This document shows, in pieces, positions 1 through 64,000 of a stretch of 64,000 nt of DNA. Numbering within the stretch: position 1 is the first letter of the stretch; each line of letters opens with the position of its first letter. A program made the translations under genes and the position numbers. Source of the stretch: Megamonas hypermegale (GTDB lineage Bacteria > Bacillota > Negativicutes > Selenomonadales > Selenomonadaceae); assembly GCF_900187035.1 (NCBI RefSeq), contig NZ_LT906446.1, forward strand, positions 620,001 through 684,000, in the 5' to 3' direction. The notes under the pieces were generated by a model. That model worked only from the letters and a program-made list of their open reading frames with translations. It was not told the DNA's origin and ran no database searches.

Positions 1-127
1 AGGTAGAGCTAAACTTGAATTGGGGCTTGCTACTGGTAAGAAAAATTATGATAAACGACAGGCTTTAGCTGAAAAAGCAGCAAAACGAGATGTAGAAAGA
101 GCATTAAAAGAACGACAAAGATATTAA
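1..127 (+). CDS. smpB: SsrA-binding protein SmpB, C-terminal end (partial)
   Basis: The window opens inside a reading frame (codons from base 2) that encodes 41 residues and stops with TAA at 125-127. The sequence contains [12 protein letters not shown] followed by a basic tail ending ALKERQRY, which is the typical C-terminus of SmpB. SmpB binds tmRNA and brings it to stalled ribosomes for trans-translation; the basic tail enters the mRNA channel. Only the last quarter or so of the protein is visible, so the start and the OB-fold cannot be judged. mltG follows after 21 bases on the same strand. Confidence 0.88.
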
Positions 128-148
128 GAGAGCGGTGAAGAATTTTAT

Positions 149-1183
149 ATGTGGGAAAAATTTGCATCACTTTCAAAAAAACAACGATATATCGGCAGTG
201 CAATCGTAGCTTTAATTATTATCTGCATAATATTTTTTGCCTTGTTTGGCATGGGAACAAGCAAAGGTCAAGGCGATAATATTTCAGTAGAGATATCTTC
301 GGGAATGACGACTGCAGAGATTGCGGAAACTTTAAAAGATAAAGGCGTTATAAACAGTAGTACAGGTTTTCGTATATTGGCAAAAGTTGGCGGTTATGAA
401 GCAGATTTTAAAGAAGGCATATATTATTTTAAATCCGATATGCGTGTTGGTGTTGTATTGCAAAATTTAGTATCTGGTCCGCAAAATGCAGTCGTACGAG
501 TTACAATTCCAGAAGGGTATACAGTTGAAGATATTGCAACACTCATGGAAAAAGAAGGCTTAGTAAATAAGGAAGATTTTTGCAATGTGGCAAAAGATTT
601 TGCGCCGTATGATTATATGAAAGAAGCATTAGATAAACCTGATATAAATTACGCAGCAGAAGGGTTTTTATTCCCGGATACGTATGATTTTGATAGAGGC
701 TATACAGCAAAGCAAATCATGCAAATCATGGCTGATAATTTTGACCGCAGAGTCAATGCACAGATGCGCGAAAAGGCTAAAGAAGAAAATTTGTCTGTGT
801 TTGAATTGATAACTATGGCTTCTCTTGTAGAAAAAGAAGCTAAATTTGCTGAAGATAGACCGATAATTGCTAATGTATTTTTTAAGCGTTTAGCTGATGG
901 CATGATGTTGCAATCAGATGCTACAATACAATATGCTTTAGATGAGCATAAAGAAGAATTCACTATAGAAGATACAAAAATTGATTCACCATATAACACA
1001 TATCAACATACAGGTTTAACACCTGGCCCTATTGGAAATCCAGGGCTTGATTCAATAAATGCAGTGCTCAATCCAGCTGATACAGATTATTTATATTTTG
1101 TTGCAGATAGTGAAGGACATAATCACTATAGCGCAACGTATGACGAGCATTTGCAGACGATAAAAGAAGTTTATGGTGAGTAA
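149..1183 (+). CDS. mltG: Endolytic murein transglycosylase MltG (YceG family)
   Basis: A 344-residue inner-membrane protein that cleaves nascent glycan strands and so sets their length. A short basic N-terminus is followed by one membrane anchor (about residues 15-36) and an extracytoplasmic YceG domain. Within it the segment MASLVEKEA holds the probable catalytic glutamate (Glu228), followed by the family signature DSPYNTYQHTGLTPGPIGNPG. The length is usual for Firmicute members. The ATG at 149 follows a purine-rich GCGGTGAAG ribosome site. It lies directly after smpB and 20 bases before the interrupted methyltransferase gene. In related genomes mltG, a SAM-dependent O-methyltransferase and U32 peptidases commonly adjoin, as here. 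Confidence 0.95.
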   Translation: MWEKFASLSKKQRYIGSAIVALIIICIIFFALFGMGTSKGQGDNISVEISSGMTTAEIAETLKDKGVINSSTGFRILAKVGGYEADFKEGIYYFKSDMRVGVVLQNLVSGPQNAVVRVTIPEGYTVEDIATLMEKEGLVNKEDFCNVAKDFAPYDYMKEALDKPDINYAAEGFLFPDTYDFDRGYTAKQIMQIMADNFDRRVNAQMREKAKEENLSVFELITMASLVEKEAKFAEDRPIIANVFFKRLADGMMLQSDATIQYALDEHKEEFTIEDTKIDSPYNTYQHTGLTPGPIGNPGLDSINAVLNPADTDYLYFVADSEGHNHYSATYDEHLQTIKEVYGE

Positions 1184-1203
1184 TATTTGGGTAGGTAAGA
1201 AAT

Positions 1204-1533
1204 TTGGATTATTTATTTAAGGAAATGGAAGAGTTTGCAGAATTAAACCATGTGCCGATTATTAAAGAAGCAGAGCGAAAGATATTTAAAGATATTATTG
1301 CTAAATACAAGCCAAAGCGTATTTTAGAAATCGGTACAGCCATTGGTTATTCTGCACTGCTCATGGCAAATTGCGGTGAAGGCATAAAAATAAAGACATT
1401 AGAGTTGTCAACTGAAAGAGCAGAAATCGCTCAATCTTTTATTGATAAATCACCGTATAAAGATGATATCGAAATCGTCATCGGTGATGCAGGTGAAAAT
1501 CTGTTATCACTTGACAAAGAAGAAATCTTTGAT
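1204..1533 (+). CDS. SAM-dependent O-methyltransferase, 5' exon (gene split by IStron)
   Basis: N-terminal 110 codons of a class I SAM-dependent O-methyltransferase (methyltransferase_3, catechol/caffeoyl-CoA type, YrrM-like). It starts with TTG at 1204 after a GGTAAG-like ribosome site. The SAM-binding motif ILEIGTAIGYSALLMA is present, followed by an acidic LELS strand and the IGDA segment. The frame runs into the inserted element at EEIFD; 22 further codons read through intron sequence before a stop at 1597 and have no family similarity. The missing half continues at 2649. Joined at base 1533/2649 the two parts give 199 residues without frameshift, a normal length for the family. The substrate is unknown; related genes sit between mltG and U32 genes in many Firmicutes. 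Confidence 0.88.
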
Positions 1534-1975
1534 TATTGTGAGCCTCACACTTGTGATTTTAATCATGAGTTAGGCGAACAAAATAGTCAGCGTATATAGA
1601 AATATGTACGTAGAGATAGACTAAGATCTATCCAATACTGTTTGAATTGCTGGAAAGCCCTAAAGATATCTGAACTACAACGTAAACATGAAATAAAGTT
1701 AAACGTGAATGTGGCGAAAGCAGAAAAAATCAGATATATAGCATAAGGTTAAATCCTAAGTGTTGAAAAATGGACAATCAGCAGCGAAGCTCCGAATAGG
1801 AGAACGTTCAACGACTATTCCTCTTGAGGGAAGTACTCAGTAAGCTATTGACTGAGGAAGTGGACAGACTCTAACAGGTAAAGCTGAGGGATAAGATATA
1901 GTCTGTGCCGTTACGAAAGTAACGGAAGTTCATAAGAGAACTGTATAGAAAGTAGCGTTTCTATATGAACGAGAC
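1534..1975 (+). ncRNA. Group I intron catalytic core (probable subgroup IA)
   Basis: Group I hallmarks in order: a candidate internal guide GTCAG (1586-1590) that can pair with the exon end TTGAT, placing G opposite the U before the splice site; a Q-like element ACAATCAGCAGCG (1774-1786); an R-like element with GACTA (1813-1817); and an S-like element AAGATATAGTC (1893-1903), whose TAGTC is the exact complement of GACTA and forms P7. Hairpins fitting P7.1 (about 1818-1832), P8 (CTCAGT 1836-1841 with ACTGAG 1851-1856) and a P9 stem CCGTTAC-GAAA-GTAACGG (1908-1925) follow. The pairings were found by eye, and the 3' limit of the core is approximate. Confidence 0.85.
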
Positions 1976-2093
1976 CTCATAATACGACTAAAGCAGAACC
2001 TACAGTTCTTGTATACGTTATTTAAAATAGGCAGTTAATATATAAACACTTGCTATATTGCTATACATATGTCATGATTATATTAGATGATAG

Positions 2094-2537
2094 TATGGAA
2101 GTAATTCAAATTGGGAAAAGGCTAGAGTAAAAGTAGCTAAATTGCATGATAGAATTGCCAATCAAAGACGCAATTTACTACATCAAGTGACATGTCAACT
2201 TATCAGAAACTACGATGTAATCTGTCTTGAAGATTTGCAAGTTGAAAACATGATGAAAAATCATAAATTAGCAAGAAATATAGCTGATGTCAGTTGGTCA
2301 GAGTTTATGAGACAACTAACATATAAAGCCAAATGGTTTGGCAGGGTTATTGTCAAAATAGATAAATTTTATCCTTCAAGCCAATTATGTCATATTTGTG
2401 GGTATAAAAATATTGAAGTAAAAGATTTAAATGTTAGAGAGTGGAACTGTCCTGAATGTAAAACACATCACGATAGAGATGTAAATGTAGCTATAAATAT
2501 TAGAGATGAAGGATTAAGAATATTAAACATAGCTTAA
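2094..2537 (+). pseudogene. tnpB: TnpB, 5'-truncated C-terminal fragment
   Basis: The open frame begins after the stop at 2091-2093 and reads [22 protein letters not shown], then a zinc finger (CHICG and CPEC) and [10 protein letters not shown] before the TAA at 2535-2537. These are the C-terminal half of the RuvC-like nuclease TnpB: the RuvC-II glutamate in CLEDLQ and the RuvC-III aspartate in HDRDVN are present. The N-terminal half, with the wedge, recognition domain and the RuvC-I aspartate, is missing; full-length family members are about 370-400 residues and only about 147 codons remain. No good start codon with a ribosome site is seen (a TTG occurs at 2142). The protein should be inactive as a nuclease. 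Confidence 0.88.
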
Positions 2538-2648
2538 TCTTGAATAACATATACAAGAACCGTAGGAACTATGGGGATAGCTCGGAGATACTGTATTCGT
2601 TAGAATACTTGACCGAGAACCCTGCGACTTTAGTCGTGGGAGGTTCAG
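2538..2648 (+). ncRNA. Omega-RNA-like 3' region of the IStron
   Basis: The region between the tnpB stop and the right border folds into nested stems: GCTCGG (2580-2585) with CCGAG (2613-2617) enclosing TATTC/GAATA (2594-2598, 2603-2607), then a terminal hairpin CGAC-TTTA-GTCG (2625-2636) and a GGGAGGTTCA tail reaching the border. In IS605 elements this segment is the scaffold of the TnpB guide RNA, with the guide taken from DNA just beyond the right end. Here the guide would be methyltransferase exon sequence from 2649 on. Whether the RNA is still made is not known; the partner protein is truncated. Confidence 0.6.
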
Positions 2649-2918
2649 ATGGTATTTATTGATGCAGCTAAGGGACAGTATTTAGATTATCTGCAAAAAG
2701 TATTGCCACATTTGACGAAAGACGGCGTTATTATATCAGATAATGTATTGTTTCGAGGCTATGTATTGAGTACAGAAAAGCCCCCTCGTCGTTATAAGAC
2801 GATTGTAAAAAGACTTAGAGAATACTTGCAAATAATAGAAGACAAAGATAAGTTTTTGACGACAATCTATGAAAATGGTGATGGCTTAGCTGTTTCGCAG
2901 AGAGTTTACAATGATTAA
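2649..2918 (+). CDS. SAM-dependent O-methyltransferase, 3' exon
   Basis: C-terminal 89 codons of the methyltransferase interrupted by the IStron. The frame opens with MVFIDAAKGQYLDYL, where the Asp of FIDAAK is the conserved metal/SAM-site residue of this family, and continues through VIISDNVLFRGYV to a TAA at 2916-2918. Its first codon happens to be ATG, but translation from it alone would lack the SAM-binding motif and be non-functional, so the segment is only meaningful after splicing to 1204-1533. The codons agree in phase with the 5' exon. The U32 gene follows after 17 bases. Confidence 0.87.
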   Translation: MVFIDAAKGQYLDYLQKVLPHLTKDGVIISDNVLFRGYVLSTEKPPRRYKTIVKRLREYLQIIEDKDKFLTTIYENGDGLAVSQRVYND

Positions 2919-2935
2919 TTGATATAGGAGGATTT

Positions 2936-4156
2936 TTGTTGAGAAAACCTGAATTATTAGCACCAGCTGGAAATCTAGAAAAATTAAAAATGGCGATTTT
3001 ATATGGGGCTGATGCTGTTTACCTTGGTGGAAAAAAATTTGGTTTGCGCGCTTATGGCGGTAATTTTACACAGGAAGAAATGCTTGAAGGCATAAAATTT
3101 GCTCATGAACGTGGCAAAAAAGTCTATGTAACAGTTAATATTTTTCCGCACAATAGCGATATAAATAGTGCTTTACCGTATTTAAAAGAATTAAAAGAAA
3201 TGAATGTAGATGCTGTTTTGGTATCTGATATTGGTTTATTCACTTTAATTAAAAATGAAGTACCAGGCTTAGAAGTTCATATCAGTACACAGGCAAACAA
3301 TACTAATTGGATGGCAGTAAAAGCATGGCAGGATTTAGGAGCACAGCGCGTTGTTTTGGCGAGAGAACTTTCTTTCGCTGAAATTCGTGAAATTCGCGAA
3401 AAGACAAATGTTGAATTGGAAATGTTTGTGCATGGTGCTATGTGTATATCTTATTCTGGTCGTTGCCTTATCAGCAACTATTTAACAGGTAGAGACTCCA
3501 ATAGAGGTGCTTGCACACAGCCTTGCCGTTGGAAATACAATTTAACAGAAGAAAAACGTCCTGGTCAATATTTTCCAGTGACAGAAGATGAAAATGGAAC
3601 GTATTTTTTCAATTCTAAAGATTTATGTTTACTTCCATATTTAAAAGACATAATTGAATGCGGTGTCGATAGCTTGAAAATTGAAGGTCGCATGAAATCC
3701 ATTCATTATGTAGCTAGTGTAGTTAGCGCTTATCGCCATGCTATTGATAGCTATTTTGAAAAACCAGAAGCTTTCACTATAAAAGATGAATGGATAGAAG
3801 AATTAAATAAAGTATCCCATCGCGAATATACAAGTGGTTTTTCTTACCATAAGACATCTAGTGATGACCAGATTTATAATACAACTTCATACGAACACAC
3901 ATCAGACTTTGTTGGACTTGTATTATCTTATGATGAAAAAACACAGATTGCTACTATTCAGCAGCGTAATCATTTAACAGTTGGACAAGAAATAGAATTT
4001 TTCCAACCGAATGCACCGCTGTTCAAGCAAACTATTACAGAAATGTTTAATGATGAAGGTATATCAATTGAAGTTGCACCTCATCCACAGCAGATTATCA
4101 CTATGAAAATGGATAAGCCTGTTGTACCGTATACAATTTTACGTAGAGATTGTTAG
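2936..4156 (+). CDS. U32 family protein, tRNA 5-hydroxyuridine synthesis (TrhP-like)
   Basis: A 406-residue U32 (collagenase-like) protein. The N-terminal TIM-barrel part begins ELLAPAGNLEKLKMAILYGADAV, and the signature segment contains HGAMCISYSGRC followed by C-T-Q-P-C, whose cysteines are iron-sulfur ligands in the RlhA/TrhP group. A C-terminal beta domain (about residues 325-406) follows. By family the role is prephenate-dependent hydroxylation of wobble uridine in tRNA rather than proteolysis. The start is one of two adjacent TTG codons (2936 or 2939) after a strong TAGGAGGA site; the second gives better spacing. It probably belongs to the mltG operon and ends in a clear terminator. Confidence 0.85.
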   Translation: MLRKPELLAPAGNLEKLKMAILYGADAVYLGGKKFGLRAYGGNFTQEEMLEGIKFAHERGKKVYVTVNIFPHNSDINSALPYLKELKEMNVDAVLVSDIGLFTLIKNEVPGLEVHISTQANNTNWMAVKAWQDLGAQRVVLARELSFAEIREIREKTNVELEMFVHGAMCISYSGRCLISNYLTGRDSNRGACTQPCRWKYNLTEEKRPGQYFPVTEDENGTYFFNSKDLCLLPYLKDIIECGVDSLKIEGRMKSIHYVASVVSAYRHAIDSYFEKPEAFTIKDEWIEELNKVSHREYTSGFSYHKTSSDDQIYNTTSYEHTSDFVGLVLSYDEKTQIATIQQRNHLTVGQEIEFFQPNAPLFKQTITEMFNDEGISIEVAPHPQQIITMKMDKPVVPYTILRRDC

Positions 4157-4160
4157 TAAA

Positions 4161-4206
4161 AAAGCTCTTGTCAATAATGAAAGATTTATTTGGCAAGAGC
4201 TTTTAT
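4161..4206 (+). terminator. Rho-independent terminator after the U32 gene
   Basis: Stem AAAGCTCTTG (4161-4170) pairs with CAAGAGCTTTT (4194-4204); the loop is about 23 bases and the 3' arm runs into T-rich sequence. It closes the smpB/mltG transcription unit. Confidence 0.8.
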
Positions 4207-4567
4207 TTGAGTGAAATAGACTTATTATTTAATAGAATTTAATAGGTAATACTTATAAAATGAAATTATTTTTATCAATAATTATAAAATCTAAAATTGG
4301 TTAAATAAACAAACAAATATATTGTATTAAGTATACTTTTTTCGATTAAAAATATTTATGCTTTATATAATGGAAAAATGATTATTTCCAATGTAAATAC
4401 CATGATATTATGATTGATAATTTGTTTCATAGTGTAAGATTTATGAAAAATGCTAAAAAATAATTAAATATAGTTGAAAAATATTGAAAAAAGTTGTATC
4501 ATAAATTTACATTATAGTTTAACTTACCTATTTTGGGTATATATTTATAGAAGGGAGCTTATCCTTA
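4207..4567. other. AT-rich intergenic region upstream of nifJ
   Basis: About 360 bases without a credible reading frame. It is very AT-rich with many A/T tracts; the only specific element recognised is the promoter-like sequence at 4474-4502. The long leader may hold regulatory sites for the highly expressed nifJ, but no riboswitch or known operator was recognised. Confidence 0.5.
4474..4502 (+). promoter_or_regulatory. Candidate nifJ promoter
   Basis: TTGAAA (4474-4479) and TATCAT (4497-4502) are separated by 17 bases, close to the housekeeping sigma consensus, 66 bases before the nifJ start. AT-richness makes chance matches likely, so this is tentative. Confidence 0.45.
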
Positions 4568-7500
4568 ATGAGCAAACACATGAAAACTATGGACGGTAAT
4601 ACTGCCGCTGCATACGTGTCCTATGCGTTCACTGATGTAGCTGCAATTTACCCTATCACTCCTTCTTCACCTATGGCAGAAGCTGTAGATGAAATGGCTG
4701 CAAAAGGCAAAAAAAATCTTTTTGGCCAAAAAGTACGTGTTGTTGAAATGCAGTCCGAAGCAGGTGCTGCTGGAACAGTGCACGGTTCTTTACAAGCTGG
4801 TGCTTTGACTACTACTTATACAGCATCACAAGGTCTCTTATTGATGATTCCGAATATGTATAAAATTGCTGGTGAATTATTGCCAGGCGTATTCCATGTA
4901 AGTGCACGTGCGCTTGCTACTTCCTCCCTTAATATATTTGGAGACCATCGCGATGTTATGGCTGTTCGTCAGACAGGCTGTGCTATGCTCGCAGAAGCAA
5001 GTGTTCAAGAAGTTATGGATTTAAGTGCTGTAGCTCATCTTGTTGCTATTAAAAGTCGCGTTCCTTTCGTAAACTTCTTTGATGGTTTCAGAACTTCTCA
5101 TGAAATTCAAAAAATCGAAGTTTTGGATTATGAAGATTTAGGCAAAATGCTTGATTGGGAAGCTGTTAATAAATTCCGTCATAATGCTTTAAATCCAGAC
5201 CATCCTGTAATTCGTGGTACTAGCCAAAATCCAGATATCTATTTCCAAGGACAAGAAGCTAGCAATCCATATTATGCAGCTGTACCTCAAATGGTAGAAG
5301 AAGCAATGGAACAGATTAATAAAGTAACTGGCCGTAATTATCAGTTATTCAATTATTATGGTGACCCTAATGCTGAACGTGTAATTATCGCTATGGGTTC
5401 TATTTGTGATACAGCAAGTGAAGTAGCTGATTATTTAAATGCTAAAGGCGAAAAAGTTGGCGTACTTTCTATTCATTTATACAGACCGTTCTCTATTAAA
5501 CATTTTATGAGAGCTCTTCCAAAATCTGTTAAGAAAATCGCTGTTTTAGATCGTACAAAAGAAGCAGGCTCTATCGGTGACCCATTATACTTAGAAATTC
5601 AGTCTGCACTTTATAACAGTGATATAAGACCAGTTATCATCGGTGGCCGTTATGGCTTAGGTGGTAAAGATGTTACACCTGACCAGATTTTCGCTGTTTA
5701 TAATGAACTCACTAAAGAATGCCCACAAAATGGCTTTACTATCGGTATTAAAGATGATGTTACTAATACATCTTTACCAGAATATCATGAAGATATTGAC
5801 CTTACTCCAGAAGGAACAACAGCTTGCAAATTCTGGGGCCTCGGTTCTGATGGTACAGTAGGTGCAAATAAAAGTGCCGTTAAGATTATCGGTGATAAAA
5901 CAGATATGTATGCACAGGCATATTTTGCATATGACTCCAAAAAATCTGGCGGTATAACAATGTCTCACTTACGTTTTGGTAAAAAACCAATTCGTTCCCC
6001 ATATCTCATCAACAAAGCAAACTTCATTTCTTGTTCACAGCAATCTTATGTAGATAAATACAATTTACTTGCTGGCTTAAAACAAAATGGTACATTCCTT
6101 TTAAACACGCTTTGGAGCGATGAAGAATTAGATAAAAATTTACCTGCATATATGAAACGTTATATTGCAGCTAACAATATTAATTTCTACACTGTAAACG
6201 CTGTTAAAATTGCGCAAGAACTTGGTCTTGGTGGTCGTTTTAACATGGTTATGCAGTCTGCATTCTTTAAACTCGCTAATATCATTCCAATTGATGAAGC
6301 TGTTGGATACTTAAAAGACGCTGTTGTTACTTCTTATGGTAAAAAAGGTCAACACATCGTTGATATGAACAATGGCGCTATCGATAAAGGTATTGAAGCA
6401 CTTCATAAAGTTGAAGTTCCTGCTTCTTGGAAAGATGCTGTAGATGAAGCTGTTAAAGAAGATAATGCACCAGATTTCATCAGAAACGTTCAAGAACCAA
6501 TGAACCGTCAAGAAGGCGACGAACTTCCAGTAAGTGCATTCCGTGGCAGAGAAGACGGTACATTCCCTGTAGGTACTGCTGCTTATGAAAAACGTGGCAT
6601 TGCTATCAATGTACCAGAATGGGATATCGATAAATGTATCCAGTGTAACCAATGCTCTTTCGTTTGCCCACACGCTGCAATTCGTCCTGTACTCATGACA
6701 GAAGAAGAAGTTGCTAACGCTCCAGAAGGTATGAAGACAAAACCAGCTCTTGGTGCAAAAGGACTTCAGTTCGCTATCACTATCTCCGCTAAAGACTGCG
6801 AAGGTTGCGGTAACTGTGCTGATATCTGTCCAGCTCCAAAAGGTTCTGCTCTCACAATGAAACCTATTGGAACTCAGCTTGCAAAACAGCCTGAATTCGA
6901 TTATGCAGTAGATGCAACAAAAGTTGCACCAAAGAAAAATCCTATGAAGAAAACTACTCTCAAAGGTAGCCAGTTTGAAAAACCTCTCTTAGAATTCTCC
7001 GGTGCATGCGCAGGTTGCGGTGAAACTCCATATGTTAAACTCGTTACTCAGCTCTTCGGTGACCGCATGATGGTTGCTAATGCAACAGGATGCTCCTCTA
7101 TTTGGGGTGGTTCTGCACCATCTATGCCATACACTAAAAACCATAAAGGACAAGGTCCAGCTTGGGCAAACTCCTTATTTGAAGATAATGCTGAATATGG
7201 TTTAGGTATGTTCCTTGGTACTAAAGCTGTTCGTGAAGCACTTGCTTCTAAAGTTGATGCAGTTCTTGAAGCTGGTTTTGGTAGCGATGAACTCAAAGCT
7301 GCTCTTGTTGATTGGAAAGAAAACATCAATGAAGGTGAAGGTAGCCGTGAACGTGCTGAGAAATTAACTGCACTCTTAGAAGCAGAAAAAGGCGATAATG
7401 ACCTCTTAAATGAAATCTATGATAAAAAAGATTTCTTTGTAAAACGTTCCCAATGGATTATCGGCGGCGATGGTTGGGGTTATGATATCGGTTATGGCGG

Positions 7501-8092
7501 TCTTGACCATGTACTTGCTTCCGGCGAAGATGTTAACGTATTAATCCTTGATACAGAAGTTTACTCCAATACTGGCGGTCAGGCTTCTAAATCCACTCCA
7601 GCAGCAGCTATTGCACAATTTGCCGCAGCTGGTAAGCGTACAAAGAAAAAAGATATCGGCATGATGGCTATGAGCTATGGTTATGTATATGTTGCTCAAA
7701 TTGCTATGGGCTATGATAAAAACCAAACTTTAAAAGCTATCGTTGAAGCTGAAAATTATAAAGGACCTTCTCTTATCATTGCATATGCTCCATGCATTAA
7801 TCATGGTTTACGTGCAGGTATGGGCAAGAGCCAAAACGAAACAAAACGTGCTGTTGAATGCGGTTACTGGGCAACTTATCGTTACAATCCAGAACTTCGT
7901 GGCACAGATAAAAACCCATTCAGCTTAGATTCTAAAGAACCAACAGGCAACTTCCAGGAATTCTTACAAGGTGAAGTTCGTTATACTTCCTTGAAACGTG
8001 CATTCCCTGAAATTGCTGAAGAATTATTTGCTAAGACTGAAAAAGATGCTAAAGAACGTCTTGAAGGTTATAAAAAATTAGCAGGTAAATAA
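4568..8092 (+). CDS. nifJ: Pyruvate:ferredoxin (flavodoxin) oxidoreductase
   Basis: A 1174-residue single-chain PFOR that oxidatively decarboxylates pyruvate to acetyl-CoA and CO2 with reduction of ferredoxin or flavodoxin, the central step of fermentative metabolism. Domains run in the usual order: pyrimidine-binding domain with YPITPSSPMAE, domain II/III, a 2[4Fe-4S] ferredoxin domain (CIQCNQCSFVCP near residue 690 and CEGCGNCADICP near 745), and a C-terminal TPP domain with CAGCGETPY for the proximal cluster, GGDGWGYDIG (about residue 965) and NTGGQ. The length is standard for anaerobes. The ATG at 4568 follows GAAGGGAGC. It is monocistronic: a long leader precedes it and a terminator follows 20 bases later. 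Confidence 0.98.
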   Translation: MSKHMKTMDGNTAAAYVSYAFTDVAAIYPITPSSPMAEAVDEMAAKGKKNLFGQKVRVVEMQSEAGAAGTVHGSLQAGALTTTYTASQGLLLMIPNMYKIAGELLPGVFHVSARALATSSLNIFGDHRDVMAVRQTGCAMLAEASVQEVMDLSAVAHLVAIKSRVPFVNFFDGFRTSHEIQKIEVLDYEDLGKMLDWEAVNKFRHNALNPDHPVIRGTSQNPDIYFQGQEASNPYYAAVPQMVEEAMEQINKVTGRNYQLFNYYGDPNAERVIIAMGSICDTASEVADYLNAKGEKVGVLSIHLYRPFSIKHFMRALPKSVKKIAVLDRTKEAGSIGDPLYLEIQSALYNSDIRPVIIGGRYGLGGKDVTPDQIFAVYNELTKECPQNGFTIGIKDDVTNTSLPEYHEDIDLTPEGTTACKFWGLGSDGTVGANKSAVKIIGDKTDMYAQAYFAYDSKKSGGITMSHLRFGKKPIRSPYLINKANFISCSQQSYVDKYNLLAGLKQNGTFLLNTLWSDEELDKNLPAYMKRYIAANNINFYTVNAVKIAQELGLGGRFNMVMQSAFFKLANIIPIDEAVGYLKDAVVTSYGKKGQHIVDMNNGAIDKGIEALHKVEVPASWKDAVDEAVKEDNAPDFIRNVQEPMNRQEGDELPVSAFRGREDGTFPVGTAAYEKRGIAINVPEWDIDKCIQCNQCSFVCPHAAIRPVLMTEEEVANAPEGMKTKPALGAKGLQFAITISAKDCEGCGNCADICPAPKGSALTMKPIGTQLAKQPEFDYAVDATKVAPKKNPMKKTTLKGSQFEKPLLEFSGACAGCGETPYVKLVTQLFGDRMMVANATGCSSIWGGSAPSMPYTKNHKGQGPAWANSLFEDNAEYGLGMFLGTKAVREALASKVDAVLEAGFGSDELKAALVDWKENINEGEGSRERAEKLTALLEAEKGDNDLLNEIYDKKDFFVKRSQWIIGGDGWGYDIGYGGLDHVLASGEDVNVLILDTEVYSNTGGQASKSTPAAAIAQFAAAGKRTKKKDIGMMAMSYGYVYVAQIAMGYDKNQTLKAIVEAENYKGPSLIIAYAPCINHGLRAGMGKSQNETKRAVECGYWATYRYNPELRGTDKNPFSLDSKEPTGNFQEFLQGEVRYTSLKRAFPEIAEELFAKTEKDAKERLEGYKKLAGK

Positions 8093-8111
8093 TATTATAG
8101 TTGTAAATCTA

Positions 8112-8145
8112 AAAGACTGACATTTTTATGTCAGTCTTTTTTTGT
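8112..8145 (+). terminator. Terminator after nifJ
   Basis: Stem AAGACTGACAT pairs with ATGTCAGTCTT across a short T loop, followed by a run of seven T. Position and shape are typical of a Rho-independent terminator. Confidence 0.9.
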
Positions 8146-8288
8146 CTAAATATCTATTTTTTTATAGTCGTGAATTTTTTTAAAGTAATGAATAATTGAA
8201 TTTGTGTCATAAAGAACAACATTATAACAAATTATAACAACATTTACATAATGATATTATAGCTTCTGTAATATATAATAATATGCAG

Positions 8289-8304
8289 ATAAAACATGTT
8301 TTAT
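8289..8304. promoter_or_regulatory. Perfect palindrome ATAAAACATGTTTTAT
   Basis: Sixteen bases identical to their reverse complement, 128 bases upstream of the porin start. The symmetry fits a dimeric regulator site, but no family could be assigned. Confidence 0.35.
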
Positions 8305-8362
8305 AAAAGCTCTAATAAATAAGTATAAATATATATAAAAAAGAAGAAAAAATTTAAATATA

Positions 8363-8376
8363 AGTAAGCGTTTACA
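8363..8376. promoter_or_regulatory. cre-like operator upstream of the porin
   Basis: AGTAAGCGTTTACA matches the catabolite-responsive consensus TGWAANCGNTNWCA except at its first base. Related elements precede both kinase/symporter units and, more weakly, the alpha-galactosidase. Which LacI-family protein binds is unknown. Confidence 0.5.
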
Positions 8377-8431
8377 AAATGAGTAATAATGAGCGATAAG
8401 GAATGTATAATTAAAAATAAGAGGGAAGATT

Positions 8432-9808
8432 ATGAAAAAAATATTAGGATTATCAGCAGTAGCTCTTGTAATGAGCACTGGTATTGCAGCAGCAGCAAAT
8501 AACCCATTTAGTGATGTTCCAGCTGATAGCTGGGCATATGATGCAGTATCTACACTTGCTGCTGATGGTGTAATTGATGGTTATCCTGATGGTACATATC
8601 AGGGACAAAAAACAATGACTCGTTATGAAATGGCTCAAATTGTAGCACGTGCAATGGCGAAAACAGATATGGAAAAAGCAGATAAAGCTCTTGTAGATAA
8701 ATTAGCAGCTGAATTTGCTGAAGAACTCGACAATCTCGGTGTCCGTGTGGCCGACCTTGAAAAGAAGAGCGATAATGTGCAGTTTTCTGGTACGGCGCGT
8801 CTTCGTTATGACGATGGCGGCATAAATGCCACAAATACAAAAGCAAATAATGATGATACCGCCAGCCATTCTCATATTGAATATTGGATTAAAGGTAAAG
8901 TAAATGACGATTGGACGGCCATTGGTCAGATTGAAACGGAATTCAATAATGAAACTGGCAGTATTACAGCTTACGGCGGTAATGACCATCAGGTAAATAA
9001 AGTTTATGTGGAAGGCCCGTTATTCGGCGGTACGCTTAAAGCAGGCCGTTATGGTGAATTCTCTTCCTATGGACGTATTATTGATACGGAAATTTCCGGT
9101 GCTGAATTGACTTGGGGTGACCCAAATGAAGGTTTATCCGGTGCTTTAACTTATGGTCGTTTAAAACATGGTAGAAATATGGCTGGTACATCCTTTGCAG
9201 CATCTGGTGTAAAGAACTTTGAAGATGGCACTGTAAATGATAACTTTGGTATTAAACTCGGTGCACCAGGTGAAGCTGGAGAATATACATCAGCAAGATT
9301 GAAATATAACTTCAGCCCAGTAACAGCTATGGGTGTTACTTATGGTCATTTAGATAATCTCACTGTTTATGAAAGTGATGTAAATAAATTCAGTGATGAT
9401 GGTGCTGATTTATGGGAAGTTGGTTTTAATACAACTGTAGCTGATAATCTCACTTGGATGGCTGCTTACTCTAAATCTGATAGAGATGGTATCTATGATA
9501 GTGTAGGTAGTGAAGTTAAAAATGACGGTTGGTTTAGTGAATTACGTTATAAAAAACATGATATAACTGACCCAGGTTCCTTCGCTATCTTTGCAAACTA
9601 TCGTAATGTTGGTGCATTATCCACAATTGATGCCACAGTCGATTATACAGAAAATATTAAAGGCTGGACACTTGGATTTGACTATGTGCCAATTGAAAAT
9701 ACAACAATTGAAGTATTCTACATTAATGGTAAACAAGTAAATGCTACTACTAATGAAGGTATTCAAGATGCGGATATATTCCGTGCACAAATGGAATTCT
9801 ATTTCTAA
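8432..9808 (+). CDS. S-layer homology domain porin (OmpM-like outer-membrane protein)
   Basis: A 458-residue outer-membrane protein. It has a signal peptide (residues 1-22, cut near AAAANN), one SLH domain (about 23-80, with NPFSDVPADSWAY and DGYPDGTY), a short coiled-coil stalk (about 84-110), and a C-terminal beta-barrel ending in FRAQMEFYF with a terminal aromatic residue. In Negativicutes such proteins tether the outer membrane to polyaminated peptidoglycan through the SLH domain and act as diffusion channels. The ATG at 8432 has a good ribosome site. Codon and base use in about 8730-9110 is richer in GC than the rest, suggesting a mosaic gene. The family is clear; which porin paralogue it is cannot be told. 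Confidence 0.92.
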   Translation: MKKILGLSAVALVMSTGIAAAANNPFSDVPADSWAYDAVSTLAADGVIDGYPDGTYQGQKTMTRYEMAQIVARAMAKTDMEKADKALVDKLAAEFAEELDNLGVRVADLEKKSDNVQFSGTARLRYDDGGINATNTKANNDDTASHSHIEYWIKGKVNDDWTAIGQIETEFNNETGSITAYGGNDHQVNKVYVEGPLFGGTLKAGRYGEFSSYGRIIDTEISGAELTWGDPNEGLSGALTYGRLKHGRNMAGTSFAASGVKNFEDGTVNDNFGIKLGAPGEAGEYTSARLKYNFSPVTAMGVTYGHLDNLTVYESDVNKFSDDGADLWEVGFNTTVADNLTWMAAYSKSDRDGIYDSVGSEVKNDGWFSELRYKKHDITDPGSFAIFANYRNVGALSTIDATVDYTENIKGWTLGFDYVPIENTTIEVFYINGKQVNATTNEGIQDADIFRAQMEFYF

Positions 9809-9866
9809 TTTGTAAAATAATAAAGTCCTCTATTCAAAATAAATAATAAATACAATAATCTTATTC

Positions 9867-9907
9867 GCAGATGTTATATTATACGATTAACATCTGCTTT
9901 TTTTTAT
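9867..9907 (+). terminator. Terminator after the porin gene
   Basis: GCAGATGTTA (9867-9876) pairs perfectly with TAACATCTGC (9888-9897) and is followed by a long T run. Confidence 0.9.
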
Positions 9908-9985
9908 TTGCATATAATCATTTATTTTTGTTATGATATATGAAGTGATTAAATAGTTAACTTTTTATAGAAAGGAAGGAGTTTC

Positions 9986-10939
9986 TTGAAAAAATTATTA
10001 GTTTTAATTATTTGTTTAGGCTTGTTAGCTGTTACAGGTTGCACTTCAGATACACAACAAAGTGCAGATAATAGTAAAAATGCAAGTGACACAACATTAA
10101 AAATAGGATTGATGCCAGATATTGATTCTATTCCATTTATTATTGCAGAAGAAAAAGGCTTCTTTAAAGAAGAAGGTGTAAATGTAGAACTTCAACATTT
10201 TAAAAGTGCTATGGACCGAGATAGCGCACTGCAAAGTGGCAATTTAGATGGCGGTGTATCTGATATGTTAGCAGCGGGATTTGCTAAAGATGGCGGTTTT
10301 GATGTGAAGATGACTTCTATGACAGATGGCAATTATTGTTTAGTTGCGGGTACAGCAAATAATGTACAGTCCATTAAAGATATGAAAGGTCAAAATATTT
10401 CTGTATCCAAAAATACGATTATAGAATTTGTTTTGGACCAAATGCTCATGCAAAATCAGATGACTGAAGCTGATATAAATAAAACAGTTATTCCACAAAT
10501 TCCAACGAGATTGGAAATGTTACAAAATGGTAAATTAGATGCAGCTGTACTTCCTGAACCTATGGGCAGTATTGCTATAAAAAATGGTTGTCATTTAATT
10601 AATTCTTCTGAAGAAATGCAGATTAATCCAGGTGTAATGGTATTTACAAATGATAGTTTGCAAAATAAATCGGAAGAAATAAAAGCGATGTACAGAGCTT
10701 ATAATAAAGCTGTTGAATATTTGAATAATACACCACAAGAAGAATACATGGATTTAGTCATTGAAAAAGCAGGACTTCCACCGGCAACAAAAGATGCTTT
10801 GACTATGCCAAAATATCATGAAGCAGCTCTTCCTAGTAAAGATGCATGGGAAAAATCTATACAATGGCTCAATCAAAAAGGTTTAGTAAAAGAAACTTAT
10901 AGTTATGATGATATGGTTAGTGATATTTTAAGCAAATGA
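9986..10939 (+). CDS. ABC transporter substrate-binding lipoprotein (NitT/TauT family)
   Basis: A 317-residue lipoprotein: the signal peptide ends in the lipobox LLAVTGC, so it is anchored to the outer face of the cytoplasmic membrane. The mature part is a periplasmic-binding fold of the SsuA/THI5 (NMT1-like) type, with IGLMPDIDSIPFIIAEEKGFFKEEGV and a second-lobe PTRLEMLQNGKLDAAVLPEP segment. Relatives bind sulfonates, nitrate, pyrimidine precursors or riboflavin; nothing in the sequence or neighbours settles the ligand. The TTG start at 9986 follows AAAGGAAGGAG. The stop overlaps the start of the ATPase gene by four bases, so the three genes form one operon. Confidence 0.88.
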   Translation: MKKLLVLIICLGLLAVTGCTSDTQQSADNSKNASDTTLKIGLMPDIDSIPFIIAEEKGFFKEEGVNVELQHFKSAMDRDSALQSGNLDGGVSDMLAAGFAKDGGFDVKMTSMTDGNYCLVAGTANNVQSIKDMKGQNISVSKNTIIEFVLDQMLMQNQMTEADINKTVIPQIPTRLEMLQNGKLDAAVLPEPMGSIAIKNGCHLINSSEEMQINPGVMVFTNDSLQNKSEEIKAMYRAYNKAVEYLNNTPQEEYMDLVIEKAGLPPATKDALTMPKYHEAALPSKDAWEKSIQWLNQKGLVKETYSYDDMVSDILSK

Positions 10940-11676
10940 TACAGATAGATAATCTTTTTGTAAAATACGACAATCTAAATATATTAGAAGATATTAATTT
11001 ACAAATGGCAGAGGGCTCAGTCTGCGCAGTGATTGGGCCTTCGGGCTGTGGTAAATCGACACTGCTCAATATCTTAGCGGGTATTAATCATGATTATGAA
11101 GGCAAGGTATTTATAAATGGCATGAAGCCGAGCCCGAAAAAGCAGACGATTGGTTTTATACCGCAAAATTATGGGCTTTTGCCATGGCTTAAAGTTAAAG
11201 ATAATATCATGCTTGGCTTAAATATAAAGCATAAAAATAATTCGCAAATACCAATGGATTTAATCGACAGTTTAGGATTAAATAAATTATTAAATCGTTA
11301 TCCTAAAGAATTAAGTGGCGGTCAACAGCAAAGAGTTAGTCTTGCAAGAGCTTTTGCATTAAAAGCTGATTTGCTTTTGATGGATGAACCGTTTTCTGCA
11401 CTTGATGCTATAACGCGCGAAGAAATGCAAGATGTATTTATTAATCTTTGGCAACAACAAAATGTTACGACTGTGCTTGTGACGCATTATGTAGAAGAAG
11501 CGTTGTATTTAGGGCAAAAAATAGTGGTTATGACTGCTACACCAGGGAAGGTTTATAAAATAATCGATAATCCATTATTTGCTGATAAAAATTTCCGCGA
11601 TAGAGAAGAATTTGTACAGCTCAGTAAACAACTCAGAATTTATTTGAAAAAGGCAGGTAGAGAAAATGAAGCATAA
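10936..11676 (+). CDS. ABC transporter ATP-binding protein (NitT/TauT family)
   Basis: A 246-residue ATPase that powers the importer encoded with its neighbours. Walker A (GPSGCGKST), Q-loop (IPQNYGLLPW), signature (LSGGQQQRVSLARA), Walker B (LLLMDEPFSALD) and H-loop (VTHYVEEA) are all present, so it should be active. The C-terminal part (about 205-246) is the short helical extension usual for SsuB/TauB/ThiZ-like proteins. The ATG at 10936 lies inside the end of the preceding gene (ATGA overlap), and the end overlaps the permease by 11 bases, implying coupled translation. Confidence 0.93.
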   Translation: MIQIDNLFVKYDNLNILEDINLQMAEGSVCAVIGPSGCGKSTLLNILAGINHDYEGKVFINGMKPSPKKQTIGFIPQNYGLLPWLKVKDNIMLGLNIKHKNNSQIPMDLIDSLGLNKLLNRYPKELSGGQQQRVSLARAFALKADLLLMDEPFSALDAITREEMQDVFINLWQQQNVTTVLVTHYVEEALYLGQKIVVMTATPGKVYKIIDNPLFADKNFRDREEFVQLSKQLRIYLKKAGRENEA

Positions 11677-12406
11677 ATCTATTTATTTTTATATACCTGC
11701 AATAGTTTTTCTGCTCGCTTTATGGTATGTGATATCTCTTATAGTTCATTTGCCGATTATTCCATCACCGTATTTGGCGATAGAAAGGTTAATAGATATC
11801 TTCAGTGATACAATAGCGATACATGCTTTTTATAGTTTTTGGCGCATTGTAGCTGGTGTATTATTAGCGGTACTAATCGGTGTACCTATTGGAATTTTGA
11901 TGGGATATACGAAAAAAGTAGATACAATTTTAGCACCACTTGTATATTTGACATATCCAATCCCTAAGATTGCACTTTTGCCAATTTTAATGTTATTATG
12001 TGGCATCGGTGAATTGCCTAAAATATTAATGATATTTTTAATCGTTATTTTTCAAGTACTTGTGGCACTACGCGATGGCATAAGTTCTATACCAAAAGAG
12101 ATGTTTTATCCTTTATATACGTTAGGTGCTTCATTTAAAGATATTTTTTGTAAAATTCTTTGGCCAGCTGTTTTGCCAAATTTTATTACAGCTTTGCGTG
12201 TAGCTATGGGAACAGCAATATCTGTTTTATTTTTTACCGAAACATTCGGTACAAAATACGGTATGGGATATTTTATTATGGATGCTTGGCTACGTGTTAA
12301 TTATTTAGATATGTATGCGGGAATAATAGTTTTAAGTTTAATGGGTTTGTGTTTATTTGGTATTTTAGATTTATGCGAACGCTATTTTTGCAAATGGAAC
12401 AGATAA
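11666..12406 (+). CDS. ABC transporter permease (NitT/TauT family)
   Basis: A 246-residue inner-membrane permease with about six membrane segments; the first is YIPAIVFLLALWYVISLIV. The cytoplasmic loop that contacts the ATPase (EAA-like) reads LYTLGASFKDIFCKILWPAVLP. It belongs to the SsuC/TauC/ThiX group of the BPD-transport family. It starts inside the ATPase gene (11-base overlap) and is the last gene of the operon, followed by a terminator. As for its partners, the ligand is unknown; a sulfonate, nitrate or pyrimidine-precursor importer would be consistent. Confidence 0.92.
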   Translation: MKHKSIYFYIPAIVFLLALWYVISLIVHLPIIPSPYLAIERLIDIFSDTIAIHAFYSFWRIVAGVLLAVLIGVPIGILMGYTKKVDTILAPLVYLTYPIPKIALLPILMLLCGIGELPKILMIFLIVIFQVLVALRDGISSIPKEMFYPLYTLGASFKDIFCKILWPAVLPNFITALRVAMGTAISVLFFTETFGTKYGMGYFIMDAWLRVNYLDMYAGIIVLSLMGLCLFGILDLCERYFCKWNR

Positions 12407-12429
12407 AAACAAATCAAAATATTATTTGT

Positions 12430-12463
12430 CCGGACAGTTATTAGGCTGTCCGGTCTTTTTTTG
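12430..12463 (+). terminator. Terminator after the ABC transporter operon
   Basis: CCGGACAG (12430-12437) pairs perfectly with CTGTCCGG (12446-12453), followed by TCTTTTTTT. Confidence 0.92.
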
Positions 12464-12569
12464 ATATTTAGATGAAATTTGAGTTATTTGTAAATTTAAT
12501 ATATTTTTTAAAAATTTATGTTGCATTTATACTAAAGATGTATTATAATTTAACTATGTTGAGAAGATA

Positions 12570-12583
12570 TGTAAACGTTTTCA
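12570..12583. promoter_or_regulatory. cre-like operator before first kinase/symporter unit
   Basis: TGTAAACGTTTTCA matches the cre consensus TGWAANCGNTNWCA at every position, 95 bases before the kinase start. The following leader shares AAATTTTCA and an A-run ending ACGAA with the leader of the second copy, so control of both units is probably the same. Confidence 0.65.
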
Positions 12584-12677
12584 GATTAAATTTTCAAAAA
12601 AAACGAATAAATTTATTTTTTATATATCTTCTATTCATTGTAGATTTTCATTATTATATTAAAAGTGAGGGATTATT

Positions 12678-13277
12678 ATGGAAAATGTTGTAATCACTGT
12701 CAGCAGACAGTATGGTTGCGGTGGTCGTGAATTAGCAACTATTTTAGCTAAAAAGCTAAATGTAAAATTATACGACAAACAGATTATTCATCTTGCTGCA
12801 GCTAAACTTGGTATCAACGATTTAAGTGAAGAGGAACTAAAAGAATTAGAAAATACTGTTGAACCAATGACACTTACTTATGTACCATTCCATTCTTTCG
12901 GTAATCATGCAGGTGAATCTAGCCGTGGTATGTTTATTGCCGAAGCAGGTGTTATTAGAAGATTAGCAAATGATGGCCCATGCGTTATCTTAGGTCGTTC
13001 TGCTGATTATGTACTTGAAGATGAACCAAATCATTTTTCTATATTCGTTTGTGCTAGTGATGAATACAGAGAAAAAAGAGGCAAAATCGTTTACGAAGGA
13101 AAAACGTTAAAAGAATTAAATCAAGAAAATGATAAAAGAGCTAGATATTACAACTATTATACTGGCAAAAAATGGGGCGACCCAGCTAATTATGATTTAG
13201 TTGTAAATACAAGTAGCGGTTCTTTAGATGAAATAGCAGATGCTATCATCAATTATATAAAAACTATTAAAAAATAA
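12678..13277 (+). CDS. Cytidylate kinase-like family protein, copy 1
   Basis: A 199-residue protein of the cytidylate kinase-like (P-loop NTPase) family. It opens with VVITVSRQYGCGGRELATILAKKL; the nucleotide loop reads GCGGRE and so lacks the usual GK[ST] lysine, as is common in this subfamily. Later parts include VILGRSADYVL, FVCASDEYREKR and RARYYNYYTGKKWGDPANYDLVVNT, the lid and core of nucleotide kinases. It is not the housekeeping Cmk. Its substrate is unknown; the pairing with a sugar symporter suggests a function linked to the transported compound, which is inference. The ATG follows a GTGAGGG ribosome site, and the symporter gene follows after 90 bases. Confidence 0.8.
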   Translation: MENVVITVSRQYGCGGRELATILAKKLNVKLYDKQIIHLAAAKLGINDLSEEELKELENTVEPMTLTYVPFHSFGNHAGESSRGMFIAEAGVIRRLANDGPCVILGRSADYVLEDEPNHFSIFVCASDEYREKRGKIVYEGKTLKELNQENDKRARYYNYYTGKKWGDPANYDLVVNTSSGSLDEIADAIINYIKTIKK

Positions 13278-13367
13278 TTTTAATAATTTCAAATATTTAT
13301 ATTTATTTTATTGTATTTTGTATTTATTGTATATTTATTTTGATGTATTTTTATTAGGAGGATTTTT

Positions 13368-14780
13368 ATGTCAGGCAATAAACTTTTGTCACGTATATCA
13401 TATGCGTGTGGTACATTTGGTCATGATATATTCTTCATGATGGTAAACACGTATTTTATCATGTTCATAACTAGTAACTTATTCAATTCAGGCGATAAAG
13501 CTCATGATGAATATATGATTGCTACTATTATGACAGTTATCTTAGTAATCCGTATTGCAGAACTTTTCATTGACCCATTCATTGGTAATACTATTGATAA
13601 AACAAATACTAGATGGGGAAGATTTAAACCATGGGTTATCGTTGGTGGTTTAATTGCAGCAATTTCCTTGATTATTTTGTTCACAGATATGGGTGGATTA
13701 ACTTCTTCTCCAATGTTATATTTAATAGTTTTTGCTATTTTATATATCGTTATGGACGTATTCTACTCAGCAAAAGACGTTGCTATTTGGTCTATGGTTC
13801 CTGCAATGTCCTTTGATTCCCGTGAACGTGAAATTACAGCAACTTTTGCTCGTATCGGTTCTGTATTTGGTGCTCAACTCGTTACAGTAATGGTTATTCC
13901 AATTGTATTATTCTTCTCTGCTAATAAAAATGGTGGTGTTGGTGATGCACAAGGTTGGTTAGCATTTGCTGTAATCGGCGGCGGTATCTCTATTCTTGGT
14001 GCTATTATCCTCGGTCTCGGTACTAAAGAACATGCTTCTGCACTTCGTCAGAACAAAAAAGAAACATCTTTCAAAGAAGTATTCTCTATCTTAGGTAAAA
14101 ATGACCAGTTAATGTGGATTGCTATTACATTCCTTATCTTCTGCTTTGGTCAGGACTTAGTAAATGCTTTCCAAATGTACTACTTTACTTATATTTTAGG
14201 TGACTCCACTGTATTATCCTCTTTAGGTGTTATTAACGTTATTATCGGTTTACTTGCTGTTGCTTTATTCCCAACATTAACTAAAAACTTCAAAAGACGT
14301 AAATTATTCGTCGCTTCCATTGCAATCATGGTAATCGCACTCGTTATTTATGCCTTTGCAGGTCAAAATACAGTTATGTGCTTAATCGCTGCAGGTTTAT
14401 TCAACCTCCCACAGCCACTCGTATTTCTTGTTGTATTGATGACAATTACTGATACTGTTGAATATGGTCAGCTTAAAATTGGTCACCGTGATGAAAGTCT
14501 TATTCTCTCCATAAGACCATTGATTAATAAATTATCTGGTGCTGTTACAAGTGCTATCGTAGGATTTACAGCTGTTTGGGTTGGTATGTCTGGCGGTGCT
14601 ACAGCAGATTCCATCACAGATGCTAATAAATTCACTTTTGAAATGATTATGTTTGCAACTCCTATCGTATTCTTAATCGTAGCAACTTTAATCTACAAAA
14701 CGAAAGTTAAATTAACGGAAGAAAAACATGCTGAAATCGTTAGAGAACTCGAACGTACTTGGGGCAAAGATAATAAATAA
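13368..14780 (+). CDS. GPH family sugar:cation symporter, copy 1
   Basis: A 470-residue MFS transporter of the glycoside-pentoside-hexuronide (MelB/GusB) family with about 12 membrane segments. The N-terminal signature ELFIDPFIGNTIDKTNTRWGRFKPW holds the conserved Asp and Arg residues of the cation site, and FYSAKDVAIWSMVPAMSFDSREREITATFARIGS is the family loop. It should import a glycoside or sugar with Na+ or H+; the nearby alpha-galactosidases suggest melibiose-like substrates but are 30 kb away. The start follows AGGAGG. It is transcribed with the kinase-like gene and closed by a terminator. Confidence 0.9.
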   Translation: MSGNKLLSRISYACGTFGHDIFFMMVNTYFIMFITSNLFNSGDKAHDEYMIATIMTVILVIRIAELFIDPFIGNTIDKTNTRWGRFKPWVIVGGLIAAISLIILFTDMGGLTSSPMLYLIVFAILYIVMDVFYSAKDVAIWSMVPAMSFDSREREITATFARIGSVFGAQLVTVMVIPIVLFFSANKNGGVGDAQGWLAFAVIGGGISILGAIILGLGTKEHASALRQNKKETSFKEVFSILGKNDQLMWIAITFLIFCFGQDLVNAFQMYYFTYILGDSTVLSSLGVINVIIGLLAVALFPTLTKNFKRRKLFVASIAIMVIALVIYAFAGQNTVMCLIAAGLFNLPQPLVFLVVLMTITDTVEYGQLKIGHRDESLILSIRPLINKLSGAVTSAIVGFTAVWVGMSGGATADSITDANKFTFEMIMFATPIVFLIVATLIYKTKVKLTEEKHAEIVRELERTWGKDNK

Positions 14781-14827
14781 TTAATAGTTTATAATATATA
14801 ATAATGAATTTTTAATAATGGAATAGA

Positions 14828-14867
14828 TAATCCCTGTTATCATAATTTGATGACAGGGATTTTTGTA
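14828..14867 (+). terminator. Terminator after first kinase/symporter unit
   Basis: AATCCCTGTTATCA pairs with TGATGACAGGGATT around a short loop and is followed by TTTT. It separates the two tandem units. Confidence 0.88.
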
Positions 14868-15135
14868 TTGATATTAAAAATATTATTAGAATTTTTTTTT
14901 AATACTTGCTAATTTGAAAAAAATATTTTATAAAAAAATACTAAAATAAACAACATAATATCAAAATTTTACAACATTTACCTGTTGCATTTTTTTCAGA
15001 AAATAATATAATATAACTTGAATGAACAAGGGTAAACGTTTTCAATGAATGTTAAATTTTCATAAAAAACGAACAAATTCATCTTTTGTGTTTTTTATGT
15101 TGATTTATATTATTTTTTAAAGGTAGGGGATTTTT
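14868..15135. other. Leader region of second kinase/symporter unit
   Basis: An extremely AT-rich gap with no gene. It holds the cre-like site at 15031-15044 and, downstream of it, the A-rich leader (about 15051-15090) that resembles the leader of copy 1. The ribosome site GGTAGGGG sits just before the kinase start. Confidence 0.5.
15031..15044. promoter_or_regulatory. cre-like operator before second kinase/symporter unit
   Basis: GGTAAACGTTTTCA differs from the perfect copy-1 site only at the first base. Its placement relative to the gene (about 92 bases before the start) matches copy 1. Confidence 0.6.
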
Positions 15136-15735
15136 ATGAATAAGAATGTCGTAATAACGGTTAGTCGTCAGTATGGCTGTGGTGGACGTGAATTAGCAAC
15201 AATTTTAGCTAAAAAATTGAACGTTAATTTGTACGATAAACAAATTATTCACCTTGCGGCTGCTAAACTTGGTATTGATGATTTGAGCGAAGAAGATTTA
15301 AAAGAATTAGAAAATACCGTTCAGCCAATGACACTTACTTATGTACCATTCCATTCTTTCGGTAATCATGCAGGTGAATCTAGCCGTGGTATGTTTATTG
15401 CCGAAGCAGGTGTAATTAGAAAACTTGCTGAAGATGGTCCTTGCGTTATTTTAGGTCGTTCTGCTGATTATGTACTTGAAGATGAGCCAAATCATTTTTC
15501 TATATTTGTTTGTGCTAATGATGCATATAGAGAACAAAGAGGTAAAGATGTTTATGATGGCAAAACTTTAAAAGAATTAAATCAGGAAGATGACAAGAGA
15601 GCTAGATATTATAACTATTATACTGGTAAAAAATGGGGAGACCCTGTAAATTATGATTTAGTAGTAAACACTAGTAATGAACCTTTAGATAAAATAGCTG
15701 ATGCTATCATTGAATATATAAATACCGTTAAATAA
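15136..15735 (+). CDS. Cytidylate kinase-like family protein, copy 2
   Basis: Second copy of the 199-residue kinase-like protein, with the same VVITVSRQYGCGGREL start, GRSADYVLEDEPNHF centre and YYNYYTGKKWGDPVNYDLVVNT end. It differs from copy 1 at scattered positions, mostly near the C-terminus (for example NDAYREQRGKDVYDG). The loss of the P-loop lysine is shared. The ATG at 15136 follows GGTAGGGG. It is paired with the second GPH symporter 57 bases downstream, repeating the arrangement of copy 1, so the two proteins probably act with their own transporter or are redundant. Confidence 0.8.
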   Translation: MNKNVVITVSRQYGCGGRELATILAKKLNVNLYDKQIIHLAAAKLGIDDLSEEDLKELENTVQPMTLTYVPFHSFGNHAGESSRGMFIAEAGVIRKLAEDGPCVILGRSADYVLEDEPNHFSIFVCANDAYREQRGKDVYDGKTLKELNQEDDKRARYYNYYTGKKWGDPVNYDLVVNTSNEPLDKIADAIIEYINTVK

Positions 15736-15792
15736 ATATTTATAAAAAAGCGTAATCATTAAAAATTTAATAATATAATGGGAGGGCTTTAT

Positions 15793-17205
15793 ATGTCAAA
15801 ATTTTTATCACGTGTGGCATATGCGTGTGGTACCTTTGGGCATGACTTCTTCTATGCAATGATTGGTACTTATTTCATGATTTTCGTAACAAGTAATCTG
15901 TTTAATACAGAAAATACAAGTTACAACGAGTATATGATTGGTCTTGTAACAACGGTTATCCTTGTTATCCGTGTTGCAGAACTTTTCATCGACCCATTTA
16001 TCGGTAACACTATCGATAAAACAAAAACAAGATGGGGCAAATTTAAACCATGGGTTCTTTCTGGTGCAGTTATCGCTGCAGTTACATTAGCTATCTTATT
16101 CACAGATATTGGCGGTTTGGCTGAAACAAGTCCTGTAATGTACTTAGTTGTTTTCGCTATCTTATATATAATTATGGACGTATTCTACTCAGCAAAAGAC
16201 GTTGCTATTTGGTCTATGATACCAGCACTTTCCTTTGATTCCCGTGAACGTGAAATCACAGCTACTTATGCTCGTATTGGTTCTGTATTTGGTGGTCAGC
16301 TCGTAACTATCATCGTTATTCCAATTGTTTTAGCATTCTCTAAAAACAGCAACGGTGGTGCCGGTGATGCTACAGGTTGGTTCGCATTTGCTGCAATCGG
16401 TGGTTTAATCGCAACAGCTGGTGCAATTATCCTCGGTATTGGTACAAAAGAACATGCTTCTGCTCTTCGTGAAAACAAAACAGATACATCTTTTAGTCAA
16501 GTTTTCTCTGTATTAATGAAAAATGACCAGCTCTTATGGATTGCATTTGCATACCTTATCTTTGGTTTAGGTCAGAACCTTATCAATAACTTCAACCTTT
16601 ATTACTTCATCTATGTATTAGGTGATTCTTCTCAATTCTCTTTCTTAGGTGTAATCAACGTTATCATTGGTTTGATGGCAGTTGCTTTATTCCCATCATT
16701 AACTAAAAAATTCAGTAGACGTAAATTATTCTTCTATTCTATTGCAATTATGTTAATTGCTATCGTAATCTACTATTTTGCAGGTCAAAATGTATATTTA
16801 ACATTACTTGGTGCTGGTTTATTTGCTTTACCACAGCCACTTATCTTCCTTGTTGTATTAATGACAATCACAGATACTGTTGAATATGGTCAATTAAAAC
16901 TTGGTCATCGTGACGAAGCACTCGTACTTTGCGTACGTCCTTTAATTGATAAATTAGGCGGTGCTATTACATCTGCTATCGTAGGTTTCACAGCTGTTTG
17001 GGTTGGTATGTCTGGTAACAAAGTAACAGCAGCAAGCATTACTCCTGAAAACTTACTTAACTTCCAATTAATCATGTTCGCAATTCCATTTGTTTTACTT
17101 ATCATAGCAACATTCATTTACAAAGCTAAAGTTAAATTAACGGAAGAAAAACATGCTGAAATCGTTAAAGAACTTGAACGTACTTGGGGTAAAGATAATA
17201 AATAA
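15793..17205 (+). CDS. GPH family sugar:cation symporter, copy 2
   Basis: A 470-residue GPH-family symporter paralogous to the one at 13368, with the same ELFIDPFIGNTIDKTKTRWGKFKPW and VFYSAKDVAIWSMIPALSFDS loops and about 12 membrane segments. The start was placed at 15793 because GGGAGGG stands 6 bases before it and the protein then begins MSKFLSRVAYACGTFGHD, as in copy 1; the earlier in-frame ATG at 15778 overlaps the ribosome site. Divergence from copy 1 is spread through membrane segments, which leaves room for a different sugar specificity. A terminator follows. Confidence 0.9.
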   Translation: MSKFLSRVAYACGTFGHDFFYAMIGTYFMIFVTSNLFNTENTSYNEYMIGLVTTVILVIRVAELFIDPFIGNTIDKTKTRWGKFKPWVLSGAVIAAVTLAILFTDIGGLAETSPVMYLVVFAILYIIMDVFYSAKDVAIWSMIPALSFDSREREITATYARIGSVFGGQLVTIIVIPIVLAFSKNSNGGAGDATGWFAFAAIGGLIATAGAIILGIGTKEHASALRENKTDTSFSQVFSVLMKNDQLLWIAFAYLIFGLGQNLINNFNLYYFIYVLGDSSQFSFLGVINVIIGLMAVALFPSLTKKFSRRKLFFYSIAIMLIAIVIYYFAGQNVYLTLLGAGLFALPQPLIFLVVLMTITDTVEYGQLKLGHRDEALVLCVRPLIDKLGGAITSAIVGFTAVWVGMSGNKVTAASITPENLLNFQLIMFAIPFVLLIIATFIYKAKVKLTEEKHAEIVKELERTWGKDNK

Positions 17206-17249
17206 TTAACTCACCAAACATCTTCTTAAAATAAAATAATATTTTGTGA

Positions 17250-17284
17250 AAAGGACATTCTTTTTATAAGAGTGTCCTCTTTTA
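17250..17284 (+). terminator. Terminator after second kinase/symporter unit
   Basis: AGGACATTCT pairs with AGAGTGTCCT (one G-T pair) around a six-base loop, followed by CTTTTA. Confidence 0.8.
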
Positions 17285-17412
17285 TTGCTCTAAATTATTG
17301 CTTATTATTTAAAAATTAAATTTTCATTGAATATTCATTTAAATAGACGTTTTATTAATATAATGGTATTATTAGTAATATAAAATTTAAGAGAAAAGAG
17401 GTCTAGTAGTAA

Positions 17413-17925
17413 ATGAGAGTATATCTTTATATTAATAAAAAAGGCTTTAGAGAAAATACTTTTAGAATAGCTTTTCAAGAGTTAGTAAAGATAGCAACAA
17501 ATGCAGAAAAATCTACAGACAATATGTATTTAATAGGTAAATACGAAGCAAGAGACAATGAAAACACTTCTGATGCTCCATACAATAAGAAGTATGAAAA
17601 TAGATATTTTGCTATTCCGATTAATGACCGTGAAAAAGGCTTCTTTAATTTGACAACTATTTTATGCAATAATGATTTAAGTGATTATGAAGTTATCAAT
17701 GAAGCTACATTAAATGGAGTAATCAATACCTTATATAAAGGTGCGGATGAAGATAATTCTCAAAGTATTTCTTTAGAGTACGTGGGCGGACGCTCTAAAG
17801 AATCTCAAAATATCATTGAAGATATTTCTTCTTCTTGTTTCATTGCGATGATTAATATGATGAATACATGGTTTAAAGAAGAACACAAAGATATTGAATG
17901 TAAATTACAGATTGAATTTAATTAA
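17413..17925 (+). CDS. Protein of unknown function (170 aa)
   Basis: A 170-residue cytosolic-looking protein that begins MRVYLYINKKGFRENTFRIAFQ. There is no signal peptide or membrane segment. It is rich in Asn, Glu and Ile with alternating hydrophobic stretches, suggesting a mixed alpha/beta fold. I do not recognise a family. A likely ribosome site (GAGAAAAGAGG) lies upstream with an ATG at 17413, and a strong terminator follows, so it appears to be a genuine single-gene unit between the symporter duplication and the convergent hcp gene. Confidence 0.65.
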   Translation: MRVYLYINKKGFRENTFRIAFQELVKIATNAEKSTDNMYLIGKYEARDNENTSDAPYNKKYENRYFAIPINDREKGFFNLTTILCNNDLSDYEVINEATLNGVINTLYKGADEDNSQSISLEYVGGRSKESQNIIEDISSSCFIAMINMMNTWFKEEHKDIECKLQIEFN

Positions 17926-17942
17926 CTGTTTTTAATTAAAGA

Positions 17943-17981
17943 AAAAGGATTTATTGTTTTTGGCAATAAATCCTTTTTTTA
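17943..17981. terminator. Bidirectional terminator between the 170-aa gene and hcp
   Basis: AAAAAGGATTTATTG pairs with CAATAAATCCTTTTTTT around a short loop, with A-rich 5' and T-rich 3' flanks, so it can serve both convergent genes. Confidence 0.88.
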
Positions 17982-17990
17982 TATGATTAT

Positions 17991-19631
17991 TTAGTTTTGA
18001 AAGAATTTCTTAATATCGTTTTCTACAGTGTCGATGCCAGCAATGCCGAAATTATTTACAAGGACATTAGCTACATTTGGAGAAAGGAAAGCTGGAAGAG
18101 TTGGACCGAGATGGATATTTTTTACACCGAGATGTAATAATGCTAAGAGTACGATTACAGCTTTTTGCTCATACCAAGCGATATTGTAGATGATAGGTAA
18201 ATCATTTACATCATCAAGACCGAATACTTCTTTCAATTTTAAAGCAATGACAGCTAGTGAATAACTATCGTTGCATTGTCCAGCATCTAAAACACGCGGA
18301 ATACCGTTGATATCGCCTAAGTTTAATTTATTATATTTGTATTTAGCACAACCAGCTGTTAAGATAACGGCATCTTTTGGTAATGCTTTAGCAAAATCTG
18401 TGTAATAATTTCTAGCCATTTGACGACCATCACATCCAGCCATTACAACGAATTTTTTAATAGCACCAGATTTTACAGCTTCGATTACTTTATCAGCGAG
18501 TGCTAAAACTTGATTGTGAGCAAAACCGCCGACAATAGAGCCTGTTTCAATCTGTGTTGGTGGAGCACAGCGTTTAGCGTGTTCGATAATTGGTGTGAAG
18601 TCTTTTTCTTCACCGAGTTCACCAGGAATGTGTTTGCAACCAGCAAAGCCGACAACACCTGTTGTATAAATTCTATCTTTATATTCATCTTTTGGTGGAA
18701 CAAGGCAATTTGTAGTTAAAAGTATTGGGCCATTGAAAGAAGCAAATTCTTCTTTTTGTTTCCACCAAGCATTACCATAATTTCCTGCAAAATTAGGATA
18801 TTTTTTAAAGAATGGATAATAGTGAGCTGGAAGCATTTCGCTATGAGTGTATACATCAACACCAGTTCCTTGAGTTTGTTCAAGTAACATTTCTAAATCT
18901 CTGAGGTCATGACCGGATATGAGGATTGCAGGATTATTGCGAACACCGATATCAACTTTTGTGATTTCTGGTTGTCCATAGTGAGAAGTATTAGCTTTAT
19001 CGAGCAGAGCCATTACTTTTACGCCGTATTCACCAGTTTTGAGTGCAAGCGCAGTTAATTCTTCTGCACCTAAATTATCATCAGTGATTTTAGCAAGTGT
19101 TGCTTGAAGGAAAGTATCAATTTCGTCATCAAAAGTATCAAGAGCATTAGCATGTTTATTATAAGCTGCCATGCCTTTTAAGCCGTAAGTGATTAATTCG
19201 CGCAAGCTGCGAATGTCTTCGTTTTCAGTGGATAAAACGCCGACTTGAGCGCCTTTTGCAAGATAAGATGATGTATCATCAGTTGTCCAAAGGGCAATCG
19301 GAGATAATTTTGTTGTGTCATTTAATTCTTGTAATAATTCTTGTTTATAAGCAAGTGTTTTAGTGATGCGTTCAGTGATGATTTCATCATTGAAGTTAGC
19401 GTTTGTAATAGTAGTGAAAAGATTTTCACAGATGAATTGATTTATTTTGCGGGCAATAGGTTTATTTTCAGCGCGAAGCAGAGTTGTTATTTCACAAAGA
19501 CCTTTTGTAGAATAAATTAATAAATCTTGTAATGTTGCTGTAGTGGCGGATTTACCGCATACGCCGACACGAGTGCAACCACGGCAACCAGCAGTTTCTT
19601 GGCATTGAAAGCAAAACATTTTATTTTCCAT
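17991..19631 (-). CDS. hcp: Hydroxylamine reductase / hybrid cluster protein
   Basis: A 546-residue Hcp. The N-terminal cysteine motif [19 protein letters not shown] binds the proximal [4Fe-4S] cluster with the short class I spacing found in strict anaerobes. C-terminal [16 protein letters not shown] and GQCNDSYS segments supply ligands of the hybrid Fe-S-O cluster. The protein reduces hydroxylamine in vitro and is thought to detoxify nitric oxide or act in nitrosative stress and protein S-nitrosylation. The start was set at 19631 because GGAGAG lies seven bases upstream; a TTG 15 bases earlier overlaps that site. No hcr reductase gene is adjacent. Confidence 0.96.
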
Positions 19632-19690
19632 ATATAATCTCTCCAATTAGTTTTTTTAATTAAGAACTGTATTTATTATATAAAGAGAAA

Positions 19691-19727
19691 TAAAAAAAGT
19701 ATGTTGTATTTACAACATACTTTTTGC
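19691..19727. terminator. Terminator after yeiH (minus strand)
   Basis: AAAGTATGTTGTA pairs with TACAACATACTTT with a two-base loop, flanked by A and T runs. It lies 25 bases beyond the yeiH stop and upstream of hcp. Confidence 0.85.
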
Positions 19728-19749
19728 TTCATTATTATTTTTATTTTAT

Positions 19750-20799
19750 TTACCAAAGACCGAATAAATGTTGTACACCAAGGCTTACACAAGCGATGGC
19801 TACCCAACAGCAAAAGCCCATTATGATAGGTCTACCACCATTTTTAATTAAGTCAATGATATCAGTGTGTAATCCAATAGCTCCCATAGCCATGATGATG
19901 AAGAATTTACTGCAAAATTTCATTAAAGCGAAGAATGATAAAATAGCACTAGAAATTTCAGCGGAAAAAATATTGCTATCCATGCAGTAATTGCAAATAG
20001 TAGTAATGATGGAAGCGATTACAAAGTATAAGATAAACATAGGAAATGCTGATTTTACACTGGCTTTGTTTGTACCAGAATGTTTTTTTGCCATATAAAA
20101 ACCTAAAACTAAAGTGATAGGAATGATAGCAAGTGTTCTAGTGAGTTTTACGATAGTGGCACCATCTAAAACCATTGTACCAGTATTATGCATGCTATCC
20201 CAAGAAGAGGCAGCAGCAGTAACAGAAGAAGTATCGTTGACTGCAGTTCCCGCGAAGATAGCAAAACCTTGGTCGCTTAAACCGAGCATACCGCCGAGTG
20301 TAGGAAAAATTAATGCAGCGATGATGTTGAATAAGAAGATAACGGAAATTGCTTGAGCTATTTCTTTATGGTTAGCATCGATTACAGGAGCAGTTGCGGC
20401 AATAGCAGAACCACCACAGATAGATGAACCAACACCGATTAAAACAGAAGATTTAGCAGGTATTTTTAAAATTTTAAAAACTATATATGCTGTGATTAAT
20501 GAAGTTGCAATCGTGGAGATGATAATTGGTAAAGATGTAGCACCTACAGCGATAACAGTTCCTAAATTTAAGCCGAAACCAAGTAAAATAACGGCATATT
20601 GTAAAACTTTTTTAGAAGTAAAAGTAATACCACTGTTTAAGATATTTTTTTCACGGACGAATTTTGATAAACACATGCCGATTAAGATAGCGAAAACAGG
20701 GCCACCTATGATTTCAAATTCTTTGCCTAAGAAAAAAGCAGGAATGGCGACGACTAAGCAGGCTAAAATTCCTTGCCAGCGGTCTTTGATTAATAACAT
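19750..20799 (-). CDS. YeiH family putative sulfate exporter (UPF0324)
   Basis: A 349-residue integral membrane protein with about ten hydrophobic segments. Family features include [13 protein letters not shown] near the N-terminus, [12 protein letters not shown], and the polar motifs [18 protein letters not shown] and [13 protein letters not shown] in membrane re-entrant regions. YeiH proteins are annotated as sulfate or sulfite exporters and are often induced by LysR regulators; direct transport evidence is limited. ATG at 20799 follows TAGGAGGA. A LysR-type dyad upstream (20883-20902) fits such regulation, but no LysR gene is near. Confidence 0.88.
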
Positions 20800-20882
20800 T
20801 GAATAAATCCTCCTATATTTTAAAGATTATCATTTATTTAAAATATATAAGCTTTTATTATAGCAAGAATTTATTCTAATAC

Positions 20883-20902
20883 ATTGCCATAATCAATGCA
20901 AT
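20883..20902. promoter_or_regulatory. Candidate LysR-type dyad upstream of yeiH
   Basis: ATTGC (20883-20887) and GCAAT (20898-20902) form an interrupted dyad with a ten-base centre, about 85-100 bases upstream of the yeiH start. LysR-type boxes have this T-N11-A form. Chance occurrence in AT-rich DNA is possible. Confidence 0.3.
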
Positions 20903-20941
20903 AGGCGTTATATATTAAATTTTCTTATGAAAATCCAAGGC

Positions 20942-21763
20942 TTATTTTATTTCTTTTAAATTATAGATATCTAAACGGCGATGTTTTAACAGTGGCAATT
21001 GCTCGCGCACAGCATTTACTTCGTTTAAATTGATATCGGTGATTTGATGATTTTCTGTTAAATCTAGTTCGTTTAATATTTTCCCCCAAGGAGAAACAAC
21101 GATACTGTGTCCCCAAGAATGATATGATGCTTCTTTATTATAAGCTGGTGCAGTGCCGATTGTGAAAACTTGGTTATCTACAGCGCGACTTTGAAACATC
21201 AAATTCCAATGAAGCGGGCCAGTTGTCATATTAAAAGCAGCAGGAACAAAAATCACTTTAGCACCTTTATCGACCATCAGACGGCTAAGTTCAGGAAAGC
21301 GAAAATCATAGCAAATGCAGATGCCCATCTTGCCCCATTTCGTATCGAAGACGGCTATTTCATCGCCAGCAGTTAAAGTATCGGACTCTTTAAAATATTG
21401 ACCGTTAGCGATGTCGATATCGAAAAGGTGCATTTTAGCGTAATGAGTAATTTCATTGCCGTTATCATCAAAGACGTATGCCATATTAAAAATATTACCG
21501 TGTGCATTTATTACAGGTATTGAGCCAGCTGAAAGATAAACGTGATATTTTTCTGCTATATTTTGGCAAAATTTATAAGTAGTGTCGCGATATGTTTCAG
21601 CATACAATGGAAAAAATTTATTTTCATATGGGCAGCTGAACATTTCTGGCAGAGCTATAAAATCTACTTCTGGAGTTATTGTATTTTTTATAAATTTTTC
21701 AATGTAATTCAAGGTTTCAGTTTTATCAGCAAATACTTTTGTCTGCAATTGTAATAATTTCAT
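20942..21763 (-). CDS. Carbon-nitrogen hydrolase (nitrilase superfamily, omega-amidase-like)
   Basis: A 273-residue amidase of the nitrilase superfamily. The catalytic triad is visible: Glu in FIALPEMF, Lys in HYAKMHLFD and Cys in GICICYDFRFPELSR. The last motif and the length resemble NIT1/NIT2-type omega-amidases, which deamidate alpha-ketoglutaramate or related metabolites, or remove damaged glutathione derivatives. It is cytosolic and starts with ATG at 21763 after AAAAGGGG. It is transcribed alone in the minus direction, divergent from prmA, with about 125 bases between the starts. Confidence 0.88.
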   Translation of the reverse strand: MKLLQLQTKVFADKTETLNYIEKFIKNTITPEVDFIALPEMFSCPYENKFFPLYAETYRDTTYKFCQNIAEKYHVYLSAGSIPVINAHGNIFNMAYVFDDNGNEITHYAKMHLFDIDIANGQYFKESDTLTAGDEIAVFDTKWGKMGICICYDFRFPELSRLMVDKGAKVIFVPAAFNMTTGPLHWNLMFQSRAVDNQVFTIGTAPAYNKEASYHSWGHSIVVSPWGKILNELDLTENHQITDINLNEVNAVREQLPLLKHRRLDIYNLKEIK

Positions 21764-21887
21764 AAAATCAACCCCTTTTTTATTCTAGTTTACCATAAAA
21801 AATAATTATGGTTTACAATTAGCGGGGGAAAAAGTATAATTAGAGTTATGTATTTTGCCAAATTACTTTATTGAGGAGGAATTTCCT

Positions 21888-22829
21888 GTGAAATGGGCTG
21901 AAATTAGTATTCAAACTTCGCATGAAGCTACAGAAGCTGTAGCAGAAATTTTTCATGAACTTGGGGCTTCTGGTGTTTTGATTGAAGACCCAGAACTTGT
22001 GAATGATTATATTCATTCTGGAGCTTGGGATTATACTGATATTCCACTTGCTGAAGAAACTGATATTGTTACAGTCAAAGCTTGGCTTCCAACTGATGAA
22101 ACTTTGCCGAATAAAATGGAACAACTTCGCCTGCATATAGACGAATTGAGTCAAATTTTCGAGAAAGATTGCGGTACAATCAATTGTTGTGAAATTCAAG
22201 ATGAAGATTGGGCTAATAATTGGAAACAGTATTTTCACCCAGAAAAGATAGGGGAAAAGATTGTTGTAAAACCATCATGGGAAGAGTATACTCCTGTAAA
22301 TGATGAAATCGTTATCGAAATTGACCCTGGCATGGCTTTTGGTACAGGAACACATGCGACAACTTCAATGTGCGTGCAATTCTTAGAAGAATATGTAAAA
22401 CCAGGCATGGACGTATTTGATGTAGGTACAGGTAGCGGTATTTTAGCTATAACTGCTGCTAAATTGGGCGCTAAAAATATTCAAGCTGCCGATTATGACC
22501 CTGTTGCTGTAGATGTAGCTAAAGAAAATATCGCGGTAAATCATGAAGATGACCATATCGCTATTTTCCAAAGTGATTTATTAAAAAATATGACAGGCAA
22601 GGCAGATGTCATCATCGCTAATATCATAGCAGATATCATCATTCGCATGTTCGATGATGTAGATACAAAATTAAACCCACATGGTGTTATTTTAACTAGT
22701 GGTATCATTGCTGACCGCATTCCAGAAGTCATTGAAAAAGCAGAACAAAAAGGTTTTGTCGTTGATAAAATGAATGAAAAAGCTGGCTGGGCAGCAATCA
22801 TCTTTCGTCGCAAGGAAGATATGCAATGA
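21888..22829 (+). CDS. prmA: Ribosomal protein L11 methyltransferase
   Basis: A 313-residue enzyme that trimethylates ribosomal protein L11 using SAM. It has the N-terminal substrate domain and the SAM-binding segment DVFDVGTGSGILAITAAKLGA, preceded by the family signature IEIDPGMAFGTGTHATTSMC. The GTG at 21888 was chosen because GAGGAGGA lies seven bases upstream and the protein then begins MKWAEISIQTSHEATEAV as in other PrmA proteins; an upstream in-frame TTG at 21855 precedes that ribosome site. The end overlaps rsmE by four bases, a common pairing in Firmicutes. Confidence 0.95.
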   Translation: MKWAEISIQTSHEATEAVAEIFHELGASGVLIEDPELVNDYIHSGAWDYTDIPLAEETDIVTVKAWLPTDETLPNKMEQLRLHIDELSQIFEKDCGTINCCEIQDEDWANNWKQYFHPEKIGEKIVVKPSWEEYTPVNDEIVIEIDPGMAFGTGTHATTSMCVQFLEEYVKPGMDVFDVGTGSGILAITAAKLGAKNIQAADYDPVAVDVAKENIAVNHEDDHIAIFQSDLLKNMTGKADVIIANIIADIIIRMFDDVDTKLNPHGVILTSGIIADRIPEVIEKAEQKGFVVDKMNEKAGWAAIIFRRKEDMQ

Positions 22830-23554
22830 GAAGGCTGTTTTTGGATGTGCCGTTGAGTGAAAATTTCACAATAACGGGTGATGATGCTAAACATTTATTG
22901 TATTCCATGCGCGTTAGACCGGAGCAAGAATTTACAATAGTTGATAAAGATGGCAAAGTCGCACAGGCAAAAGTAGTAGCTTGTAGTGCTGATACTGTGC
23001 AGATGAAATTTCTTCATTATATAGATAATGCTGATACTGAGCCATTGATTGATGTTGTATTAGCGCAGTGCTTGCCTAAAGGCGATAAAATGGAATACAT
23101 CGTGCAAAAAGCAGTGGAACTTGGCGTAAAAAGCATTGTTCCAGTAGTAAGTCAACACTGCGTTGTTAAATACGATGCTAAAAAGAAATTGCAACGCCAA
23201 CAAAAATGGCAAAAAATTGCTGATGAAGCAGCTAAACAATGCGGTAGAACGATTAAGCCAGAAGTAGAAGCCATTATTGATTTTAAGCAATTGGTGGAAA
23301 GCTATAGTGATTACACTTGTCTTATCTGTTATGAAGCGGAAGACCAGTTGAGCATAAAAGAAGCTTTGCAGAGCATAAATTCCGATAAATATTTAATCTT
23401 AATTGGCCCAGAAGGTGGGCTTAGCAAAGATGAAGTGGAATTTTGCAAGCAAAATAATTTTAAAAGTATTTCACTGGGCAAACGTATTTTGCGCACAGAA
23501 ACGGCTTCATTAGCAGTATTGAGCATTTTGATGTACGAAAAAAACGGCTTGTAA
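22826..23554 (+). CDS. rsmE: 16S rRNA (uracil1498-N3)-methyltransferase
   Basis: A 242-residue SPOUT-class methyltransferase that makes m3U1498 in 16S rRNA. It has the N-terminal PUA-like domain (FLDVPLSENFTITGDDAKHLLYSMR) and the C-terminal trefoil-knot motifs LIGPEGGLSKDEVE and SLGKRILRTETAS, which bind SAM. Length and motif order are normal. It starts with ATG overlapping the end of prmA (ATGA), so the two are translationally coupled. Confidence 0.95.
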   Translation: MRRLFLDVPLSENFTITGDDAKHLLYSMRVRPEQEFTIVDKDGKVAQAKVVACSADTVQMKFLHYIDNADTEPLIDVVLAQCLPKGDKMEYIVQKAVELGVKSIVPVVSQHCVVKYDAKKKLQRQQKWQKIADEAAKQCGRTIKPEVEAIIDFKQLVESYSDYTCLICYEAEDQLSIKEALQSINSDKYLILIGPEGGLSKDEVEFCKQNNFKSISLGKRILRTETASLAVLSILMYEKNGL

Positions 23555-23573
23555 AATAAAATTTATTCCAATT

Positions 23574-23613
23574 AGAGATTTTCACAGTTTTTTAGCTGTT
23601 GGAAATCTCTTTT
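23574..23613 (+). terminator. Terminator after rsmE
   Basis: AGAGATTTTCACAG pairs with CTGTTGGAAATCTCT with one mismatch region, followed by TTTTGG. Confidence 0.75.
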
Positions 23614-23712
23614 GGGATAAAGATAAAATATTTGTAGATAAAAAGTACTTGGTATAGTAAAATATCAAAGGGCATTAAACTAGATTTTATAAATAAAGGA
23701 GATTTTAATACA

Positions 23713-25008
23713 GTGCCAAAGGTTGCTTTAACTACACTTGGTTGTAAAGTAAATCAAGTTGAAACTGAAACAATGGAAGGATTATTTCGTCAGCGTGGTT
23801 ATGAAATTGTTGATTTTTCAGAGCCCGCTGATTTTTATATTATAAATACTTGTTCTGTTACTCATTTAGGTGAAAGAAAATCGCGCCAATTAATTCGCCG
23901 TGCCAATCGCTTAAATAATAAAGCTATTGTCGCCGTTACAGGCTGTTATGCGCAGATTGCCGCTGATGAAATTGCAGCTATCGAAGGTGTAAAAGTCGTA
24001 ATCGGCACACAGCAACGCCATAAAATTGTAGACTTAGTGGAACAAGCAGCGCGTGAAGACGGTTTGTTCAACGAAGTTTCAGATATCATGCACACACATG
24101 AATTTGAAGACATTCCATTATACGGTACACCACATCGCACACGTGCTTTCTTAAAAATTCAAGATGGTTGTTGCAATTATTGCTCATATTGCATAATTCC
24201 TTATACACGTGGGCCAATTCGTTCACGCCGTTTAGACAGCGTTAAAGAAGCACTCGATAAATTAGTAGAAGATAATTTTCATGAAGTAGTGCTTACAGGT
24301 ATTCATCTCGGCGCATACGGCAGAGATTTTAAAAATGAAAATATTTCGCTCAGCGATGCAGTGGAAATTTGTTTAAAAAATCCTAAATTAAAAAGATTGC
24401 GCCTTGGCTCTTTGGAATCAATAGAGGTTTCACCGCATTTATTAGAGCTTGTGAAAAATGAAAAACGATTTACGAAACACCTTCATTTACCATTGCAAGC
24501 TGGCAGTGATGAAATTTTAAAGGCAATGAATCGCCATTATACAACGGCTGATTTTGCTAAATTAATTGAAAACATTCGCCATGAAGTGCCAGATATTGCC
24601 ATTTCTACAGATATCATTGTTGGTTTCCCAGGTGAAACAGATGAATTATTCCAGAAGAGCTTAGAATTTGCTAAGTCCATGAACTTTGCTAAAATTCATG
24701 TATTCCCATATTCTAAACGCAAAGGCACGCCAGCCGCTACTATGCCTAATCAAGTTGATGAAGCAGTTAAAAAACAACGCGTGCATTTAATGCAACAGAT
24801 GGAAGCAAAATCTGCATTAGATTTCCATACGAGATTTTTAGGCAAGACATTAGATGTTTTATTTGAACAGACACATGAAGGATATACAGAAGGCTTAACT
24901 TCTAATTATATTAAAGTTTATGTAAAAGGAGAAATTCCATCTGGTGAAATTTGTAGTGTAAAACTCGAAGAAATTTTTAAAGATGGTATTTTAGGAAAAA
25001 TTTTATAA
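23713..25008 (+). CDS. mtaB: tRNA t6A37 methylthiotransferase
   Basis: A 431-residue radical-SAM methylthiotransferase that converts t6A to ms2t6A at position 37 of tRNAs reading ANN codons. The UPF0004 domain supplies three cysteines (TLGCKVNQ, NTCSVTH, VTGCYAQ) for one cluster. The radical-SAM motif is CCNYCSYCIIPYTRG, and a TRAM domain (about 365-431) ends the protein. The GKIL-type end and the KVNQVETE start are MtaB rather than MiaB/RimO features. It uses GTG at 23713 after AAAGGAG. The hinT gene follows on the same strand. Confidence 0.93.
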   Translation: MPKVALTTLGCKVNQVETETMEGLFRQRGYEIVDFSEPADFYIINTCSVTHLGERKSRQLIRRANRLNNKAIVAVTGCYAQIAADEIAAIEGVKVVIGTQQRHKIVDLVEQAAREDGLFNEVSDIMHTHEFEDIPLYGTPHRTRAFLKIQDGCCNYCSYCIIPYTRGPIRSRRLDSVKEALDKLVEDNFHEVVLTGIHLGAYGRDFKNENISLSDAVEICLKNPKLKRLRLGSLESIEVSPHLLELVKNEKRFTKHLHLPLQAGSDEILKAMNRHYTTADFAKLIENIRHEVPDIAISTDIIVGFPGETDELFQKSLEFAKSMNFAKIHVFPYSKRKGTPAATMPNQVDEAVKKQRVHLMQQMEAKSALDFHTRFLGKTLDVLFEQTHEGYTEGLTSNYIKVYVKGEIPSGEICSVKLEEIFKDGILGKIL

Positions 25009-25090
25009 AATTATTGTAAAATAAAAGAGGTTTTTTCGATAAAAAGGAGAATGTATATAGTACTGCAATAAAGAAGGAGGTGCAAAATAT

Positions 25091-25441
25091 ATGTCAGATA
25101 ATTGTATTTTCTGCAAAATAGCTAATAAGGAAATCCCTTCACAATTCGTATATGAAGATGATATGGTTGTTGCTTTTAAAGACCTTGAACCACAAGGTCC
25201 AGTACATGTTTTAGTTATTCCTAAAAAACATATTGCAAGTTTACTTGATACAACAGATGAAGACAAAGCTCTTTTAGCTCATATTACTTGCGATGTAATC
25301 CCGCAGCTTGCTAAAAAATTAAATGTAGCAGAAAAAGGCTTCCGTACCGTAGTCAATACAGGGGAAGAAGGCGGTCAAACAGTACAGCACCTTCATTTCC
25401 ATATCATTGGTGGCCGCTCCATGCAATGGCCTCCAGGTTGA
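25091..25441 (+). CDS. hinT: HIT family purine nucleoside phosphoramidase
   Basis: A 116-residue HinT-type protein. It has CIFCKIANKEIPS at the N-terminus and the histidine triad QHLHFHIIGG near the C-terminus, where the middle histidine is the nucleophile. Such enzymes hydrolyse AMP-lysine and other adenosine phosphoramidates; a link to lysyl-tRNA synthetase adenylates is known for the family. The length is typical. The ATG at 25091 follows the strong ribosome site GAAGGAGG. The next gene, rpsU, has its own promoter. Confidence 0.95.
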   Translation: MSDNCIFCKIANKEIPSQFVYEDDMVVAFKDLEPQGPVHVLVIPKKHIASLLDTTDEDKALLAHITCDVIPQLAKKLNVAEKGFRTVVNTGEEGGQTVQHLHFHIIGGRSMQWPPG

Positions 25442-25474
25442 TAAAAATCGCCTAAATATACTACAATGTTCTAG

Positions 25475-25504
25475 TTGACAATGTACTAGAGTGCAATGTA
25501 TAAT
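25475..25504 (+). promoter_or_regulatory. rpsU promoter
   Basis: Perfect TTGACA (25475-25480) and TATAAT (25499-25504) hexamers with an 18-base spacer, about 60 bases before rpsU. Confidence 0.8.
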
Positions 25505-25563
25505 ATTTGGGTATGATTATTAAATGCAACACTCCCGTGTTAGTGGAGGGGAGGGAAATATAA

Positions 25564-25746
25564 ATGTCATCTGAAATCAAAGTTGGTAAAAATGAAACTA
25601 TTGATAGCGCTCTCCGCAGATTTAAACGTACTTGCCAGAAAGCTGGTACTTTAGCTGAAGTTAGAAAACGTGAGCATTATGAAAAACCAAGCGTAAGACG
25701 TAAAAAGAAATCAGAAGCTGCTAGAAAACGCAGATACAGAGCTTAA
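25564..25746 (+). CDS. rpsU: 30S ribosomal protein S21
   Basis: A 60-residue, highly basic protein with the S21 signature [18 protein letters not shown] followed by [17 protein letters not shown] and a basic tail ending KRRYRA. S21 helps base-pairing between the 16S rRNA 3' end and the mRNA ribosome site. The ATG at 25564 follows GAGGGGAGGG. yqeY follows after 26 bases; the rpsU-yqeY pair is a common Firmicute arrangement. It has its own near-consensus promoter. Confidence 0.97.
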
Positions 25747-25772
25747 TTGCTCGAGATTCGGAGGTAATTCAT

Positions 25773-26222
25773 ATGTCACTTAAGACCCAGTTAATGGATG
25801 ATATGAAAGCAGCCATGAAAGCTAAAGAAGCAGGAAAACAGAAACTTGCTGTTATCCGCATGGTACGCTCCGCTATTCGTCAAACTGAAATTGATGGTAA
25901 GAAAGAACTCGATGATAATGATGTTATTGCGTTAATCAGCAAAGAAGTAAAAATGCGCAAAGATTCTATAGAAGAATTTAAAAAAGGCGGTCGTGAAGAT
26001 TTAGTTGAACAGACTGAAGCTGAAATTGCCGTTTTGATGCCATATTTACCAAAACAATTATCAGAAGAAGAAGTTAGAGCATTAGTAAAAGAAGCTATTG
26101 CTAATACTAACGCGACTACTATCAAGGATATGGGCAAAGTTATGGGACAGCTCATGCCTAAAGTTAAAGGACGCGCTGACGGAAAAATGGTTAATACCAT
26201 CGTCAAAGAATTACTAGGTTGA
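25773..26222 (+). CDS. GatB/YqeY domain-containing protein
   Basis: A 149-residue helical protein of the YqeY family: MKAAMKAKEAGKQKLAVIRMVRSAIRQTEID, then a GKVMGQLMPKVKGRADGKMVNTIVKELL tail. This tail resembles the C-terminal tRNA-binding domain of GatB, suggesting a tRNA-related role that has not been settled. It starts with ATG after CGGAGG, is co-transcribed with rpsU, and is followed by a terminator. Confidence 0.93.
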   Translation: MSLKTQLMDDMKAAMKAKEAGKQKLAVIRMVRSAIRQTEIDGKKELDDNDVIALISKEVKMRKDSIEEFKKGGREDLVEQTEAEIAVLMPYLPKQLSEEEVRALVKEAIANTNATTIKDMGKVMGQLMPKVKGRADGKMVNTIVKELLG

Positions 26223-26224
26223 TG

Positions 26225-26261
26225 AAAAACAGGTAGGACTGTAGTCTTACCTGTTTTTTTA
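26225..26261 (+). terminator. Terminator after yqeY
   Basis: AAACAGGTA(GGACT) pairs with (AGTC)TTACCTGTTT and is followed by a run of T. Confidence 0.85.
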
Positions 26262-26292
26262 TATAGGTTTCAGGGGTGTTAGGTGATGATTT

Positions 26293-27666
26293 ATGCAAAA
26301 CAAGACGAATGATTTTACAAAAAATAGCATGGCTCATAATATAATGAGTTTGGCAATCCCGATGACTGTAGCACAGTTGATTAATGTTTTATACAGCTTA
26401 GTCGATAGAATGTATATAGGGCATTTAGCACAAAATTCTACTTTGGCTTTAACGGGACTTGGCATAACTTTTCCTATTATTATGTTGATTACTGCATTTA
26501 CTAATTTGTTTGGCATGGGTGGTGCGCCACTTTGTTCAATCGCTAGAGGTAGAGGCGATGATAAAAGAGCAGAAAAAATAATAGGGAATTCTTTCTCTAT
26601 GCTGATTATTTGCAGTTGTATTCTGATAACAATAGGGTTATTGGCGAAAAAACCTTTATTGTATTTATTTGGGGCAAGTGATGAAACGTATCCTTTTGCC
26701 AATGAATATTTTTCTATATATATTTGGGGAAGTATTTTCGTCATGGTAGGCTTGGGTATGAATACTTTTATAAATGCACAGGGTTTTGCTAAAAAAGGCA
26801 TGGTTACAATATTAATCGGAGCTATTATCAACATTATATTAGACCCGATTTTTATTTTTGGCTTGGATTTAGGCATAAGAGGTGCGGCGATTGCGACAGT
26901 CATCGCGCAATTTATTTCAGCGATGTGGGTAATGCGCTTTTTATTAAGTGATAAAGCCATATATCGTATAAAAAAATCATGTATGAAGCTCGATTTTAAA
27001 CTTATAAAAGAGATTATTTCTCTGGGATTTTCGGGATTTGTTTTTGCCACCACAGGAAGTTTAGTTCAGATTGTATGCAATAATGTATTATTGCTTTGGG
27101 GCGGAAATATCTATGTAGGTATAATGACAGTATTGAACTCCATACGCGATGTCTTGCAAATGACAATAGAAGGAATACGCTCAGGAGCGCAACCAGTGCT
27201 CAGTTATAATTATGGAGCTAGACAGTATTTGCGTGTAAGACAGGGAATAAAATTTTTAGCTAAGATAACTTTACTGTACACGAGCTTAGCTTGGTGCATA
27301 TTGGACTTTTTCCCAGAATTTTTTATTCATCTATTCAACAGCGAAGAAGAAATGTTATTGCTTGGGGTGCCAGCTTTACATATATACTTTTTAGGATTTT
27401 TTATGATGGCATTTCAATCTACAGGGCAGACTACGTTTATTTCTTTGGGCATGGGAAAATTTGCGACATTTTTCTCCCTGTTTCGCAAAGTAATCTTAGT
27501 AATTCCACTTACTATTTTCTTGCCTAATGTATGGGATTTAGGTGTATATGGCGTTTTTTATGCAGAGATGATTTCAAATTTTGTCGGTGGTTTAGCATGT
27601 TTTAGTACCATGATGATGGTAGTATGGAGACGGTTGAAAAAAATAGAGAATACAGAAAAAATGTGA
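26293..27666 (+). CDS. MATE family efflux transporter
   Basis: A 457-residue membrane protein with 12 predicted segments in two halves of the MATE/MOP fold. The N-terminal half has AIPMTVAQLINVLYSLVDRMYIGHL and FGMGGAPLCSIARGRGD; the second half begins near residue 235 with LGFSGFVFATTGSLVQIVCNN and carries GAQPVLSYNYGARQYLRVRQG. It likely exports cationic drugs or metabolites with Na+ or H+. The subgroup is the NorM/DinF-like one common in Firmicutes; its substrate cannot be told. The ATG at 26293 follows AGGTGA. Confidence 0.92.
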   Translation: MQNKTNDFTKNSMAHNIMSLAIPMTVAQLINVLYSLVDRMYIGHLAQNSTLALTGLGITFPIIMLITAFTNLFGMGGAPLCSIARGRGDDKRAEKIIGNSFSMLIICSCILITIGLLAKKPLLYLFGASDETYPFANEYFSIYIWGSIFVMVGLGMNTFINAQGFAKKGMVTILIGAIINIILDPIFIFGLDLGIRGAAIATVIAQFISAMWVMRFLLSDKAIYRIKKSCMKLDFKLIKEIISLGFSGFVFATTGSLVQIVCNNVLLLWGGNIYVGIMTVLNSIRDVLQMTIEGIRSGAQPVLSYNYGARQYLRVRQGIKFLAKITLLYTSLAWCILDFFPEFFIHLFNSEEEMLLLGVPALHIYFLGFFMMAFQSTGQTTFISLGMGKFATFFSLFRKVILVIPLTIFLPNVWDLGVYGVFYAEMISNFVGGLACFSTMMMVVWRRLKKIENTEKM

Positions 27667-27671
27667 TGATT

Positions 27672-27727
27672 ATAGACTGCATTTTAAAGTTAGTAAGATA
27701 ACGATAAGATGCAGTTTATTTTTTGTT
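27672..27727 (+). terminator. Probable terminator after the MATE gene
   Basis: GACTGCATTTTA is complementary to a later TAAGATGCAGTT segment with an internal loop, and T-rich sequence (TTATTTTTTG) follows. The stem is interrupted, so moderate confidence. Confidence 0.6.
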
Positions 27728-27843
27728 TGAAATTTATATTTTATTAGATACTTTTATAAAGGTATATGGATATTTATTGTAGAATTATATTAATAAAATT
27801 TATAAATATGTCTTGGAAAAAAATAATAAAAGGAAGTGATGAT

Positions 27844-28479
27844 ATGGATTTTATCATAGATTCCTCAATGGTGCAGTCGTTATTGCTCGTTGTGATTTTC
27901 TTATCTATATTGGTAGAAATCAAGACTGGCGGTACAGGTGTCGGCGCTCTTTTGGGACTAATTGCGGCGGCTGTATTTTGGGGCAGTAGTTATGTAAAGG
28001 GGCTTGTTAGTTTATATCAAATTGCGATATTTATAGTTGGTGTAATTTTTATAATCATAGAAATTTTGACACCAACTGTCGGGCTTTTAGCTGGTATCGG
28101 TGTCGTAGCTATCTTTTATAGTTTGATTTTAGCTATGGGTGGAGATATCAACGCTATTTATATGATGGCAATATCTTTGGTAATAGCCATTATCATCTTT
28201 GCTATCATCATAAAGAAATTGCCTTCGAGTAAATTATGGAAGAAAATCATTTTGACGAATACTTCCTCAACTGAGCAAGGCTATGTCAGTAGCGTTGATT
28301 ATTCTCAGTATTTAAATAAAGAAGGTATAGTATTAACCGAACTTCGCCCGTCTGGTTCAGTGGAAATTGATGGCGTGCCTGTTGATGTCGTATCGGAAGG
28401 AAAATTCATTTCCAAAGGCGAAAAAGTTCGCGTAGTAAAAATAGAAGGTATGCGAATTATCGTTCGCAAAATTGAATAA
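27844..28479 (+). CDS. NfeD-like membrane protein
   Basis: A 211-residue protein with four or five membrane segments (about residues 10-125) and a C-terminal OB-fold NfeD domain (about 150-211) with GIVLTELRPSGSVEIDGVPVDVVSEGKFI and KGEKVRVVKIEG. Such proteins pair with flotillins and are thought to influence membrane microdomain organisation. The start was set at 27844, since AAAGGAAGTGAT precedes it; an in-frame ATG 78 bases earlier has no ribosome site and adds an odd leader. floA follows after 23 bases. Confidence 0.9.
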   Translation: MDFIIDSSMVQSLLLVVIFLSILVEIKTGGTGVGALLGLIAAAVFWGSSYVKGLVSLYQIAIFIVGVIFIIIEILTPTVGLLAGIGVVAIFYSLILAMGGDINAIYMMAISLVIAIIIFAIIIKKLPSSKLWKKIILTNTSSTEQGYVSSVDYSQYLNKEGIVLTELRPSGSVEIDGVPVDVVSEGKFISKGEKVRVVKIEGMRIIVRKIE

Positions 28480-28502
28480 ATTTATTTTAGGAGGGTTTTT
28501 GT

Positions 28503-29501
28503 ATGGAAGCAATAATTGGTTCGGGTTTTGTTATTGTAATCATAATCGTCGCGATAATGGTATTTTTGCATTTCGTGCCGATTGGATTATGGATTTCAGC
28601 ACTTGCCTCAAATGTGCATGTAGGTATATTCACTCTTGTAGGTATGCGCATGCGCCGTGTTCCACCACAAAAAATCGTATTACCGCTAATCAAGGCAAAT
28701 AAAGCGGGGCTTAATGTCAATGTAAATCAACTGGAAGCGCATTATCTAGCTGGTGGCAATGTCGATAAAGTAGTCGATGCGTTAATAGCTGCACATCGCG
28801 CGCAAATACCACTTCCATTTGAACGCAGTGCAGCCATTGACCTTGCTGGTCGTGATGTGCTTGAAGCAGTACAGATGAGTGTTAATCCAAAAGTCATTGA
28901 AACACCAGTTGTATCGGCGGTGGCAAAAAATGGTATCGAGTTAAAAATCAAAGCAAGAGTTACAGTGCGAGCTAATATCGATAGATTAGTTGGCGGTGCT
29001 GGTGAGCCGACAATCATCGCGCGTGTAGGCGAAGGCATAGTAACTTCAGTAGGTTCTTCCGAACGTCATACTGATGTACTTGCAAATCCAGATGATATAT
29101 CTAAGACTGTACTCGGCAAAGGCTTAGATGCAGGAACGGCTTTTGAAATCTTATCCATCGATATAGCTGATGTTGATGTAGGTAGAAATATCGGCGCAGA
29201 ACTGCAAACAGACCAAGCGGAAGCAGATAAACGAATAGCACAGGCAAAGGCAGAAGAAAGACGTGCAATGGCAGTTGCAAAAGAACAGGAAATGAAAGCA
29301 TATACTCAGGAAATGGAGGCACGCGTTGTCGAAGCGCAAGCAGAAGTGCCGCATGCGCTTGCCACAGCTTTGCGTGATGGCAAACTCGGCGTAATGGATT
29401 ATTATAATTTAAATAATATCAATGCCGATACACAGATGCGCGAAGCAATAAGTAGAACAGGAGATAGCACAGTACCGCAAGGTCAAGTGCCGATAAAATA
29501 A
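28503..29501 (+). CDS. floA: Flotillin-like protein FloA
   Basis: A 332-residue flotillin-like protein of the YqfA family. An N-terminal hairpin-like membrane segment (about 4-30) is followed by the PHB-related region with [19 protein letters not shown] and a long charged coiled coil (about 235-285) rich in Ala, Glu and Lys ([18 protein letters not shown]). FloA forms functional membrane microdomains that scaffold signalling and secretion proteins. It lies directly after nfeD and one base before the next gene, forming an operon. ATG at 28503 after TTAGGAGGG. Confidence 0.95.
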
Positions 29502-29502
29502 T

Positions 29503-30024
29503 ATGGACGGATTGTATTCATTCCTGATTTTTGTTGTCATAATTGTGATAAATATGCTCTTTCAAAGGGCAAAGAACAAAGCGCGTTATCAAAAAAGAAA
29601 ATTGCCGCCTAAAGTGTACAAAGAAGATTTTCCACCAGAGCAAGAAAAAAACCCTACAAGGGGTGAAAGACCTCTTGATTATATGATGGCAAGACCTAAG
29701 ACTCAAAATGTCGATAAAACAGAAATTTATACAGAGCCTGAAATCGTTGAAGAAAAAATATCAGTTGAACCAAAAGAAGATGATGTAAACAATATTTATC
29801 AAGAATATTTAAGAAAAAAAGAACAACAAATGCATCATAAAGAGGTAAAGGATTATATTCAAAATACAGAAATAAAATCGACTGATGAAAAGAAAAAAGT
29901 GCAAATCGATATAGCGCATGAAAGTATCATGAATGCTATAATGTATGCACAGGTTTTAGAAATGCCAAAATCTGTTTATTATCTAAAAAGATATGGCATA
30001 AAACGTATAATACACAAGGATTAA
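29503..30024 (+). CDS. Membrane-anchored protein of unknown function, floA operon
   Basis: A 173-residue protein with one N-terminal membrane segment (YSFLIFVVIIVINMLF, about residues 5-20) followed by a basic stretch and a long polar cytoplasmic region rich in Lys and Glu (about 30-145). The C-terminal 30 residues (SIMNAIMYAQVLEMPKSVYYL) look structured. I do not recognise a named family. Starting one base after floA, it is surely in the same operon and could be a partner of the flotillin/NfeD pair, by context only. Confidence 0.7.
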   Translation: MDGLYSFLIFVVIIVINMLFQRAKNKARYQKRKLPPKVYKEDFPPEQEKNPTRGERPLDYMMARPKTQNVDKTEIYTEPEIVEEKISVEPKEDDVNNIYQEYLRKKEQQMHHKEVKDYIQNTEIKSTDEKKKVQIDIAHESIMNAIMYAQVLEMPKSVYYLKRYGIKRIIHKD

Positions 30025-30027
30025 AAT

Positions 30028-30055
30028 AAAAGCCGGCAATTTTTGTCGGCTTTTA
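30028..30055 (+). terminator. Terminator after the nfeD-floA operon
   Basis: AAAAGCCGGCAA pairs with TTGTCGGCTTTT around a short T loop. Confidence 0.85.
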
Positions 30056-30172
30056 GGCTTTTAAACGATTTCATACAAATTTTATATAAAACAGATTAGC
30101 ATTTTTTATTTTTATGGTATAATACATTATATGCTTAAAATATTTTAAGGATGTATGGAGGGAGAGTAACTT

Positions 30173-31174
30173 TTGCCAAATTTTGCTGAATTAAAAGTAT
30201 CTTTTCAGGACAGAGCCGAAACAATCGGTATTTTGGGAGAAAATGATGAATATTTACGTGTATTAAATGATAGTTTTGCTTGTCGCATACTGGGCAGAGA
30301 TACAAATTTGTCCATAAACGGTGAAGAAGGCGAAGTCAATGCTGCTATGCAGGTAATTGAAGCTTTGCTTTTACTGTATCGACAAGGAACAAAACTCACC
30401 ATGCACGAAGTGCGTTACAGTATAAAACTGGTTAAAGCTGGTCAGTCTAACGAATTAAAATCGCTGTTCACAGATATTTTAATTGTTACTTCACGCGGAA
30501 AATGTGTGCGCCCTAAGACTATCGGACAGAAAATCTATGTTGATGCCATTCGTCGCCATAGTATTACTTTTGGTCTTGGCCCTGCTGGCACAGGAAAAAC
30601 GTATTTAGCAGTAGTTATGGCAGTAATGGCATTGCGCAATCATGAAGTTGATAAATTGATTTTAACTCGTCCAGCAGTAGAAGCTGGCGAACGATTGGGC
30701 TTTTTGCCAGGAGATTTACAAGAAAAAATTGACCCATATTTAAGACCACTTTATGATGCTTTGCAAGATATATTAGGCTTGGAAACGTATCAAAAAATGT
30801 TGACACGCAATATCATTGAAATTGCTCCACTTGCCTATATGCGTGGTCGCACATTAGAAAGAGCTTTCGTTATCCTCGATGAAGCGCAAAATACGACACC
30901 GCGTCAAATGAAGATGTTTTTAACTCGTCTTGGTTTTGGCTCTAAAATGGTAGTAAATGGAGATTTGAGCCAGATTGATTTGCCACGTGGTGGCGGTTCA
31001 GGACTCACACAAGCTACAAAGATTTTAGACGGACTTGAGGGAATTTCTGTAATTCAATTTGATGATAGAGATGTAATTCGTCATGATGTAGTAGCTCGTA
31101 TTATAAGAGCATATGATGCATATGAAGCTACACATACTGAACATAAGAATAATGAAAAGGATAATAAAAATTAA
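30173..31174 (+). CDS. PhoH family protein
   Basis: A 333-residue PhoH-like P-loop ATPase. An N-terminal KH-like RNA-binding segment (about 1-110) precedes the NTPase domain with Walker A GPAGTGKTYLA, RPAVEAGERLGFLPGD, and Walker B VILDEAQNTT. It is usually linked to ribosome maturation and RNA turnover together with YbeY, which follows here after 24 bases. The TTG start at 30173 is used after GGAGGGAGAG. The C-terminal tail is short and charged. This is the usual phoH-ybeY-era arrangement but without the HD-domain yqfF gene that often stands between. Confidence 0.93.
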   Translation: MPNFAELKVSFQDRAETIGILGENDEYLRVLNDSFACRILGRDTNLSINGEEGEVNAAMQVIEALLLLYRQGTKLTMHEVRYSIKLVKAGQSNELKSLFTDILIVTSRGKCVRPKTIGQKIYVDAIRRHSITFGLGPAGTGKTYLAVVMAVMALRNHEVDKLILTRPAVEAGERLGFLPGDLQEKIDPYLRPLYDALQDILGLETYQKMLTRNIIEIAPLAYMRGRTLERAFVILDEAQNTTPRQMKMFLTRLGFGSKMVVNGDLSQIDLPRGGGSGLTQATKILDGLEGISVIQFDDRDVIRHDVVARIIRAYDAYEATHTEHKNNEKDNKN

Positions 31175-31198
31175 GTAAATGTAAATGGAGATTTTATT

Positions 31199-31660
31199 AT
31201 GGAAATAATTTTAAGCAGTATGCCAGAAAATCTGGAAATTGATGTAGATATTGTTGATACAGTTAGAAGAGCCGCTTATAAAGTTGGTGAACTTTATGGT
31301 TTAGATAATGCAGAAGTGAGCATTACTTTTACAGATAATGAACATATTCATGAAATCAATCGAGAATATCGCAAAGTAGACCGCCCTACAGATGTAATTT
31401 CATTTGCTTTAAATGAAGGTGATGAACCAGAAATCGAAGGTGGCGCACCTGTTAATGTTTTAGGCGATATCATTATTTCTGTAGAAAAAGCCGTAGAACA
31501 AGCAAGTGATTATGGTCATAGCGTTGAACGAGAAGTAGCATTTTTGACAGTGCATGGCATGCTTCATTTATTGGGTTATGACCATATAGAAGAAGAAGAC
31601 CGCAAAGAAATGCGTCAAGAAGAAGATTTCGTGATGGAAAAACTTGGCATAAGCAGATAA
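31199..31660 (+). CDS. ybeY: Endoribonuclease YbeY (rRNA maturation factor)
   Basis: A 153-residue metallo-endoribonuclease with the zinc motif [11 protein letters not shown] followed by EEEDRKEM, and the ISF/DVISFAL strand. YbeY processes the 16S rRNA 3' end and takes part in 70S ribosome quality control. Start ATG at 31199 after AATGGAG. It follows phoH and precedes era, as in many Firmicutes. Confidence 0.96.
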
Positions 31661-31739
31661 ATTTTAATTTTATTTAACATTTAAGTTATTTAAGGTACAT
31701 TTTTGAGATATATTATTAAAAATAAAAAGGAGTATTTTT

Positions 31740-32639
31740 TTGGAAAATAAAAAATTTAAATCAGGTTTTGTAGCTGTTATAGGTCGTCCTAATGTAGGAA
31801 AATCAACTCTAATCAATAGTCTTATCGGTCAAAAAATCGCTATAATGTCCGATAAACCGCAGACAACACGCAATCGTATAATGTGCGTATTAACTACAGA
31901 TAATGAACAGGTGATTTTCCTCGATACACCAGGTATTCATAAACCATTGCACAAATTAGGTGAATATATGGTTAAAGCCGCTGAAGGAACATTGCAGGAA
32001 GTAGATGCTATCTTATTCGTTGTAGATGTAACAGAAGATTTAGGTGGCGGCGAACGCTATATCATGGAAAGATTGCAGGCTACGAAAAAACCAGTAATTT
32101 TAATTGTGAATAAATTGGATTTAATTGATAGACAGTCCGTTTTACCAGTTATTGAAAAATACACGAAGGCATATCCATTTGCTGGTGTTGTGCCTATTTC
32201 TGCTAAAGAAAAATTAAATTTAGATAGCTTATTGGCTGAACTCAATAAGTATTTGCCAGAAGGACCACAGTATTATCCAGCAGATACCGTTACAGACCAG
32301 CCAGAACGACTCATCGCGGCAGAAATGATTAGAGAAAAAGTATTGCATTTAACACGTGATGAAGTTCCGCATGCAATCGCTGTAGAAGTGGAAGAAATGA
32401 AAGCACAACCAAATGGTAAAGTGGATATCCGTGCTACTATTTACGTAGAACGTGAATCACAAAAAGGTATTGTAATCGGCAAACAAGGTAGTTTGTTAAA
32501 GAAAATAAAAACAATGGCACGCAGAGATATAGAAACGATGCTAGGCTCTAAGACTAAACTTGACCTTTGGGTAAAAGTTAAAAAAGATTGGCGTGATAGA
32601 AGTAATGTATTGCGCGAATTTGGATTTAAAAATCCTTGA
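31740..32639 (+). CDS. era: GTPase Era
   Basis: A 299-residue ribosome-assembly GTPase that binds the 3' end of 16S rRNA. G motifs: GRPNVGKST (about 15-23), PQTTRN switch, DTPG and NKLD. The C-terminal KH domain carries YVERESQKGIVIGKQGSLLKKI. Start TTG at 31740 after AAAAGGAG. It forms a run with phoH, ybeY, the DUF502 gene and recO. Confidence 0.96.
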   Translation: MENKKFKSGFVAVIGRPNVGKSTLINSLIGQKIAIMSDKPQTTRNRIMCVLTTDNEQVIFLDTPGIHKPLHKLGEYMVKAAEGTLQEVDAILFVVDVTEDLGGGERYIMERLQATKKPVILIVNKLDLIDRQSVLPVIEKYTKAYPFAGVVPISAKEKLNLDSLLAELNKYLPEGPQYYPADTVTDQPERLIAAEMIREKVLHLTRDEVPHAIAVEVEEMKAQPNGKVDIRATIYVERESQKGIVIGKQGSLLKKIKTMARRDIETMLGSKTKLDLWVKVKKDWRDRSNVLREFGFKNP

Positions 32640-32684
32640 GTAAAAAGAAATTAATTTAGTTTTTGAGGAAGATGTATAAAGAAA

Positions 32685-33329
32685 ATGAATAGATTATCAC
32701 ATTATTTTATTAATGGGCTTATTGTTTTAGTGCCTATTGCCATCACTTATATAGTTATCGCAACGATTTTTTCTATAATTGAAGGACTTGTAGAAAGTTA
32801 CATTCCTTTAAAATTTCCAGGGGCAGGCATAGCGCTGTTACTTGTTGTAATTTTAGTGGCAGGCTGGATAACTTCTACTTGTACATGGGCTTCAGAAAAA
32901 ATCATCAATTATTTTGAAAGCATTGTTGATAAAATCCCTGTTGTAAAATTTATTTATAGCAGTGTTAAACGGGTTTCAACTATGTTGTTTGAATCAAAAA
33001 CAATGTTCAGTCAAGTTGTATTAATCCCGTATCCAAGCCCTGGTATGAAAACAATTGGTTTTTTAATGCCGAAACCATCAAAAGTTATAGCGCCATATCT
33101 TAGCAAAGACGAAGAATATGAATCGGTATTTTTGCCATGGAGTTTAAATATGACTTCTGGTTTTAATGTGTTTATACCGAAAAAAGATATAATATTTACT
33201 GATATTTCCGTAGAAGATGCTTTTCAGTATATTTTAACTGCTGGCGGTGTTATGCCAGGGGCAGATATAAAGAAGGATTTAGCTAAAATTCAAGAAATGT
33301 CTGCTCAGCAAAATGCAAATAAAAAATAG
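32685..33329 (+). CDS. DUF502 family membrane protein
   Basis: A 214-residue protein with two N-terminal membrane segments (about 10-30 and 45-65) and a C-terminal soluble domain. The family pattern FINGLIVLVPIAITYIV, IPVVKFIYSSVKRV and VVLIPYPSPGMKTIGF identifies DUF502. Its role is unknown in bacteria; the family was named for its conserved shape. The start ATG at 32685 follows GAGGAAG. The stop overlaps recO by one base, showing operon organisation. Confidence 0.9.
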   Translation: MNRLSHYFINGLIVLVPIAITYIVIATIFSIIEGLVESYIPLKFPGAGIALLLVVILVAGWITSTCTWASEKIINYFESIVDKIPVVKFIYSSVKRVSTMLFESKTMFSQVVLIPYPSPGMKTIGFLMPKPSKVIAPYLSKDEEYESVFLPWSLNMTSGFNVFIPKKDIIFTDISVEDAFQYILTAGGVMPGADIKKDLAKIQEMSAQQNANKK

Positions 33330-34093
33330 TGGCACTGTACACAACGGAAGTATTAGTCATCGGTGTTAAAAATTGGGGTAATGCTGATAAGATAGTTACA
33401 TTGCTTTCACCTGAATATGGCAAGATAACGGCGGCGGCTTACGGTTGCCGTCGTCCTAAAAGTCCACTCGCTTCATCTATGCAGCTTTTTTCTTGGCTTG
33501 ATGTACAGCTTTCGCGCGGTGAACGAATGGATACAATTCGCCAATGCGAACACAAGGGATTTTTTGCTGGCTTATATGAAGATTTAACCGCTATGGCATA
33601 CGGCTCATTTATCGCTGAATTTGCCAAAGAACTTTGCAGTGAAGATGAACCACAGGCAGAGATTTATCAAACGCTTTTAAAGATATTACCATGCCTTACG
33701 AAGAATAATCCGCGAATTTGTGCTGTTGCTAGTGCTTATCAAATTTTTGAGTACACAGGTTGTCAGCTACATTATGATAAATGCACCCTTTGCGGAACAA
33801 AAATCACGGGTGATGCGTATTTCAATCCGCAACAAGGAGGTGTATTATGTGATGAATGTAGTGGTCATAAAGCGCATAATTTTTCCGCTTCACTGCGAGC
33901 GTTTATCACAAATATGTTATTGCTCGATTGGGACAATCCCCCTAAATTCCAAGTCAAAGGCGCAGATTTAGTTGCGGCAGAGCAAATCTTGCTCAATTAC
34001 ATTCAAGGATTAATCGGCAAGCCATTTAAATCGCTGGCTTTTATAAAGCAAGTAACTCAATTAAATAATATGGCAAGAAATATAAAAAGATAA
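33329..34093 (+). CDS. recO: DNA repair protein RecO
   Basis: A 254-residue recombination mediator with an N-terminal OB-fold (TTEVLVIGVKNWGNADKIVTLLSPEYG), a helical middle and a zinc finger (CTLCG and LCDEC). It helps load RecA onto SSB-coated single-stranded DNA together with RecR. The GTG start at 33329 overlaps the stop of the DUF502 gene by one base. It is closed by a terminator; glyQS, its usual neighbour, lies 0.9 kb further on. Confidence 0.92.
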   Translation: MALYTTEVLVIGVKNWGNADKIVTLLSPEYGKITAAAYGCRRPKSPLASSMQLFSWLDVQLSRGERMDTIRQCEHKGFFAGLYEDLTAMAYGSFIAEFAKELCSEDEPQAEIYQTLLKILPCLTKNNPRICAVASAYQIFEYTGCQLHYDKCTLCGTKITGDAYFNPQQGGVLCDECSGHKAHNFSASLRAFITNMLLLDWDNPPKFQVKGADLVAAEQILLNYIQGLIGKPFKSLAFIKQVTQLNNMARNIKR

Positions 34094-34097
34094 AATT

Positions 34098-34137
34098 AGC
34101 AGTCAATCCATTTATTTTATGATTGGCTGCTTTTTTA
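34098..34137 (+). terminator. Terminator after recO
   Basis: AGCAGTCAATC pairs with GATTGGCTGCT (one G-T), followed by TTTTTTAT. Confidence 0.88.
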
Positions 34138-34170
34138 TAAATTGATTAAATCGAAAGAGAAGGTTTTAAA

Positions 34171-34707
34171 ATGAAAAAATATGTTGATGTTTTTGATTAT
34201 GCAAAAGAAATATTGCAGGCAATTCCTAAGGGGGTATTGCTTACGACAAAAGCTCATGGCAAAGTAAATACAATGGCAATCGGCTGGGGCACTCTTGGCA
34301 TTGAATGGAGAAAACCTATATTCATCGCTTTTGTGCGTGAAAATCGTTTTACGCGCTTTCAATTAGATGAAAATGGAGAATTTACAGTGAACATTCCATT
34401 TAAACCATTTGATAAAAAAATACTTGGCTATTGTGGAACGCATAGTGGAAAAGATACAGATAAAATTGCTGATTTGAATTTGACTTTAGAAGAAGGCGAA
34501 AAAATTTCCGTACCAGCGATAGCGGAATTGCCACTTACACTAGAATGTAAAGTTATTTATAAACAAAAACAGGATATGAAAGCACTTTCCGAAGAATTAT
34601 GCAAAATCCATTATCCGCAAGATGTAGATAGCTCTTTTTCTGGTAGCAATAAAGATAGCCATATCGCTTATTATGGCGAAATTGTGAGCGCATATATCAT
34701 AGAATAA
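34171..34707 (+). CDS. Flavin reductase family protein (flavoredoxin-like)
   Basis: A 178-residue FMN-binding split-barrel protein. The N-terminal part GVLLTTKAHGKVNTMAIGWGTLGIEW and the later FRF/RFTRFQLDENGEFTVNIP strand fit the flavin reductase/flavoredoxin family, in which FMN binds along this barrel. Such proteins reduce flavins or act as electron carriers in anaerobes. The start ATG follows GAGAAGG. It stands alone between the recO terminator and the glyQS leader. Confidence 0.85.
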   Translation: MKKYVDVFDYAKEILQAIPKGVLLTTKAHGKVNTMAIGWGTLGIEWRKPIFIAFVRENRFTRFQLDENGEFTVNIPFKPFDKKILGYCGTHSGKDTDKIADLNLTLEEGEKISVPAIAELPLTLECKVIYKQKQDMKALSEELCKIHYPQDVDSSFSGSNKDSHIAYYGEIVSAYIIE

Positions 34708-34712
34708 ATTTA

Positions 34713-34741
34713 TTGACAATATAGTTTACTTTTGCTAGACT
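34713..34741 (+). promoter_or_regulatory. glyQS promoter
   Basis: TTGACA (34713-34718) and TAGACT (34736-34741) with a 17-base spacer, directly before the T-box leader. Confidence 0.7.
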
Positions 34742-34749
34742 GTTTTATA

Positions 34750-34950
34750 CAGTGATGAACCGGAGAAGTAGCTTTATCCATCAGCGAGCAGTGAGGGTGT
34801 GAGACTGCATGAAAGTGAATGGCACCGGGGAGCTTTAAGATAATAATACATTCTAAAGAGGGCTTGATTTTTCAAGTCAATCAGGGTGGAACCGCGGGTA
34901 TAATCTCGTCCCTGTAACAGTATAGTTGTTACATGGGCGAGTTTTTTTAT
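34750..34950 (+). promoter_or_regulatory. Glycine T-box leader
   Basis: A tRNA-sensing T-box riboswitch of the glyQS type. The specifier GGC (34821-34823) reads glycine. The T-box AGGGTGGAACCGCGG (34883-34897) offers TGGA, which pairs with the tRNA acceptor end; the last A matches the U discriminator of tRNA-Gly. A terminator hairpin follows (CTCG near 34905, pairing with CGAG near 34938, and a run of seven T). Uncharged tRNA-Gly should stabilise the antiterminator and allow glyQS transcription. Confidence 0.95.
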
Positions 34951-34981
34951 TTTATCGCCCATGAATTAAGGAGGCATTCTT

Positions 34982-35860
34982 ATGACATTTCAGGAAATTA
35001 TCCTGACTTTGCAGAAATTCTGGTCTGAACAGGGCTGTATTTTAGCACAGCCTTATGATGTGGAAAAAGGTGCAGGCACAATGAACCCATCTACATTTTT
35101 GCGTGTACTTGGCCCTGAACCTTGGCATGTTGCTTATGTAGAACCATCTCGCCGCCCAGCTGATGGTCGTTATGGTGAAAATCCAAACCGTTTATTCCAA
35201 CATCATCAATTCCAAGTTATCATGAAACCATCTCCTGATAACATTCAAGAACTTTATTTACAGAGCCTTGCTAAACTCGGCATCAACGAAAAAGAACATG
35301 ACATTCGTTTCGTTGAAGATAACTGGGAATCTCCTACACTCGGTGCTTGGGGTCTTGGTTGGGAAGTTTGGCTCGATGGCATGGAAATCACACAGTTCAC
35401 TTATTTCCAACAAGTTGGCGGTGTTGATGTAAAACCTGTTTCTTCTGAAATCACTTATGGTCTTGAACGTATTGCAATGTACATTCAAGAAAAAGAAAAT
35501 GTTTATGATATAGATTGGAATGGCACATATACTTATGGTGATGTGTTCCATCAAAACGAATTTGAACAATCCACATATAACTTTGAATTAGCAGATACAA
35601 CACTTTTATTCGATTTATTCGATAAATATGAACGTGAAGCAATCCGTGTAATTGAACTCGGTTATGTTCACCCTGCATACGATTATGTGCTTAAATGTTC
35701 ACATACTTTCAATTTGCTTGATTCACGCGGAGCTATCAGCGTATCTGAACGTACTGCATTCATTTCTCGCGTGCGCAACCTCGCTCGTTTATGTGCTCAA
35801 TGCTATTTAAAACAGCGTGAAGAATTAGGCTATCCTCTCTTAAAGAAAGGAGCTAAATAA
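34982..35860 (+). CDS. glyQ: Glycyl-tRNA synthetase alpha subunit
   Basis: A 292-residue class II alpha subunit, carrying the aminoacylation site of the alpha2-beta2 enzyme. It begins [18 protein letters not shown] and has motif 2 region [24 protein letters not shown], with the metal/glycine site segments [10 protein letters not shown] and [10 protein letters not shown] following. The start ATG at 34982 follows AAGGAGG. glyS follows after one base. Expression is governed by the upstream T-box. Confidence 0.97.
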
Positions 35861-35861
35861 T

Positions 35862-37919
35862 ATGGCTAAAGATTTATTATTAGAAATTGGTACAGAAGAA
35901 GTTCCTGCTCATTTTATGCCAGGAATTTTAGCTCAATTAAAAGAAAAAGCAGACGCAAAATTTAAAGAAATGCGTCTTGAATTTGAAGATATAACAACAC
36001 TTGGCACACCTAGAAGAACTGCTTTACTCGTTAAAAATTTAGCAGAAAAACAAACTGGTGCTTCAAGCGAATACAAAGGCCCTTCTGTTGCTATTGCATT
36101 TGATGCTGATGGCAATCCAACAAAAGCAGCTATGGGCTTTGCTCGTGGCAAAAAAATAGATGTTAAAGACTTAGTTGTAAAAGACGGCTATGTTTATGCA
36201 GTAAGCAAAGAAGAAGGCAAAGACACTGCACAGCTTTTACCAGAATTATTAAAAAATCTTATCGAAAACCTCACATTCCCTAAAAATATGCGTTGGGGGG
36301 ATTTAGATTTCCGTTTTGTTCGTCCACTTCGCTGGATTGTAGCACTTTTCGATACTGATGTTATGGAATTTACTGTTGCAAATGTAAAATCTGGCAGAGT
36401 ATCCCGTGGTCATCGTTTCTTAAGTGATGGCGATTTCACTATCGCTAAAGCAAGCGATTACGTTGCAGATTGCGAAAAAGCTTCTATTATCGTTGACCAG
36501 AACAGACGCCGCGATATGATTAAAGAACAGATTGAAAAACTCGCAGCTCAGCACAATGGTCATGCTGAAATCACAGAAGATTTATTAGAAGAAGTAACTT
36601 ATCTCGTTGAATATCCTACAGCACTTTGCGGTAGCTTTGAAGACAAATACCTTAAATTACCAAAAGAAGCTGTAATCACTCCAATGCGCGACCATCAGCG
36701 TTATTTCCCTGTACTCGATGACAACAATAACTTATTGCCATTGTTCATAACTGTAAGAAATGGCGGCGATTATTGCCTCAAAACAGTACAGCATGGTAAT
36801 GAACGTGTACTTCGTGCTAGACTTGCTGATGCGCAATTCTTCTTTGATGAAGATAGAAAACATAAATTAGAAGATTATGTAGAAAAATTGAAAACTGTAG
36901 TATTCCAAGAAGGTTTGGGAACTATTTACGATAAAGCAAATCGCTTGGAAGAACTCGCTGCTTTCATCGGTGAAAAAACAGGCGCAAATGATGTTGATAT
37001 CGCTGTAGCTAAACGCGCTGCAAAACTTGCTAAAGCTGACCTTGTAACAGCTATGGTATGCGAATTCACAGAACTTCAAGGTATTATGGGACGTGAATAT
37101 GCACTCTTAGATGGTGAAAATCCAGCAGTAGCAACAGCAATTTATGAACATTATATGCCACGTTTTGCAGGTGATGTTGAACCATCAACAACAGCAGGCA
37201 GACTCGTTTCTCTCGCAGATAAAATGGATAATATCGTGGCTACATTCAGCCGCGGACTCGTGCCTACAGGCTCTCAAGACCCATTTGCATTACGCCGTCA
37301 AGCTCTCGGTATCGTTTATACAATGATTGAAGCTGATTATAAAATTCCTTTATATGAAGTTGCAGACAAAGCTATGGATTTACTCAATATCACAGATGAA
37401 GCTAAACGCGCTGAAATCCAGAAAAACTTGGAAGACTTCTTCATGCTCCGCTTGAAAAATATCCTCAGCGAAAATAACATTCGCTATGATATCATTGATG
37501 CAGTTTTAAGACATGTAGGCAGCATTGCTGATGCTTATGCTAAAGCTTGCGCAACAGCAGAAGAAATCAGCTCTGGCAAACTCAACGATGCAATTCAAGC
37601 TTTTGTTCGTGTAAACAATATCAGCAAAAAAGCAGAAAACACTACAATAAATCCAGCATTATTCATACTCGATGAAGAAAAAGCTTTATATGAAACATAC
37701 GGTACAGTTGAAAGCAAAGTACATGATGCTATCGTTAAAGTGGATTATGTAAAAGCTATTGAAGAAATGCAGGCACTCACTGCACCAATCAACAATTTCT
37801 TCGATAATGTAATGGTTATGGATAAAGATGAACAGATTAAAAACAATCGTCTTGCTCTCTTGAAAAATATCGATAACCTCGTTAAAACAATCGCTGACTT
37901 CAGCAAAATTGTATTGTAA
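35862..37919 (+). CDS. glyS: Glycyl-tRNA synthetase beta subunit
   Basis: A 685-residue beta subunit that binds tRNA-Gly. It begins LLLEIGTEEVPAHFMPGILAQL, has the PTRRT-like LGTPRRTALLV segment, an HD-type domain (about 355-500) and a C-terminal anticodon-binding domain (about 580-685). The length is usual for the family. Start ATG at 35862 after AAAGGAGC, one base after glyQ. A terminator closes the operon. Confidence 0.97.
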   Translation: MAKDLLLEIGTEEVPAHFMPGILAQLKEKADAKFKEMRLEFEDITTLGTPRRTALLVKNLAEKQTGASSEYKGPSVAIAFDADGNPTKAAMGFARGKKIDVKDLVVKDGYVYAVSKEEGKDTAQLLPELLKNLIENLTFPKNMRWGDLDFRFVRPLRWIVALFDTDVMEFTVANVKSGRVSRGHRFLSDGDFTIAKASDYVADCEKASIIVDQNRRRDMIKEQIEKLAAQHNGHAEITEDLLEEVTYLVEYPTALCGSFEDKYLKLPKEAVITPMRDHQRYFPVLDDNNNLLPLFITVRNGGDYCLKTVQHGNERVLRARLADAQFFFDEDRKHKLEDYVEKLKTVVFQEGLGTIYDKANRLEELAAFIGEKTGANDVDIAVAKRAAKLAKADLVTAMVCEFTELQGIMGREYALLDGENPAVATAIYEHYMPRFAGDVEPSTTAGRLVSLADKMDNIVATFSRGLVPTGSQDPFALRRQALGIVYTMIEADYKIPLYEVADKAMDLLNITDEAKRAEIQKNLEDFFMLRLKNILSENNIRYDIIDAVLRHVGSIADAYAKACATAEEISSGKLNDAIQAFVRVNNISKKAENTTINPALFILDEEKALYETYGTVESKVHDAIVKVDYVKAIEEMQALTAPINNFFDNVMVMDKDEQIKNNRLALLKNIDNLVKTIADFSKIVL

Positions 37920-37928
37920 TAATAAAGC

Positions 37929-37969
37929 AAAAAGCCCTTTAGCAGAGAAAATCTGTTAAAGGGTTTTTT
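37929..37969 (+). terminator. Terminator after glyQS
   Basis: AAAGCCCTTTAGCAGA pairs with TCTGTTAAAGGGTTTT around a short A-rich loop, with a T run. Confidence 0.88.
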
Positions 37970-38085
37970 GTACTATAAATTTAAATATAAGGATAATATA
38001 AAAAACACATATTTAGAAATTTTTGTAGTAATATAATATGTGTAATATAATTTTATATAAAGAGAAGGAAATAAAGGGGAAGAAT

Positions 38086-38778
38086 ATGGAAGTATACCAA
38101 ATAAGAATGAAAGTGTATTTATTGGAGGATATTCCAGTAAATAGCGTGCAGACAAGAATTACGGATTTTATCGATAGAGCTTTTTTAAAAAAGCGTGAGT
38201 TATCTGTTTTGCATGAAGTAAATACGTATAAAAATTATTGCTACGATTTATTATATCCTGTAGAAGCGGATAAGATTTATAAAAAAGGCAATATCTACAC
38301 TTTGACTATTCGTACGATAGATAAAAATATGGCGGATTTTTTTCAACAAATTTGTGTAAATACATATACAAGATATATAAAAGGTTTAAATGTGGATTTT
38401 AGAATTCTGCCAAAGAAAATAATTGAATTCATCTATACTTTAACACCGCTCATTGTAAAAGATGAAAGAGGATATTGGCGAAGTGTGATGAGTGAAGAAG
38501 AATTTGCAAGGCGCATACGCATAAATCTAGCCAATAAATGGAATTCGTTCAATAATGATAATATAGATGAAAATTTTCAATTATATACAACAATGGAGTT
38601 TTTGAATAAAGTTCCTATTTCGATAGAATATAAAAATGTAAAATTATTAGGTGATAAAATTCGTCTAAGCGTTGCGGATAATGAAATAGCGCAAAAGATG
38701 GCATATATGTCATTAGGCACAGGCTTAGGAGAAATGAACTCCCGCGGAGCAGGTTTTGTAAATTATCGCTGGTTATAA
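38086..38778 (+). CDS. cas6: CRISPR-associated endoribonuclease Cas6 (solitary)
   Basis: A 230-residue Cas6. The C-terminal glycine-rich loop MSLGTGLGEMNSRGAGFVNYRWL is the family's RNA-binding signature, and LHEVNTYKNYCY (His43, Lys49) fits the catalytic region near the first ferredoxin-like fold. Cas6 cuts CRISPR transcripts within repeats. The ATG at 38086 was chosen after AGGGGAAG; an earlier in-frame ATG at 38038 lacks one. No cas1, cas2, cas3 or effector gene is in the window, so processing here would supply effectors encoded elsewhere. The gene points toward the CRISPR array and is separated from it by a terminator. Confidence 0.88.
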   Translation: MEVYQIRMKVYLLEDIPVNSVQTRITDFIDRAFLKKRELSVLHEVNTYKNYCYDLLYPVEADKIYKKGNIYTLTIRTIDKNMADFFQQICVNTYTRYIKGLNVDFRILPKKIIEFIYTLTPLIVKDERGYWRSVMSEEEFARRIRINLANKWNSFNNDNIDENFQLYTTMEFLNKVPISIEYKNVKLLGDKIRLSVADNEIAQKMAYMSLGTGLGEMNSRGAGFVNYRWL

Positions 38779-38800
38779 AAATAAATAATGAAAATAAAAA

Positions 38801-38829
38801 AGCAGCATGAATTTCATGCTGTTTTTTTA
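38801..38829. terminator. Terminator between cas6 and the CRISPR array
   Basis: AGCAGCATGAA and TTCATGCTGT form a hairpin flanked by A-rich and T-rich runs, so it may end cas6 transcription and also the oppositely directed array transcript. Confidence 0.8.
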
Positions 38830-38839
38830 TGCCTTTTTT

Positions 38840-39592
38840 AGTTATTTGCAAAAATTGTTAGGGTTTATCTTTTAGTGTTGAAGCGTTGTATCAACTTCAA
38901 ATATAGTATTCGTACAAGAATTGTTATGGTTTATCTGGTTGCCCATAAATTTGGAAAAAGACATGACCATGGTATTCGTACAAGAATTGTTATGGTTTAT
39001 CTTGTATTTGGTTCTACATTTGTTTTTGGATCTACGTATTCGTACAAGAATTGTTATGGTTTATCATGGAAATAACCCAAGATTTTCCCAAGTCATGCAA
39101 AGTATTCGTACAAGAATTGTTATGGTTTATCATTGATTAACAAAATAAGTGCTAATAAGTTTTTTAAGTATTCGTACAAGAATTGTTATGGTTTATCAGA
39201 TAATTTTAAAAAGTTTTTAACAGAACTAAATACGTATTCGTACAAGAATTGTTATGGTTTATCATGTTGCATTTAACATCTCCCGTTTTTATTTGGCGGG
39301 TATTCGTACAAGAATTGTTATGGTTTATCTAGCTACCCTGAAGATTATAAATCATCTCATTTACAGTATTCGTACAAATTTTGTTATGGTTTATCTTATA
39401 TTCAGGAAAAATATGTGTTATATACAGTTTAGTATTCGTACAAATTTTGTTATGGTTTATCTTATCAAAAAAATCAAAAAACTGGGGGGTTAATTGTATT
39501 CGTACAAATTTTGTTATGGTTTATCATAGAAAAGGATACCAGGTTTATTCGCAAATGGAAACGTATTCGTACAAATTTTGTTATGGTTTATC
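38840..39592 (-). CRISPR. CRISPR array, 12 repeats (one degenerate), 11 spacers
   Basis: Thirty-base repeats (GTATTCGTAC, variable centre, TTGTTATGGTTTATC on the plus strand) start at 38906, 38972, 39036, 39102, 39168, 39234, 39300, 39366, 39432, 39496 and 39563. Spacers are 34-37 bases. A decayed repeat at 38840-38869 keeps the last 21 positions with two changes and is followed by a 36-base spacer, marking the old, leader-distal end. The first seven intact repeats carry AAGAATTG in the centre, the last four AAATTTTG. A promoter on the minus strand just right of the array supports transcription right to left; read that way the repeat starts GATAAACC and resembles type I-B repeats. Confidence 0.97.
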
Positions 39593-39764
39593 CTTGTAAA
39601 ATCAAGGTTTGTATATTTAGTATAGCTTAAATTTATTTATTTGACAAGGTTTTGCTGATTTTTACCAAGTGATGAAGATTTTTTCTGTTTTTATAAAAAA
39701 GCGTGATAAAAGCTTATAAATAAAGGGTTTTAAAATATTTACAATTTTTTGGGCTGGTAAATAT
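39593..39764 (-). other. Probable CRISPR leader
   Basis: AT-rich region beyond the last intact repeat, with no reading frame of note and a minus-strand promoter at 39619-39647. It lies on the side of the array opposite the decayed repeat, as expected of a leader where new spacers enter. Confidence 0.65.
39619..39647 (-). promoter_or_regulatory. CRISPR array promoter (minus strand)
   Basis: Read on the minus strand, TTGTCA (39642-39647) and TATACT (39619-39624) are 17 bases apart. Transcription would start about 20 bases before the first repeat at 39592. Confidence 0.6.
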
Positions 39765-39796
39765 AAAAGACTGAATGTAATCATTCAGCCTTTTGG
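39765..39796. terminator. Terminator after the flavodoxin gene
   Basis: AAAAGACTGAATG pairs with CATTCAGCCTTTT across TAAT; on the minus strand it follows the flavodoxin stop directly. Confidence 0.8.
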
Positions 39797-39800
39797 GGAT

Positions 39801-40349
39801 TTATTTATTAAGATATTTTTCTCTTAATGCTAATTTATGTTTCATAGCGGCGATAAAATCTTTCGCTCTTTGAATGTCATTTTCATCGGGGTGTTTTGCT
39901 GCACTTTCCCAGCGTTTTTTATTGCGTTCTGTAGCTGCATGAGGGTCATTTTTATCAGTATTATTTTGACGGCGAGCTAATAGCGCAGGATTTATCTTGC
40001 CTTGGCTGGAAAATGTTCCTAGTATAGTACAATCTTCGCCTAATTTATAAGCAGCACGGGCAAATGCTGTTACAGCGTGTTCACTGCCAGGTTCTGTGCC
40101 ATGAGTCTGAAATAACATGACTGTTTTATGCTTGATTGTAGTCAAAAATTCTTGAACAGTTTTATCAGGTGCACCACGAGTCAACCAATAACCCACAGCG
40201 ATATAATCATAATCATCGAGATTTATTTTATCTATTTCTTTGATAGAAAAAATATCCGCTTCACCATTAGTAAATGTAGTATACATAGCTTCAGCGATTT
40301 GTTTTGTGTTGCCAGTTAGGCTGGAATAAACGATTAACCATTTATGCAA
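39801..40349 (-). CDS. Flavodoxin family protein
   Basis: A 182-residue flavodoxin. The FMN phosphate loop is SSLTGNTKQIAEAM near the N-terminus, with VGYWLTRGAPD and FQTHGTEPGSEHA as the loops that flank the isoalloxazine ring. It is cytosolic and carries electrons at low potential, plausibly as an alternative to ferredoxin for the pyruvate:ferredoxin oxidoreductase. The C-terminal 45 residues are a charged extension rich in Lys and Asn beyond the normal flavodoxin core. ATG at 40349 after GAAAGAAGG. It stands between the CRISPR leader and clpB. Confidence 0.88.
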   Translation of the reverse strand: MHKWLIVYSSLTGNTKQIAEAMYTTFTNGEADIFSIKEIDKINLDDYDYIAVGYWLTRGAPDKTVQEFLTTIKHKTVMLFQTHGTEPGSEHAVTAFARAAYKLGEDCTILGTFSSQGKINPALLARRQNNTDKNDPHAATERNKKRWESAAKHPDENDIQRAKDFIAAMKHKLALREKYLNK

Positions 40350-40456
40350 AAATATTCCTTCTTTCTAATTCTTTTAGAGCAGATTATACTATATCATTTA
40401 ATGCAATGAATAAATTATATCTTATTTTTAATTTAATTTCCGTTGTTTTTACAACA

Positions 40457-40493
40457 AAAACCCCTGCTATATAAAATAACAGGGGTTTTATAT
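40457..40493 (-). terminator. Terminator after clpB
   Basis: AAAACCCCTGCTAT pairs with ATAACAGGGGTTTT, just beyond the clpB stop on the minus strand. Confidence 0.88.
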
Positions 40494-40500
40494 TTATATA

Positions 40501-43089
40501 TTAATCTTCCATTTTGCGGATTGGATTAAATGTGAAATCATCACCGCTTACATCAATATCTACAGTATCGCCATCTTTGACATTGCCTTTGATGATTTCC
40601 TTACTGAGTTCAGTTTCAACAGTATGGGAAAGCAATCTACGAAGTGGACGAGCACCGAAGTTAGGGTCAAAGCCTTCATTTGCCAATTTATCAAGAGCTT
40701 CATCAGACCAAGAAAGTGAAATGTTGATTTGACGTTGTAAGCGTTTGTTGAGGTTATTGAGCATGATAGAAGCGATTTGTTTAACTTGTTGTTTATCGAG
40801 AGCTTTGAATACGATTATATCATCGACACGGTTTAAGAATTCTGGACGGAAATAATCTTTCAAGATGTCTTTTACAAGTTTTTGAGCTGTAGCAAAATCG
40901 CTCTGATTTAAAATTTCATGGCTACCGAGGTTAGAAGTCATGATGATAACTGTATTTTTGAAGTTTACGACACGGCCTTTACCATCAGTAAGACGACCAT
41001 CATCGAGAATTTGCAACAATACGTTAAATACATCACGATGTGCTTTTTCGATTTCATCAAGCAAGATTACACTGTATGGACGACGACGAACGGCTTCAGT
41101 AAGCTGACCGCCTTCATCATATCCAACGTATCCTGGAGGCGCACCGATTAAACGAGCAACGGAGTGTTTTTCCATATATTCGCTCATATCAATACGAATC
41201 ATGCTACGTTCATCATCAAACAAGCTTTCAGCAAGTGTTTTAGCAAGTTCTGTTTTGCCGACACCAGTTGGGCCAAGGAAGATGAATGAACCGATTGGAC
41301 GGTTAGGGTCTTTAATACCAGCACGAGCACGGATAATTGCTTCACTTACTGCTTTTACTGCTTCATCTTGTCCGACTACACGTTCATGTAATACATCTTC
41401 GAGATGAACGAGTTTATCGCGTTCGCCTTGGAGCATTTTAGTAACAGGAATACCAGTCCAACGGCTGACAACTTGAGCGATATCTTCTTCGGAAACTTCT
41501 TCTTTTAATAAGCGATTGCCTTCATCATCTTGAACGGCTTTTTCCATTTCAGAGAGTTCTTTTTGCAATTGTGGAATTTTGCCGTATTTGATTTCAGAAG
41601 CTTTAGCATAATCGCCGTTGCGCTGAGCTTTTTCCATTTCTGTATTAGCTGAATCCATTTCTTTCTTGATGGCACGAACACGAACGATACCTTGTTTTTC
41701 TTTGTTCCATTTATCCATCAAAGTATTTTCTTCAACTTGTAATTTATTTTTTTCTTCAATTAATTTATCTAATTTTTCTTTAGATGCTGCATCTGTTTCC
41801 TTGTTCAAAGCTTCTTCTTCAATTTGAAGTTGCATGATTTTACGACGTAATTTTTCAATTGGTTCTGGCATGGATTCGATTTCTGTACGCAATTTAGCGG
41901 CTGCTTCATCGACAAGGTCGATTGCTTTATCTGGTAAGAAACGGTCAGAAATATATCTATCGGATAAAACGGCAGCGGATACGAGTGCATTATCACGAAT
42001 TCTTACACCATGATGAACTTCATAACGTTCTTTCAAGCCACGTAAAATGGAGATAGTATCTTCTACAGTAGGCTGGTCAACCATTACAGGTTGGAAACGA
42101 CGTTCAAGAGCAGTATCTTTTTCGATATATTTACGATATTCATTTAAAGTTGTTGCACCAATGCAGCGCAATTCGCCACGAGCAAGCATTGGTTTTAAGA
42201 GGTTGCCTGCGTCCATAGCACCTTCAGCAGCGCCAGCACCGACAACTGTATGGATTTCATCGATGAATAATAAAATTTGTCCATCGGATTTAGCGATTTC
42301 ATTGAGTACGGATTTCAATCTTTCTTCAAATTCACCACGGTATTTAGCACCAGCGATTAATGAGCCCATATCGAGGGAATAGAGAGTTTTATTTTTAAGA
42401 GATTCAGGTACATCACCAGCGACAATACGACGAGCAAGACCTTCGACAATGGCTGTTTTGCCGACACCAGGTTCACCGATTAATACTGGGTTGTTTTTAG
42501 TACGACGTGAAAGAATTTCGACTGTACGACGAATTTCTTCATCACGACCGATAACTGGGTCGAGTTTGCCAACTCTTGCCATAGCAGTTAAATCACGGCC
42601 GTATTTTTCCAATGATTTATAACCACTTTCAGGGTTATCACTGTTTACATTTTGTTTACGTTCTGATTTAATAACAGACATGATTTTATTTTGATGTAAA
42701 TTGAATTCACGGCAAAGTGATTGCATTTCATCATCACTATCGCTGACGATAGCTAAGAGTAAATGTTCTGTGCTGATATATTCATCTTTCATATCTTCGG
42801 CGAGTTTTGCAGCACGACCGAGAACACGTACCATTTCAGTACTCATGCCAAGACGACTTTGACCTTTAACGCTCGGAATTTTTTTGAGCATTTGTTCAAG
42901 TTTTGCCTTAAGCATTGGCAAATCGACTCTACATTCACTGAAAATAGTAGCAAGTAAACCTTCCGGTTCTTTTATGAGAGCAGCTAAAACATGAGCTGAC
43001 GTTATTTCTTGATGATAGCGAAGCGCAGCTTCCTGCTGAGCAGATTGCATAGCTTCAAGAACTTTTTGTGTATATTTTTCTTCACCCAT
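40501..43089 (-). CDS. clpB: ATP-dependent chaperone ClpB
   Basis: An 862-residue AAA+ disaggregase that works with DnaK to resolubilise aggregated proteins. The N-domain (about 1-145) is followed by NBD1 with [15 protein letters not shown] and LFIDEIHT, the coiled-coil M-domain (about 410-525), and NBD2 with [40 protein letters not shown] and the sensor GARPLRR. The M-domain and the lack of a ClpP loop mark it as ClpB rather than ClpA/C. Start set at 43089, eight bases after GGAGG; a TTG 15 bases earlier overlaps that site. Its promoter contains repeated TTGAC elements (see 43178-43228). Confidence 0.97.
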
Positions 43090-43177
43090 GAAGAATTCCT
43101 CCAATCATGATGATTATATTCTAATAAAATTATGGTCAGAAGTAATAGTAAACTCTTTGTTTTTGTTTACTAAACTC

Positions 43178-43206
43178 ATTATAAAGTCAAAAGGTCAAAT
43201 TGTCAA
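43178..43206 (-). promoter_or_regulatory. clpB promoter
   Basis: On the minus strand TTGACA (43201-43206) and TATAAT (43178-43183) are perfect consensus hexamers 17 bases apart, about 90 bases upstream of the clpB start. Confidence 0.85.
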
Positions 43207-43228
43207 TAAAAATTTTTGACTTTTTGAC
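43186..43228. promoter_or_regulatory. Array of GTCAA elements at 8-base period, likely clpB operator
   Basis: GTCAA stands at 43186, 43194 and 43202 (plus strand) and TTGAC at 43216 and 43224, so five pentamers with exact 8-base steps, arranged as two facing groups. They cover the -35 hexamer and spacer of the clpB promoter. The core resembles the CtsR heptad RGTCAAA, but CtsR sites have a 10-base period. Confidence 0.6.
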
Positions 43229-43356
43229 ATTTTATTTTTATTTATATAGTGGAATTAAAAAAGTTATATTAAATGTAATAAAATATATTGTAATGAGTAT
43301 CTTAAATGGGATATGAGAAATTATTTATGATATTAAAACAAAAGGAGTAAATATCA

Positions 43357-43557
43357 ATGATATCTGATGAAATGATGACGAATGATACATTAAAACCATA
43401 TTTTATGAAAAATAAAAAGTGGTATTATTTCGATGAAGAAAATTTTTGTTATAAATTAACGGATAGAGCACCTAGAAAAGCTATTGAAAGTTATAGGAAA
43501 TTTTATGATGATGAACTGATAAAAATTAATGGTGAATGGCATATTATACAGAAATGA
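43357..43557 (+). CDS. Small protein of unknown function (66 aa)
   Basis: A 66-residue protein, MISDEMMTNDTLKPYFMKNK followed by WYYFDEENFCYKLTDRAPRKAIESYRKFYDDE. It has no membrane segment and is rich in aromatic and charged residues. The ATG at 43357 follows AAAAGGAG with good spacing, which supports real translation. No family was recognised. It opens a pocket of small genes between clpB and the alpha-galactosidase. Confidence 0.6.
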   Translation: MISDEMMTNDTLKPYFMKNKKWYYFDEENFCYKLTDRAPRKAIESYRKFYDDELIKINGEWHIIQK

Positions 43558-43703
43558 TAAAATAAAAAAATTTTAGCTCCTATTATATTAATTAAAATAT
43601 AAAAATAAAATCGCAAATTTTGTATTGATTTGAGTGTATAAGAACATATATTATAGTAAAATAAATTCTTTCGTGTGCTTGCAGACACAATTTTTCTTGA
43701 TAT

Positions 43704-43755
43704 TGGTAACCAAGTATAATAAAATTGAACTAAGATACTGCTACATTGTAGCAGT
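43704..43755. promoter_or_regulatory. Paired palindromes upstream of the 57-aa/DUF2335 genes
   Basis: TTGGTAACCAA (43704-43714) is a perfect dyad, followed by TATAAT (43715-43720) and by a second dyad ACTGCTACA-T-TGTAGCAGT (43737-43755). The layout looks like a promoter flanked by operator sites, possibly for autoregulation of the two-gene unit; the second dyad could also be an RNA hairpin. Confidence 0.45.
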
Positions 43756-43804
43756 GTTTATTAGATATAAAAAATTTTATATATTAAAAAGGTGGTTGTT
43801 TATC

Positions 43805-43978
43805 ATGTTAAAAATACAAGAGATGTATCTAATGATAAAACAAGGCTTTTCTTCATTTTTAATTACACCAGATACAGATTACAATAGCTATATATCAAAA
43901 GATATTTCTAAAAAAGCATGGCAAATTACAGGAAATAGATTAAAAGAAGCAATGGTTAAAATTGGTGGTAAATATTAA
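43805..43978 (+). CDS. Small protein of unknown function (57 aa)
   Basis: A 57-residue protein beginning MLKIQEMYLMIKQGFSSFLI and ending KEAMVKIGGKY. The start at 43805 is supported by AAGGTGG upstream; the frame is open further upstream but without a suitable start. Its TAA shares a base with the ATG of the DUF2335 gene, implying coupled translation. No family recognised; basic and possibly amphipathic. By arrangement, it may form a two-gene module with DUF2335. Confidence 0.6.
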   Translation: MLKIQEMYLMIKQGFSSFLITPDTDYNSYISKDISKKAWQITGNRLKEAMVKIGGKY

Positions 43979-44400
43979 TGGCTAAGAAAAATATTCCAAA
44001 TAGTAATCATACACAAGTAGAACTTCAACAAAAAAATACTGAACTTCATGCTGGAATTTATCAAGGACCATTACCTTTACCGTCTATTATGGAAGGTTAT
44101 AAAAACATTGATCCTAGCTTTCCTGAACGCATAATGAAAGAGTTTGAAAAGAATTCGGAACATTATCGAAAAGGAGAGGAACAAGCTCAAAAGTATGCAA
44201 TAGAGCGTGATATTCGCGGACAATGGATGGCTTTTATTTTAACTTTATGCTTGATGGCAATAATATTTTTTGCACTTTATCTAGGAAATATGACTTTTGC
44301 AGGAGTTGGTGGTCTTGTTTTTATAGTTTGGATAATTCGAACATTTAATGTAAGGGTTGGGAAACCTACTACTAATTCAAAAAATCAACGAAATAAATAA
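43978..44400 (+). CDS. DUF2335 domain membrane protein
   Basis: A 140-residue protein with the DUF2335 pattern: a polar N-terminus containing YQGPLPLPSIMEGYKNIDPSFPERIMKEFEKNSEHYRKGEE, then two adjacent membrane segments (about 78-98 and 102-120) and a short basic tail. DUF2335 proteins are predicted membrane proteins of unknown function, often in accessory regions. It begins at the stop of the 57-residue gene (one shared base). A terminator follows. Confidence 0.78.
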   Translation: MAKKNIPNSNHTQVELQQKNTELHAGIYQGPLPLPSIMEGYKNIDPSFPERIMKEFEKNSEHYRKGEEQAQKYAIERDIRGQWMAFILTLCLMAIIFFALYLGNMTFAGVGGLVFIVWIIRTFNVRVGKPTTNSKNQRNK

Positions 44401-44403
44401 ATT

Positions 44404-44436
44404 AAGCACTCACTTATTTAGTGAGTGTTTTTTATT
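44404..44436 (+). terminator. Terminator after the DUF2335 gene
   Basis: AAGCACTCACT pairs with AGTGAGTGTTTT, followed by a T run. Confidence 0.88.
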
Positions 44437-44508
44437 TCTGGTATGTTGTTATTTTGAATTTGATAAATTCTCAGTGTTTGTTATGTATAAAAATGTTTTA
44501 TAGAAGAT

Positions 44509-44565
44509 ATCTAGTGCAATTTAGATAAATTTATAAATAGATTTTTTATTTATATTGCACTAGAT
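44509..44565. repeat. Inverted repeat ATCTAGTGCAAT / ATTGCACTAGAT
   Basis: Perfect 12-base arms (44509-44520 and 44554-44565), with partial further pairing inside (AGATAAAT and ATTTAT). The spacing makes a 57-base structure. It lies between two convergent genes but lacks a classic T run, so it could be a terminator variant or a miniature-element remnant. Confidence 0.5.
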
Positions 44566-44583
44566 GATTTTTTTGGATAGGAA

Positions 44584-44766
44584 TTATCTTTTCTTTAAAT
44601 TTTTAGCACCGCACATAGGACATTCCGATGATTTAAATATAAAGTAATATATAGCGTAGATGATGAGCCATGAACCGCCCGTTATGAATGATAGTAAAAT
44701 CAGTGGAAACCAAGATACTTTTTTGGTTGGCTCGACCATTTGCTGGCAATTTGGGCAATACTTCAT
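44584..44766 (-). CDS. Small zinc-ribbon membrane protein
   Basis: A 60-residue protein with CPNC at the N-terminus and CPMC near the C-terminus, flanking a hydrophobic stretch (WFPLILLSFITGGSWLIIYAIYYFIF). This two-half zinc ribbon around a membrane-dipping segment resembles LITAF-like or zinc-ribbon membrane proteins. The start at 44766 follows AAGGAGTG; a longer frame upstream lacks a ribosome site. Function unknown. Confidence 0.65.
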   Translation of the reverse strand: MKYCPNCQQMVEPTKKVSWFPLILLSFITGGSWLIIYAIYYFIFKSSECPMCGAKNLKKR

Positions 44767-45084
44767 AAAAATCACTCCTTGACAATATATTTTTTTGTGT
44801 TTTGTTGTCAATTTTCAATTATAGTTTAAGTCAAATTGCTTCAGAAGTAAATTAAAAAAATAGTTATATTAAGTGGAATATACAGCTTTTTTATGTTTAT
44901 GCAGATAAAATTTTTAAAGGGTATTTGTGCAACATAAATACAATTTTAAAAAACATTGTTTATTGATTTTAAATAGTATAAATATTATAATGTATATAAA
45001 TTTGGAAAACGTTTGCAACACAGTAGAGATTTTGTAAAACTCTTAGAATTTGCAAATTTGTTATATTAATGGGGAGGTAAAATA
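44767..45084. other. Intergenic region between the zinc-ribbon and alpha-galactosidase genes
   Basis: About 318 AT-rich bases without a credible gene. It holds the divergent promoters and the operator-like element at 45004-45017; the ribosome site GGGGAGG stands before the alpha-galactosidase start. Confidence 0.5.
45004..45017. promoter_or_regulatory. LacI-type operator (weak cre match) before alpha-galactosidase
   Basis: GGAAAACGTTTGCA has the central AACGTT of LacI-family operators but deviates from the cre consensus at two positions. It lies 67 bases before the gene start. Confidence 0.45.
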
Positions 45085-47340
45085 ATGATTTTATTTAATG
45101 AACAGGCAAAAACTTTTCATTTAAAAACGGCAAAAACAAGCTATGTTATGAAAGTTTTGGATAGTGGCCATTTGATACATGTTTACTGGGGAAAATCATT
45201 GCATACAAATAATCTTGATTATGCTGTTCGCCGTCGTGATTTCTTCAGCTTCGTAGCAAATACAGATAATATTCAAGAATTTCATTTGGAAGCTTTAGCA
45301 CAAGAATATCCTGGTTATGGTTCTACAGATTTACGTAGTCCTGCTATTGAATTAGTATATGGCGACGGAACAAGTGCAACTGATTTTAGATATTTGAGTC
45401 ATAAAATTACAGCAGGTAAACCAAAACTTGAAGGTCTCCCAGCAACATATGTTGAAAGCGAAGATGAAGCTCAGACTTTAGAAATTACTTTACTTGATAA
45501 AGTAAAAAATGTAGAAGTTGTTCTTTCTTACAGTGTATTCGATAAATTCGATGCTATCGCTCGCAGTGTAAAAGTTGTTAATAAGAGCGATGATACTGTA
45601 AAAATACAGCGTGTTTTAAGTGCTAACGTTGATTTCAAAGATGGCAATTTTGAAATGATACAGCTTTCTGGTTCTTGGGCAAGAGAACGTCATATCATTC
45701 GTACACCACTTAGATCTGGTGGTCAATGTGTAGAAAGTCGCAGAGGTGCTAGTAGCCATGCTCAAAATCCATTTATGGCACTTGTTCGCCCAGAAACTAC
45801 AGAAAATACAGGCGATGCTTATGCTGTAAGTCTTATTTATAGCGGTAACTTCTTAGCTAATACAGAAGTTGATATGTATAACAATAGCAGATTGCAAATT
45901 GGTATCAATCCATTTGATTTCACATGGCAATTAAAAGCTGGTGAAAGCTTCCAAGCTCCAGAAGCTGTACTCGTATATTCTGGTGAAGGTTTAACAGGCA
46001 TGAGCCATATTTATCAGAATTTCTACGGCAAACGTTTAATGCGTGGTTATTGGCGTGATAAAGTACGTCCAGTTCTCATTAATAACTGGGAAGCAACATA
46101 TTTTGATTTTGATGAAGTTAAAATCAAAGCAATTGCTAAACAGGCAAGTGAATTCGGTATTGAATTGTTCGTACTTGATGATGGCTGGTTTGGTGAAAGA
46201 AATAATGATGACCGTTCACTCGGTGATTGGGTTGTCAATGAAAATAAAATTCATGGTGGCTTGAAAAAACTCGTTGATGAAGTAAATGCTATGGGACTTA
46301 AATTCGGCTTATGGTTTGAACCAGAAATGGTTTGTCCTATCAGTAAATTATATGAAGCACATCCTGATTGGTGCTTGCATATCGAAGGCCGTACTCGTTC
46401 CACTGCTCGCCGTCAACTGATTTTAGACCTTTCCCGCAAAGAAGTTTGTGATTATGTAATTGAATCTGTTTCAAGTGTATTATCCAGTGCAAATATCGAA
46501 TATGTAAAATGGGATATGAACCGCAATATGACAGAAATCGGTTCTGCTACACTTCCACCAGAAAATCAGCGTGAAGTAGCTCATCGTTATATGCTCGGTT
46601 TATATCGCATCATGGATGAAATCACTTCAAGATTCCCTAAAATTTTATTTGAAAGCTGCTCTGGTGGTGGCGGTCGTTTTGACCCAGGTATCTTATACTA
46701 CATGCCACAGACTTGGACAAGTGATGATACTGATGCTATGGAACGTCTTGCTATCCAGTATGGTACTTCTATGGTTTATCCATCAGTATCCATGGGTTGC
46801 CATGTTTCCGCAGTACCAAACCATCAAGTACATCGTATAACACCATTTGCTACTCGTGGTATTTGTGCAATGAGTGGTAACTTTGGTTATGAACTCGATT
46901 TAACAAAACTCACTGAAATTGAAAAAATGCAGGCAAAATCTCAAGTTGCTTTCTATAAAGAAGTTAGAGAACTTATTCAGTTTGGCGATTTCTATCGTTT
47001 ACAGAGCCCATTTGGCAGCAATACATGTGCTTGGAGCTTTGTTGCTAAAGATAAATCTGAAGCAATTGTAAGCTTCTTCCGCAAAATGGCTGAACCAAAC
47101 TGCGCTTTTGCAACAGTTTATGCTACTGGCTTAGACGCAGACGCAAAATACAAAGATATGCGCACCGGCGAAGTTTATGGCGGTGATGAATTAATGCAAG
47201 TTGGTATTAATGTACCATATGCAATTACATCTGCTCCAAAAGCAACAGACGATGCTAAAGATATGTATGCAGGTATGATTACTGATGCAATCCAAGGCGA
47301 TTACGGCGCATTCATTTGGCACTTTAAAAAAGTTGATTAA
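45085..47340 (+). CDS. Alpha-galactosidase, GH36
   Basis: A 751-residue GH36 enzyme hydrolysing terminal alpha-1,6-galactosides such as melibiose and raffinose. It has an N-terminal beta-sandwich domain (about 1-320), a TIM barrel and a C-terminal beta domain. The nucleophile is Asp477 in YVKWDMNRN and the acid/base lies in WTSDDTDA (Asp547/548). The family patterns FVLDDGWFGERNNDDRSLGDW and ESCSGGGGRFDPGIL are complete. The lack of a signal peptide implies cytosolic action on imported sugar, presumably brought in by a GPH symporter. The ATG at 45085 follows GGGGAGG, and a terminator follows the gene. Confidence 0.96.
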   Translation: MILFNEQAKTFHLKTAKTSYVMKVLDSGHLIHVYWGKSLHTNNLDYAVRRRDFFSFVANTDNIQEFHLEALAQEYPGYGSTDLRSPAIELVYGDGTSATDFRYLSHKITAGKPKLEGLPATYVESEDEAQTLEITLLDKVKNVEVVLSYSVFDKFDAIARSVKVVNKSDDTVKIQRVLSANVDFKDGNFEMIQLSGSWARERHIIRTPLRSGGQCVESRRGASSHAQNPFMALVRPETTENTGDAYAVSLIYSGNFLANTEVDMYNNSRLQIGINPFDFTWQLKAGESFQAPEAVLVYSGEGLTGMSHIYQNFYGKRLMRGYWRDKVRPVLINNWEATYFDFDEVKIKAIAKQASEFGIELFVLDDGWFGERNNDDRSLGDWVVNENKIHGGLKKLVDEVNAMGLKFGLWFEPEMVCPISKLYEAHPDWCLHIEGRTRSTARRQLILDLSRKEVCDYVIESVSSVLSSANIEYVKWDMNRNMTEIGSATLPPENQREVAHRYMLGLYRIMDEITSRFPKILFESCSGGGGRFDPGILYYMPQTWTSDDTDAMERLAIQYGTSMVYPSVSMGCHVSAVPNHQVHRITPFATRGICAMSGNFGYELDLTKLTEIEKMQAKSQVAFYKEVRELIQFGDFYRLQSPFGSNTCAWSFVAKDKSEAIVSFFRKMAEPNCAFATVYATGLDADAKYKDMRTGEVYGGDELMQVGINVPYAITSAPKATDDAKDMYAGMITDAIQGDYGAFIWHFKKVD

Positions 47341-47353
47341 TCATTAATCCATA

Positions 47354-47391
47354 AAAAAGAACCTTTGATAATTATCAGAGGTTCTTTTTTT
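47354..47391. terminator. Terminator after the alpha-galactosidase gene
   Basis: AAGAACCTTTGATAA pairs with TTATCAGAGGTTCTT, flanked by A and T runs; it may serve both convergent genes. Confidence 0.9.
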
Positions 47392-47428
47392 GTATTTATT
47401 AGTTTTAAAGGAAAAAGGGGTTATCTAT

Positions 47429-48457
47429 TTAATCAATGGTAATGAGTTCATATTTATCATTACCCATTTTTAAATCGCGCATAGCTGTGAGTTGATGTAA
47501 GCCATGGCGACTTTCAATGCGTTCTACTAAATCTGCATTATTTGGTGAAGCGTAGACAAGGTCAATAGAAGCTTGGTCAATCGCTAAAAGGTCTGTAGAA
47601 GCTAAGATGCCAATATCTGGAATTGTTGGTTCAGCAGCAGCTGTTCCGGCACAGTCACAATCAACTGACATACGGCGCATTACATTTAAAAATACGATAT
47701 GTTTGCCGAAATAATCAATGGTAGCTTTGGCAGATTCAGCCATATTTTCCATCAATGTTTCTTTGCCTGGCCATACGCCCCAATCAGCTGGCTGATTATC
47801 AATAGGAACACCGTGTACCATGCTTTTACCTATGCGACCATCAGCGCAACCAATGGCGATATTTTTCATAGAGCCACCGTATCCACCCATGGCATGACCT
47901 TTAAAATGAGTTAAAACGACCATTGAATCATAATTTACAATGTTTTTACCCATAGAAACTTCTTTAAAATGTTTGCCACCACGAACAGGCAGCATAACGG
48001 TGCCATTTTCATCCATGATATCTACAGGGCAAAATGTCCATCCGTTTACTTTAAGTGTTTCGCGATGACCTTCTGTAGTATATCTATCTCCTTTGTAAAG
48101 AGTATTTGTTTCTACTATATTGCTGTTTGGAATGTGTTGCCAAAAGGCTTTTGCCATATTACGAGGAATGATATTTGGGCCATTTTTTTCGCCTGTATGT
48201 AACTTGATGGCAACTTTACCATAAATTCCTTCATTGATTAAATCATATAATTTGATTAAATGGTCTGCGTCAATATTTTTTGTAAAATATACTTTTGCTT
48301 TAGAGCCAACAGTATTGGCAGAAGTTACTTGGGTACTACCTATGACAGGAGCTTGTGCCGAAGCTTTAGGAATAGTACCTGTAATACTATAAGCTGCTGC
48401 ACCTAATACAGCACTGCCGGCAACCTTAAAAAAATCACGTCTAGAAACACTTGTCAT
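47429..48457 (-). CDS. DUF362 protein with Tat signal
   Basis: A 342-residue exported protein. The N-terminus SRRDFFKVAGSAVLGAAAYSI is a twin-arginine signal, so the protein is exported folded, usually because it holds a cofactor. The mature part is a DUF362 domain with KLHTGEKNGPNIIPRNMAKAFW and LTHFKGHAMGGYGGSMKNIAIGC. DUF362 proteins are often fused to or found with ferredoxin domains; a redox role is suspected, not proven. ATG at 48457 after CTGGAGGT. It lies 52 bases downstream of the sigma-54 activator gene on the same strand and may be co-transcribed with it. Confidence 0.85.
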   Translation of the reverse strand: MTSVSRRDFFKVAGSAVLGAAAYSITGTIPKASAQAPVIGSTQVTSANTVGSKAKVYFTKNIDADHLIKLYDLINEGIYGKVAIKLHTGEKNGPNIIPRNMAKAFWQHIPNSNIVETNTLYKGDRYTTEGHRETLKVNGWTFCPVDIMDENGTVMLPVRGGKHFKEVSMGKNIVNYDSMVVLTHFKGHAMGGYGGSMKNIAIGCADGRIGKSMVHGVPIDNQPADWGVWPGKETLMENMAESAKATIDYFGKHIVFLNVMRRMSVDCDCAGTAAAEPTIPDIGILASTDLLAIDQASIDLVYASPNNADLVERIESRHGLHQLTAMRDLKMGNDKYELITID

Positions 48458-48509
48458 AATAAATACCTCCAGTTCATTTGTAAGATATTTTTATTATATT
48501 GCTTTGAGT

Positions 48510-50474
48510 TTACTTTAAGTCAATAGCTTTTAAACCATATTTCCCAGGGCTAATCATAATTTTATTTTCTATTTTTAAACTGAGAAGTATATCACGAATT
48601 TTATTTTCTGAAAGCATGAATTTATTAGCTAAAGAACGACGGCCAACTGGTTCATGATTTTGATTACAGCGTTTTATCTCTAAAAAGATAGCTTCTTTTA
48701 AATTTATTGTATTGCTTTTATCAGTGAATAATTGTACTTTTATATCTTCGGGTAAATCACTGCTTTGTGGAATATCATCAGGGCAAATACTCGTTAAATA
48801 TTCAATGACATTTTGCAATTCACGAATATTGCCTTGCCAATTATAAGCTTCTAAATAAGGCTGTATATTTTTAAAATATATTTTGGCATCATTGGATAGA
48901 GGTCTATATTTTTTATAAAATGCATAACAAAGAGGCATAATATCTTCTCGGCGTTCTCTTAATGCAGGGATTTTTAAAGGTAAAACATTTAATCTATAAT
49001 ATAAATCTTCGCGAAATAATTTTAGTTTAATATCTTCTTTTAAATTATGATTTGTAGCAACGATAATGCGAACATCTATAGGGATTACTTTTAAACCACC
49101 AACGCGGCGAACTTGTTTTTCTTGCAATACACGCAATAATTTTACTTGAAAAGGTAGTGGAGCATCACCGATTTCATCTAAAAATAACGTGCCTTTATGT
49201 GCTATTTCAAATAAACCTGCAGAACCACCGCGTTTTGCGCCTGTGAATGCTCCTTCTTCATAACCGAAAAGTTCAGATTCAAGAAGTGTTTCCGATAAAG
49301 CTGCAAAATTAATGGCTACAAATGGTCCTTTTCGGCGAGATGAAGCATTGTGGATACTTTGAGCTAATAATTCTTTGCCTGTTCCACTTTCACCTTGAAT
49401 AAAAATAGTAGCATCGGTTTTTGCCATTTTTTTTGCCAAAGATAAGATTTTTTTTAAAGCGGGACTATTGCCAATTATATCAGCAAAATTATAGCGAGCG
49501 ATATTCTGTTCTTCATATAAACGGCGACGTACAGATTCTTCTAAGCGATGGATTTCTGATACATCTTTTAATACATATAAACGACCTCTATCGGCATTTT
49601 TTGCATAAAGTGGCATTTCCGAAATGAGAATTTCATATGAAGGCAATTTTAAAATACCTTCTTTGCGTGGGTTGTTGACAGTTTCTAATAGTTTATTGTC
49701 TAGAATTTCTTCTATAGGTTGTCCAATAACATTGAGTGCTTTTTTATTGAATAATTTTTCAGCAATAGGATTAAATACGGATACTTTATTTTCTTTATTT
49801 ATGGCAATTAAACCATCATGAACATTATTGATGACTGTCTTAAATCGTTCTTTCATTCGACTGCTATCTGTGAGCAATTTATTGCCAGTTTTTATCAATT
49901 TAATGATATCTTGAATGTATTTAGCTGATAAAATATGAGCAAATTTTTCTAGCATATTAAAATAAGTCAAAATTTCAATGAGAGACGTTATATCGACAAG
50001 ACGAGTTTTAATATCAATGATTTTATTTACACAAGGCGGAACATGTTCAATTTCTCCTGGTGTTATGGCTATAGTTAATTTAGGATAATTTTTTATTTCT
50101 GGATAATACGGTGATAAATTTATATGGTCAATACCTAAAGTTTGTAATAATAAAATGGTTTCTTCAGCACTTTCTTTTGTATCGTTGACTAAAAGTGCTT
50201 CTGTATAACGAGGTAATTTAAATAATTTATTTATTTCATGATAATTTATTGAACGGCGAGCAATGATGTAAGGATGATTATCTGCTAATTTATGCATCTT
50301 TTGATAAGCAGCATTACTGGAATATACGATTAAATCAGCTTCGAAATTATGTGGTGGTGGTGAAGAAAGAAAATAATATTCTATATCTAAAATAGAAGAG
50401 AATAAATTACATAGTTGATGGTATATCGTTTGACCTGTGTTATATCCAAGTGAAATTACAACGAGTTTTTTCAT
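48510..50474 (-). CDS. Sigma-54-dependent transcriptional activator (PrpR-N/PAS/AAA+)
   Basis: A 654-residue enhancer-binding protein. The N-terminal part (about 1-185) resembles the PrpR_N sensory domain, a PAS domain (about 210-315, VHDGLIAINKENKVSVFNPIAEKLF) follows, then the AAA+ domain with GESGTGKE (near 360), the sigma-54-contacting GAFTGA loop (near 408) and FLDEIGDAPL. The C-terminus is a winged-helix-like DNA-binding segment (GRRSLANKFMLSENKIRDIL) rather than a Fis helix. Start placed at 50474 after AGGAAG; a GTG nine bases earlier overlaps that site. It is divergent from a sigma-54 promoter (50685-50701), so it most likely activates yjiH-yjiG-iadA. Its signal may be a peptide or amino-acid metabolite. 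Confidence 0.92.
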   Translation of the reverse strand: MKKLVVISLGYNTGQTIYHQLCNLFSSILDIEYYFLSSPPPHNFEADLIVYSSNAAYQKMHKLADNHPYIIARRSINYHEINKLFKLPRYTEALLVNDTKESAEETILLLQTLGIDHINLSPYYPEIKNYPKLTIAITPGEIEHVPPCVNKIIDIKTRLVDITSLIEILTYFNMLEKFAHILSAKYIQDIIKLIKTGNKLLTDSSRMKERFKTVINNVHDGLIAINKENKVSVFNPIAEKLFNKKALNVIGQPIEEILDNKLLETVNNPRKEGILKLPSYEILISEMPLYAKNADRGRLYVLKDVSEIHRLEESVRRRLYEEQNIARYNFADIIGNSPALKKILSLAKKMAKTDATIFIQGESGTGKELLAQSIHNASSRRKGPFVAINFAALSETLLESELFGYEEGAFTGAKRGGSAGLFEIAHKGTLFLDEIGDAPLPFQVKLLRVLQEKQVRRVGGLKVIPIDVRIIVATNHNLKEDIKLKLFREDLYYRLNVLPLKIPALRERREDIMPLCYAFYKKYRPLSNDAKIYFKNIQPYLEAYNWQGNIRELQNVIEYLTSICPDDIPQSSDLPEDIKVQLFTDKSNTINLKEAIFLEIKRCNQNHEPVGRRSLANKFMLSENKIRDILLSLKIENKIMISPGKYGLKAIDLK

Positions 50475-50566
50475 GAGTGGCACTTCCTTATTATTTTTTA
50501 TTTAATGGGAAAATAATGGTATTTTTATATAATATTCACCAATAAAACAGAAATATCCTATTGAAT

Positions 50567-50587
50567 TTATTGTAAGCTTAACAATAA
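50567..50587. promoter_or_regulatory. Candidate activator binding site (UAS)
   Basis: TTATTGT and ACAATAA flank AAGCTTA, forming a 21-base near-palindrome about 100 bases upstream of the sigma-54 promoter, the usual distance for an enhancer site. Confidence 0.5.
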
Positions 50588-50684
50588 ATTTTAATAAGGT
50601 AAATTGTTAATATACTTAAATAAAAAGTACATTTGTTTATTTCTTTATGGTGAAATGAAAATTTTTTTATCGATTTTTTAAAAA

Positions 50685-50701
50685 TTGGCATGCAATTTGC
50701 A
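50685..50701 (+). promoter_or_regulatory. Sigma-54 promoter of the yjiH-yjiG-iadA operon
   Basis: TTGGCATGCAATTTGCA matches the -24/-12 consensus: GG at 50687-50688 and GC at 50699-50700 separated by ten bases. The start of transcription would be near 50712, and the first gene begins at 50740. Confidence 0.9.
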
Positions 50702-50739
50702 TATGAATATAGTGTATATAATTTTGAGGAGTGATTATT

Positions 50740-51381
50740 ATGGAAAAACCGAATAAAAATGATAACATTAAAATTAAAGTTCCTTGGTATGGTTATGTTG
50801 TATTTATCTTAGCTATTTTGTTATTCTCAGGAATTTTTTCCTCATCTGATGGCATTTTACGTGCATTAGATTTCAATGTATTAAATGGTAGCTTTGGTCA
50901 AATTCCGACAGATAAAGCTATGAGCTTTAGAGGGGCTGGCGGTAGCGGTGCTAAAGATGGATTTTTATTTGCATTAGAACTCATTCCTGCTGTTATCTTA
51001 GCACTTGGCATTGTAAATGTTATTGATGGTTTAGGTGGCTTAAAAGCAGCACAGAAAATCATGAATCCACTTTTAAAACCACTTTTAGGTGTACCTGGTA
51101 TTTCTGCTCTTGCCAATATTGCTAATATGCAGAGTACAGATGCTGCAGCTGGTATGGTTAAAGAATTGAAAGATAATGGTTTGATTACTGATAAAGAACG
51201 TTCTATCATCATTGCATATCAAACAAGTGGTAGCGCATTTATTACAAATTATTTTTCTTCTGGAGCAGCGGCATTTAGTATTATGCTCGCACCGATTATT
51301 GTACCTATTTTTGTTATTTTTGTCTTTAAAATAGTTGGTGCTAATTTAATGCGTTTGTATTTCAAATTTTTAGGACAATAA
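50740..51381 (+). CDS. YjiH-like nucleoside recognition/gate domain membrane protein
   Basis: A 213-residue membrane protein with about five to six segments and the Gate (nucleoside recognition) domain: ELIPAVILALGIVNVIDGLGGLKAAQKIMNPLLKPLLGVPG. E. coli yjiH has the same organisation and lies with yjiG and iadA. The two halves (YjiH, YjiG) are thought to form one transporter, here plausibly for isoaspartyl dipeptides or breakdown products; this is inference from context. The ATG at 50740 has GAGGAG at the right distance; a GTG three codons earlier overlaps it. Confidence 0.85.
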   Translation: MEKPNKNDNIKIKVPWYGYVVFILAILLFSGIFSSSDGILRALDFNVLNGSFGQIPTDKAMSFRGAGGSGAKDGFLFALELIPAVILALGIVNVIDGLGGLKAAQKIMNPLLKPLLGVPGISALANIANMQSTDAAAGMVKELKDNGLITDKERSIIIAYQTSGSAFITNYFSSGAAAFSIMLAPIIVPIFVIFVFKIVGANLMRLYFKFLGQ

Positions 51382-51393
51382 GGTGGCGATATC

Positions 51394-51882
51394 ATGAGTA
51401 ACGTAAATAATACAGAAGTAAAAGTAAATAAAAATGTTTTAGATTTATTTATTGAAGGTGCTAGAAAAGGTTTTACAATTGGGACAACCAGTTTATTGCC
51501 AAATGTAGTGATGGCATTTGTTGTAATTCGTATTTTAGATGTTACAGGTCTTTTACATTTAATCGGCGTTGTATTTGAACCAGTCATGGGACTTTGGGGC
51601 TTACCTGGCGAAGCTGCTACAGTACTTATCACTGCACTTATGAGTATGGGCGGTGGTGTAGGTGTTGCCATGAGTCTTTATACAGCTGGCACATTAGATG
51701 CTACGCAGATTACAGTTTTAATTCCTGCTATTTATTTAATGGGAAATCCTGTACAAAATGTCGGCCGTTGCCTCGGTATTGCTGATGTAAATACAAAACA
51801 TTATCCAGCAATTATTTTAATTTGCGTGATAAATGCATTATTATCTATTTGGGCAATGCGCTTGATTATGATGTTTTTATAA
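51394..51882 (+). CDS. YjiG-like nucleoside recognition/gate domain membrane protein
   Basis: A 162-residue membrane protein with four or five segments, the second half of the YjiH/YjiG pair. The segment LLPNVVMAFVVIRILDVTGLLHLIGVVFEPVMGLWGLPGEAATVLITALMSMGGGVGVAMSL matches the gate domain family with its conserved Gly-rich turn. The start ATG at 51394 is 12 bases after yjiH, preceded by AAGGTGG. Together with its neighbours it forms the sigma-54-driven operon. Confidence 0.85.
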   Translation: MSNVNNTEVKVNKNVLDLFIEGARKGFTIGTTSLLPNVVMAFVVIRILDVTGLLHLIGVVFEPVMGLWGLPGEAATVLITALMSMGGGVGVAMSLYTAGTLDATQITVLIPAIYLMGNPVQNVGRCLGIADVNTKHYPAIILICVINALLSIWAMRLIMMFL

Positions 51883-51927
51883 TATATTGTATAAATTAAT
51901 ATAATTTAAATGAAGAGGGTATTTAAT

Positions 51928-53118
51928 ATGGAAAAACCGTTTTTTACATTGTTGAAAAATGCACATGTTATTGCGCCAGAAGATTTAGGCGTAAAGGACA
52001 TTTTAATAGCAGGTGAAAAAATTGCTGCTATTGGCAGTGATTTATCTTTGCCAGGTTGTTATGATTGCACAGTAGTGGATTGTACAGATAAATACATTGT
52101 TCCTGGATTTATCGATGCGCATGTGCATTTAATTGGTGGTGGTGGTGAAGGTGGTTATGCTACAAGAACACCAGAAATTCAACTTACAGATATAACGACT
52201 TCAGGTGTTACAACTGTTGCTGGTCTTTTGGGAACAGATGGTGTAACTCGCCACGTAGCAAGTCTTTTAGCTAAAGCACGTGGATTAGAAGATGAAGGTA
52301 TTACAGCATATATTTATTCTGGTTCATATGAAATTCCAACACCAACTATCACAGGCAGTGTACGCAAAGATATTATTTTAATTGATAAAGTAATCGGTAC
52401 TGGTGAAATTGCTATGTGCGACCATCGCTCTTCCCAATCTCCAAAAGAAGCATATCAGCAAATCACAGCTGAAGCTCGTGTAGGTGGTATGCTTAGTGGA
52501 AAAGCTGGTGTTGTAAATATGCACCTCGGTGATGGCGAAGATGGATTGAAAATGTTATACGAAATCACTAAAAATGGAGAAATACCTAAAACACAAATTA
52601 TTCCTACACATGCTAATCGTCATAAACGTTTATTTAAAGAATGTGTAAAATGGGCAAAACAGGGTGGGTTAATAGATATAACTTCTAGCGTAAGTCCTGC
52701 AACTGGTTCAGTTAAAGGTTTAAAACCTAGCGAAGCTGTAAAACAAGCACTTGATGCAGGTGTGGATATCAGTAAAATTACTATGAGTTCTGATGGAAAT
52801 GGTAGCATGCCTATTTTTGATGATGAAGGTAATAATATCGGTGTAGGCGTTGCCAGTCAATCTTCTTTATTAGAAGAATTCCGCGATATGGTACAAAAAG
52901 AAGGAATTGCCATTACTGATGCTATCAAAACTATTACTAGCAATGTAGCTAGAAATCTTAAATTATATCCAAATAAAGGTTCAATCAATAAAAATAGTGA
53001 TGCAGATATTTTAGTTTTGGATAAAAATTTAATGCTTCAAGATGTATGGGCAAGAGGCACACATATGGTGGAAAATGGCAAACCAATTGTCTTTGGTACA
53101 TTTGAAAAAAGATATTAA
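51928..53118 (+). CDS. iadA: Beta-aspartyl-peptidase (isoaspartyl dipeptidase)
   Basis: A 396-residue amidohydrolase that hydrolyses isoaspartyl dipeptides formed when damaged proteins are degraded. The metal motif FIDAHVHLIGGGGEGG, the Lys/CDHRSS segment and HLGDGEDGL are visible, along with the final TMSSDGNGSMP metal Asp. The start at 51928 follows GAAGAGGG; an ATG 18 bases earlier overlaps it. It ends the sigma-54-driven operon. Its products include aspartate, which the following symporter could also handle. Confidence 0.92.
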   Translation: MEKPFFTLLKNAHVIAPEDLGVKDILIAGEKIAAIGSDLSLPGCYDCTVVDCTDKYIVPGFIDAHVHLIGGGGEGGYATRTPEIQLTDITTSGVTTVAGLLGTDGVTRHVASLLAKARGLEDEGITAYIYSGSYEIPTPTITGSVRKDIILIDKVIGTGEIAMCDHRSSQSPKEAYQQITAEARVGGMLSGKAGVVNMHLGDGEDGLKMLYEITKNGEIPKTQIIPTHANRHKRLFKECVKWAKQGGLIDITSSVSPATGSVKGLKPSEAVKQALDAGVDISKITMSSDGNGSMPIFDDEGNNIGVGVASQSSLLEEFRDMVQKEGIAITDAIKTITSNVARNLKLYPNKGSINKNSDADILVLDKNLMLQDVWARGTHMVENGKPIVFGTFEKRY

Positions 53119-53146
53119 TAAGGTAGTTTAATTTAATAAGATGAAT

Positions 53147-53186
53147 AAAAATAGAGGTATTTTGTGATAAAAATACCTCTATTTTA
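53147..53186 (+). terminator. Terminator after iadA
   Basis: AAAATAGAGGTATTTT pairs perfectly with AAAATACCTCTATTTT around a five-base loop. Confidence 0.9.
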
Positions 53187-53282
53187 GTTTTTAATAGCGA
53201 AAATATCGTTAAAATATGATAAGATATAAAAGTTAGTTTTATTTTAGAGAGTTGTCTTTATTTTTTAGAAAGGATGGATTAA

Positions 53283-54545
53283 ATGAAAAGATTACGTATT
53301 AGTTTAACAGCACAAATTTTTCTGGGATTGATATTAGGGGCAGCTTTTGGTTGTTTTTTTCCAGACTTTGGTTCACAATTAAAACCACTCGGTGATGCAT
53401 TTATTCGAATGATTAAGATGATTGTTGTACCACTCATTTTTAGTACATTAGTTATCGGTATTGCTGGAACAGGCGATTTTAAAAAGCTTGGTCGCCTTGG
53501 TGGAAAAGCTATCATTTGGTTTGAAGTTGCCAGTGCATTAGCTCTTATTGTTGGTTTGGTTGTAGTAAATGTTCTTCAGCCAGGTGTAGGTGTATCACTT
53601 CCTGCTATCGGTGCAGCAGCTGGTGCAAATGCGGCAGCAACAGCGCAATCCTTTAGTATTTCTATGCACTTATTAAATATCATTCCAGCGAACATTGTAG
53701 AAGCTTGTGTTAAAAGCGATATGCTTCAAATCATTTTCTTCACTTGTTTCTTCGGGGTAGCATTAGCACATATCGGTGAAAAAGGTAAAATCGTTGTAGA
53801 ATGTTGCCGTGGTATTGCTGAAGCTATGTTTAAAGTAACTCATTATGTAATGATGTTTGCGCCAATCGGTATTTTTGCTATGATTTCTTATACTGTTGGT
53901 ACATTTGGCTTGGAAATGCTCATTCCGCTTGGTAAGTTGGTATTCTCACTTTATTTTGCTATTATAATATTCTTATGTATTTTGGCATTTATCGCTTCAA
54001 TGATTACAAAACTTAATTTCTGGCATATTTTCAAAGTTTTACGCGAACCATTATTACTCGGTTATTCTACAGCAAGTAGTGAAGCAGCTTTGCCACTTGC
54101 CATGAAATGTTTGGAAAAACTCGGCTTGCCAAAACAGGTTGTTACTTTTGTAATGCCAACAGGTTATTCATTTAACCTTGATGGTTCAACTTTATATAGT
54201 TCTCTTGCCGTTATTTTCCTTGCCCAAATGTATGATATTGAATTTAGTATTACACAGCAAATTATAATGTTATTGACTTTGATGATTTCTACGAAAGGTA
54301 TTGCTGGTGTTCCAGGTGCTTCTATCATTGTAATTGCAGGTACAGCAGCTTCTTTTGGTATTCCAACAGAAGGTATTGCGATTATTTTAGGTGTAGACCG
54401 TATCATGGATATGGCGCGTACTTTCTGCAATATTTTCGGTAACTGTATTGCAACTGTAGTTGTCGGTCTTTGGGAAAGAGATATTAAACGTGAAGAAATA
54501 GTACACGCTTATAAAAATAATTTTAATAAACAAGAAAAAGCTTAA
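53283..54545 (+). CDS. Dicarboxylate/amino acid:cation symporter (DAACS family)
   Basis: A 420-residue member of the DctA/GltP family with eight membrane segments and two re-entrant loops. Key motifs are the SSEAALPLA (serine-rich) re-entrant loop, MPTGYSFNLDGSTLYSS and IMDMARTFCNIFGNCIATVVV. It takes up aspartate, glutamate or C4-dicarboxylates with Na+ or H+. ATG at 53283 after AGAAAGG. It stands just after the iadA terminator, so it is probably separately transcribed, but fits the aspartate theme. Confidence 0.92.
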   Translation: MKRLRISLTAQIFLGLILGAAFGCFFPDFGSQLKPLGDAFIRMIKMIVVPLIFSTLVIGIAGTGDFKKLGRLGGKAIIWFEVASALALIVGLVVVNVLQPGVGVSLPAIGAAAGANAAATAQSFSISMHLLNIIPANIVEACVKSDMLQIIFFTCFFGVALAHIGEKGKIVVECCRGIAEAMFKVTHYVMMFAPIGIFAMISYTVGTFGLEMLIPLGKLVFSLYFAIIIFLCILAFIASMITKLNFWHIFKVLREPLLLGYSTASSEAALPLAMKCLEKLGLPKQVVTFVMPTGYSFNLDGSTLYSSLAVIFLAQMYDIEFSITQQIIMLLTLMISTKGIAGVPGASIIVIAGTAASFGIPTEGIAIILGVDRIMDMARTFCNIFGNCIATVVVGLWERDIKREEIVHAYKNNFNKQEKA

Positions 54546-54666
54546 TGTATTTTAAAGACATTTAGCAATGTTTTAGCATATTTTGGACATGGTATTTATA
54601 ATGCAGTAATGTATAATTTAACTATAATCATCTGGGTGATAATTTATAGTTAAAGGATAGATTACA

Positions 54667-56304
54667 ATGGATAAATGCATTATAGATATAAGGCAACCGG
54701 ATTATATTACAATCGGTACAGATAAAAATGAACGTGAAACAATAATAAATAATGATTTAGTACAATTTGATGATGTACGTGTAGAATTTGCTAAAACTGG
54801 TGAACATTGTGCTATATTTTTGACTGCGGATATCACACCAGTGCGCTGGATAAAACTTCGCTGGAATAATATGACTTGGGATAAAAAAGCACGCTTTTTA
54901 GGTGATGCTTGGGAACGTGGCTACAGCGATTTACAGTGGCAGGGAATGAGTGCTAGACGCTTTATGCCATGGTATTTTGCGGCAACGCATGAAAATAACA
55001 CCATTTGCTATGGCGTTAAAGTCAGACCATCAGCCATGTGTTTTTGGCAAGTGGATAGTATGGGCATGACTTTATTTATGGATGTGCGTTGCGGTGGCAA
55101 TGGTGTAAAACTTGGCGGTCGTAAATTAGAGGTGGCAGAAGTTCTTGGAACAAAGTTCTTAAATTGTACTTCGTTCGAAGCTTTGAGCGATTTCTGTGGT
55201 GATATGTGTACAGACCCTATATTGCCTACATATCCAGTATATGGCAGTAATAATTGGTATTATGCATATGGCGATAGTTCTGAAGAAGAAATTTTAAGCG
55301 ATACAGATTATATCGTAAAACTCACAGAAGGTATTAAAAATAGACCGTATATGGTAATTGATGATTGCTGGCAAGAACATCATCGTTTAAATGAATACAA
55401 TGGTGGCCCATGGACAAAAGGCAATGAAAAATTTCCTGATATGAAAGCTTTAGCAGAAAAATTAGTAGCTAAAGGTGTTCGCCCTGGCATTTGGGTAAGA
55501 TTTTTGCAAAATGAAGCAGAGGACATTCCAAGTGAATGGAGGTTATCGACAAATGGCTGTCTTGACCCGTCTAATCCTCAGGCACTAGAATATATCAAGC
55601 GTGATGTAAAACGCATTTGTGATTGGGGCTATACCTTGATTAAACATGACTTTTCTACTTTTGATTTATTCGGTAGATGGGGTTTTGAGATGAACCCATT
55701 GGTGACTAAAGATGGCTGGCATTTTTACGATGAAAGCATGACGAGTGCGGAAGTCGTGAAATTATTGTATAAAGCTATTTTAGAAGCTTCAAAGGAAACG
55801 AATACAATTATCTTAGGTTGCAATGCTATCGGTCATCTCGGTGCAGGACTTATGCATATGAACCGCACAGGTGATGATACGAGCGGATTAAATTGGGAAA
55901 GAACGCGCAGCATGGGCATAAATACACTGGCTTTTCGTTTGCCACAACACGGTAAATTCTATGAAGTGGATGCTGATTGTGTGGGCATTGATTATGGTGT
56001 TTCTTGGAAATTCAATAAGCAATGGGCTGATTTATTAGCACAAAGTGGTACATCATTATTCGTTTCAGCTCGACCAGGTCTCTTATCTGAGGCAGAAAAT
56101 GAAGAACTTCATAAAATAATGGTAATAGCTTCGGAGCAAAAACATCATGTAGTTCCAACTGATTGGGAAGATACTGATTGCCCGGAAGAATGGGAAGATA
56201 AACTGAATAATATTAAAAGAAAATATAATTGGTATGAAGAATGTGGCGTTAGATTTAAAACGCAAGCCGTTCGCTATACGCCGTATTTATCAATCATCGG
56301 TTAA
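54667..56304 (+). CDS. GH27/GH36-like glycoside hydrolase (alpha-galactosidase-related)
   Basis: A 545-residue TIM-barrel protein related to GH27/36. The N-terminal 200 residues form a beta domain; the barrel includes YPVYGSNNWYYAYGDSSEEEI, MVIDDCWQEHHR, and GVRPGIWVRF. Likely catalytic residues are the Asp of LIKHDFSTFDL and the Asp pair in NRTGDDTSGLNW. No signal peptide, so it acts in the cytosol. The substrate may be an alpha-galactoside, but the specific activity is uncertain. Its stop overlaps the convergent araC gene by four bases. The ATG follows AAAGGATAG. Confidence 0.75.
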   Translation: MDKCIIDIRQPDYITIGTDKNERETIINNDLVQFDDVRVEFAKTGEHCAIFLTADITPVRWIKLRWNNMTWDKKARFLGDAWERGYSDLQWQGMSARRFMPWYFAATHENNTICYGVKVRPSAMCFWQVDSMGMTLFMDVRCGGNGVKLGGRKLEVAEVLGTKFLNCTSFEALSDFCGDMCTDPILPTYPVYGSNNWYYAYGDSSEEEILSDTDYIVKLTEGIKNRPYMVIDDCWQEHHRLNEYNGGPWTKGNEKFPDMKALAEKLVAKGVRPGIWVRFLQNEAEDIPSEWRLSTNGCLDPSNPQALEYIKRDVKRICDWGYTLIKHDFSTFDLFGRWGFEMNPLVTKDGWHFYDESMTSAEVVKLLYKAILEASKETNTIILGCNAIGHLGAGLMHMNRTGDDTSGLNWERTRSMGINTLAFRLPQHGKFYEVDADCVGIDYGVSWKFNKQWADLLAQSGTSLFVSARPGLLSEAENEELHKIMVIASEQKHHVVPTDWEDTDCPEEWEDKLNNIKRKYNWYEECGVRFKTQAVRYTPYLSIIG

Positions 56305-57149
56305 GAATTGAGTAAGTTTTTAGGCTTATAATATGTTTTTCGATATAATTGAGGCGACATACCAGTAGCTTGTTTAAATGCACGTGAAAAAGCAAATGCA
56401 TTTTTGTACCCGCAAGATAGTGCGACACTAGCGACGGGAACAGTGCTTTTGCGTAATAATTCACGTGCATTTGCTATTTTGGCGTTCATCAAAAATTGTT
56501 GCGGTGAAGTGTGAAGTTCGCGCTCAAATAATGCGTATAAATAACTGCGACTGATGTTTAAATAGCGCGCTACGTTTTTCACGCTTAAGTCAGTGAATGT
56601 ATTTTTTTCAATGTATTCAATAGCTTTCGTTATATAAAAATTATCATTTAATTCAACAGCATTGTAATTAGCATGTAAATCTTCTTGTAGTTTAGCGAAT
56701 AATAAATATAATTCACTGTGAATATAACACTCATTAGCAGGTGTTAATTTATCATGGTGCATCATGCTACGGATTATTTTTGCTATTGATTGCACTGATG
56801 ATAAGGTAACAACTGGTTGATTGGGCGTAAAATGGCATTGGACTAAAAGTTCAGGTACTATACTGCCATTAAAGCAAATCCATGTGTAAGTCCATGGGTT
56901 TGTCGACTCCGCTTTATAAAAAGTTAAATTGCCTGGTTCAACGAGAAAACATTGTCCTGTGTTTACTTTAAAACTTTTATCTTCAATGAAATAAAAACCA
57001 GAACCCTCTAAAACGAAATGAAGCATATAATAATTGCGCACAGCGGGGCCATAAGATTGGATTGATGTACATTTTTCCCAGCCACAAGATAGTAAATATA
57101 ATTCTTTGGATGAAGTTTTACGCTCCATAATATGTTGATTTCTGTCCAT
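56301..57149 (-). CDS. AraC family transcriptional regulator
   Basis: A 282-residue AraC-type regulator: N-terminal cupin domain (about 30-150, with CFLVEPGNLTFYKAESTNPW) and C-terminal pair of helix-turn-helices (SVKNVARYLNISRSYLYALF and VASVALSCGYKNAFAFSRAF). Such cupin-AraC proteins sense sugars and activate nearby glycosidase genes; here the adjacent GH27/36-like gene is a natural target. It is convergent with that gene with a four-base overlap. ATG at 57149, after AGAGGTGA. Confidence 0.92.
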   Translation of the reverse strand: MDRNQHIMERKTSSKELYLLSCGWEKCTSIQSYGPAVRNYYMLHFVLEGSGFYFIEDKSFKVNTGQCFLVEPGNLTFYKAESTNPWTYTWICFNGSIVPELLVQCHFTPNQPVVTLSSVQSIAKIIRSMMHHDKLTPANECYIHSELYLLFAKLQEDLHANYNAVELNDNFYITKAIEYIEKNTFTDLSVKNVARYLNISRSYLYALFERELHTSPQQFLMNAKIANARELLRKSTVPVASVALSCGYKNAFAFSRAFKQATGMSPQLYRKTYYKPKNLLNS

Positions 57150-57282
57150 AATTCACCTCTAAATTAAATTATGTATAGATAGATTGTTTTTATTTTACTT
57201 AAATAATTGCTTTAAAATATTTGTTCTCTACATCATAATTTATTCCTGCTAAAAAATTTTTTATGCTGACAAGTAAAAATAC

Positions 57283-57311
57283 TTGACACAACTATTTTTC
57301 TTAGATATAAT
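57283..57311 (+). promoter_or_regulatory. Promoter of the ylxM-ffh operon
   Basis: TTGACA (57283-57288) and TATAAT (57306-57311) with a perfect 17-base spacer, about 50 bases before ylxM. Confidence 0.88.
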
Positions 57312-57360
57312 AATCAAGGTCGCAAATGCGGCAAGTGTCTTAGAAAGCTCAGGTGATATA

Positions 57361-57717
57361 ATGCTGGAAAAGTTTTTGCACATGAGCGCATTATTTGATT
57401 TTTATGGACCTTTGCTGACTGATAAGCAGAACCGTTGTTTACAAATGCACCTATTTGAAGATTTTTCTTTATCGGAAATCAGTGCAGAGCTTGGTATTTC
57501 ACGTCAAGCTGTTTATGATATGCTGAAACGCAGTGAACAACTCATGCAACAGTATGAAGATAAACTTGGTTTGGCGGCTCGTTCTATAAAAGAAAAAAAA
57601 GAACTTAGCTCTATTCTGAACGATTTAACACAAATCGAGCAGGAAATACATGATGACAGACTTAATAATATAATAGAACGTATTTCTGTTTTAACAAGTG
57701 ATAGCAAGGAGGCATAA
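57361..57717 (+). CDS. YlxM family DNA-binding protein
   Basis: A 118-residue protein with a sigma-like helix-turn-helix ([26 protein letters not shown]) and a C-terminal helical segment. YlxM homologues lie upstream of ffh in Firmicutes and are thought to modulate signal recognition particle function. The start at 57361 follows CAGGTGA; an in-frame TTG 78 bases earlier lies within the promoter. ffh follows after two bases. Confidence 0.9.
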
Positions 57718-57719
57718 AT

Positions 57720-59090
57720 TTGATTTTTGAAAGTTTAGCTGACCGTTTACAAGAAACTTTTAAAAAGTTACGCGGGCATGGAAAGCTCACAGCTGATGAT
57801 GTAAATGCCACAATGAGGGAAATCCGCATAGCTTTATTAGAAGCCGATGTAAATTTTAAAGTAGTTAAAGATTTTATTAAAAAGATAAAAGAACGTGCCG
57901 TAGGTCAAGAAGTTTTAGAGTCCTTGACTCCAGCACAGGCTGTTATTAAAATTGTCAACGAAGAATTAACTGCATTGATGGGGCAAACACAAAGCCACAT
58001 TAATATTTCTCCAAAACCACCGACAATCATCATGATGGTAGGTTTGCAAGGGGCAGGTAAAACAACTTCAGCAGGCAAACTCGCTTTGATGTTTAAAAAG
58101 CAAGGCAAACATCCAGTTATGATAGCAGCCGATATATATCGTCCAGCAGCAATTAAACAGTTGCAGGTACTTGGCAGTCAAATTAATATACCAGTATTTG
58201 CAAAAGAAGATTGCAAAGATGCAGTGAAAATAGCTAAAGAAGGTATAGAATATGCTCATTCTCATGCTAATGATATTGTAATCATCGATACAGCTGGTCG
58301 CTTGCATATTGACGAAAATCTTATGCAAGAGTTAAAATCTATTAAAGCAGAAGTCAAACCACATGAAATTTTATTAGTGGTAGATGCTATGACTGGTCAA
58401 GATGCTGTCAACGTAGCTGAAAGCTTCAACAATGACTTAGGCTTAGATGGCGTAGTTTTGACTAAGATGGACGGTGACGCACGTGGTGGTGCTGCACTTT
58501 CTGTCAAAGCTGTAACAGGTTGTCCGATAAAATTTGTCGGTGCTGGTGAAAAATTAGAAGCACTTGAACCATTTTATCCAGATAGAATGGCTTCACGTAT
58601 CTTAGGTATGGGCGATGTTCTCACACTTATTGAAAAAGCTCAATCGGCTTTTGATGCGGAAGAAGCTAAAAAAATGGAAAAGGCATTCCGTAAAAATGAG
58701 TTTACACTTGATGATTTCCTTTCTCAACTTAATCAAGTGAGAAAACTTGGTTCTTTTGAAAGTATTTTGGGCATGATACCAGGTATGGGAAATCTTAAAA
58801 AGAAACTCGATGGTGTAGATTTAGATATGAATGGCAAAGAAATCAAGCATATTGAAGCTATTATCAGAGCCATGACACCAGAAGAAAAGCGCAATACCAA
58901 AATCATTAACGGTTCACGTCGCAAACGTATCGCTATGGGTAGTGGTACAAAGGTTCAGGAAGTCAATAAGCTCTTAAAGCAATTTGATGAAATGAAAAAA
59001 ATGATGAAAAAAATGTCCAATATGAAACAGTTTAATAAGAAGGGTAAAAAAGGTAAAGGCGGTTTTAAACTTCCTTCATTATTTAGATAA
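57720..59090 (+). CDS. ffh: Signal recognition particle GTPase Ffh
   Basis: A 456-residue SRP54 homologue that targets membrane and secreted proteins with the SRP RNA. The N domain is followed by the G domain with [24 protein letters not shown] and [10 protein letters not shown], and the M domain (about 300-456) with [12 protein letters not shown] and a methionine-rich tail. TTG start at 57720 after AAGGAGG. It is transcribed with ylxM, rpsP and khpA. Confidence 0.97.
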
Positions 59091-59135
59091 ACCTTCATAA
59101 TATAAATTTCTTAATCACTTTAAGGAGGTGAAAAC

Positions 59136-59411
59136 ATGGCAGTTAAAATTCGTTTAAATCGTATGGGTGCTAAAAAACGTCCATTCTATCGTATCGTTGT
59201 AGCAGATTCTCGCGCTCCACGTGATGGTCGTTTTATCGAAATCTTAGGTAACTATGATTCCACAAAAGAACCTGCTATTGTCAACATTGATGAAGAAAAA
59301 GCTATAGACTGGATGCTTAAAGGTGCTCAGCCTACAGATACAGTTAAATCTTTATTTAGCAAAAAAGGTATCATGGCTAAACTTGATACAATTAAATTTG
59401 CTAAAAAATAA
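59136..59411 (+). CDS. rpsP: 30S ribosomal protein S16
   Basis: A 91-residue S16, [35 protein letters not shown], with the [19 protein letters not shown] tail. It stabilises the 5' domain of 16S rRNA. The start follows AAGGAGGTG. Between ffh and khpA, as is common in Firmicutes. Confidence 0.97.
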
Positions 59412-59426
59412 GAAAGAGGCAATTAA

Positions 59427-59657
59427 ATGAAGGAACTTGTTGAAGTAATAGCAAAATCACTCGTTGATTATCCAGAACAGGTTATCGTTGATGAAAAAGT
59501 TGACGGAAATCATGTTCTAATAGAATTGCGTGTAGCTTCAGCCAACATGGGCAAAGTAATCGGCAAACAAGGACGCATTGCGAAAGCAATTCGTACTGTA
59601 GTAAAAGCCGTTGCAGCCTGTGAAAATAAAAAAGTTACCGTCGACATTGTCGAATAG
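59427..59657 (+). CDS. khpA: KH domain RNA-binding protein KhpA (YlqC)
   Basis: A 76-residue single KH-domain protein with the GKVIGKQGRIAKAIRT core (GXXG loop GKQG). KhpA works with KhpB in RNA binding and cell-division control in Gram-positive bacteria. ATG after AAGAGG, 15 bases after rpsP. Usually rimM and trmD follow; here the operon ends with a terminator. Confidence 0.95.
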   Translation: MKELVEVIAKSLVDYPEQVIVDEKVDGNHVLIELRVASANMGKVIGKQGRIAKAIRTVVKAVAACENKKVTVDIVE

Positions 59658-59677
59658 TTTTTAAATAGCTATCTAAC

Positions 59678-59718
59678 GTCGAAAAGTCTTTTAAATCAAG
59701 ACTTTCGGCGTTTTTATT
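59678..59718 (+). terminator. Terminator after khpA
   Basis: ACGTCGAAAAGTCTT pairs with AAGACTTTCGGCGT (one bulge), followed by TTTTTATTTT. Confidence 0.85.
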
Positions 59719-59816
59719 TTACATATATCATTGGTAACTTTTTTATTAGGTGCCATTTAGGTGTCGTTTACAAATTTGAAAGTAATTTTTGATTAAATTA
59801 GTGTTTATTTTTAATA

Positions 59817-59857
59817 AAAAAAGACGAAAATCCATTTAGGTTTTTCGTCTTTTAGTA
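59817..59857 (-). terminator. Terminator after the 209-aa secreted protein gene
   Basis: AAAAGACGAAAA pairs with TTTTTCGTCTTTT around a ten-base loop; it lies just past the stop on the minus strand. Confidence 0.85.
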
Positions 59858-59872
59858 TTTTATAGATTAAGT

Positions 59873-60502
59873 TTAAATATCTGGCATTTTTGGTAAAATA
59901 TCGCCTTCATCAATCGGCATAAATTCGGCGCCAGAAGATTTTATAATTGATTGCATGAAATCATGAACTTCTGATTTTTGATTGAGTAATTGTTGTAAAT
60001 CCAAAACTAAAGATAAATCTACACCTTGTTTTAATAAGTAATCGGCTATTGCTTGCTGGAATATATTTAAATCAATATTAATACCATAAGAGCGGAGTTC
60101 AGCAAATTTTTGAGCCACTTCTGTTTGAGCTACTTCTTGCAAGGCATTTTGATAGAAATGATTTACAATACTCATAGTTACATTAGAGAGCAAATGCCCG
60201 ATTATTGGAATGTTTTCTTCTGACCAAATGGCGAAACGAGAAGCTGTATTAAAATATTCTTGATATTGTTCGATTATAGGTCGTGTAGCTATGAGATAAT
60301 CTTGCAACTCTTTTTTTTGTTGTTCATTTTGTAGCATTTGCATGATTTCGCCGTGCAGCCGGACTTTTTCCGCATCCAGCGCACTATTCATGTCAGCAGC
60401 ATTAATCCCTGTATCTGGTGTAGCGGGAGCTGCCTGTACACATAGAGGAGCCGCCGTCAAGCATATGAGAAGCACTATTAAGCGGCATATTTTTTTTAAC
60501 AT
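59873..60502 (-). CDS. Secreted protein of unknown function (209 aa)
   Basis: A 209-residue protein with a signal peptide (LKKICRLIVLLICLTAAPLCVQA, cut near AAPA). The mature part is helical and acidic, with no recognised motif: repeated amphipathic stretches include LIATRPIIEQYQEYF and QAIADYLLKQGVDLSLVLDLQQLL. In a Gram-negative-type envelope it would act in the periplasm. Start set at 60502 with AGGAG upstream; a TTG nine bases earlier overlaps it. No partner gene is obvious. Confidence 0.75.
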   Translation of the reverse strand: MLKKICRLIVLLICLTAAPLCVQAAPATPDTGINAADMNSALDAEKVRLHGEIMQMLQNEQQKKELQDYLIATRPIIEQYQEYFNTASRFAIWSEENIPIIGHLLSNVTMSIVNHFYQNALQEVAQTEVAQKFAELRSYGINIDLNIFQQAIADYLLKQGVDLSLVLDLQQLLNQKSEVHDFMQSIIKSSGAEFMPIDEGDILPKMPDI

Positions 60503-60585
60503 AACTTTCAACTCCTGTAAGCAAATTTGGATTAAAGATGTATCTTTGTCTAAAGTTTACTATAATCGGAGCTTTTTGTCTAATC

Positions 60586-60613
60586 AAAAAAACAGCCTCC
60601 GCGGCTGTTTTTC
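60586..60613. terminator. Terminator between the SMR pair and the secreted protein gene
   Basis: AAAAAACAGCC(TCC)GC and GGCTGTTTTT form a hairpin with A/T flanks at the end of the SMR operon (minus strand). Confidence 0.82.
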
Positions 60614-60616
60614 TGG

Positions 60617-60943
60617 TCAAATCATTTTTATTAATATTATGCCGGAAATCATCGTAATTATGCCGGCGACGCCCAGCGACGTTATTTTTAAGTGAAAAAA
60701 TGTTTTGTCGACAAAGGTGGTAAGCAGCAGTCCGAATGCGCCGAAAAGCGAATAGGCTATGCTTAAATCCATAACAGTGATGGCTTTGGCTAGAAATAAA
60801 AAAGCGATGCCGACGCAGCCTATTGCTGCTATACCGTATAATTTGCGTTTGAAACCATGCGATTTTTTTAGAAAAATATTGGCAAGCACATCAAAGCAGA
60901 CAGAACAGATTATGAGGATTGTGCCGAGAATACCGTCAGTCAT
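60617..60943 (-). CDS. SMR family transporter, second subunit (MdtI/EbrA-like)
   Basis: A 108-residue small multidrug resistance protein with four membrane segments. Membrane segment 1 reads GTILIICSVCFDVLANIFLKKSHG; the position where EmrE-type proteins have a Glu is occupied by Asp in CFDVLANIFLK. The neighbouring subunit has the normal Glu. Paired SMR proteins work as heterodimers that export cationic drugs, guanidinium-like compounds or polyamines. Start set at 60943 after GGAGGTG; a GTG nine bases earlier overlaps. Base use is GC-richer than the surroundings. Confidence 0.88.
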   Translation of the reverse strand: MTDGILGTILIICSVCFDVLANIFLKKSHGFKRKLYGIAAIGCVGIAFLFLAKAITVMDLSIAYSLFGAFGLLLTTFVDKTFFHLKITSLGVAGIITMISGIILIKMI

Positions 60944-61289
60944 TTTTATCACCTCCGGCAGTATGCGTGCCTTTTTTTATCATTAAAAGACCGCTTAGAA
61001 TAACGGCAAAGGCTAAAATTTTCAGCGGCGGCATATTCTCGTTGAAAACAAACCAGGCGACAAACGCCGTTCCGATTAGACCGACACCTTCCCAGGTGGC
61101 GTAGGCTACGCTGATGGGAATTCTAATGACGGCCTTGCTCAAAGCAAAATAGGACAGACCGATGAATATGAGCATGAAAACATAACCTTCCATTCGTCCA
61201 TGCGTGGCGAAAAATTTCATCGTGGATGTTCCTGTTACTTCTAAGGCAATCGCCAGAAACAGCATATACCATGCAGTTGTCTTAGCCAT
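60936..61289 (-). CDS. SMR family transporter, first subunit (MdtJ/EbrB-like)
   Basis: A 117-residue SMR protein with four membrane segments. The essential glutamate lies in LAIALEVTGTSTMKFF, and IPISVAYATWEGVGLIGTAFVAW is the conserved second-half signature. It starts at 61289 after GGAAGTG (a GTG nine bases earlier overlaps the ribosome site) and overlaps the second subunit by eight bases. Upstream lies a MerR-type promoter, so drug or metabolite induction is likely. The pair's GC content is clearly higher than its neighbours. Confidence 0.9.
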   Translation of the reverse strand: MAKTTAWYMLFLAIALEVTGTSTMKFFATHGRMEGYVFMLIFIGLSYFALSKAVIRIPISVAYATWEGVGLIGTAFVAWFVFNENMPPLKILAFAVILSGLLMIKKGTHTAGGDKND

Positions 61290-61348
61290 ATTATGCACTT
61301 CCTTTCACAAGAATTTAGTAATGATAGGGATTTTTAGCTTATATATCT

Positions 61349-61379
61349 ATTTTAAACTATGGTATAAAACCATAGTCAA
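61349..61379 (-). promoter_or_regulatory. MerR-type promoter of the SMR pair
   Basis: On the minus strand TTGACT (61374-61379) and TAAAAT (61349-61354) are separated by 19 bases, the overlong spacer of MerR-regulated promoters. The spacer carries a dyad ACTATGG...CCATAGT (61356-61376), as MerR proteins require. The regulator gene is not in the window. Confidence 0.75.
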
Positions 61380-61429
61380 GTGCATAAAAATTATTTTTAC
61401 TAATATTTTTAAATAAGATAAAAAAGTAT

Positions 61430-61480
61430 TTTATAAAAAATAACGGCTCTAACCTTTAAATCAGTTAAAGCCGTTATTTT
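61430..61480 (-). terminator. Terminator after scpA
   Basis: AATAACGGCT (61439-61448) pairs with AGCCGTTATT (61469-61478); on the minus strand a T run follows. The hairpin starts at the scpA stop. Confidence 0.8.
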
Positions 61481-62247
61481 TATTTATTCTGGGAAATATT
61501 TTCTTGTATAGTATCATCAGTATCATTGATTTTTAAATAAATCGGGGAAAATAACCCTGTTTGATAAACTGTTATGCGTTTAATTTTTATAAGCTCGAGC
61601 ATTGCCAAAAATGTCGTGATTAATTCTGCTTTTGATGTCTTCGTTGTAAATACCGAATTAAAGCAGATGTTGCCGTTATTTTCTTTTAATAGTGCGAGCA
61701 AATATACGATTTTATCTTCTATAGTGTATTGTTCGCGCGCTACATTGGCAACGATTGGCGTATGTTCAAGTTGTCCTTCTAGTACATTTTGAAAAGCTTG
61801 CCAGAGAAGTTTTACATCAAGACCGACCGGTGGCAGATGTTTTGGTTCAGGCAGCGTAGATTTGCGGAAATATCTCTGTCCTGCTTCTTCTGCCATATCG
61901 CTTAATATGCTACTGATTTCTTTGTAGCGGCGATATTCCAAAAGTCGTTCCACTAATTCTTGACGAGGGTCGATTTCATCTTCTTCTGTTGTATCCGTTT
62001 CTATCTTTGTATCAGGTAATAAAATCTTTGATTTAATCTGTAATAAAGTCGCAGCCATTACGAGAAATTCACTGGCAATTTCAATATTGAATTTCTTGAA
62101 TGTGTTTAAATAATCCATGTATTGCTCTGTTAATAGAGCGATTGGGATATCATAAATATCGATGCGATTTTTTTCGATTAAATGTAGGAGTAAATCGAGT
62201 GGTCCTTCAAAACTTTTAAGATGTACTTTATATTGTTCTTTTTGCAT
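61480..62247 (-). CDS. scpA: Segregation and condensation protein A
   Basis: A 255-residue kleisin, with the family start YKVHLKSFEGPLDLLLHLIEKNRIDIYDIPI and a C-terminal winged-helix segment (KAELITTFLAMLELIKIKRI). It joins ScpB and SMC in chromosome condensation. It follows the site-2 protease gene with one base between, so the genes are co-transcribed. scpB, which often follows, is absent: a terminator lies right after the gene. Confidence 0.95.
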   Translation of the reverse strand: MQKEQYKVHLKSFEGPLDLLLHLIEKNRIDIYDIPIALLTEQYMDYLNTFKKFNIEIASEFLVMAATLLQIKSKILLPDTKIETDTTEEDEIDPRQELVERLLEYRRYKEISSILSDMAEEAGQRYFRKSTLPEPKHLPPVGLDVKLLWQAFQNVLEGQLEHTPIVANVAREQYTIEDKIVYLLALLKENNGNICFNSVFTTKTSKAELITTFLAMLELIKIKRITVYQTGLFSPIYLKINDTDDTIQENISQNK

Positions 62248-62248
62248 A

Positions 62249-62875
62249 TTAAACGATGAGAGATACGATTATATTTAAAAAGCTGATGATAAGTCCGCTA
62301 ATCGGACGAATGATGAAGCCTAAAATGCCAGTAAATACGAGCAGAATAAGCAAAATAAAACTGTATCTAGCAATTATAGATGTTTCATATTTATATGCCA
62401 TTTCGCCTGGCAAAAGTGAAAGCAAGACCTTAGAACCATCAAGTGGTGGGATTGGCACTAAATTGAAAATAGCAAAATTGACATTGTAAATAATAATAAG
62501 TTGCAAAATGGCTGTGAGCCAATGTGCAGACATATTGTATTTAAAAGTGAGTGCAAATAAGACAGTTGCAACCAGGGCAACAATCAAATTAGAAAGTGGG
62601 CCAGCTAGTGAGACCTGCATCATACCATTACGATAATTAGAGAAATTATTAGGGTTAATCGGCACAGGTTTTGCCCAGCCGATTTGAGCGAAAAACAGCA
62701 TAATCAATCCAATTGGGTCAATATGTGATATTGGGTTGAGTGTCAAACGTCCTTGCATGCGAGGCGTATAGTCGCCAAGATTATCCGCAACCTTAGCATG
62801 TGCCCATTCGTGTACTGTCATTGCAATTAAAAGTCCTGGTATAGCATAAATCATATCGGGACCGAAACCAAACAT
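62249..62875 (-). CDS. Site-2 protease family membrane protein (M50)
   Basis: A 208-residue zinc metalloprotease with about five membrane segments. The metal site is TVHEWAHAKVAD (HExxH) and PIPPLDGSKVLLSLLPG (the third ligand Asp). It belongs to the YwhC-like subgroup without a PDZ domain. Such proteins cleave membrane-embedded substrates, but this one's target is unknown. Start ATG at 62875 after TGGAGG; one base separates it from scpA, as seen in many Firmicutes. Confidence 0.92.
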   Translation of the reverse strand: MFGFGPDMIYAIPGLLIAMTVHEWAHAKVADNLGDYTPRMQGRLTLNPISHIDPIGLIMLFFAQIGWAKPVPINPNNFSNYRNGMMQVSLAGPLSNLIVALVATVLFALTFKYNMSAHWLTAILQLIIIYNVNFAIFNLVPIPPLDGSKVLLSLLPGEMAYKYETSIIARYSFILLILLVFTGILGFIIRPISGLIISFLNIIVSLIV

Positions 62876-62890
62876 TGAATACCTCCAAAA

Positions 62891-63439
62891 TTATTTATTG
62901 TTTTGTAAATTATTTACCATTAAAATAGCTGTCACGGTTTTTGCGTCATAAATTTCACCTTTATTGACGAGTTCAACAGCTTCACTCAATGGAATTTCTA
63001 CTAAATTAATAAATTCGTCATCATCTGTATGTTGTTTGCCTTTTGTTAAGCCATCAGCTAAATAAATGTAAATCCATTCGTTAGAAAAACCAACTGTTGT
63101 AGCTAATTTATGAAGTAAAGTGTATTTTTCAGCGCTGTAACCAGTTTCTTCAGATAATTCACGTTTAGCACAAACCAATGGGTCTTCATCTATGCTATCG
63201 AGTTTGCCTGCTGGAATTTCTAAAGTTACTTTGCCGATTGGATAACGATATTGACGAACCATGATGATATTGCCATTAGGAAGAAGTGGAATTACAGCGG
63301 AAGCACCTTGATGTTTAATCCATTCACGTACAGCTTTGTTGCCATTCGGTAATTTTACATAATCGCGTTTTACATGGAGCAAAACTCCGTCAAAAATATC
63401 TTCTGAAGAAATTTTTTCTTCAATTAAATCTTCGTACAT
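62891..63439 (-). CDS. Nudix hydrolase (ADP-ribose pyrophosphatase type)
   Basis: A 182-residue Nudix protein. The box GKLDSIDEDPLVCAKRELSEETGY is complete, preceded by PAGK, and QYRYPIGKVTLEIPAG identifies the ADP-ribose pyrophosphatase group. It hydrolyses ADP-ribose or related sugars to limit non-enzymatic damage. Start set at 63439 after GGAGG; an ATG 15 bases earlier overlaps the site. First gene of the minus-strand operon with the site-2 protease and scpA. Confidence 0.92.
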   Translation of the reverse strand: MYEDLIEEKISSEDIFDGVLLHVKRDYVKLPNGNKAVREWIKHQGASAVIPLLPNGNIIMVRQYRYPIGKVTLEIPAGKLDSIDEDPLVCAKRELSEETGYSAEKYTLLHKLATTVGFSNEWIYIYLADGLTKGKQHTDDDEFINLVEIPLSEAVELVNKGEIYDAKTVTAILMVNNLQNNK

Positions 63440-63542
63440 ACCAAAATCCTCCATTAAACAGAAAAAATTTTAATTTACTGATATCATCAATTATATCATT
63501 AAAGTTGTCAGCAAGCTATGAAAATTATTTTACAAAACGATA

Positions 63543-63571
63543 TTGATAATTTTTATCATTTATGTTATATT
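63543..63571 (+). promoter_or_regulatory. Candidate eno promoter
   Basis: TTGATA (63543-63548) and TATATT (63566-63571) with a 17-base spacer, about 70 bases before eno. Confidence 0.6.
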
Positions 63572-63640
63572 AGGTACATCAAGTTGAGATTATTTAGATA
63601 AAATTTTATCTGATATTTAAATGATAAAGGAGTTTTGTAA

Positions 63641-64000
<360 letters not shown>

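Follow-up and report, generated by a model that had tools for sequence, protein, structure and literature searches.

An O-methyltransferase gene of Megamonas hypermegale is interrupted by a 1115-bp insertion that we identify, with little doubt, as a non-autonomous group A IStron, in which a class IA2 group I intron is joined to IS200/IS605 ends and a tnpB remnant. Removal of the insertion by RNA splicing would restore the methyltransferase. The element occupies positions 1534-2648 on the forward strand of the window, the 64-kb stretch of DNA analyzed here. It lies directly 3' of TTGAT, terminates in TTCAG and is not flanked by a target-site duplication; the sequence around the borders reads ...AAATCTTTGAT|TATTGTGAGCC...GGGAGGTTCAG|ATGGTATTTATTGATGCAGC... 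The initial annotation had proposed an insertion with these two ends, and its placement proved exact to the base, the same borders recurring in the genome's 11 other copies. It had also proposed that joining 1533 to 2649 rebuilds a 199-residue methyltransferase across the FIDAAKG motif. The joined sequence is indeed a single open frame of that length, with a TTG start for the 5' exon as chosen in the open reading frame list. Among the 60 relatives' genomes searched, 44 gave an uninterrupted match, and the gene appeared split in the window's own genome. Across 29 aligned homologues the junction reads [F/Y]D|[F/M/L/V/I][V/I][F/Y][I/M/L]DAAK, stop-free and ungapped at the junction; gaps in this alignment fall within a variable loop, 3-6 residues before the junction. 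Relatives with a junction other than 1533/2649 were looked for, and all 29 homologues agreed with the predicted one. The methyltransferase of the sister species (genome G001) reads YKFD|MVFIDAAKGQY, insert-free. The features of the locus are collected in Table 1.

Table 1. Features of the interrupted methyltransferase gene and its IStron (window positions)
Feature	Position	Strand	Evidence
5' exon: N-terminal 110 codons of SAM-dependent O-methyltransferase (Methyltransf_3)	1204-1533	+	Pfam PF01596, E 9.2e-12; homologues
TTGAT target pentanucleotide; final 5 nt of 5' exon, expected TnpB TAM	1529-1533	+	12/12 copies in own genome, 5/5 in sister species
P1 5' strand UUGAU^UAUU (arrow, 5' splice site)	1529-1537	+	pairs with 1582-1590, U.G wobble at splice site
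Whole IStron insertion	1534-2648	+	identical borders in 12 copies; empty sites in relatives
Imperfect palindrome, IS200/IS605-type left-end hairpin within P1 loop	1549-1570	+	left-end fold; same overlap in Tourasse et al., 2014 (PMC4227781)
P1 3' strand; internal guide sequence GUCAG at 1586-1590	1582-1590	+	covaries with target among relatives
Group I catalytic core, P2-P9.1	1586-1925	+	RF00028; compensatory changes among 17 IStrons
P7 5' strand GACUA	1813-1817	+	invariant column block in 17-IStron alignment A1
P7 3' strand UAGUC	1899-1903	+	invariant in alignment A1
GAACGA motif after P9.2, start of IS component in published IStrons	1967-1972	+	sequence compared with Tourasse et al., 2014 (PMC4227781)
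Inverted repeat around ORF region, left arm (approximate)	1999-2028	+	self-match on opposite strand, 90%
732-bp internal deletion junction	2105	+	alignment to 1847-bp copies; same junction in C1:1061975-1063089
Truncated TnpB, 131 aa: TNB zinc-finger and RuvC-II/III parts, RuvC-I Asp lost	2142-2537	+	PF07282, E 1.9e-24; PF01385 tail
Inverted repeat, right arm (approximate)	2537-2566	+	self-match with left arm
Right end, presumed TnpB guide-RNA scaffold	2554-2648	+	right-end fold conserved in two genera
TTCAG terminus; G2648, terminal intron G preceding 3' splice site	2644-2648	+	12/12 and 5/5 copies
3' exon: C-terminal half of O-methyltransferase (MVFIDAAKGQY...)	2649-2918	+	PF01596, E 5.8e-9; junction alignment

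A covariance-model search identified the 5' half of the element as a group I intron. RF00028 was the sole Rfam match in the window, scoring 73.2 bits (E 1.1e-16) where the gathering score is 50. The core motifs agree with the initial annotation, with the P7 pair, a Q-like segment at about 1775-1787 and a GAAA-capped P9.1 hairpin at 1908-1925 each located. The IA2 subclass was read from the P7.1/P7.2 insert rather than from a subclass model. We aligned 17 IStrons, drawn from Megamonas, from other genomes of its family and from Clostridioides, without using structure; 46 of the 90 pairs of the consensus fold showed at least one two-sided compensatory change, including pairs in P2, P3, P4, P6, P7.1, P8 and P9.1. 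P1 is formed by UUGAU^UAUU and AAUAGUCAG, nine pairs with a U.G wobble at the cut. In the proposed pathway, the element entered the DNA directly 3' of TTGAT without duplicating its target; in the transcript, UUGAU of the 5' exon would pair with the internal guide GUCAG, and guanosine-initiated two-step splicing would remove nucleotides 1534-2648 and link 1533 to 2649, restoring the methyltransferase frame. Splicing in the cell is very likely judging from these sequence features, and the IStron identity and borders are strongly supported along with it.

The guide sequence changes together with the target among relatives. Elements with the guide GTCAG or GTTAG adjoin TTGAT, and elements with GTAAG adjoin TTTAT; the exception is one GTAAG element (L162) that apparently lies 3' of ATTAT, with one pair mismatched. 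The text of Tourasse et al. (2014; PMC4227781) makes no explicit statement of such covariation. Paired change of guide and target offers a simple sign that splicing is under selection. Four IStron-like introns (L159, L161, L163 and L164) carry the guide GTAAG and lie 3' of TTTAT. The first of these is a 499-nt intron-only element, and its removal yields a 718-residue frame, LLPAGLHHF|IYLPFIYGPAVCDGG; its host gene looks like one for a PTS-type membrane protein.

Twelve IStron copies occur in the window's genome, a single contig of 2.23 Mb. All lie 3' of WTTGAT and all terminate in TTCAG, and the 12 TnpB matches of the genome fall together with its 12 matches to group I introns. Nine copies are full, at 1833-1847 bp (the full-length element is about 1.84 kb); two, the window copy and C1:1061975-1063089, are 1115 bp long with the same 732-bp deletion, and the twelfth, at 835 bp, has a more extensive deletion. 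The core is nearly invariant across the 12. Identity among the copies is 97-100%, which indicates that the insertions are recent and also means that intact exons are by themselves no proof of expression.

Ten copies lie inside protein genes, every one of them in the sense orientation and every one restoring the frame when removed. The targets are genes for the methyltransferase, a CCA-adding enzyme, an asparaginase-like protein, a HAD phosphatase, a membrane protein, an aldo/keto reductase, a pilus-type protein and an ABC ATPase, together with pyrF and cmk. The names pyrF and cmk scored above NCBIfam cut-offs; for the CCA-adding enzyme and the HAD phosphatase we give the best match, which fell short of the cut-off, and we named the asparaginase-like, aldo/keto reductase and pilus-type proteins by reading their sequences. 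The catalytic DxDxT motif of the HAD phosphatase is split by its insertion (DFD|YT). Counted on 130 kb of the same genome, 63% of genic TTGAT sites are in the sense orientation, giving P ~0.010 for ten of ten. The sister species carries five copies, all genic, all sense and all with TTGAT/TTCAG borders; 15 of 15 for the two species together corresponds to 0.633^15, or ~0.001. Antisense insertions, which could not be spliced, seem to have been purged by selection. A codon-phase preference (nine of the ten genic copies sit at a codon boundary) was considered as further evidence and set aside, because TTGAT in coding frames of this genome is already 74% in phase 0 and never in phase 1, where it creates a TGA stop.

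Other copies and empty sites had been named in the initial annotation as a means of checking it, and both were found. A search of the window's genome at E<=1e-8 found none of the interrupted segments a second time in uninterrupted form. In the sister species, queried with all junction segments concatenated, at least seven of the ten orthologous sites are uninterrupted, and the sister species' own insertion sites are uninterrupted in the window's genome. Comparison of junction segments found no insertion common to the two species, so the sites are young. As judged from these comparisons, species-specific sites facing empty orthologues show past movement of the element.

The truncated TnpB and the loss of TnpA would also fit an ordinary IS605-type insertion that knocked out the gene and left the intron as a dead relic. 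We consider this improbable, given a core nearly invariant in 12 copies, core pairs that covary across genera, insertions in the sense orientation only and the occupation of single-copy housekeeping genes. A dead insertion within cmk or pyrF would be costly to the host. Somewhat less probable again is that scarless DNA excision by TnpA accounts for the borders and that RNA splicing is not the relevant process. Excision of IS200/IS605 elements brings together exactly this pair of bases, so a restored frame is no discriminator by itself; however, DNA excision has no need of the catalytic core, its covariation, the guide pairing or the sense-strand bias. Least credible is homing by the group I intron without any part played by the IS components, the TnpB piece being passenger DNA, an idea in keeping with the 499-nt intron-only elements of the same architecture in a related genus (L159) but at odds with the absence of any recognizable homing endonuclease in the element and with insertion beside a pentanucleotide at unrelated sites, the lack of target duplication, the conserved TTCAG end and the subterminal palindromes, which fit IS200/IS605 transposition.

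The transposon part of the IStron is heavily reduced in the window copy. The IS605-type right end claimed in the initial annotation is present, as an IS200/IS605-type end beside the truncated TnpB. Through the 732-bp deletion this copy lost its TnpA remnant along with the N-terminal end of tnpB, and the RuvC triad of the window TnpB is incomplete, RuvC-I being missing; a 372-residue TnpB frame is kept in eight of the nine full copies and broken by a stop in the ninth. The edges of the deletion common to two sites share microhomology of only ~1 base; the deletion therefore most likely arose once and then moved. The two 1115-bp copies differ at scattered bases, each shared with different full-length copies, so that recombination between IStron copies is also possible.

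The terminal ~100 bases form a conserved multi-stem fold closed by GAACC/GGTTC in Megamonas and one related genus, and include the right-end hairpin CCCTGCGACTTTAGTCGTGGG at 2620-2640. On the pattern of TnpB systems, we take the right end to be a guide-RNA scaffold, the first ~16 nt of the 3' exon to be the guide and TTGAT to be the TAM. The TnpB of full-length copies might use this scaffold, and splicing would part the scaffold from its guide. A conflict between intron and guide RNA in such transposons is reportedly the subject of work by Zedaveinyte et al. in Science in 2024. The window element resembles TnpB/guide-RNA elements of the IS200/IS605 group (ISDra2 and others) in its TnpB C-terminal domain, conserved right-end fold and TTGAT beside the insert. 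Unlike ISDra2-type elements, its TnpB lacks RuvC-I, and any guide RNA would require the TnpB of another copy. A weak Rfam match to the Enterococcus sRNA Ref70 was seen at 2554-2664 (25.7 bits, E 0.06, under the gathering score), spanning the right end plus 16 nt of the 3' exon; Ref70 itself may be a TnpB guide RNA.

The TnpA responsible for transposition presumably either acted in trans or has disappeared since. No cognate TnpA was recognizable in the window's genome, and judged against a complete IStron of the same family, TnpA in Megamonas is cut down to about its first 13 codons. That complete IStron (L155:2505-4038, genome G284) encodes both proteins in intact form, TnpA of 138 aa and TnpB of 369 aa. 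The same genome also holds a TnpA-less copy (L158), so mobilization in trans is possible there. This coexistence contradicts the text of Tourasse et al. (2014; PMC4227781), in which no genome had both TnpA-bearing and TnpA-less IStrons. The only Y1 transposases of the window's genome are in four near-identical 752-bp IS200-like elements (L043-L046, at C1:2045499, 246096, 1841807 and 1857592), unrelated to the IStron in ends and target. Each sits at the T-run that follows a terminator-like hairpin; with these sites and no meaningful similarity between their ends and those of the IStron, a role for them as trans-mobilizers is unsupported.

The initial annotation regarded IStrons as known mainly from Clostridium and took their presence in a Negativicute to suggest wider spread. 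That view is outdated. Tourasse et al. (2014; PMC4227781) list group A IStrons in Megamonas funiformis (MfISt1, 1839 bp) and Megasphaera, group B IStrons in Selenomonas, and further IStrons in Bacillus, Enterococcus and Fusobacteria; with Megamonas, Megasphaera and Selenomonas already published, the host range is not new. The window element is a TnpA-less, TnpB-truncated copy of these known group A IStrons. Judged on sequence, every group A feature in that text that was open to testing is present: an IA2-type intron in the 5' half, insertion 3' of TTGAT (the group's targets being TTGAT, ATTAT or TTTAT, without target duplication), a 3' TCAG end, and an IS200/IS605 ORF component that follows GAACGA and lies between the inverted-repeat arms. 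As described there, MfISt1 shares with it group A membership, the IA2 intron, the IS200/IS605 component, a TTGAT-type target, TCAG and a truncated ORF A, and its published length is exactly that of one sister-species copy. The window copy differs from MfISt1 in the extra 732-bp deletion of N-terminal tnpB, and its genome has 12 copies as against one per strain listed by Tourasse et al. (2014; PMC4227781).

Of moderate interest are the sense-only distribution, the covariation of internal guide sequence and target, the deletion common to two sites and the lack of a cognate transposase in the genome. Twelve near-identical elements in 2.2 Mb, ten of them genic, make a compact natural test set for splicing that protects the host from a transposon, and the genome sharpens the question, raised in 2014, of how TnpA-less IStrons spread. 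We tentatively suggest that TnpA-less, TnpB-truncated IStrons could be MITE-like mobile introns, moved in trans and neutralized by splicing, with a right end that might serve as guide RNA for the TnpB of sister copies and a ribozyme guide that co-evolves with the target pentanucleotide; we would put this at somewhat less than an even chance.

CdISt1 of Clostridioides difficile shares the TTGAT target, TCAG end and intron class, at ~68% DNA identity across the full element. An IStron on a C. difficile plasmid aligns to 81% of the query, with 73.6% DNA identity. Phage- and plasmid-borne IStrons were seen in Clostridioides phage ES-S-0173-01 (L153) and C. difficile plasmid CP103805.1 (L152), both genic and with the frame restored on removal. 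The intron of the plasmid copy starts with TAA, an immediate phase 0 stop, whereas the window intron starts with TAT where relatives have TAA. At window positions 1534-1599, a ribosome in phase 0 would translate 21 intron codons, the guide sequence among them, before meeting the stop at 1597-1599, and this could impede folding.

Follow-up and report, generated by a model that had tools for sequence, protein, structure and literature searches.

A probable non-autonomous, tnpB-deleted group A IStron at two unrelated loci of the Megamonas hypermegale genome

Introduction

Why should an IStron whose nuclease gene has been cut to less than half keep its intron, its RNA folds and its borders intact? 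This question is raised by an element inserted in an O-methyltransferase gene of Megamonas hypermegale, within the 64,000-nt stretch of DNA analysed here (the window; feature coordinates are window positions on the forward strand unless a contig is named). A preliminary description of this DNA had proposed that selection maintains only the parts needed for splicing out of the host gene, leaving a quasi-resident intron that full copies might mobilise in trans. From the comparison of all copies in the genome, we find it probable that the element is instead non-autonomous, derived by internal deletion from a group A IStron family whose copies have multiplied in its own genome. It is better described as a non-autonomous element whose parts could be used in trans than as a resident intron.

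Results

The element and its host gene

The IStron occupies positions 1534-2648 (1115 bp), directly 3' of TTGAT, and its borders read TTGAT, then TATTGTGAGC...GGTTCAG, then ATGG. These limits follow from the comparison of 12 copies and from an empty site in a second genome of the genus (G001); the interval 2094-2648 given previously is the 3' half of the element only. The TTGAT at 1529-1533, which is both the target and the end of the 5' exon and by analogy may be the TAM of TnpB, precedes all 12 copies of the genome and 5/5 copies of G001. Joining exon 1 (1204-1533) to exon 2 (2649-2918) restores a single frame of 202 codons from stop to stop, and the joined protein matches Pfam Methyltransf_3 with 94.8 bits over residues 23-198. 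The G001 orthologue (L155) is uninterrupted and aligns without gaps through TTTGAT/ATGG, with 415/616 aligned bases equal. From what is established for TnpB, the first bases of exon 2 would be the guide of any 3' RNA leaving the element.

At the left end an imperfect hairpin is predicted at 1549-1570 (a 9-bp helix, 1549-1557:1562-1570, in the element fold), which by analogy with IS200/IS605 elements could have a role in transposase recognition. GTCAG at 1586-1590 is a candidate internal guide sequence that, matched by eye, could pair with the exon TTGAT (U-G, A-U, G-C, U-A, U-G), and the element fold draws a 7-bp P1-like helix, 1530-1536:1583-1589, at this place. The group I intron catalytic core (1586-1925) matches Rfam RF00028 over the entire model (1-253 of 253) with 73.2 bits, the gathering score being 50. 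Mutated core positions, which would speak against an intact intron, were looked for, and at each of its 340 nt the core agrees with the majority of the 12 copies.

Group A IStrons are marked by a group I intron of subclass IA2 in their 5' part, by insertion 3' of TTGAT, ATTAT or TTTAT, and by an IS part that follows a GAACGA-like motif behind P9.2. Several traits of the group are present: the 5' group I intron, GAACGA at 1967-1972 with an enclosing stem (1999-2024:2541-2566) behind it, and the TTGAT target, the TCAG end and the lack of a target duplication, which are seen in 12/12 copies and at the empty site. A trait absent from the window copy is the IS200/IS605-type ORF B (TnpB), of which codons 1-226 are deleted. 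Tourasse et al. 2014 (PMC4227781) count copies with a truncated ORF B as IStrons, and we therefore file the window element as a deleted group A member. The element is real and well delimited, and the group to which it belongs, with its tnpB deleted, is a known one.

Two RNA structures share the 3' part of the element. The ORF-enclosing helix, with its 5' arm at 1999-2024 and its 3' arm at 2541-2566, is paired in 274/288 cells over 12 sequences (from this genome, G001, three more genomes of the same order and two Clostridioides records), with double-sided change in 4/24 pairs. The 3' arm overlaps the 5' part of a guide-RNA-like scaffold (2557-2646), predicted with RNAalifold from 13 sequences and closed by GAACC 2557-2561 : GGUUC 2642-2646; this closing stem is invariant, and double-sided changes occur in 10/27 predicted pairs. 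Helix and scaffold thus both have covariation, and conservation that reaches other genera. Because both use bases 2557-2561, they are mutually exclusive. A right-end hairpin of 8 bp with a 4-nt loop lies at 2621-2640, and for the region 2538-2648 the predicted folding energy is -32.6 kcal/mol (z = -3.0 relative to 200 shuffled sequences). With the RF00028 match and the exact empty-site junction, this fold upholds the earlier view that intron core, 3' fold and borders are intact.

The tnpB remnant and its deletion

The tnpB remnant is a 147-codon open frame (2094-2537, stop at 2535-2537) carrying codons 227-369 of 369, without an in-frame ATG near the deletion junction. It keeps RuvC-II (CLEDLQ) and the zinc-finger/RuvC-III part; codons 1-226 and the start are gone, including the RuvC-I motif GLDLGIKDF (codon 182 of the full-length protein). 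Pfam finds Cas12f1-like_TNB in the remnant (86 bits) and a partial OrfB_IS605 match below cut-off, and in the full-length protein all three TnpB domains are matched. The frame and the full-length comparison therefore confirm the ablated TnpB of about 147 codons, with the retained and missing parts as first described.

At the junction (2105/2106), element position 572 is joined to 1305 with a 1-base overlap, so that the element lacks 732 bp, positions 573-1304, that the 1847-bp copies have. A single internal deletion thus removed the nuclease, which did not decay gradually. A GGAAGT repeat near both breaks does not coincide with the junction. The left break falls within a small indel hot spot, and other deletions begin at most about 25 bp away (L011/L015/L018, L019, L016). 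The loop within the enclosing helix, about 1.25 kb long without the deletion, shrinks to about 0.5 kb, and both RNA folds are untouched; both large deletions in the genome lie inside the enclosing helix and spare the helix itself. That no TnpA is encoded had also been listed among the losses, and this is true of the window copy but is no sign of reduction, since 0/12 copies encode TnpA: besides tnpB, no forward frame of at least 100 codons was found in any of the 12 copies in the genome.

Copies in the genome

The search for full-length relatives that the preliminary description had called for was made in the complete genome (G000; one contig, 2.23 Mb). It holds 12 copies, all above the Rfam cut-off for the intron. 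Nine are full-length (1833-1847 bp), and the 369-codon tnpB is open in 8/12 copies, full-length L014 being interrupted near the N-terminus. Two copies are 1115 bp long and have the same 732-bp deletion: the window copy and L009 (G000:C1:1061975-1063089), in which the junction is base-identical (G000:C1:1062498-1062529(-)). A junction pattern search allowing at most 3 mismatches returned exactly these two copies in the genome, nothing in G001 and 0 matches in viral contigs. A further copy, L016 (G000:C1:1324219-1325064, 835 bp), is intergenic, has a different, independent deletion and scores lowest among the 12 for the intron (66.7 bits). With the TnpB protein as query, genome contigs gave 8 distant archaeal matches at 28-43% identity, and viral contigs gave one at 60%.

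L009 interrupts a gene of PolyA_pol/CCA-adding type, the only PolyA_pol match of the genome. With one such gene in the genome, splicing there might seem indispensable, but the tRNA genes weaken this idea. CCA is encoded in 32/32 distinct tRNA genes examined (around the best 30 of 55 Rfam tRNA matches). The cell may therefore manage without the CCA-adding gene, and the insertion in it says less for splicing than would first appear.

Insertion sites

Ten of the 12 copies lie in genes, all 10 in the sense orientation and with flanks that join into one long frame, which lends indirect support to splicing; L012 and L016 are intergenic. All five copies of G001 are likewise genic and sense. The Pfam scan covered the host proteins of 8/10 genic copies (without L014 and L017), and all 8 gave domains, among them OMP decarboxylase, cytidylate kinase, PolyA_pol, asparaginase, aldo-keto reductase and ABC ATPase. 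On a rough ORF map of the 64,000-nt window, the sense fraction of TTGAT sites within genes is 0.59, an expectation under which 10/10 sense copies have a probability of about 0.005. Further, 11/12 copies are codirectional with replication, whose direction was taken from dnaA at 1.935 Mb and a skew change near 0.8 Mb; the exception is the intergenic L012. Of the sense-genic TTGAT sites, 0.79 are on the leading strand. Given leading-strand insertion alone, the probability of 10/10 sense is 0.054, and selection for the splicable orientation and strand-biased transposition are therefore not separated by this genome. The phase of insertion is unsurprising, with 9/10 genic copies after a GAT codon against 0.75 expected.

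We also considered group I intron reverse splicing as the route of spread, given that all genic copies are sense and that TTGAT matches the candidate internal guide sequence. It is not preferred: TTGAT also suits an IS605-type TnpA, and 2/12 copies are intergenic.

Constraint and recombination among copies

Per-site diversity among the copies is lowest in the core, at 0.0029; tnpB reaches 0.016-0.028, and the 3' region has 0.013. Within the genome, the 8 open copies have a mean dN of 0.011 and dS of 0.064, and by this sequence measure the tnpB of full copies is under constraint. The two deleted copies are mosaic in their alleles, an observation that bears on whether the deleted form arrived by conversion or by transposition: the window copy differs from L009 at 10 sites, of which 4 are private and 6 have alleles present in full copies, and the difference-free tract around the junction extends only from about 2017 to 2209. 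In the four-gamete test on 12 copies, 518/1128 informative site pairs fail, hence recombination among copies has been extensive. The mosaic pattern among the near-identical copies is very strong in the 3' half of tnpB (window 2106-2537).

The proposal that selection keeps only the splicing parts is not supported by this comparison, as the left and right hairpins, the TTGAT/TCAG borders and the guide scaffold are equally intact. In either 1115-bp copy the remnant differs by just a single private codon change, so the deletion is too recent for differential decay to be visible. To call the element a selected, resident intron is thus premature, with the mobility parts intact and too few private changes for relaxed selection to show.

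Discussion

How the deleted form may have arisen and spread

One deletion of 732 bp, lying between the two arms of the enclosing helix, removed tnpB codons 1-226 and left the RNA parts and DNA ends in place. We propose that the window copy should then still splice from the methyltransferase mRNA, which would bring ...TTTGAU next to AUGG.... With its ends and guide-RNA scaffold unaltered, the window copy could still be acted on by enzymes made elsewhere: the eight open full-length copies could supply a TnpB that takes up the 3' RNA of this locus, and the element could have been moved by a TnpA that the genome now lacks. To reach the second gene, that of PolyA_pol/CCA-adding type, the deletion would either have been mobilised in trans or have entered a resident full copy through ectopic conversion. 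The flanks of the two loci are unrelated, which sets aside segmental duplication. One trait of a non-autonomous element mobilised in trans, the identical deleted form at 2 unrelated sites, is thus seen. Another, a cognate transposase source in the same genome, is absent, as the only TnpA is IS200-like with other ends. No TnpA with matching ends was found in the genome, where the four Y1 matches all belong to one IS200-like element; its four near-identical copies (L029-L032, roughly 752 bp) have a single Y1 transposase and terminal hairpins that differ from those of the IStron. G001 has elements with both TnpA and TnpB, whose right ends are unlike that of the IStron as printed.

How the same deletion came to stand at two loci can be read in several ways. 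Mobilisation in trans, which had been suggested with full copies as the helpers, remains a live explanation of the identical deletion at the second locus, but conversion can also explain it without transposition. That the deleted copy was transposed by a TnpA since lost, or residing on another replicon, has in our judgement close to an even chance. Both ends and the TTGAT border are intact, the flanks are unrelated, and 11/12 copies run with replication, as single-strand insertion into the lagging-strand template predicts; for IS608 and ISDra2, single-strand transposition into this template is linked to orientation with replication. Against this, the genome lacks a TnpA with matching ends, and replication orientation is confounded with gene sense at the TTGAT sites. 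The deletion may instead have arisen once and been copied by homologous recombination into a resident full-length IStron, so that the deleted form itself never moved. This ectopic gene conversion is a serious contender, if somewhat short of an even chance: many site pairs are incompatible with a tree, the difference-free tract is short, and 6/10 differences are full-copy alleles, but exchange following transposition leaves the same mosaic.

Two independent, precise losses of the same segment at a hot spot would remove the need for any transfer. Other deletions do begin close to the left break, and the available text of Tourasse et al. (PMC4227781) reports excision of the ORF region of BcISt1 with reproducible borders; the junction here, however, is base-identical with an overlap of just 1 base, and the GGAAGT repeat is not at the junction, so that we hold recurrent deletion to be improbable. 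It is also unlikely, though less so, that the element is a domesticated resident intron kept solely since the host gene needs splicing. The core is unmutated, the host frame is open on both sides, and a 517-bp ORF-less relative (L184) shows that such an endpoint exists, but the mobility and guide-RNA parts are equally intact and the private changes too few.

Returning to the non-autonomous derivative, it is conceivable, though on balance doubtful, that TnpB-less IStrons are guide-RNA parasites, in that they would retain the omega-RNA scaffold for the TnpB of sister copies, which, loaded with their locus-specific guide, would protect or restore them at the donor site. If true, this would explain the intact scaffold, not the intron alone, and also how a deletion could spread among the copies of a genome without a matching TnpA.

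Relation to known IStrons and TnpB systems

TnpB and the omega-RNA of IS200/IS605 elements such as ISDra2 are marked by a 3' RNA whose scaffold ends at the element border, by TTGAT and by a RuvC/zinc-finger nuclease. The full copies match these traits; the window copy differs by its broken nuclease and its intron.

Among IStrons, MfISt1 of Megamonas funiformis is a group A member described from one full-length copy of 1839 bp in the available text of Tourasse et al. 2014 (PMC4227781). It is alike in its TTGAT-type target, its TCAG end, its order of group I intron then tnpB and its lack of an intact tnpA, and its reported 1839 bp is the size of one G001 copy (L108). In contrast to that single full-length copy, there are 12 copies here, three of them tnpB-deleted. 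IStrons with a truncated ORF B are already known from Clostridioides difficile, where, according to the same text, CdISt1 copies with 'truncated ORF B only' also have a degraded ORF B and a kept intron, and truncated CdISt1 splices. They belong to another species, and the parts of PMC4227781 available describe no single ORF B deletion common to several loci. The ORF-less BcISt1 of emetic Bacillus cereus has likewise lost its ORFs and kept the enclosing stem, but, in that source, it is of group B (IS607 type) and its copies sit at orthologous loci, which points to vertical descent and not to several sites per genome. The text argues that IStrons need ORF B to spread and are unlikely to be helped in trans. 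In the literature searched, mostly open-access papers, we found no ORF-B-deleted IStron at two unrelated loci beside full copies. Nine full copies, two with a common deletion and a third deletion in one genome offer a natural test, in which splicing and guide-RNA output could be compared at different loop lengths between near-identical copies in one cell.

In other genera of the same order, the intron cores of L183, L185, L187, L190 and L191 are followed by another kind of TnpB-like frame, which starts MYLTVKQQ... and, when complete, has about 420-450 codons, and the tnpB of the window family had no match to these frames at E 1e-4. The relative L184 (G076:C13, reverse complement 1575-2091) is 517 bp long and has no ORF; this group I intron/IStron is of group B type, follows CGG and ends in CGG. 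It lies in a PTS EIIC-like gene (named by eye) whose joined flanks form a 599-codon frame, and it represents a natural endpoint of ORF loss.
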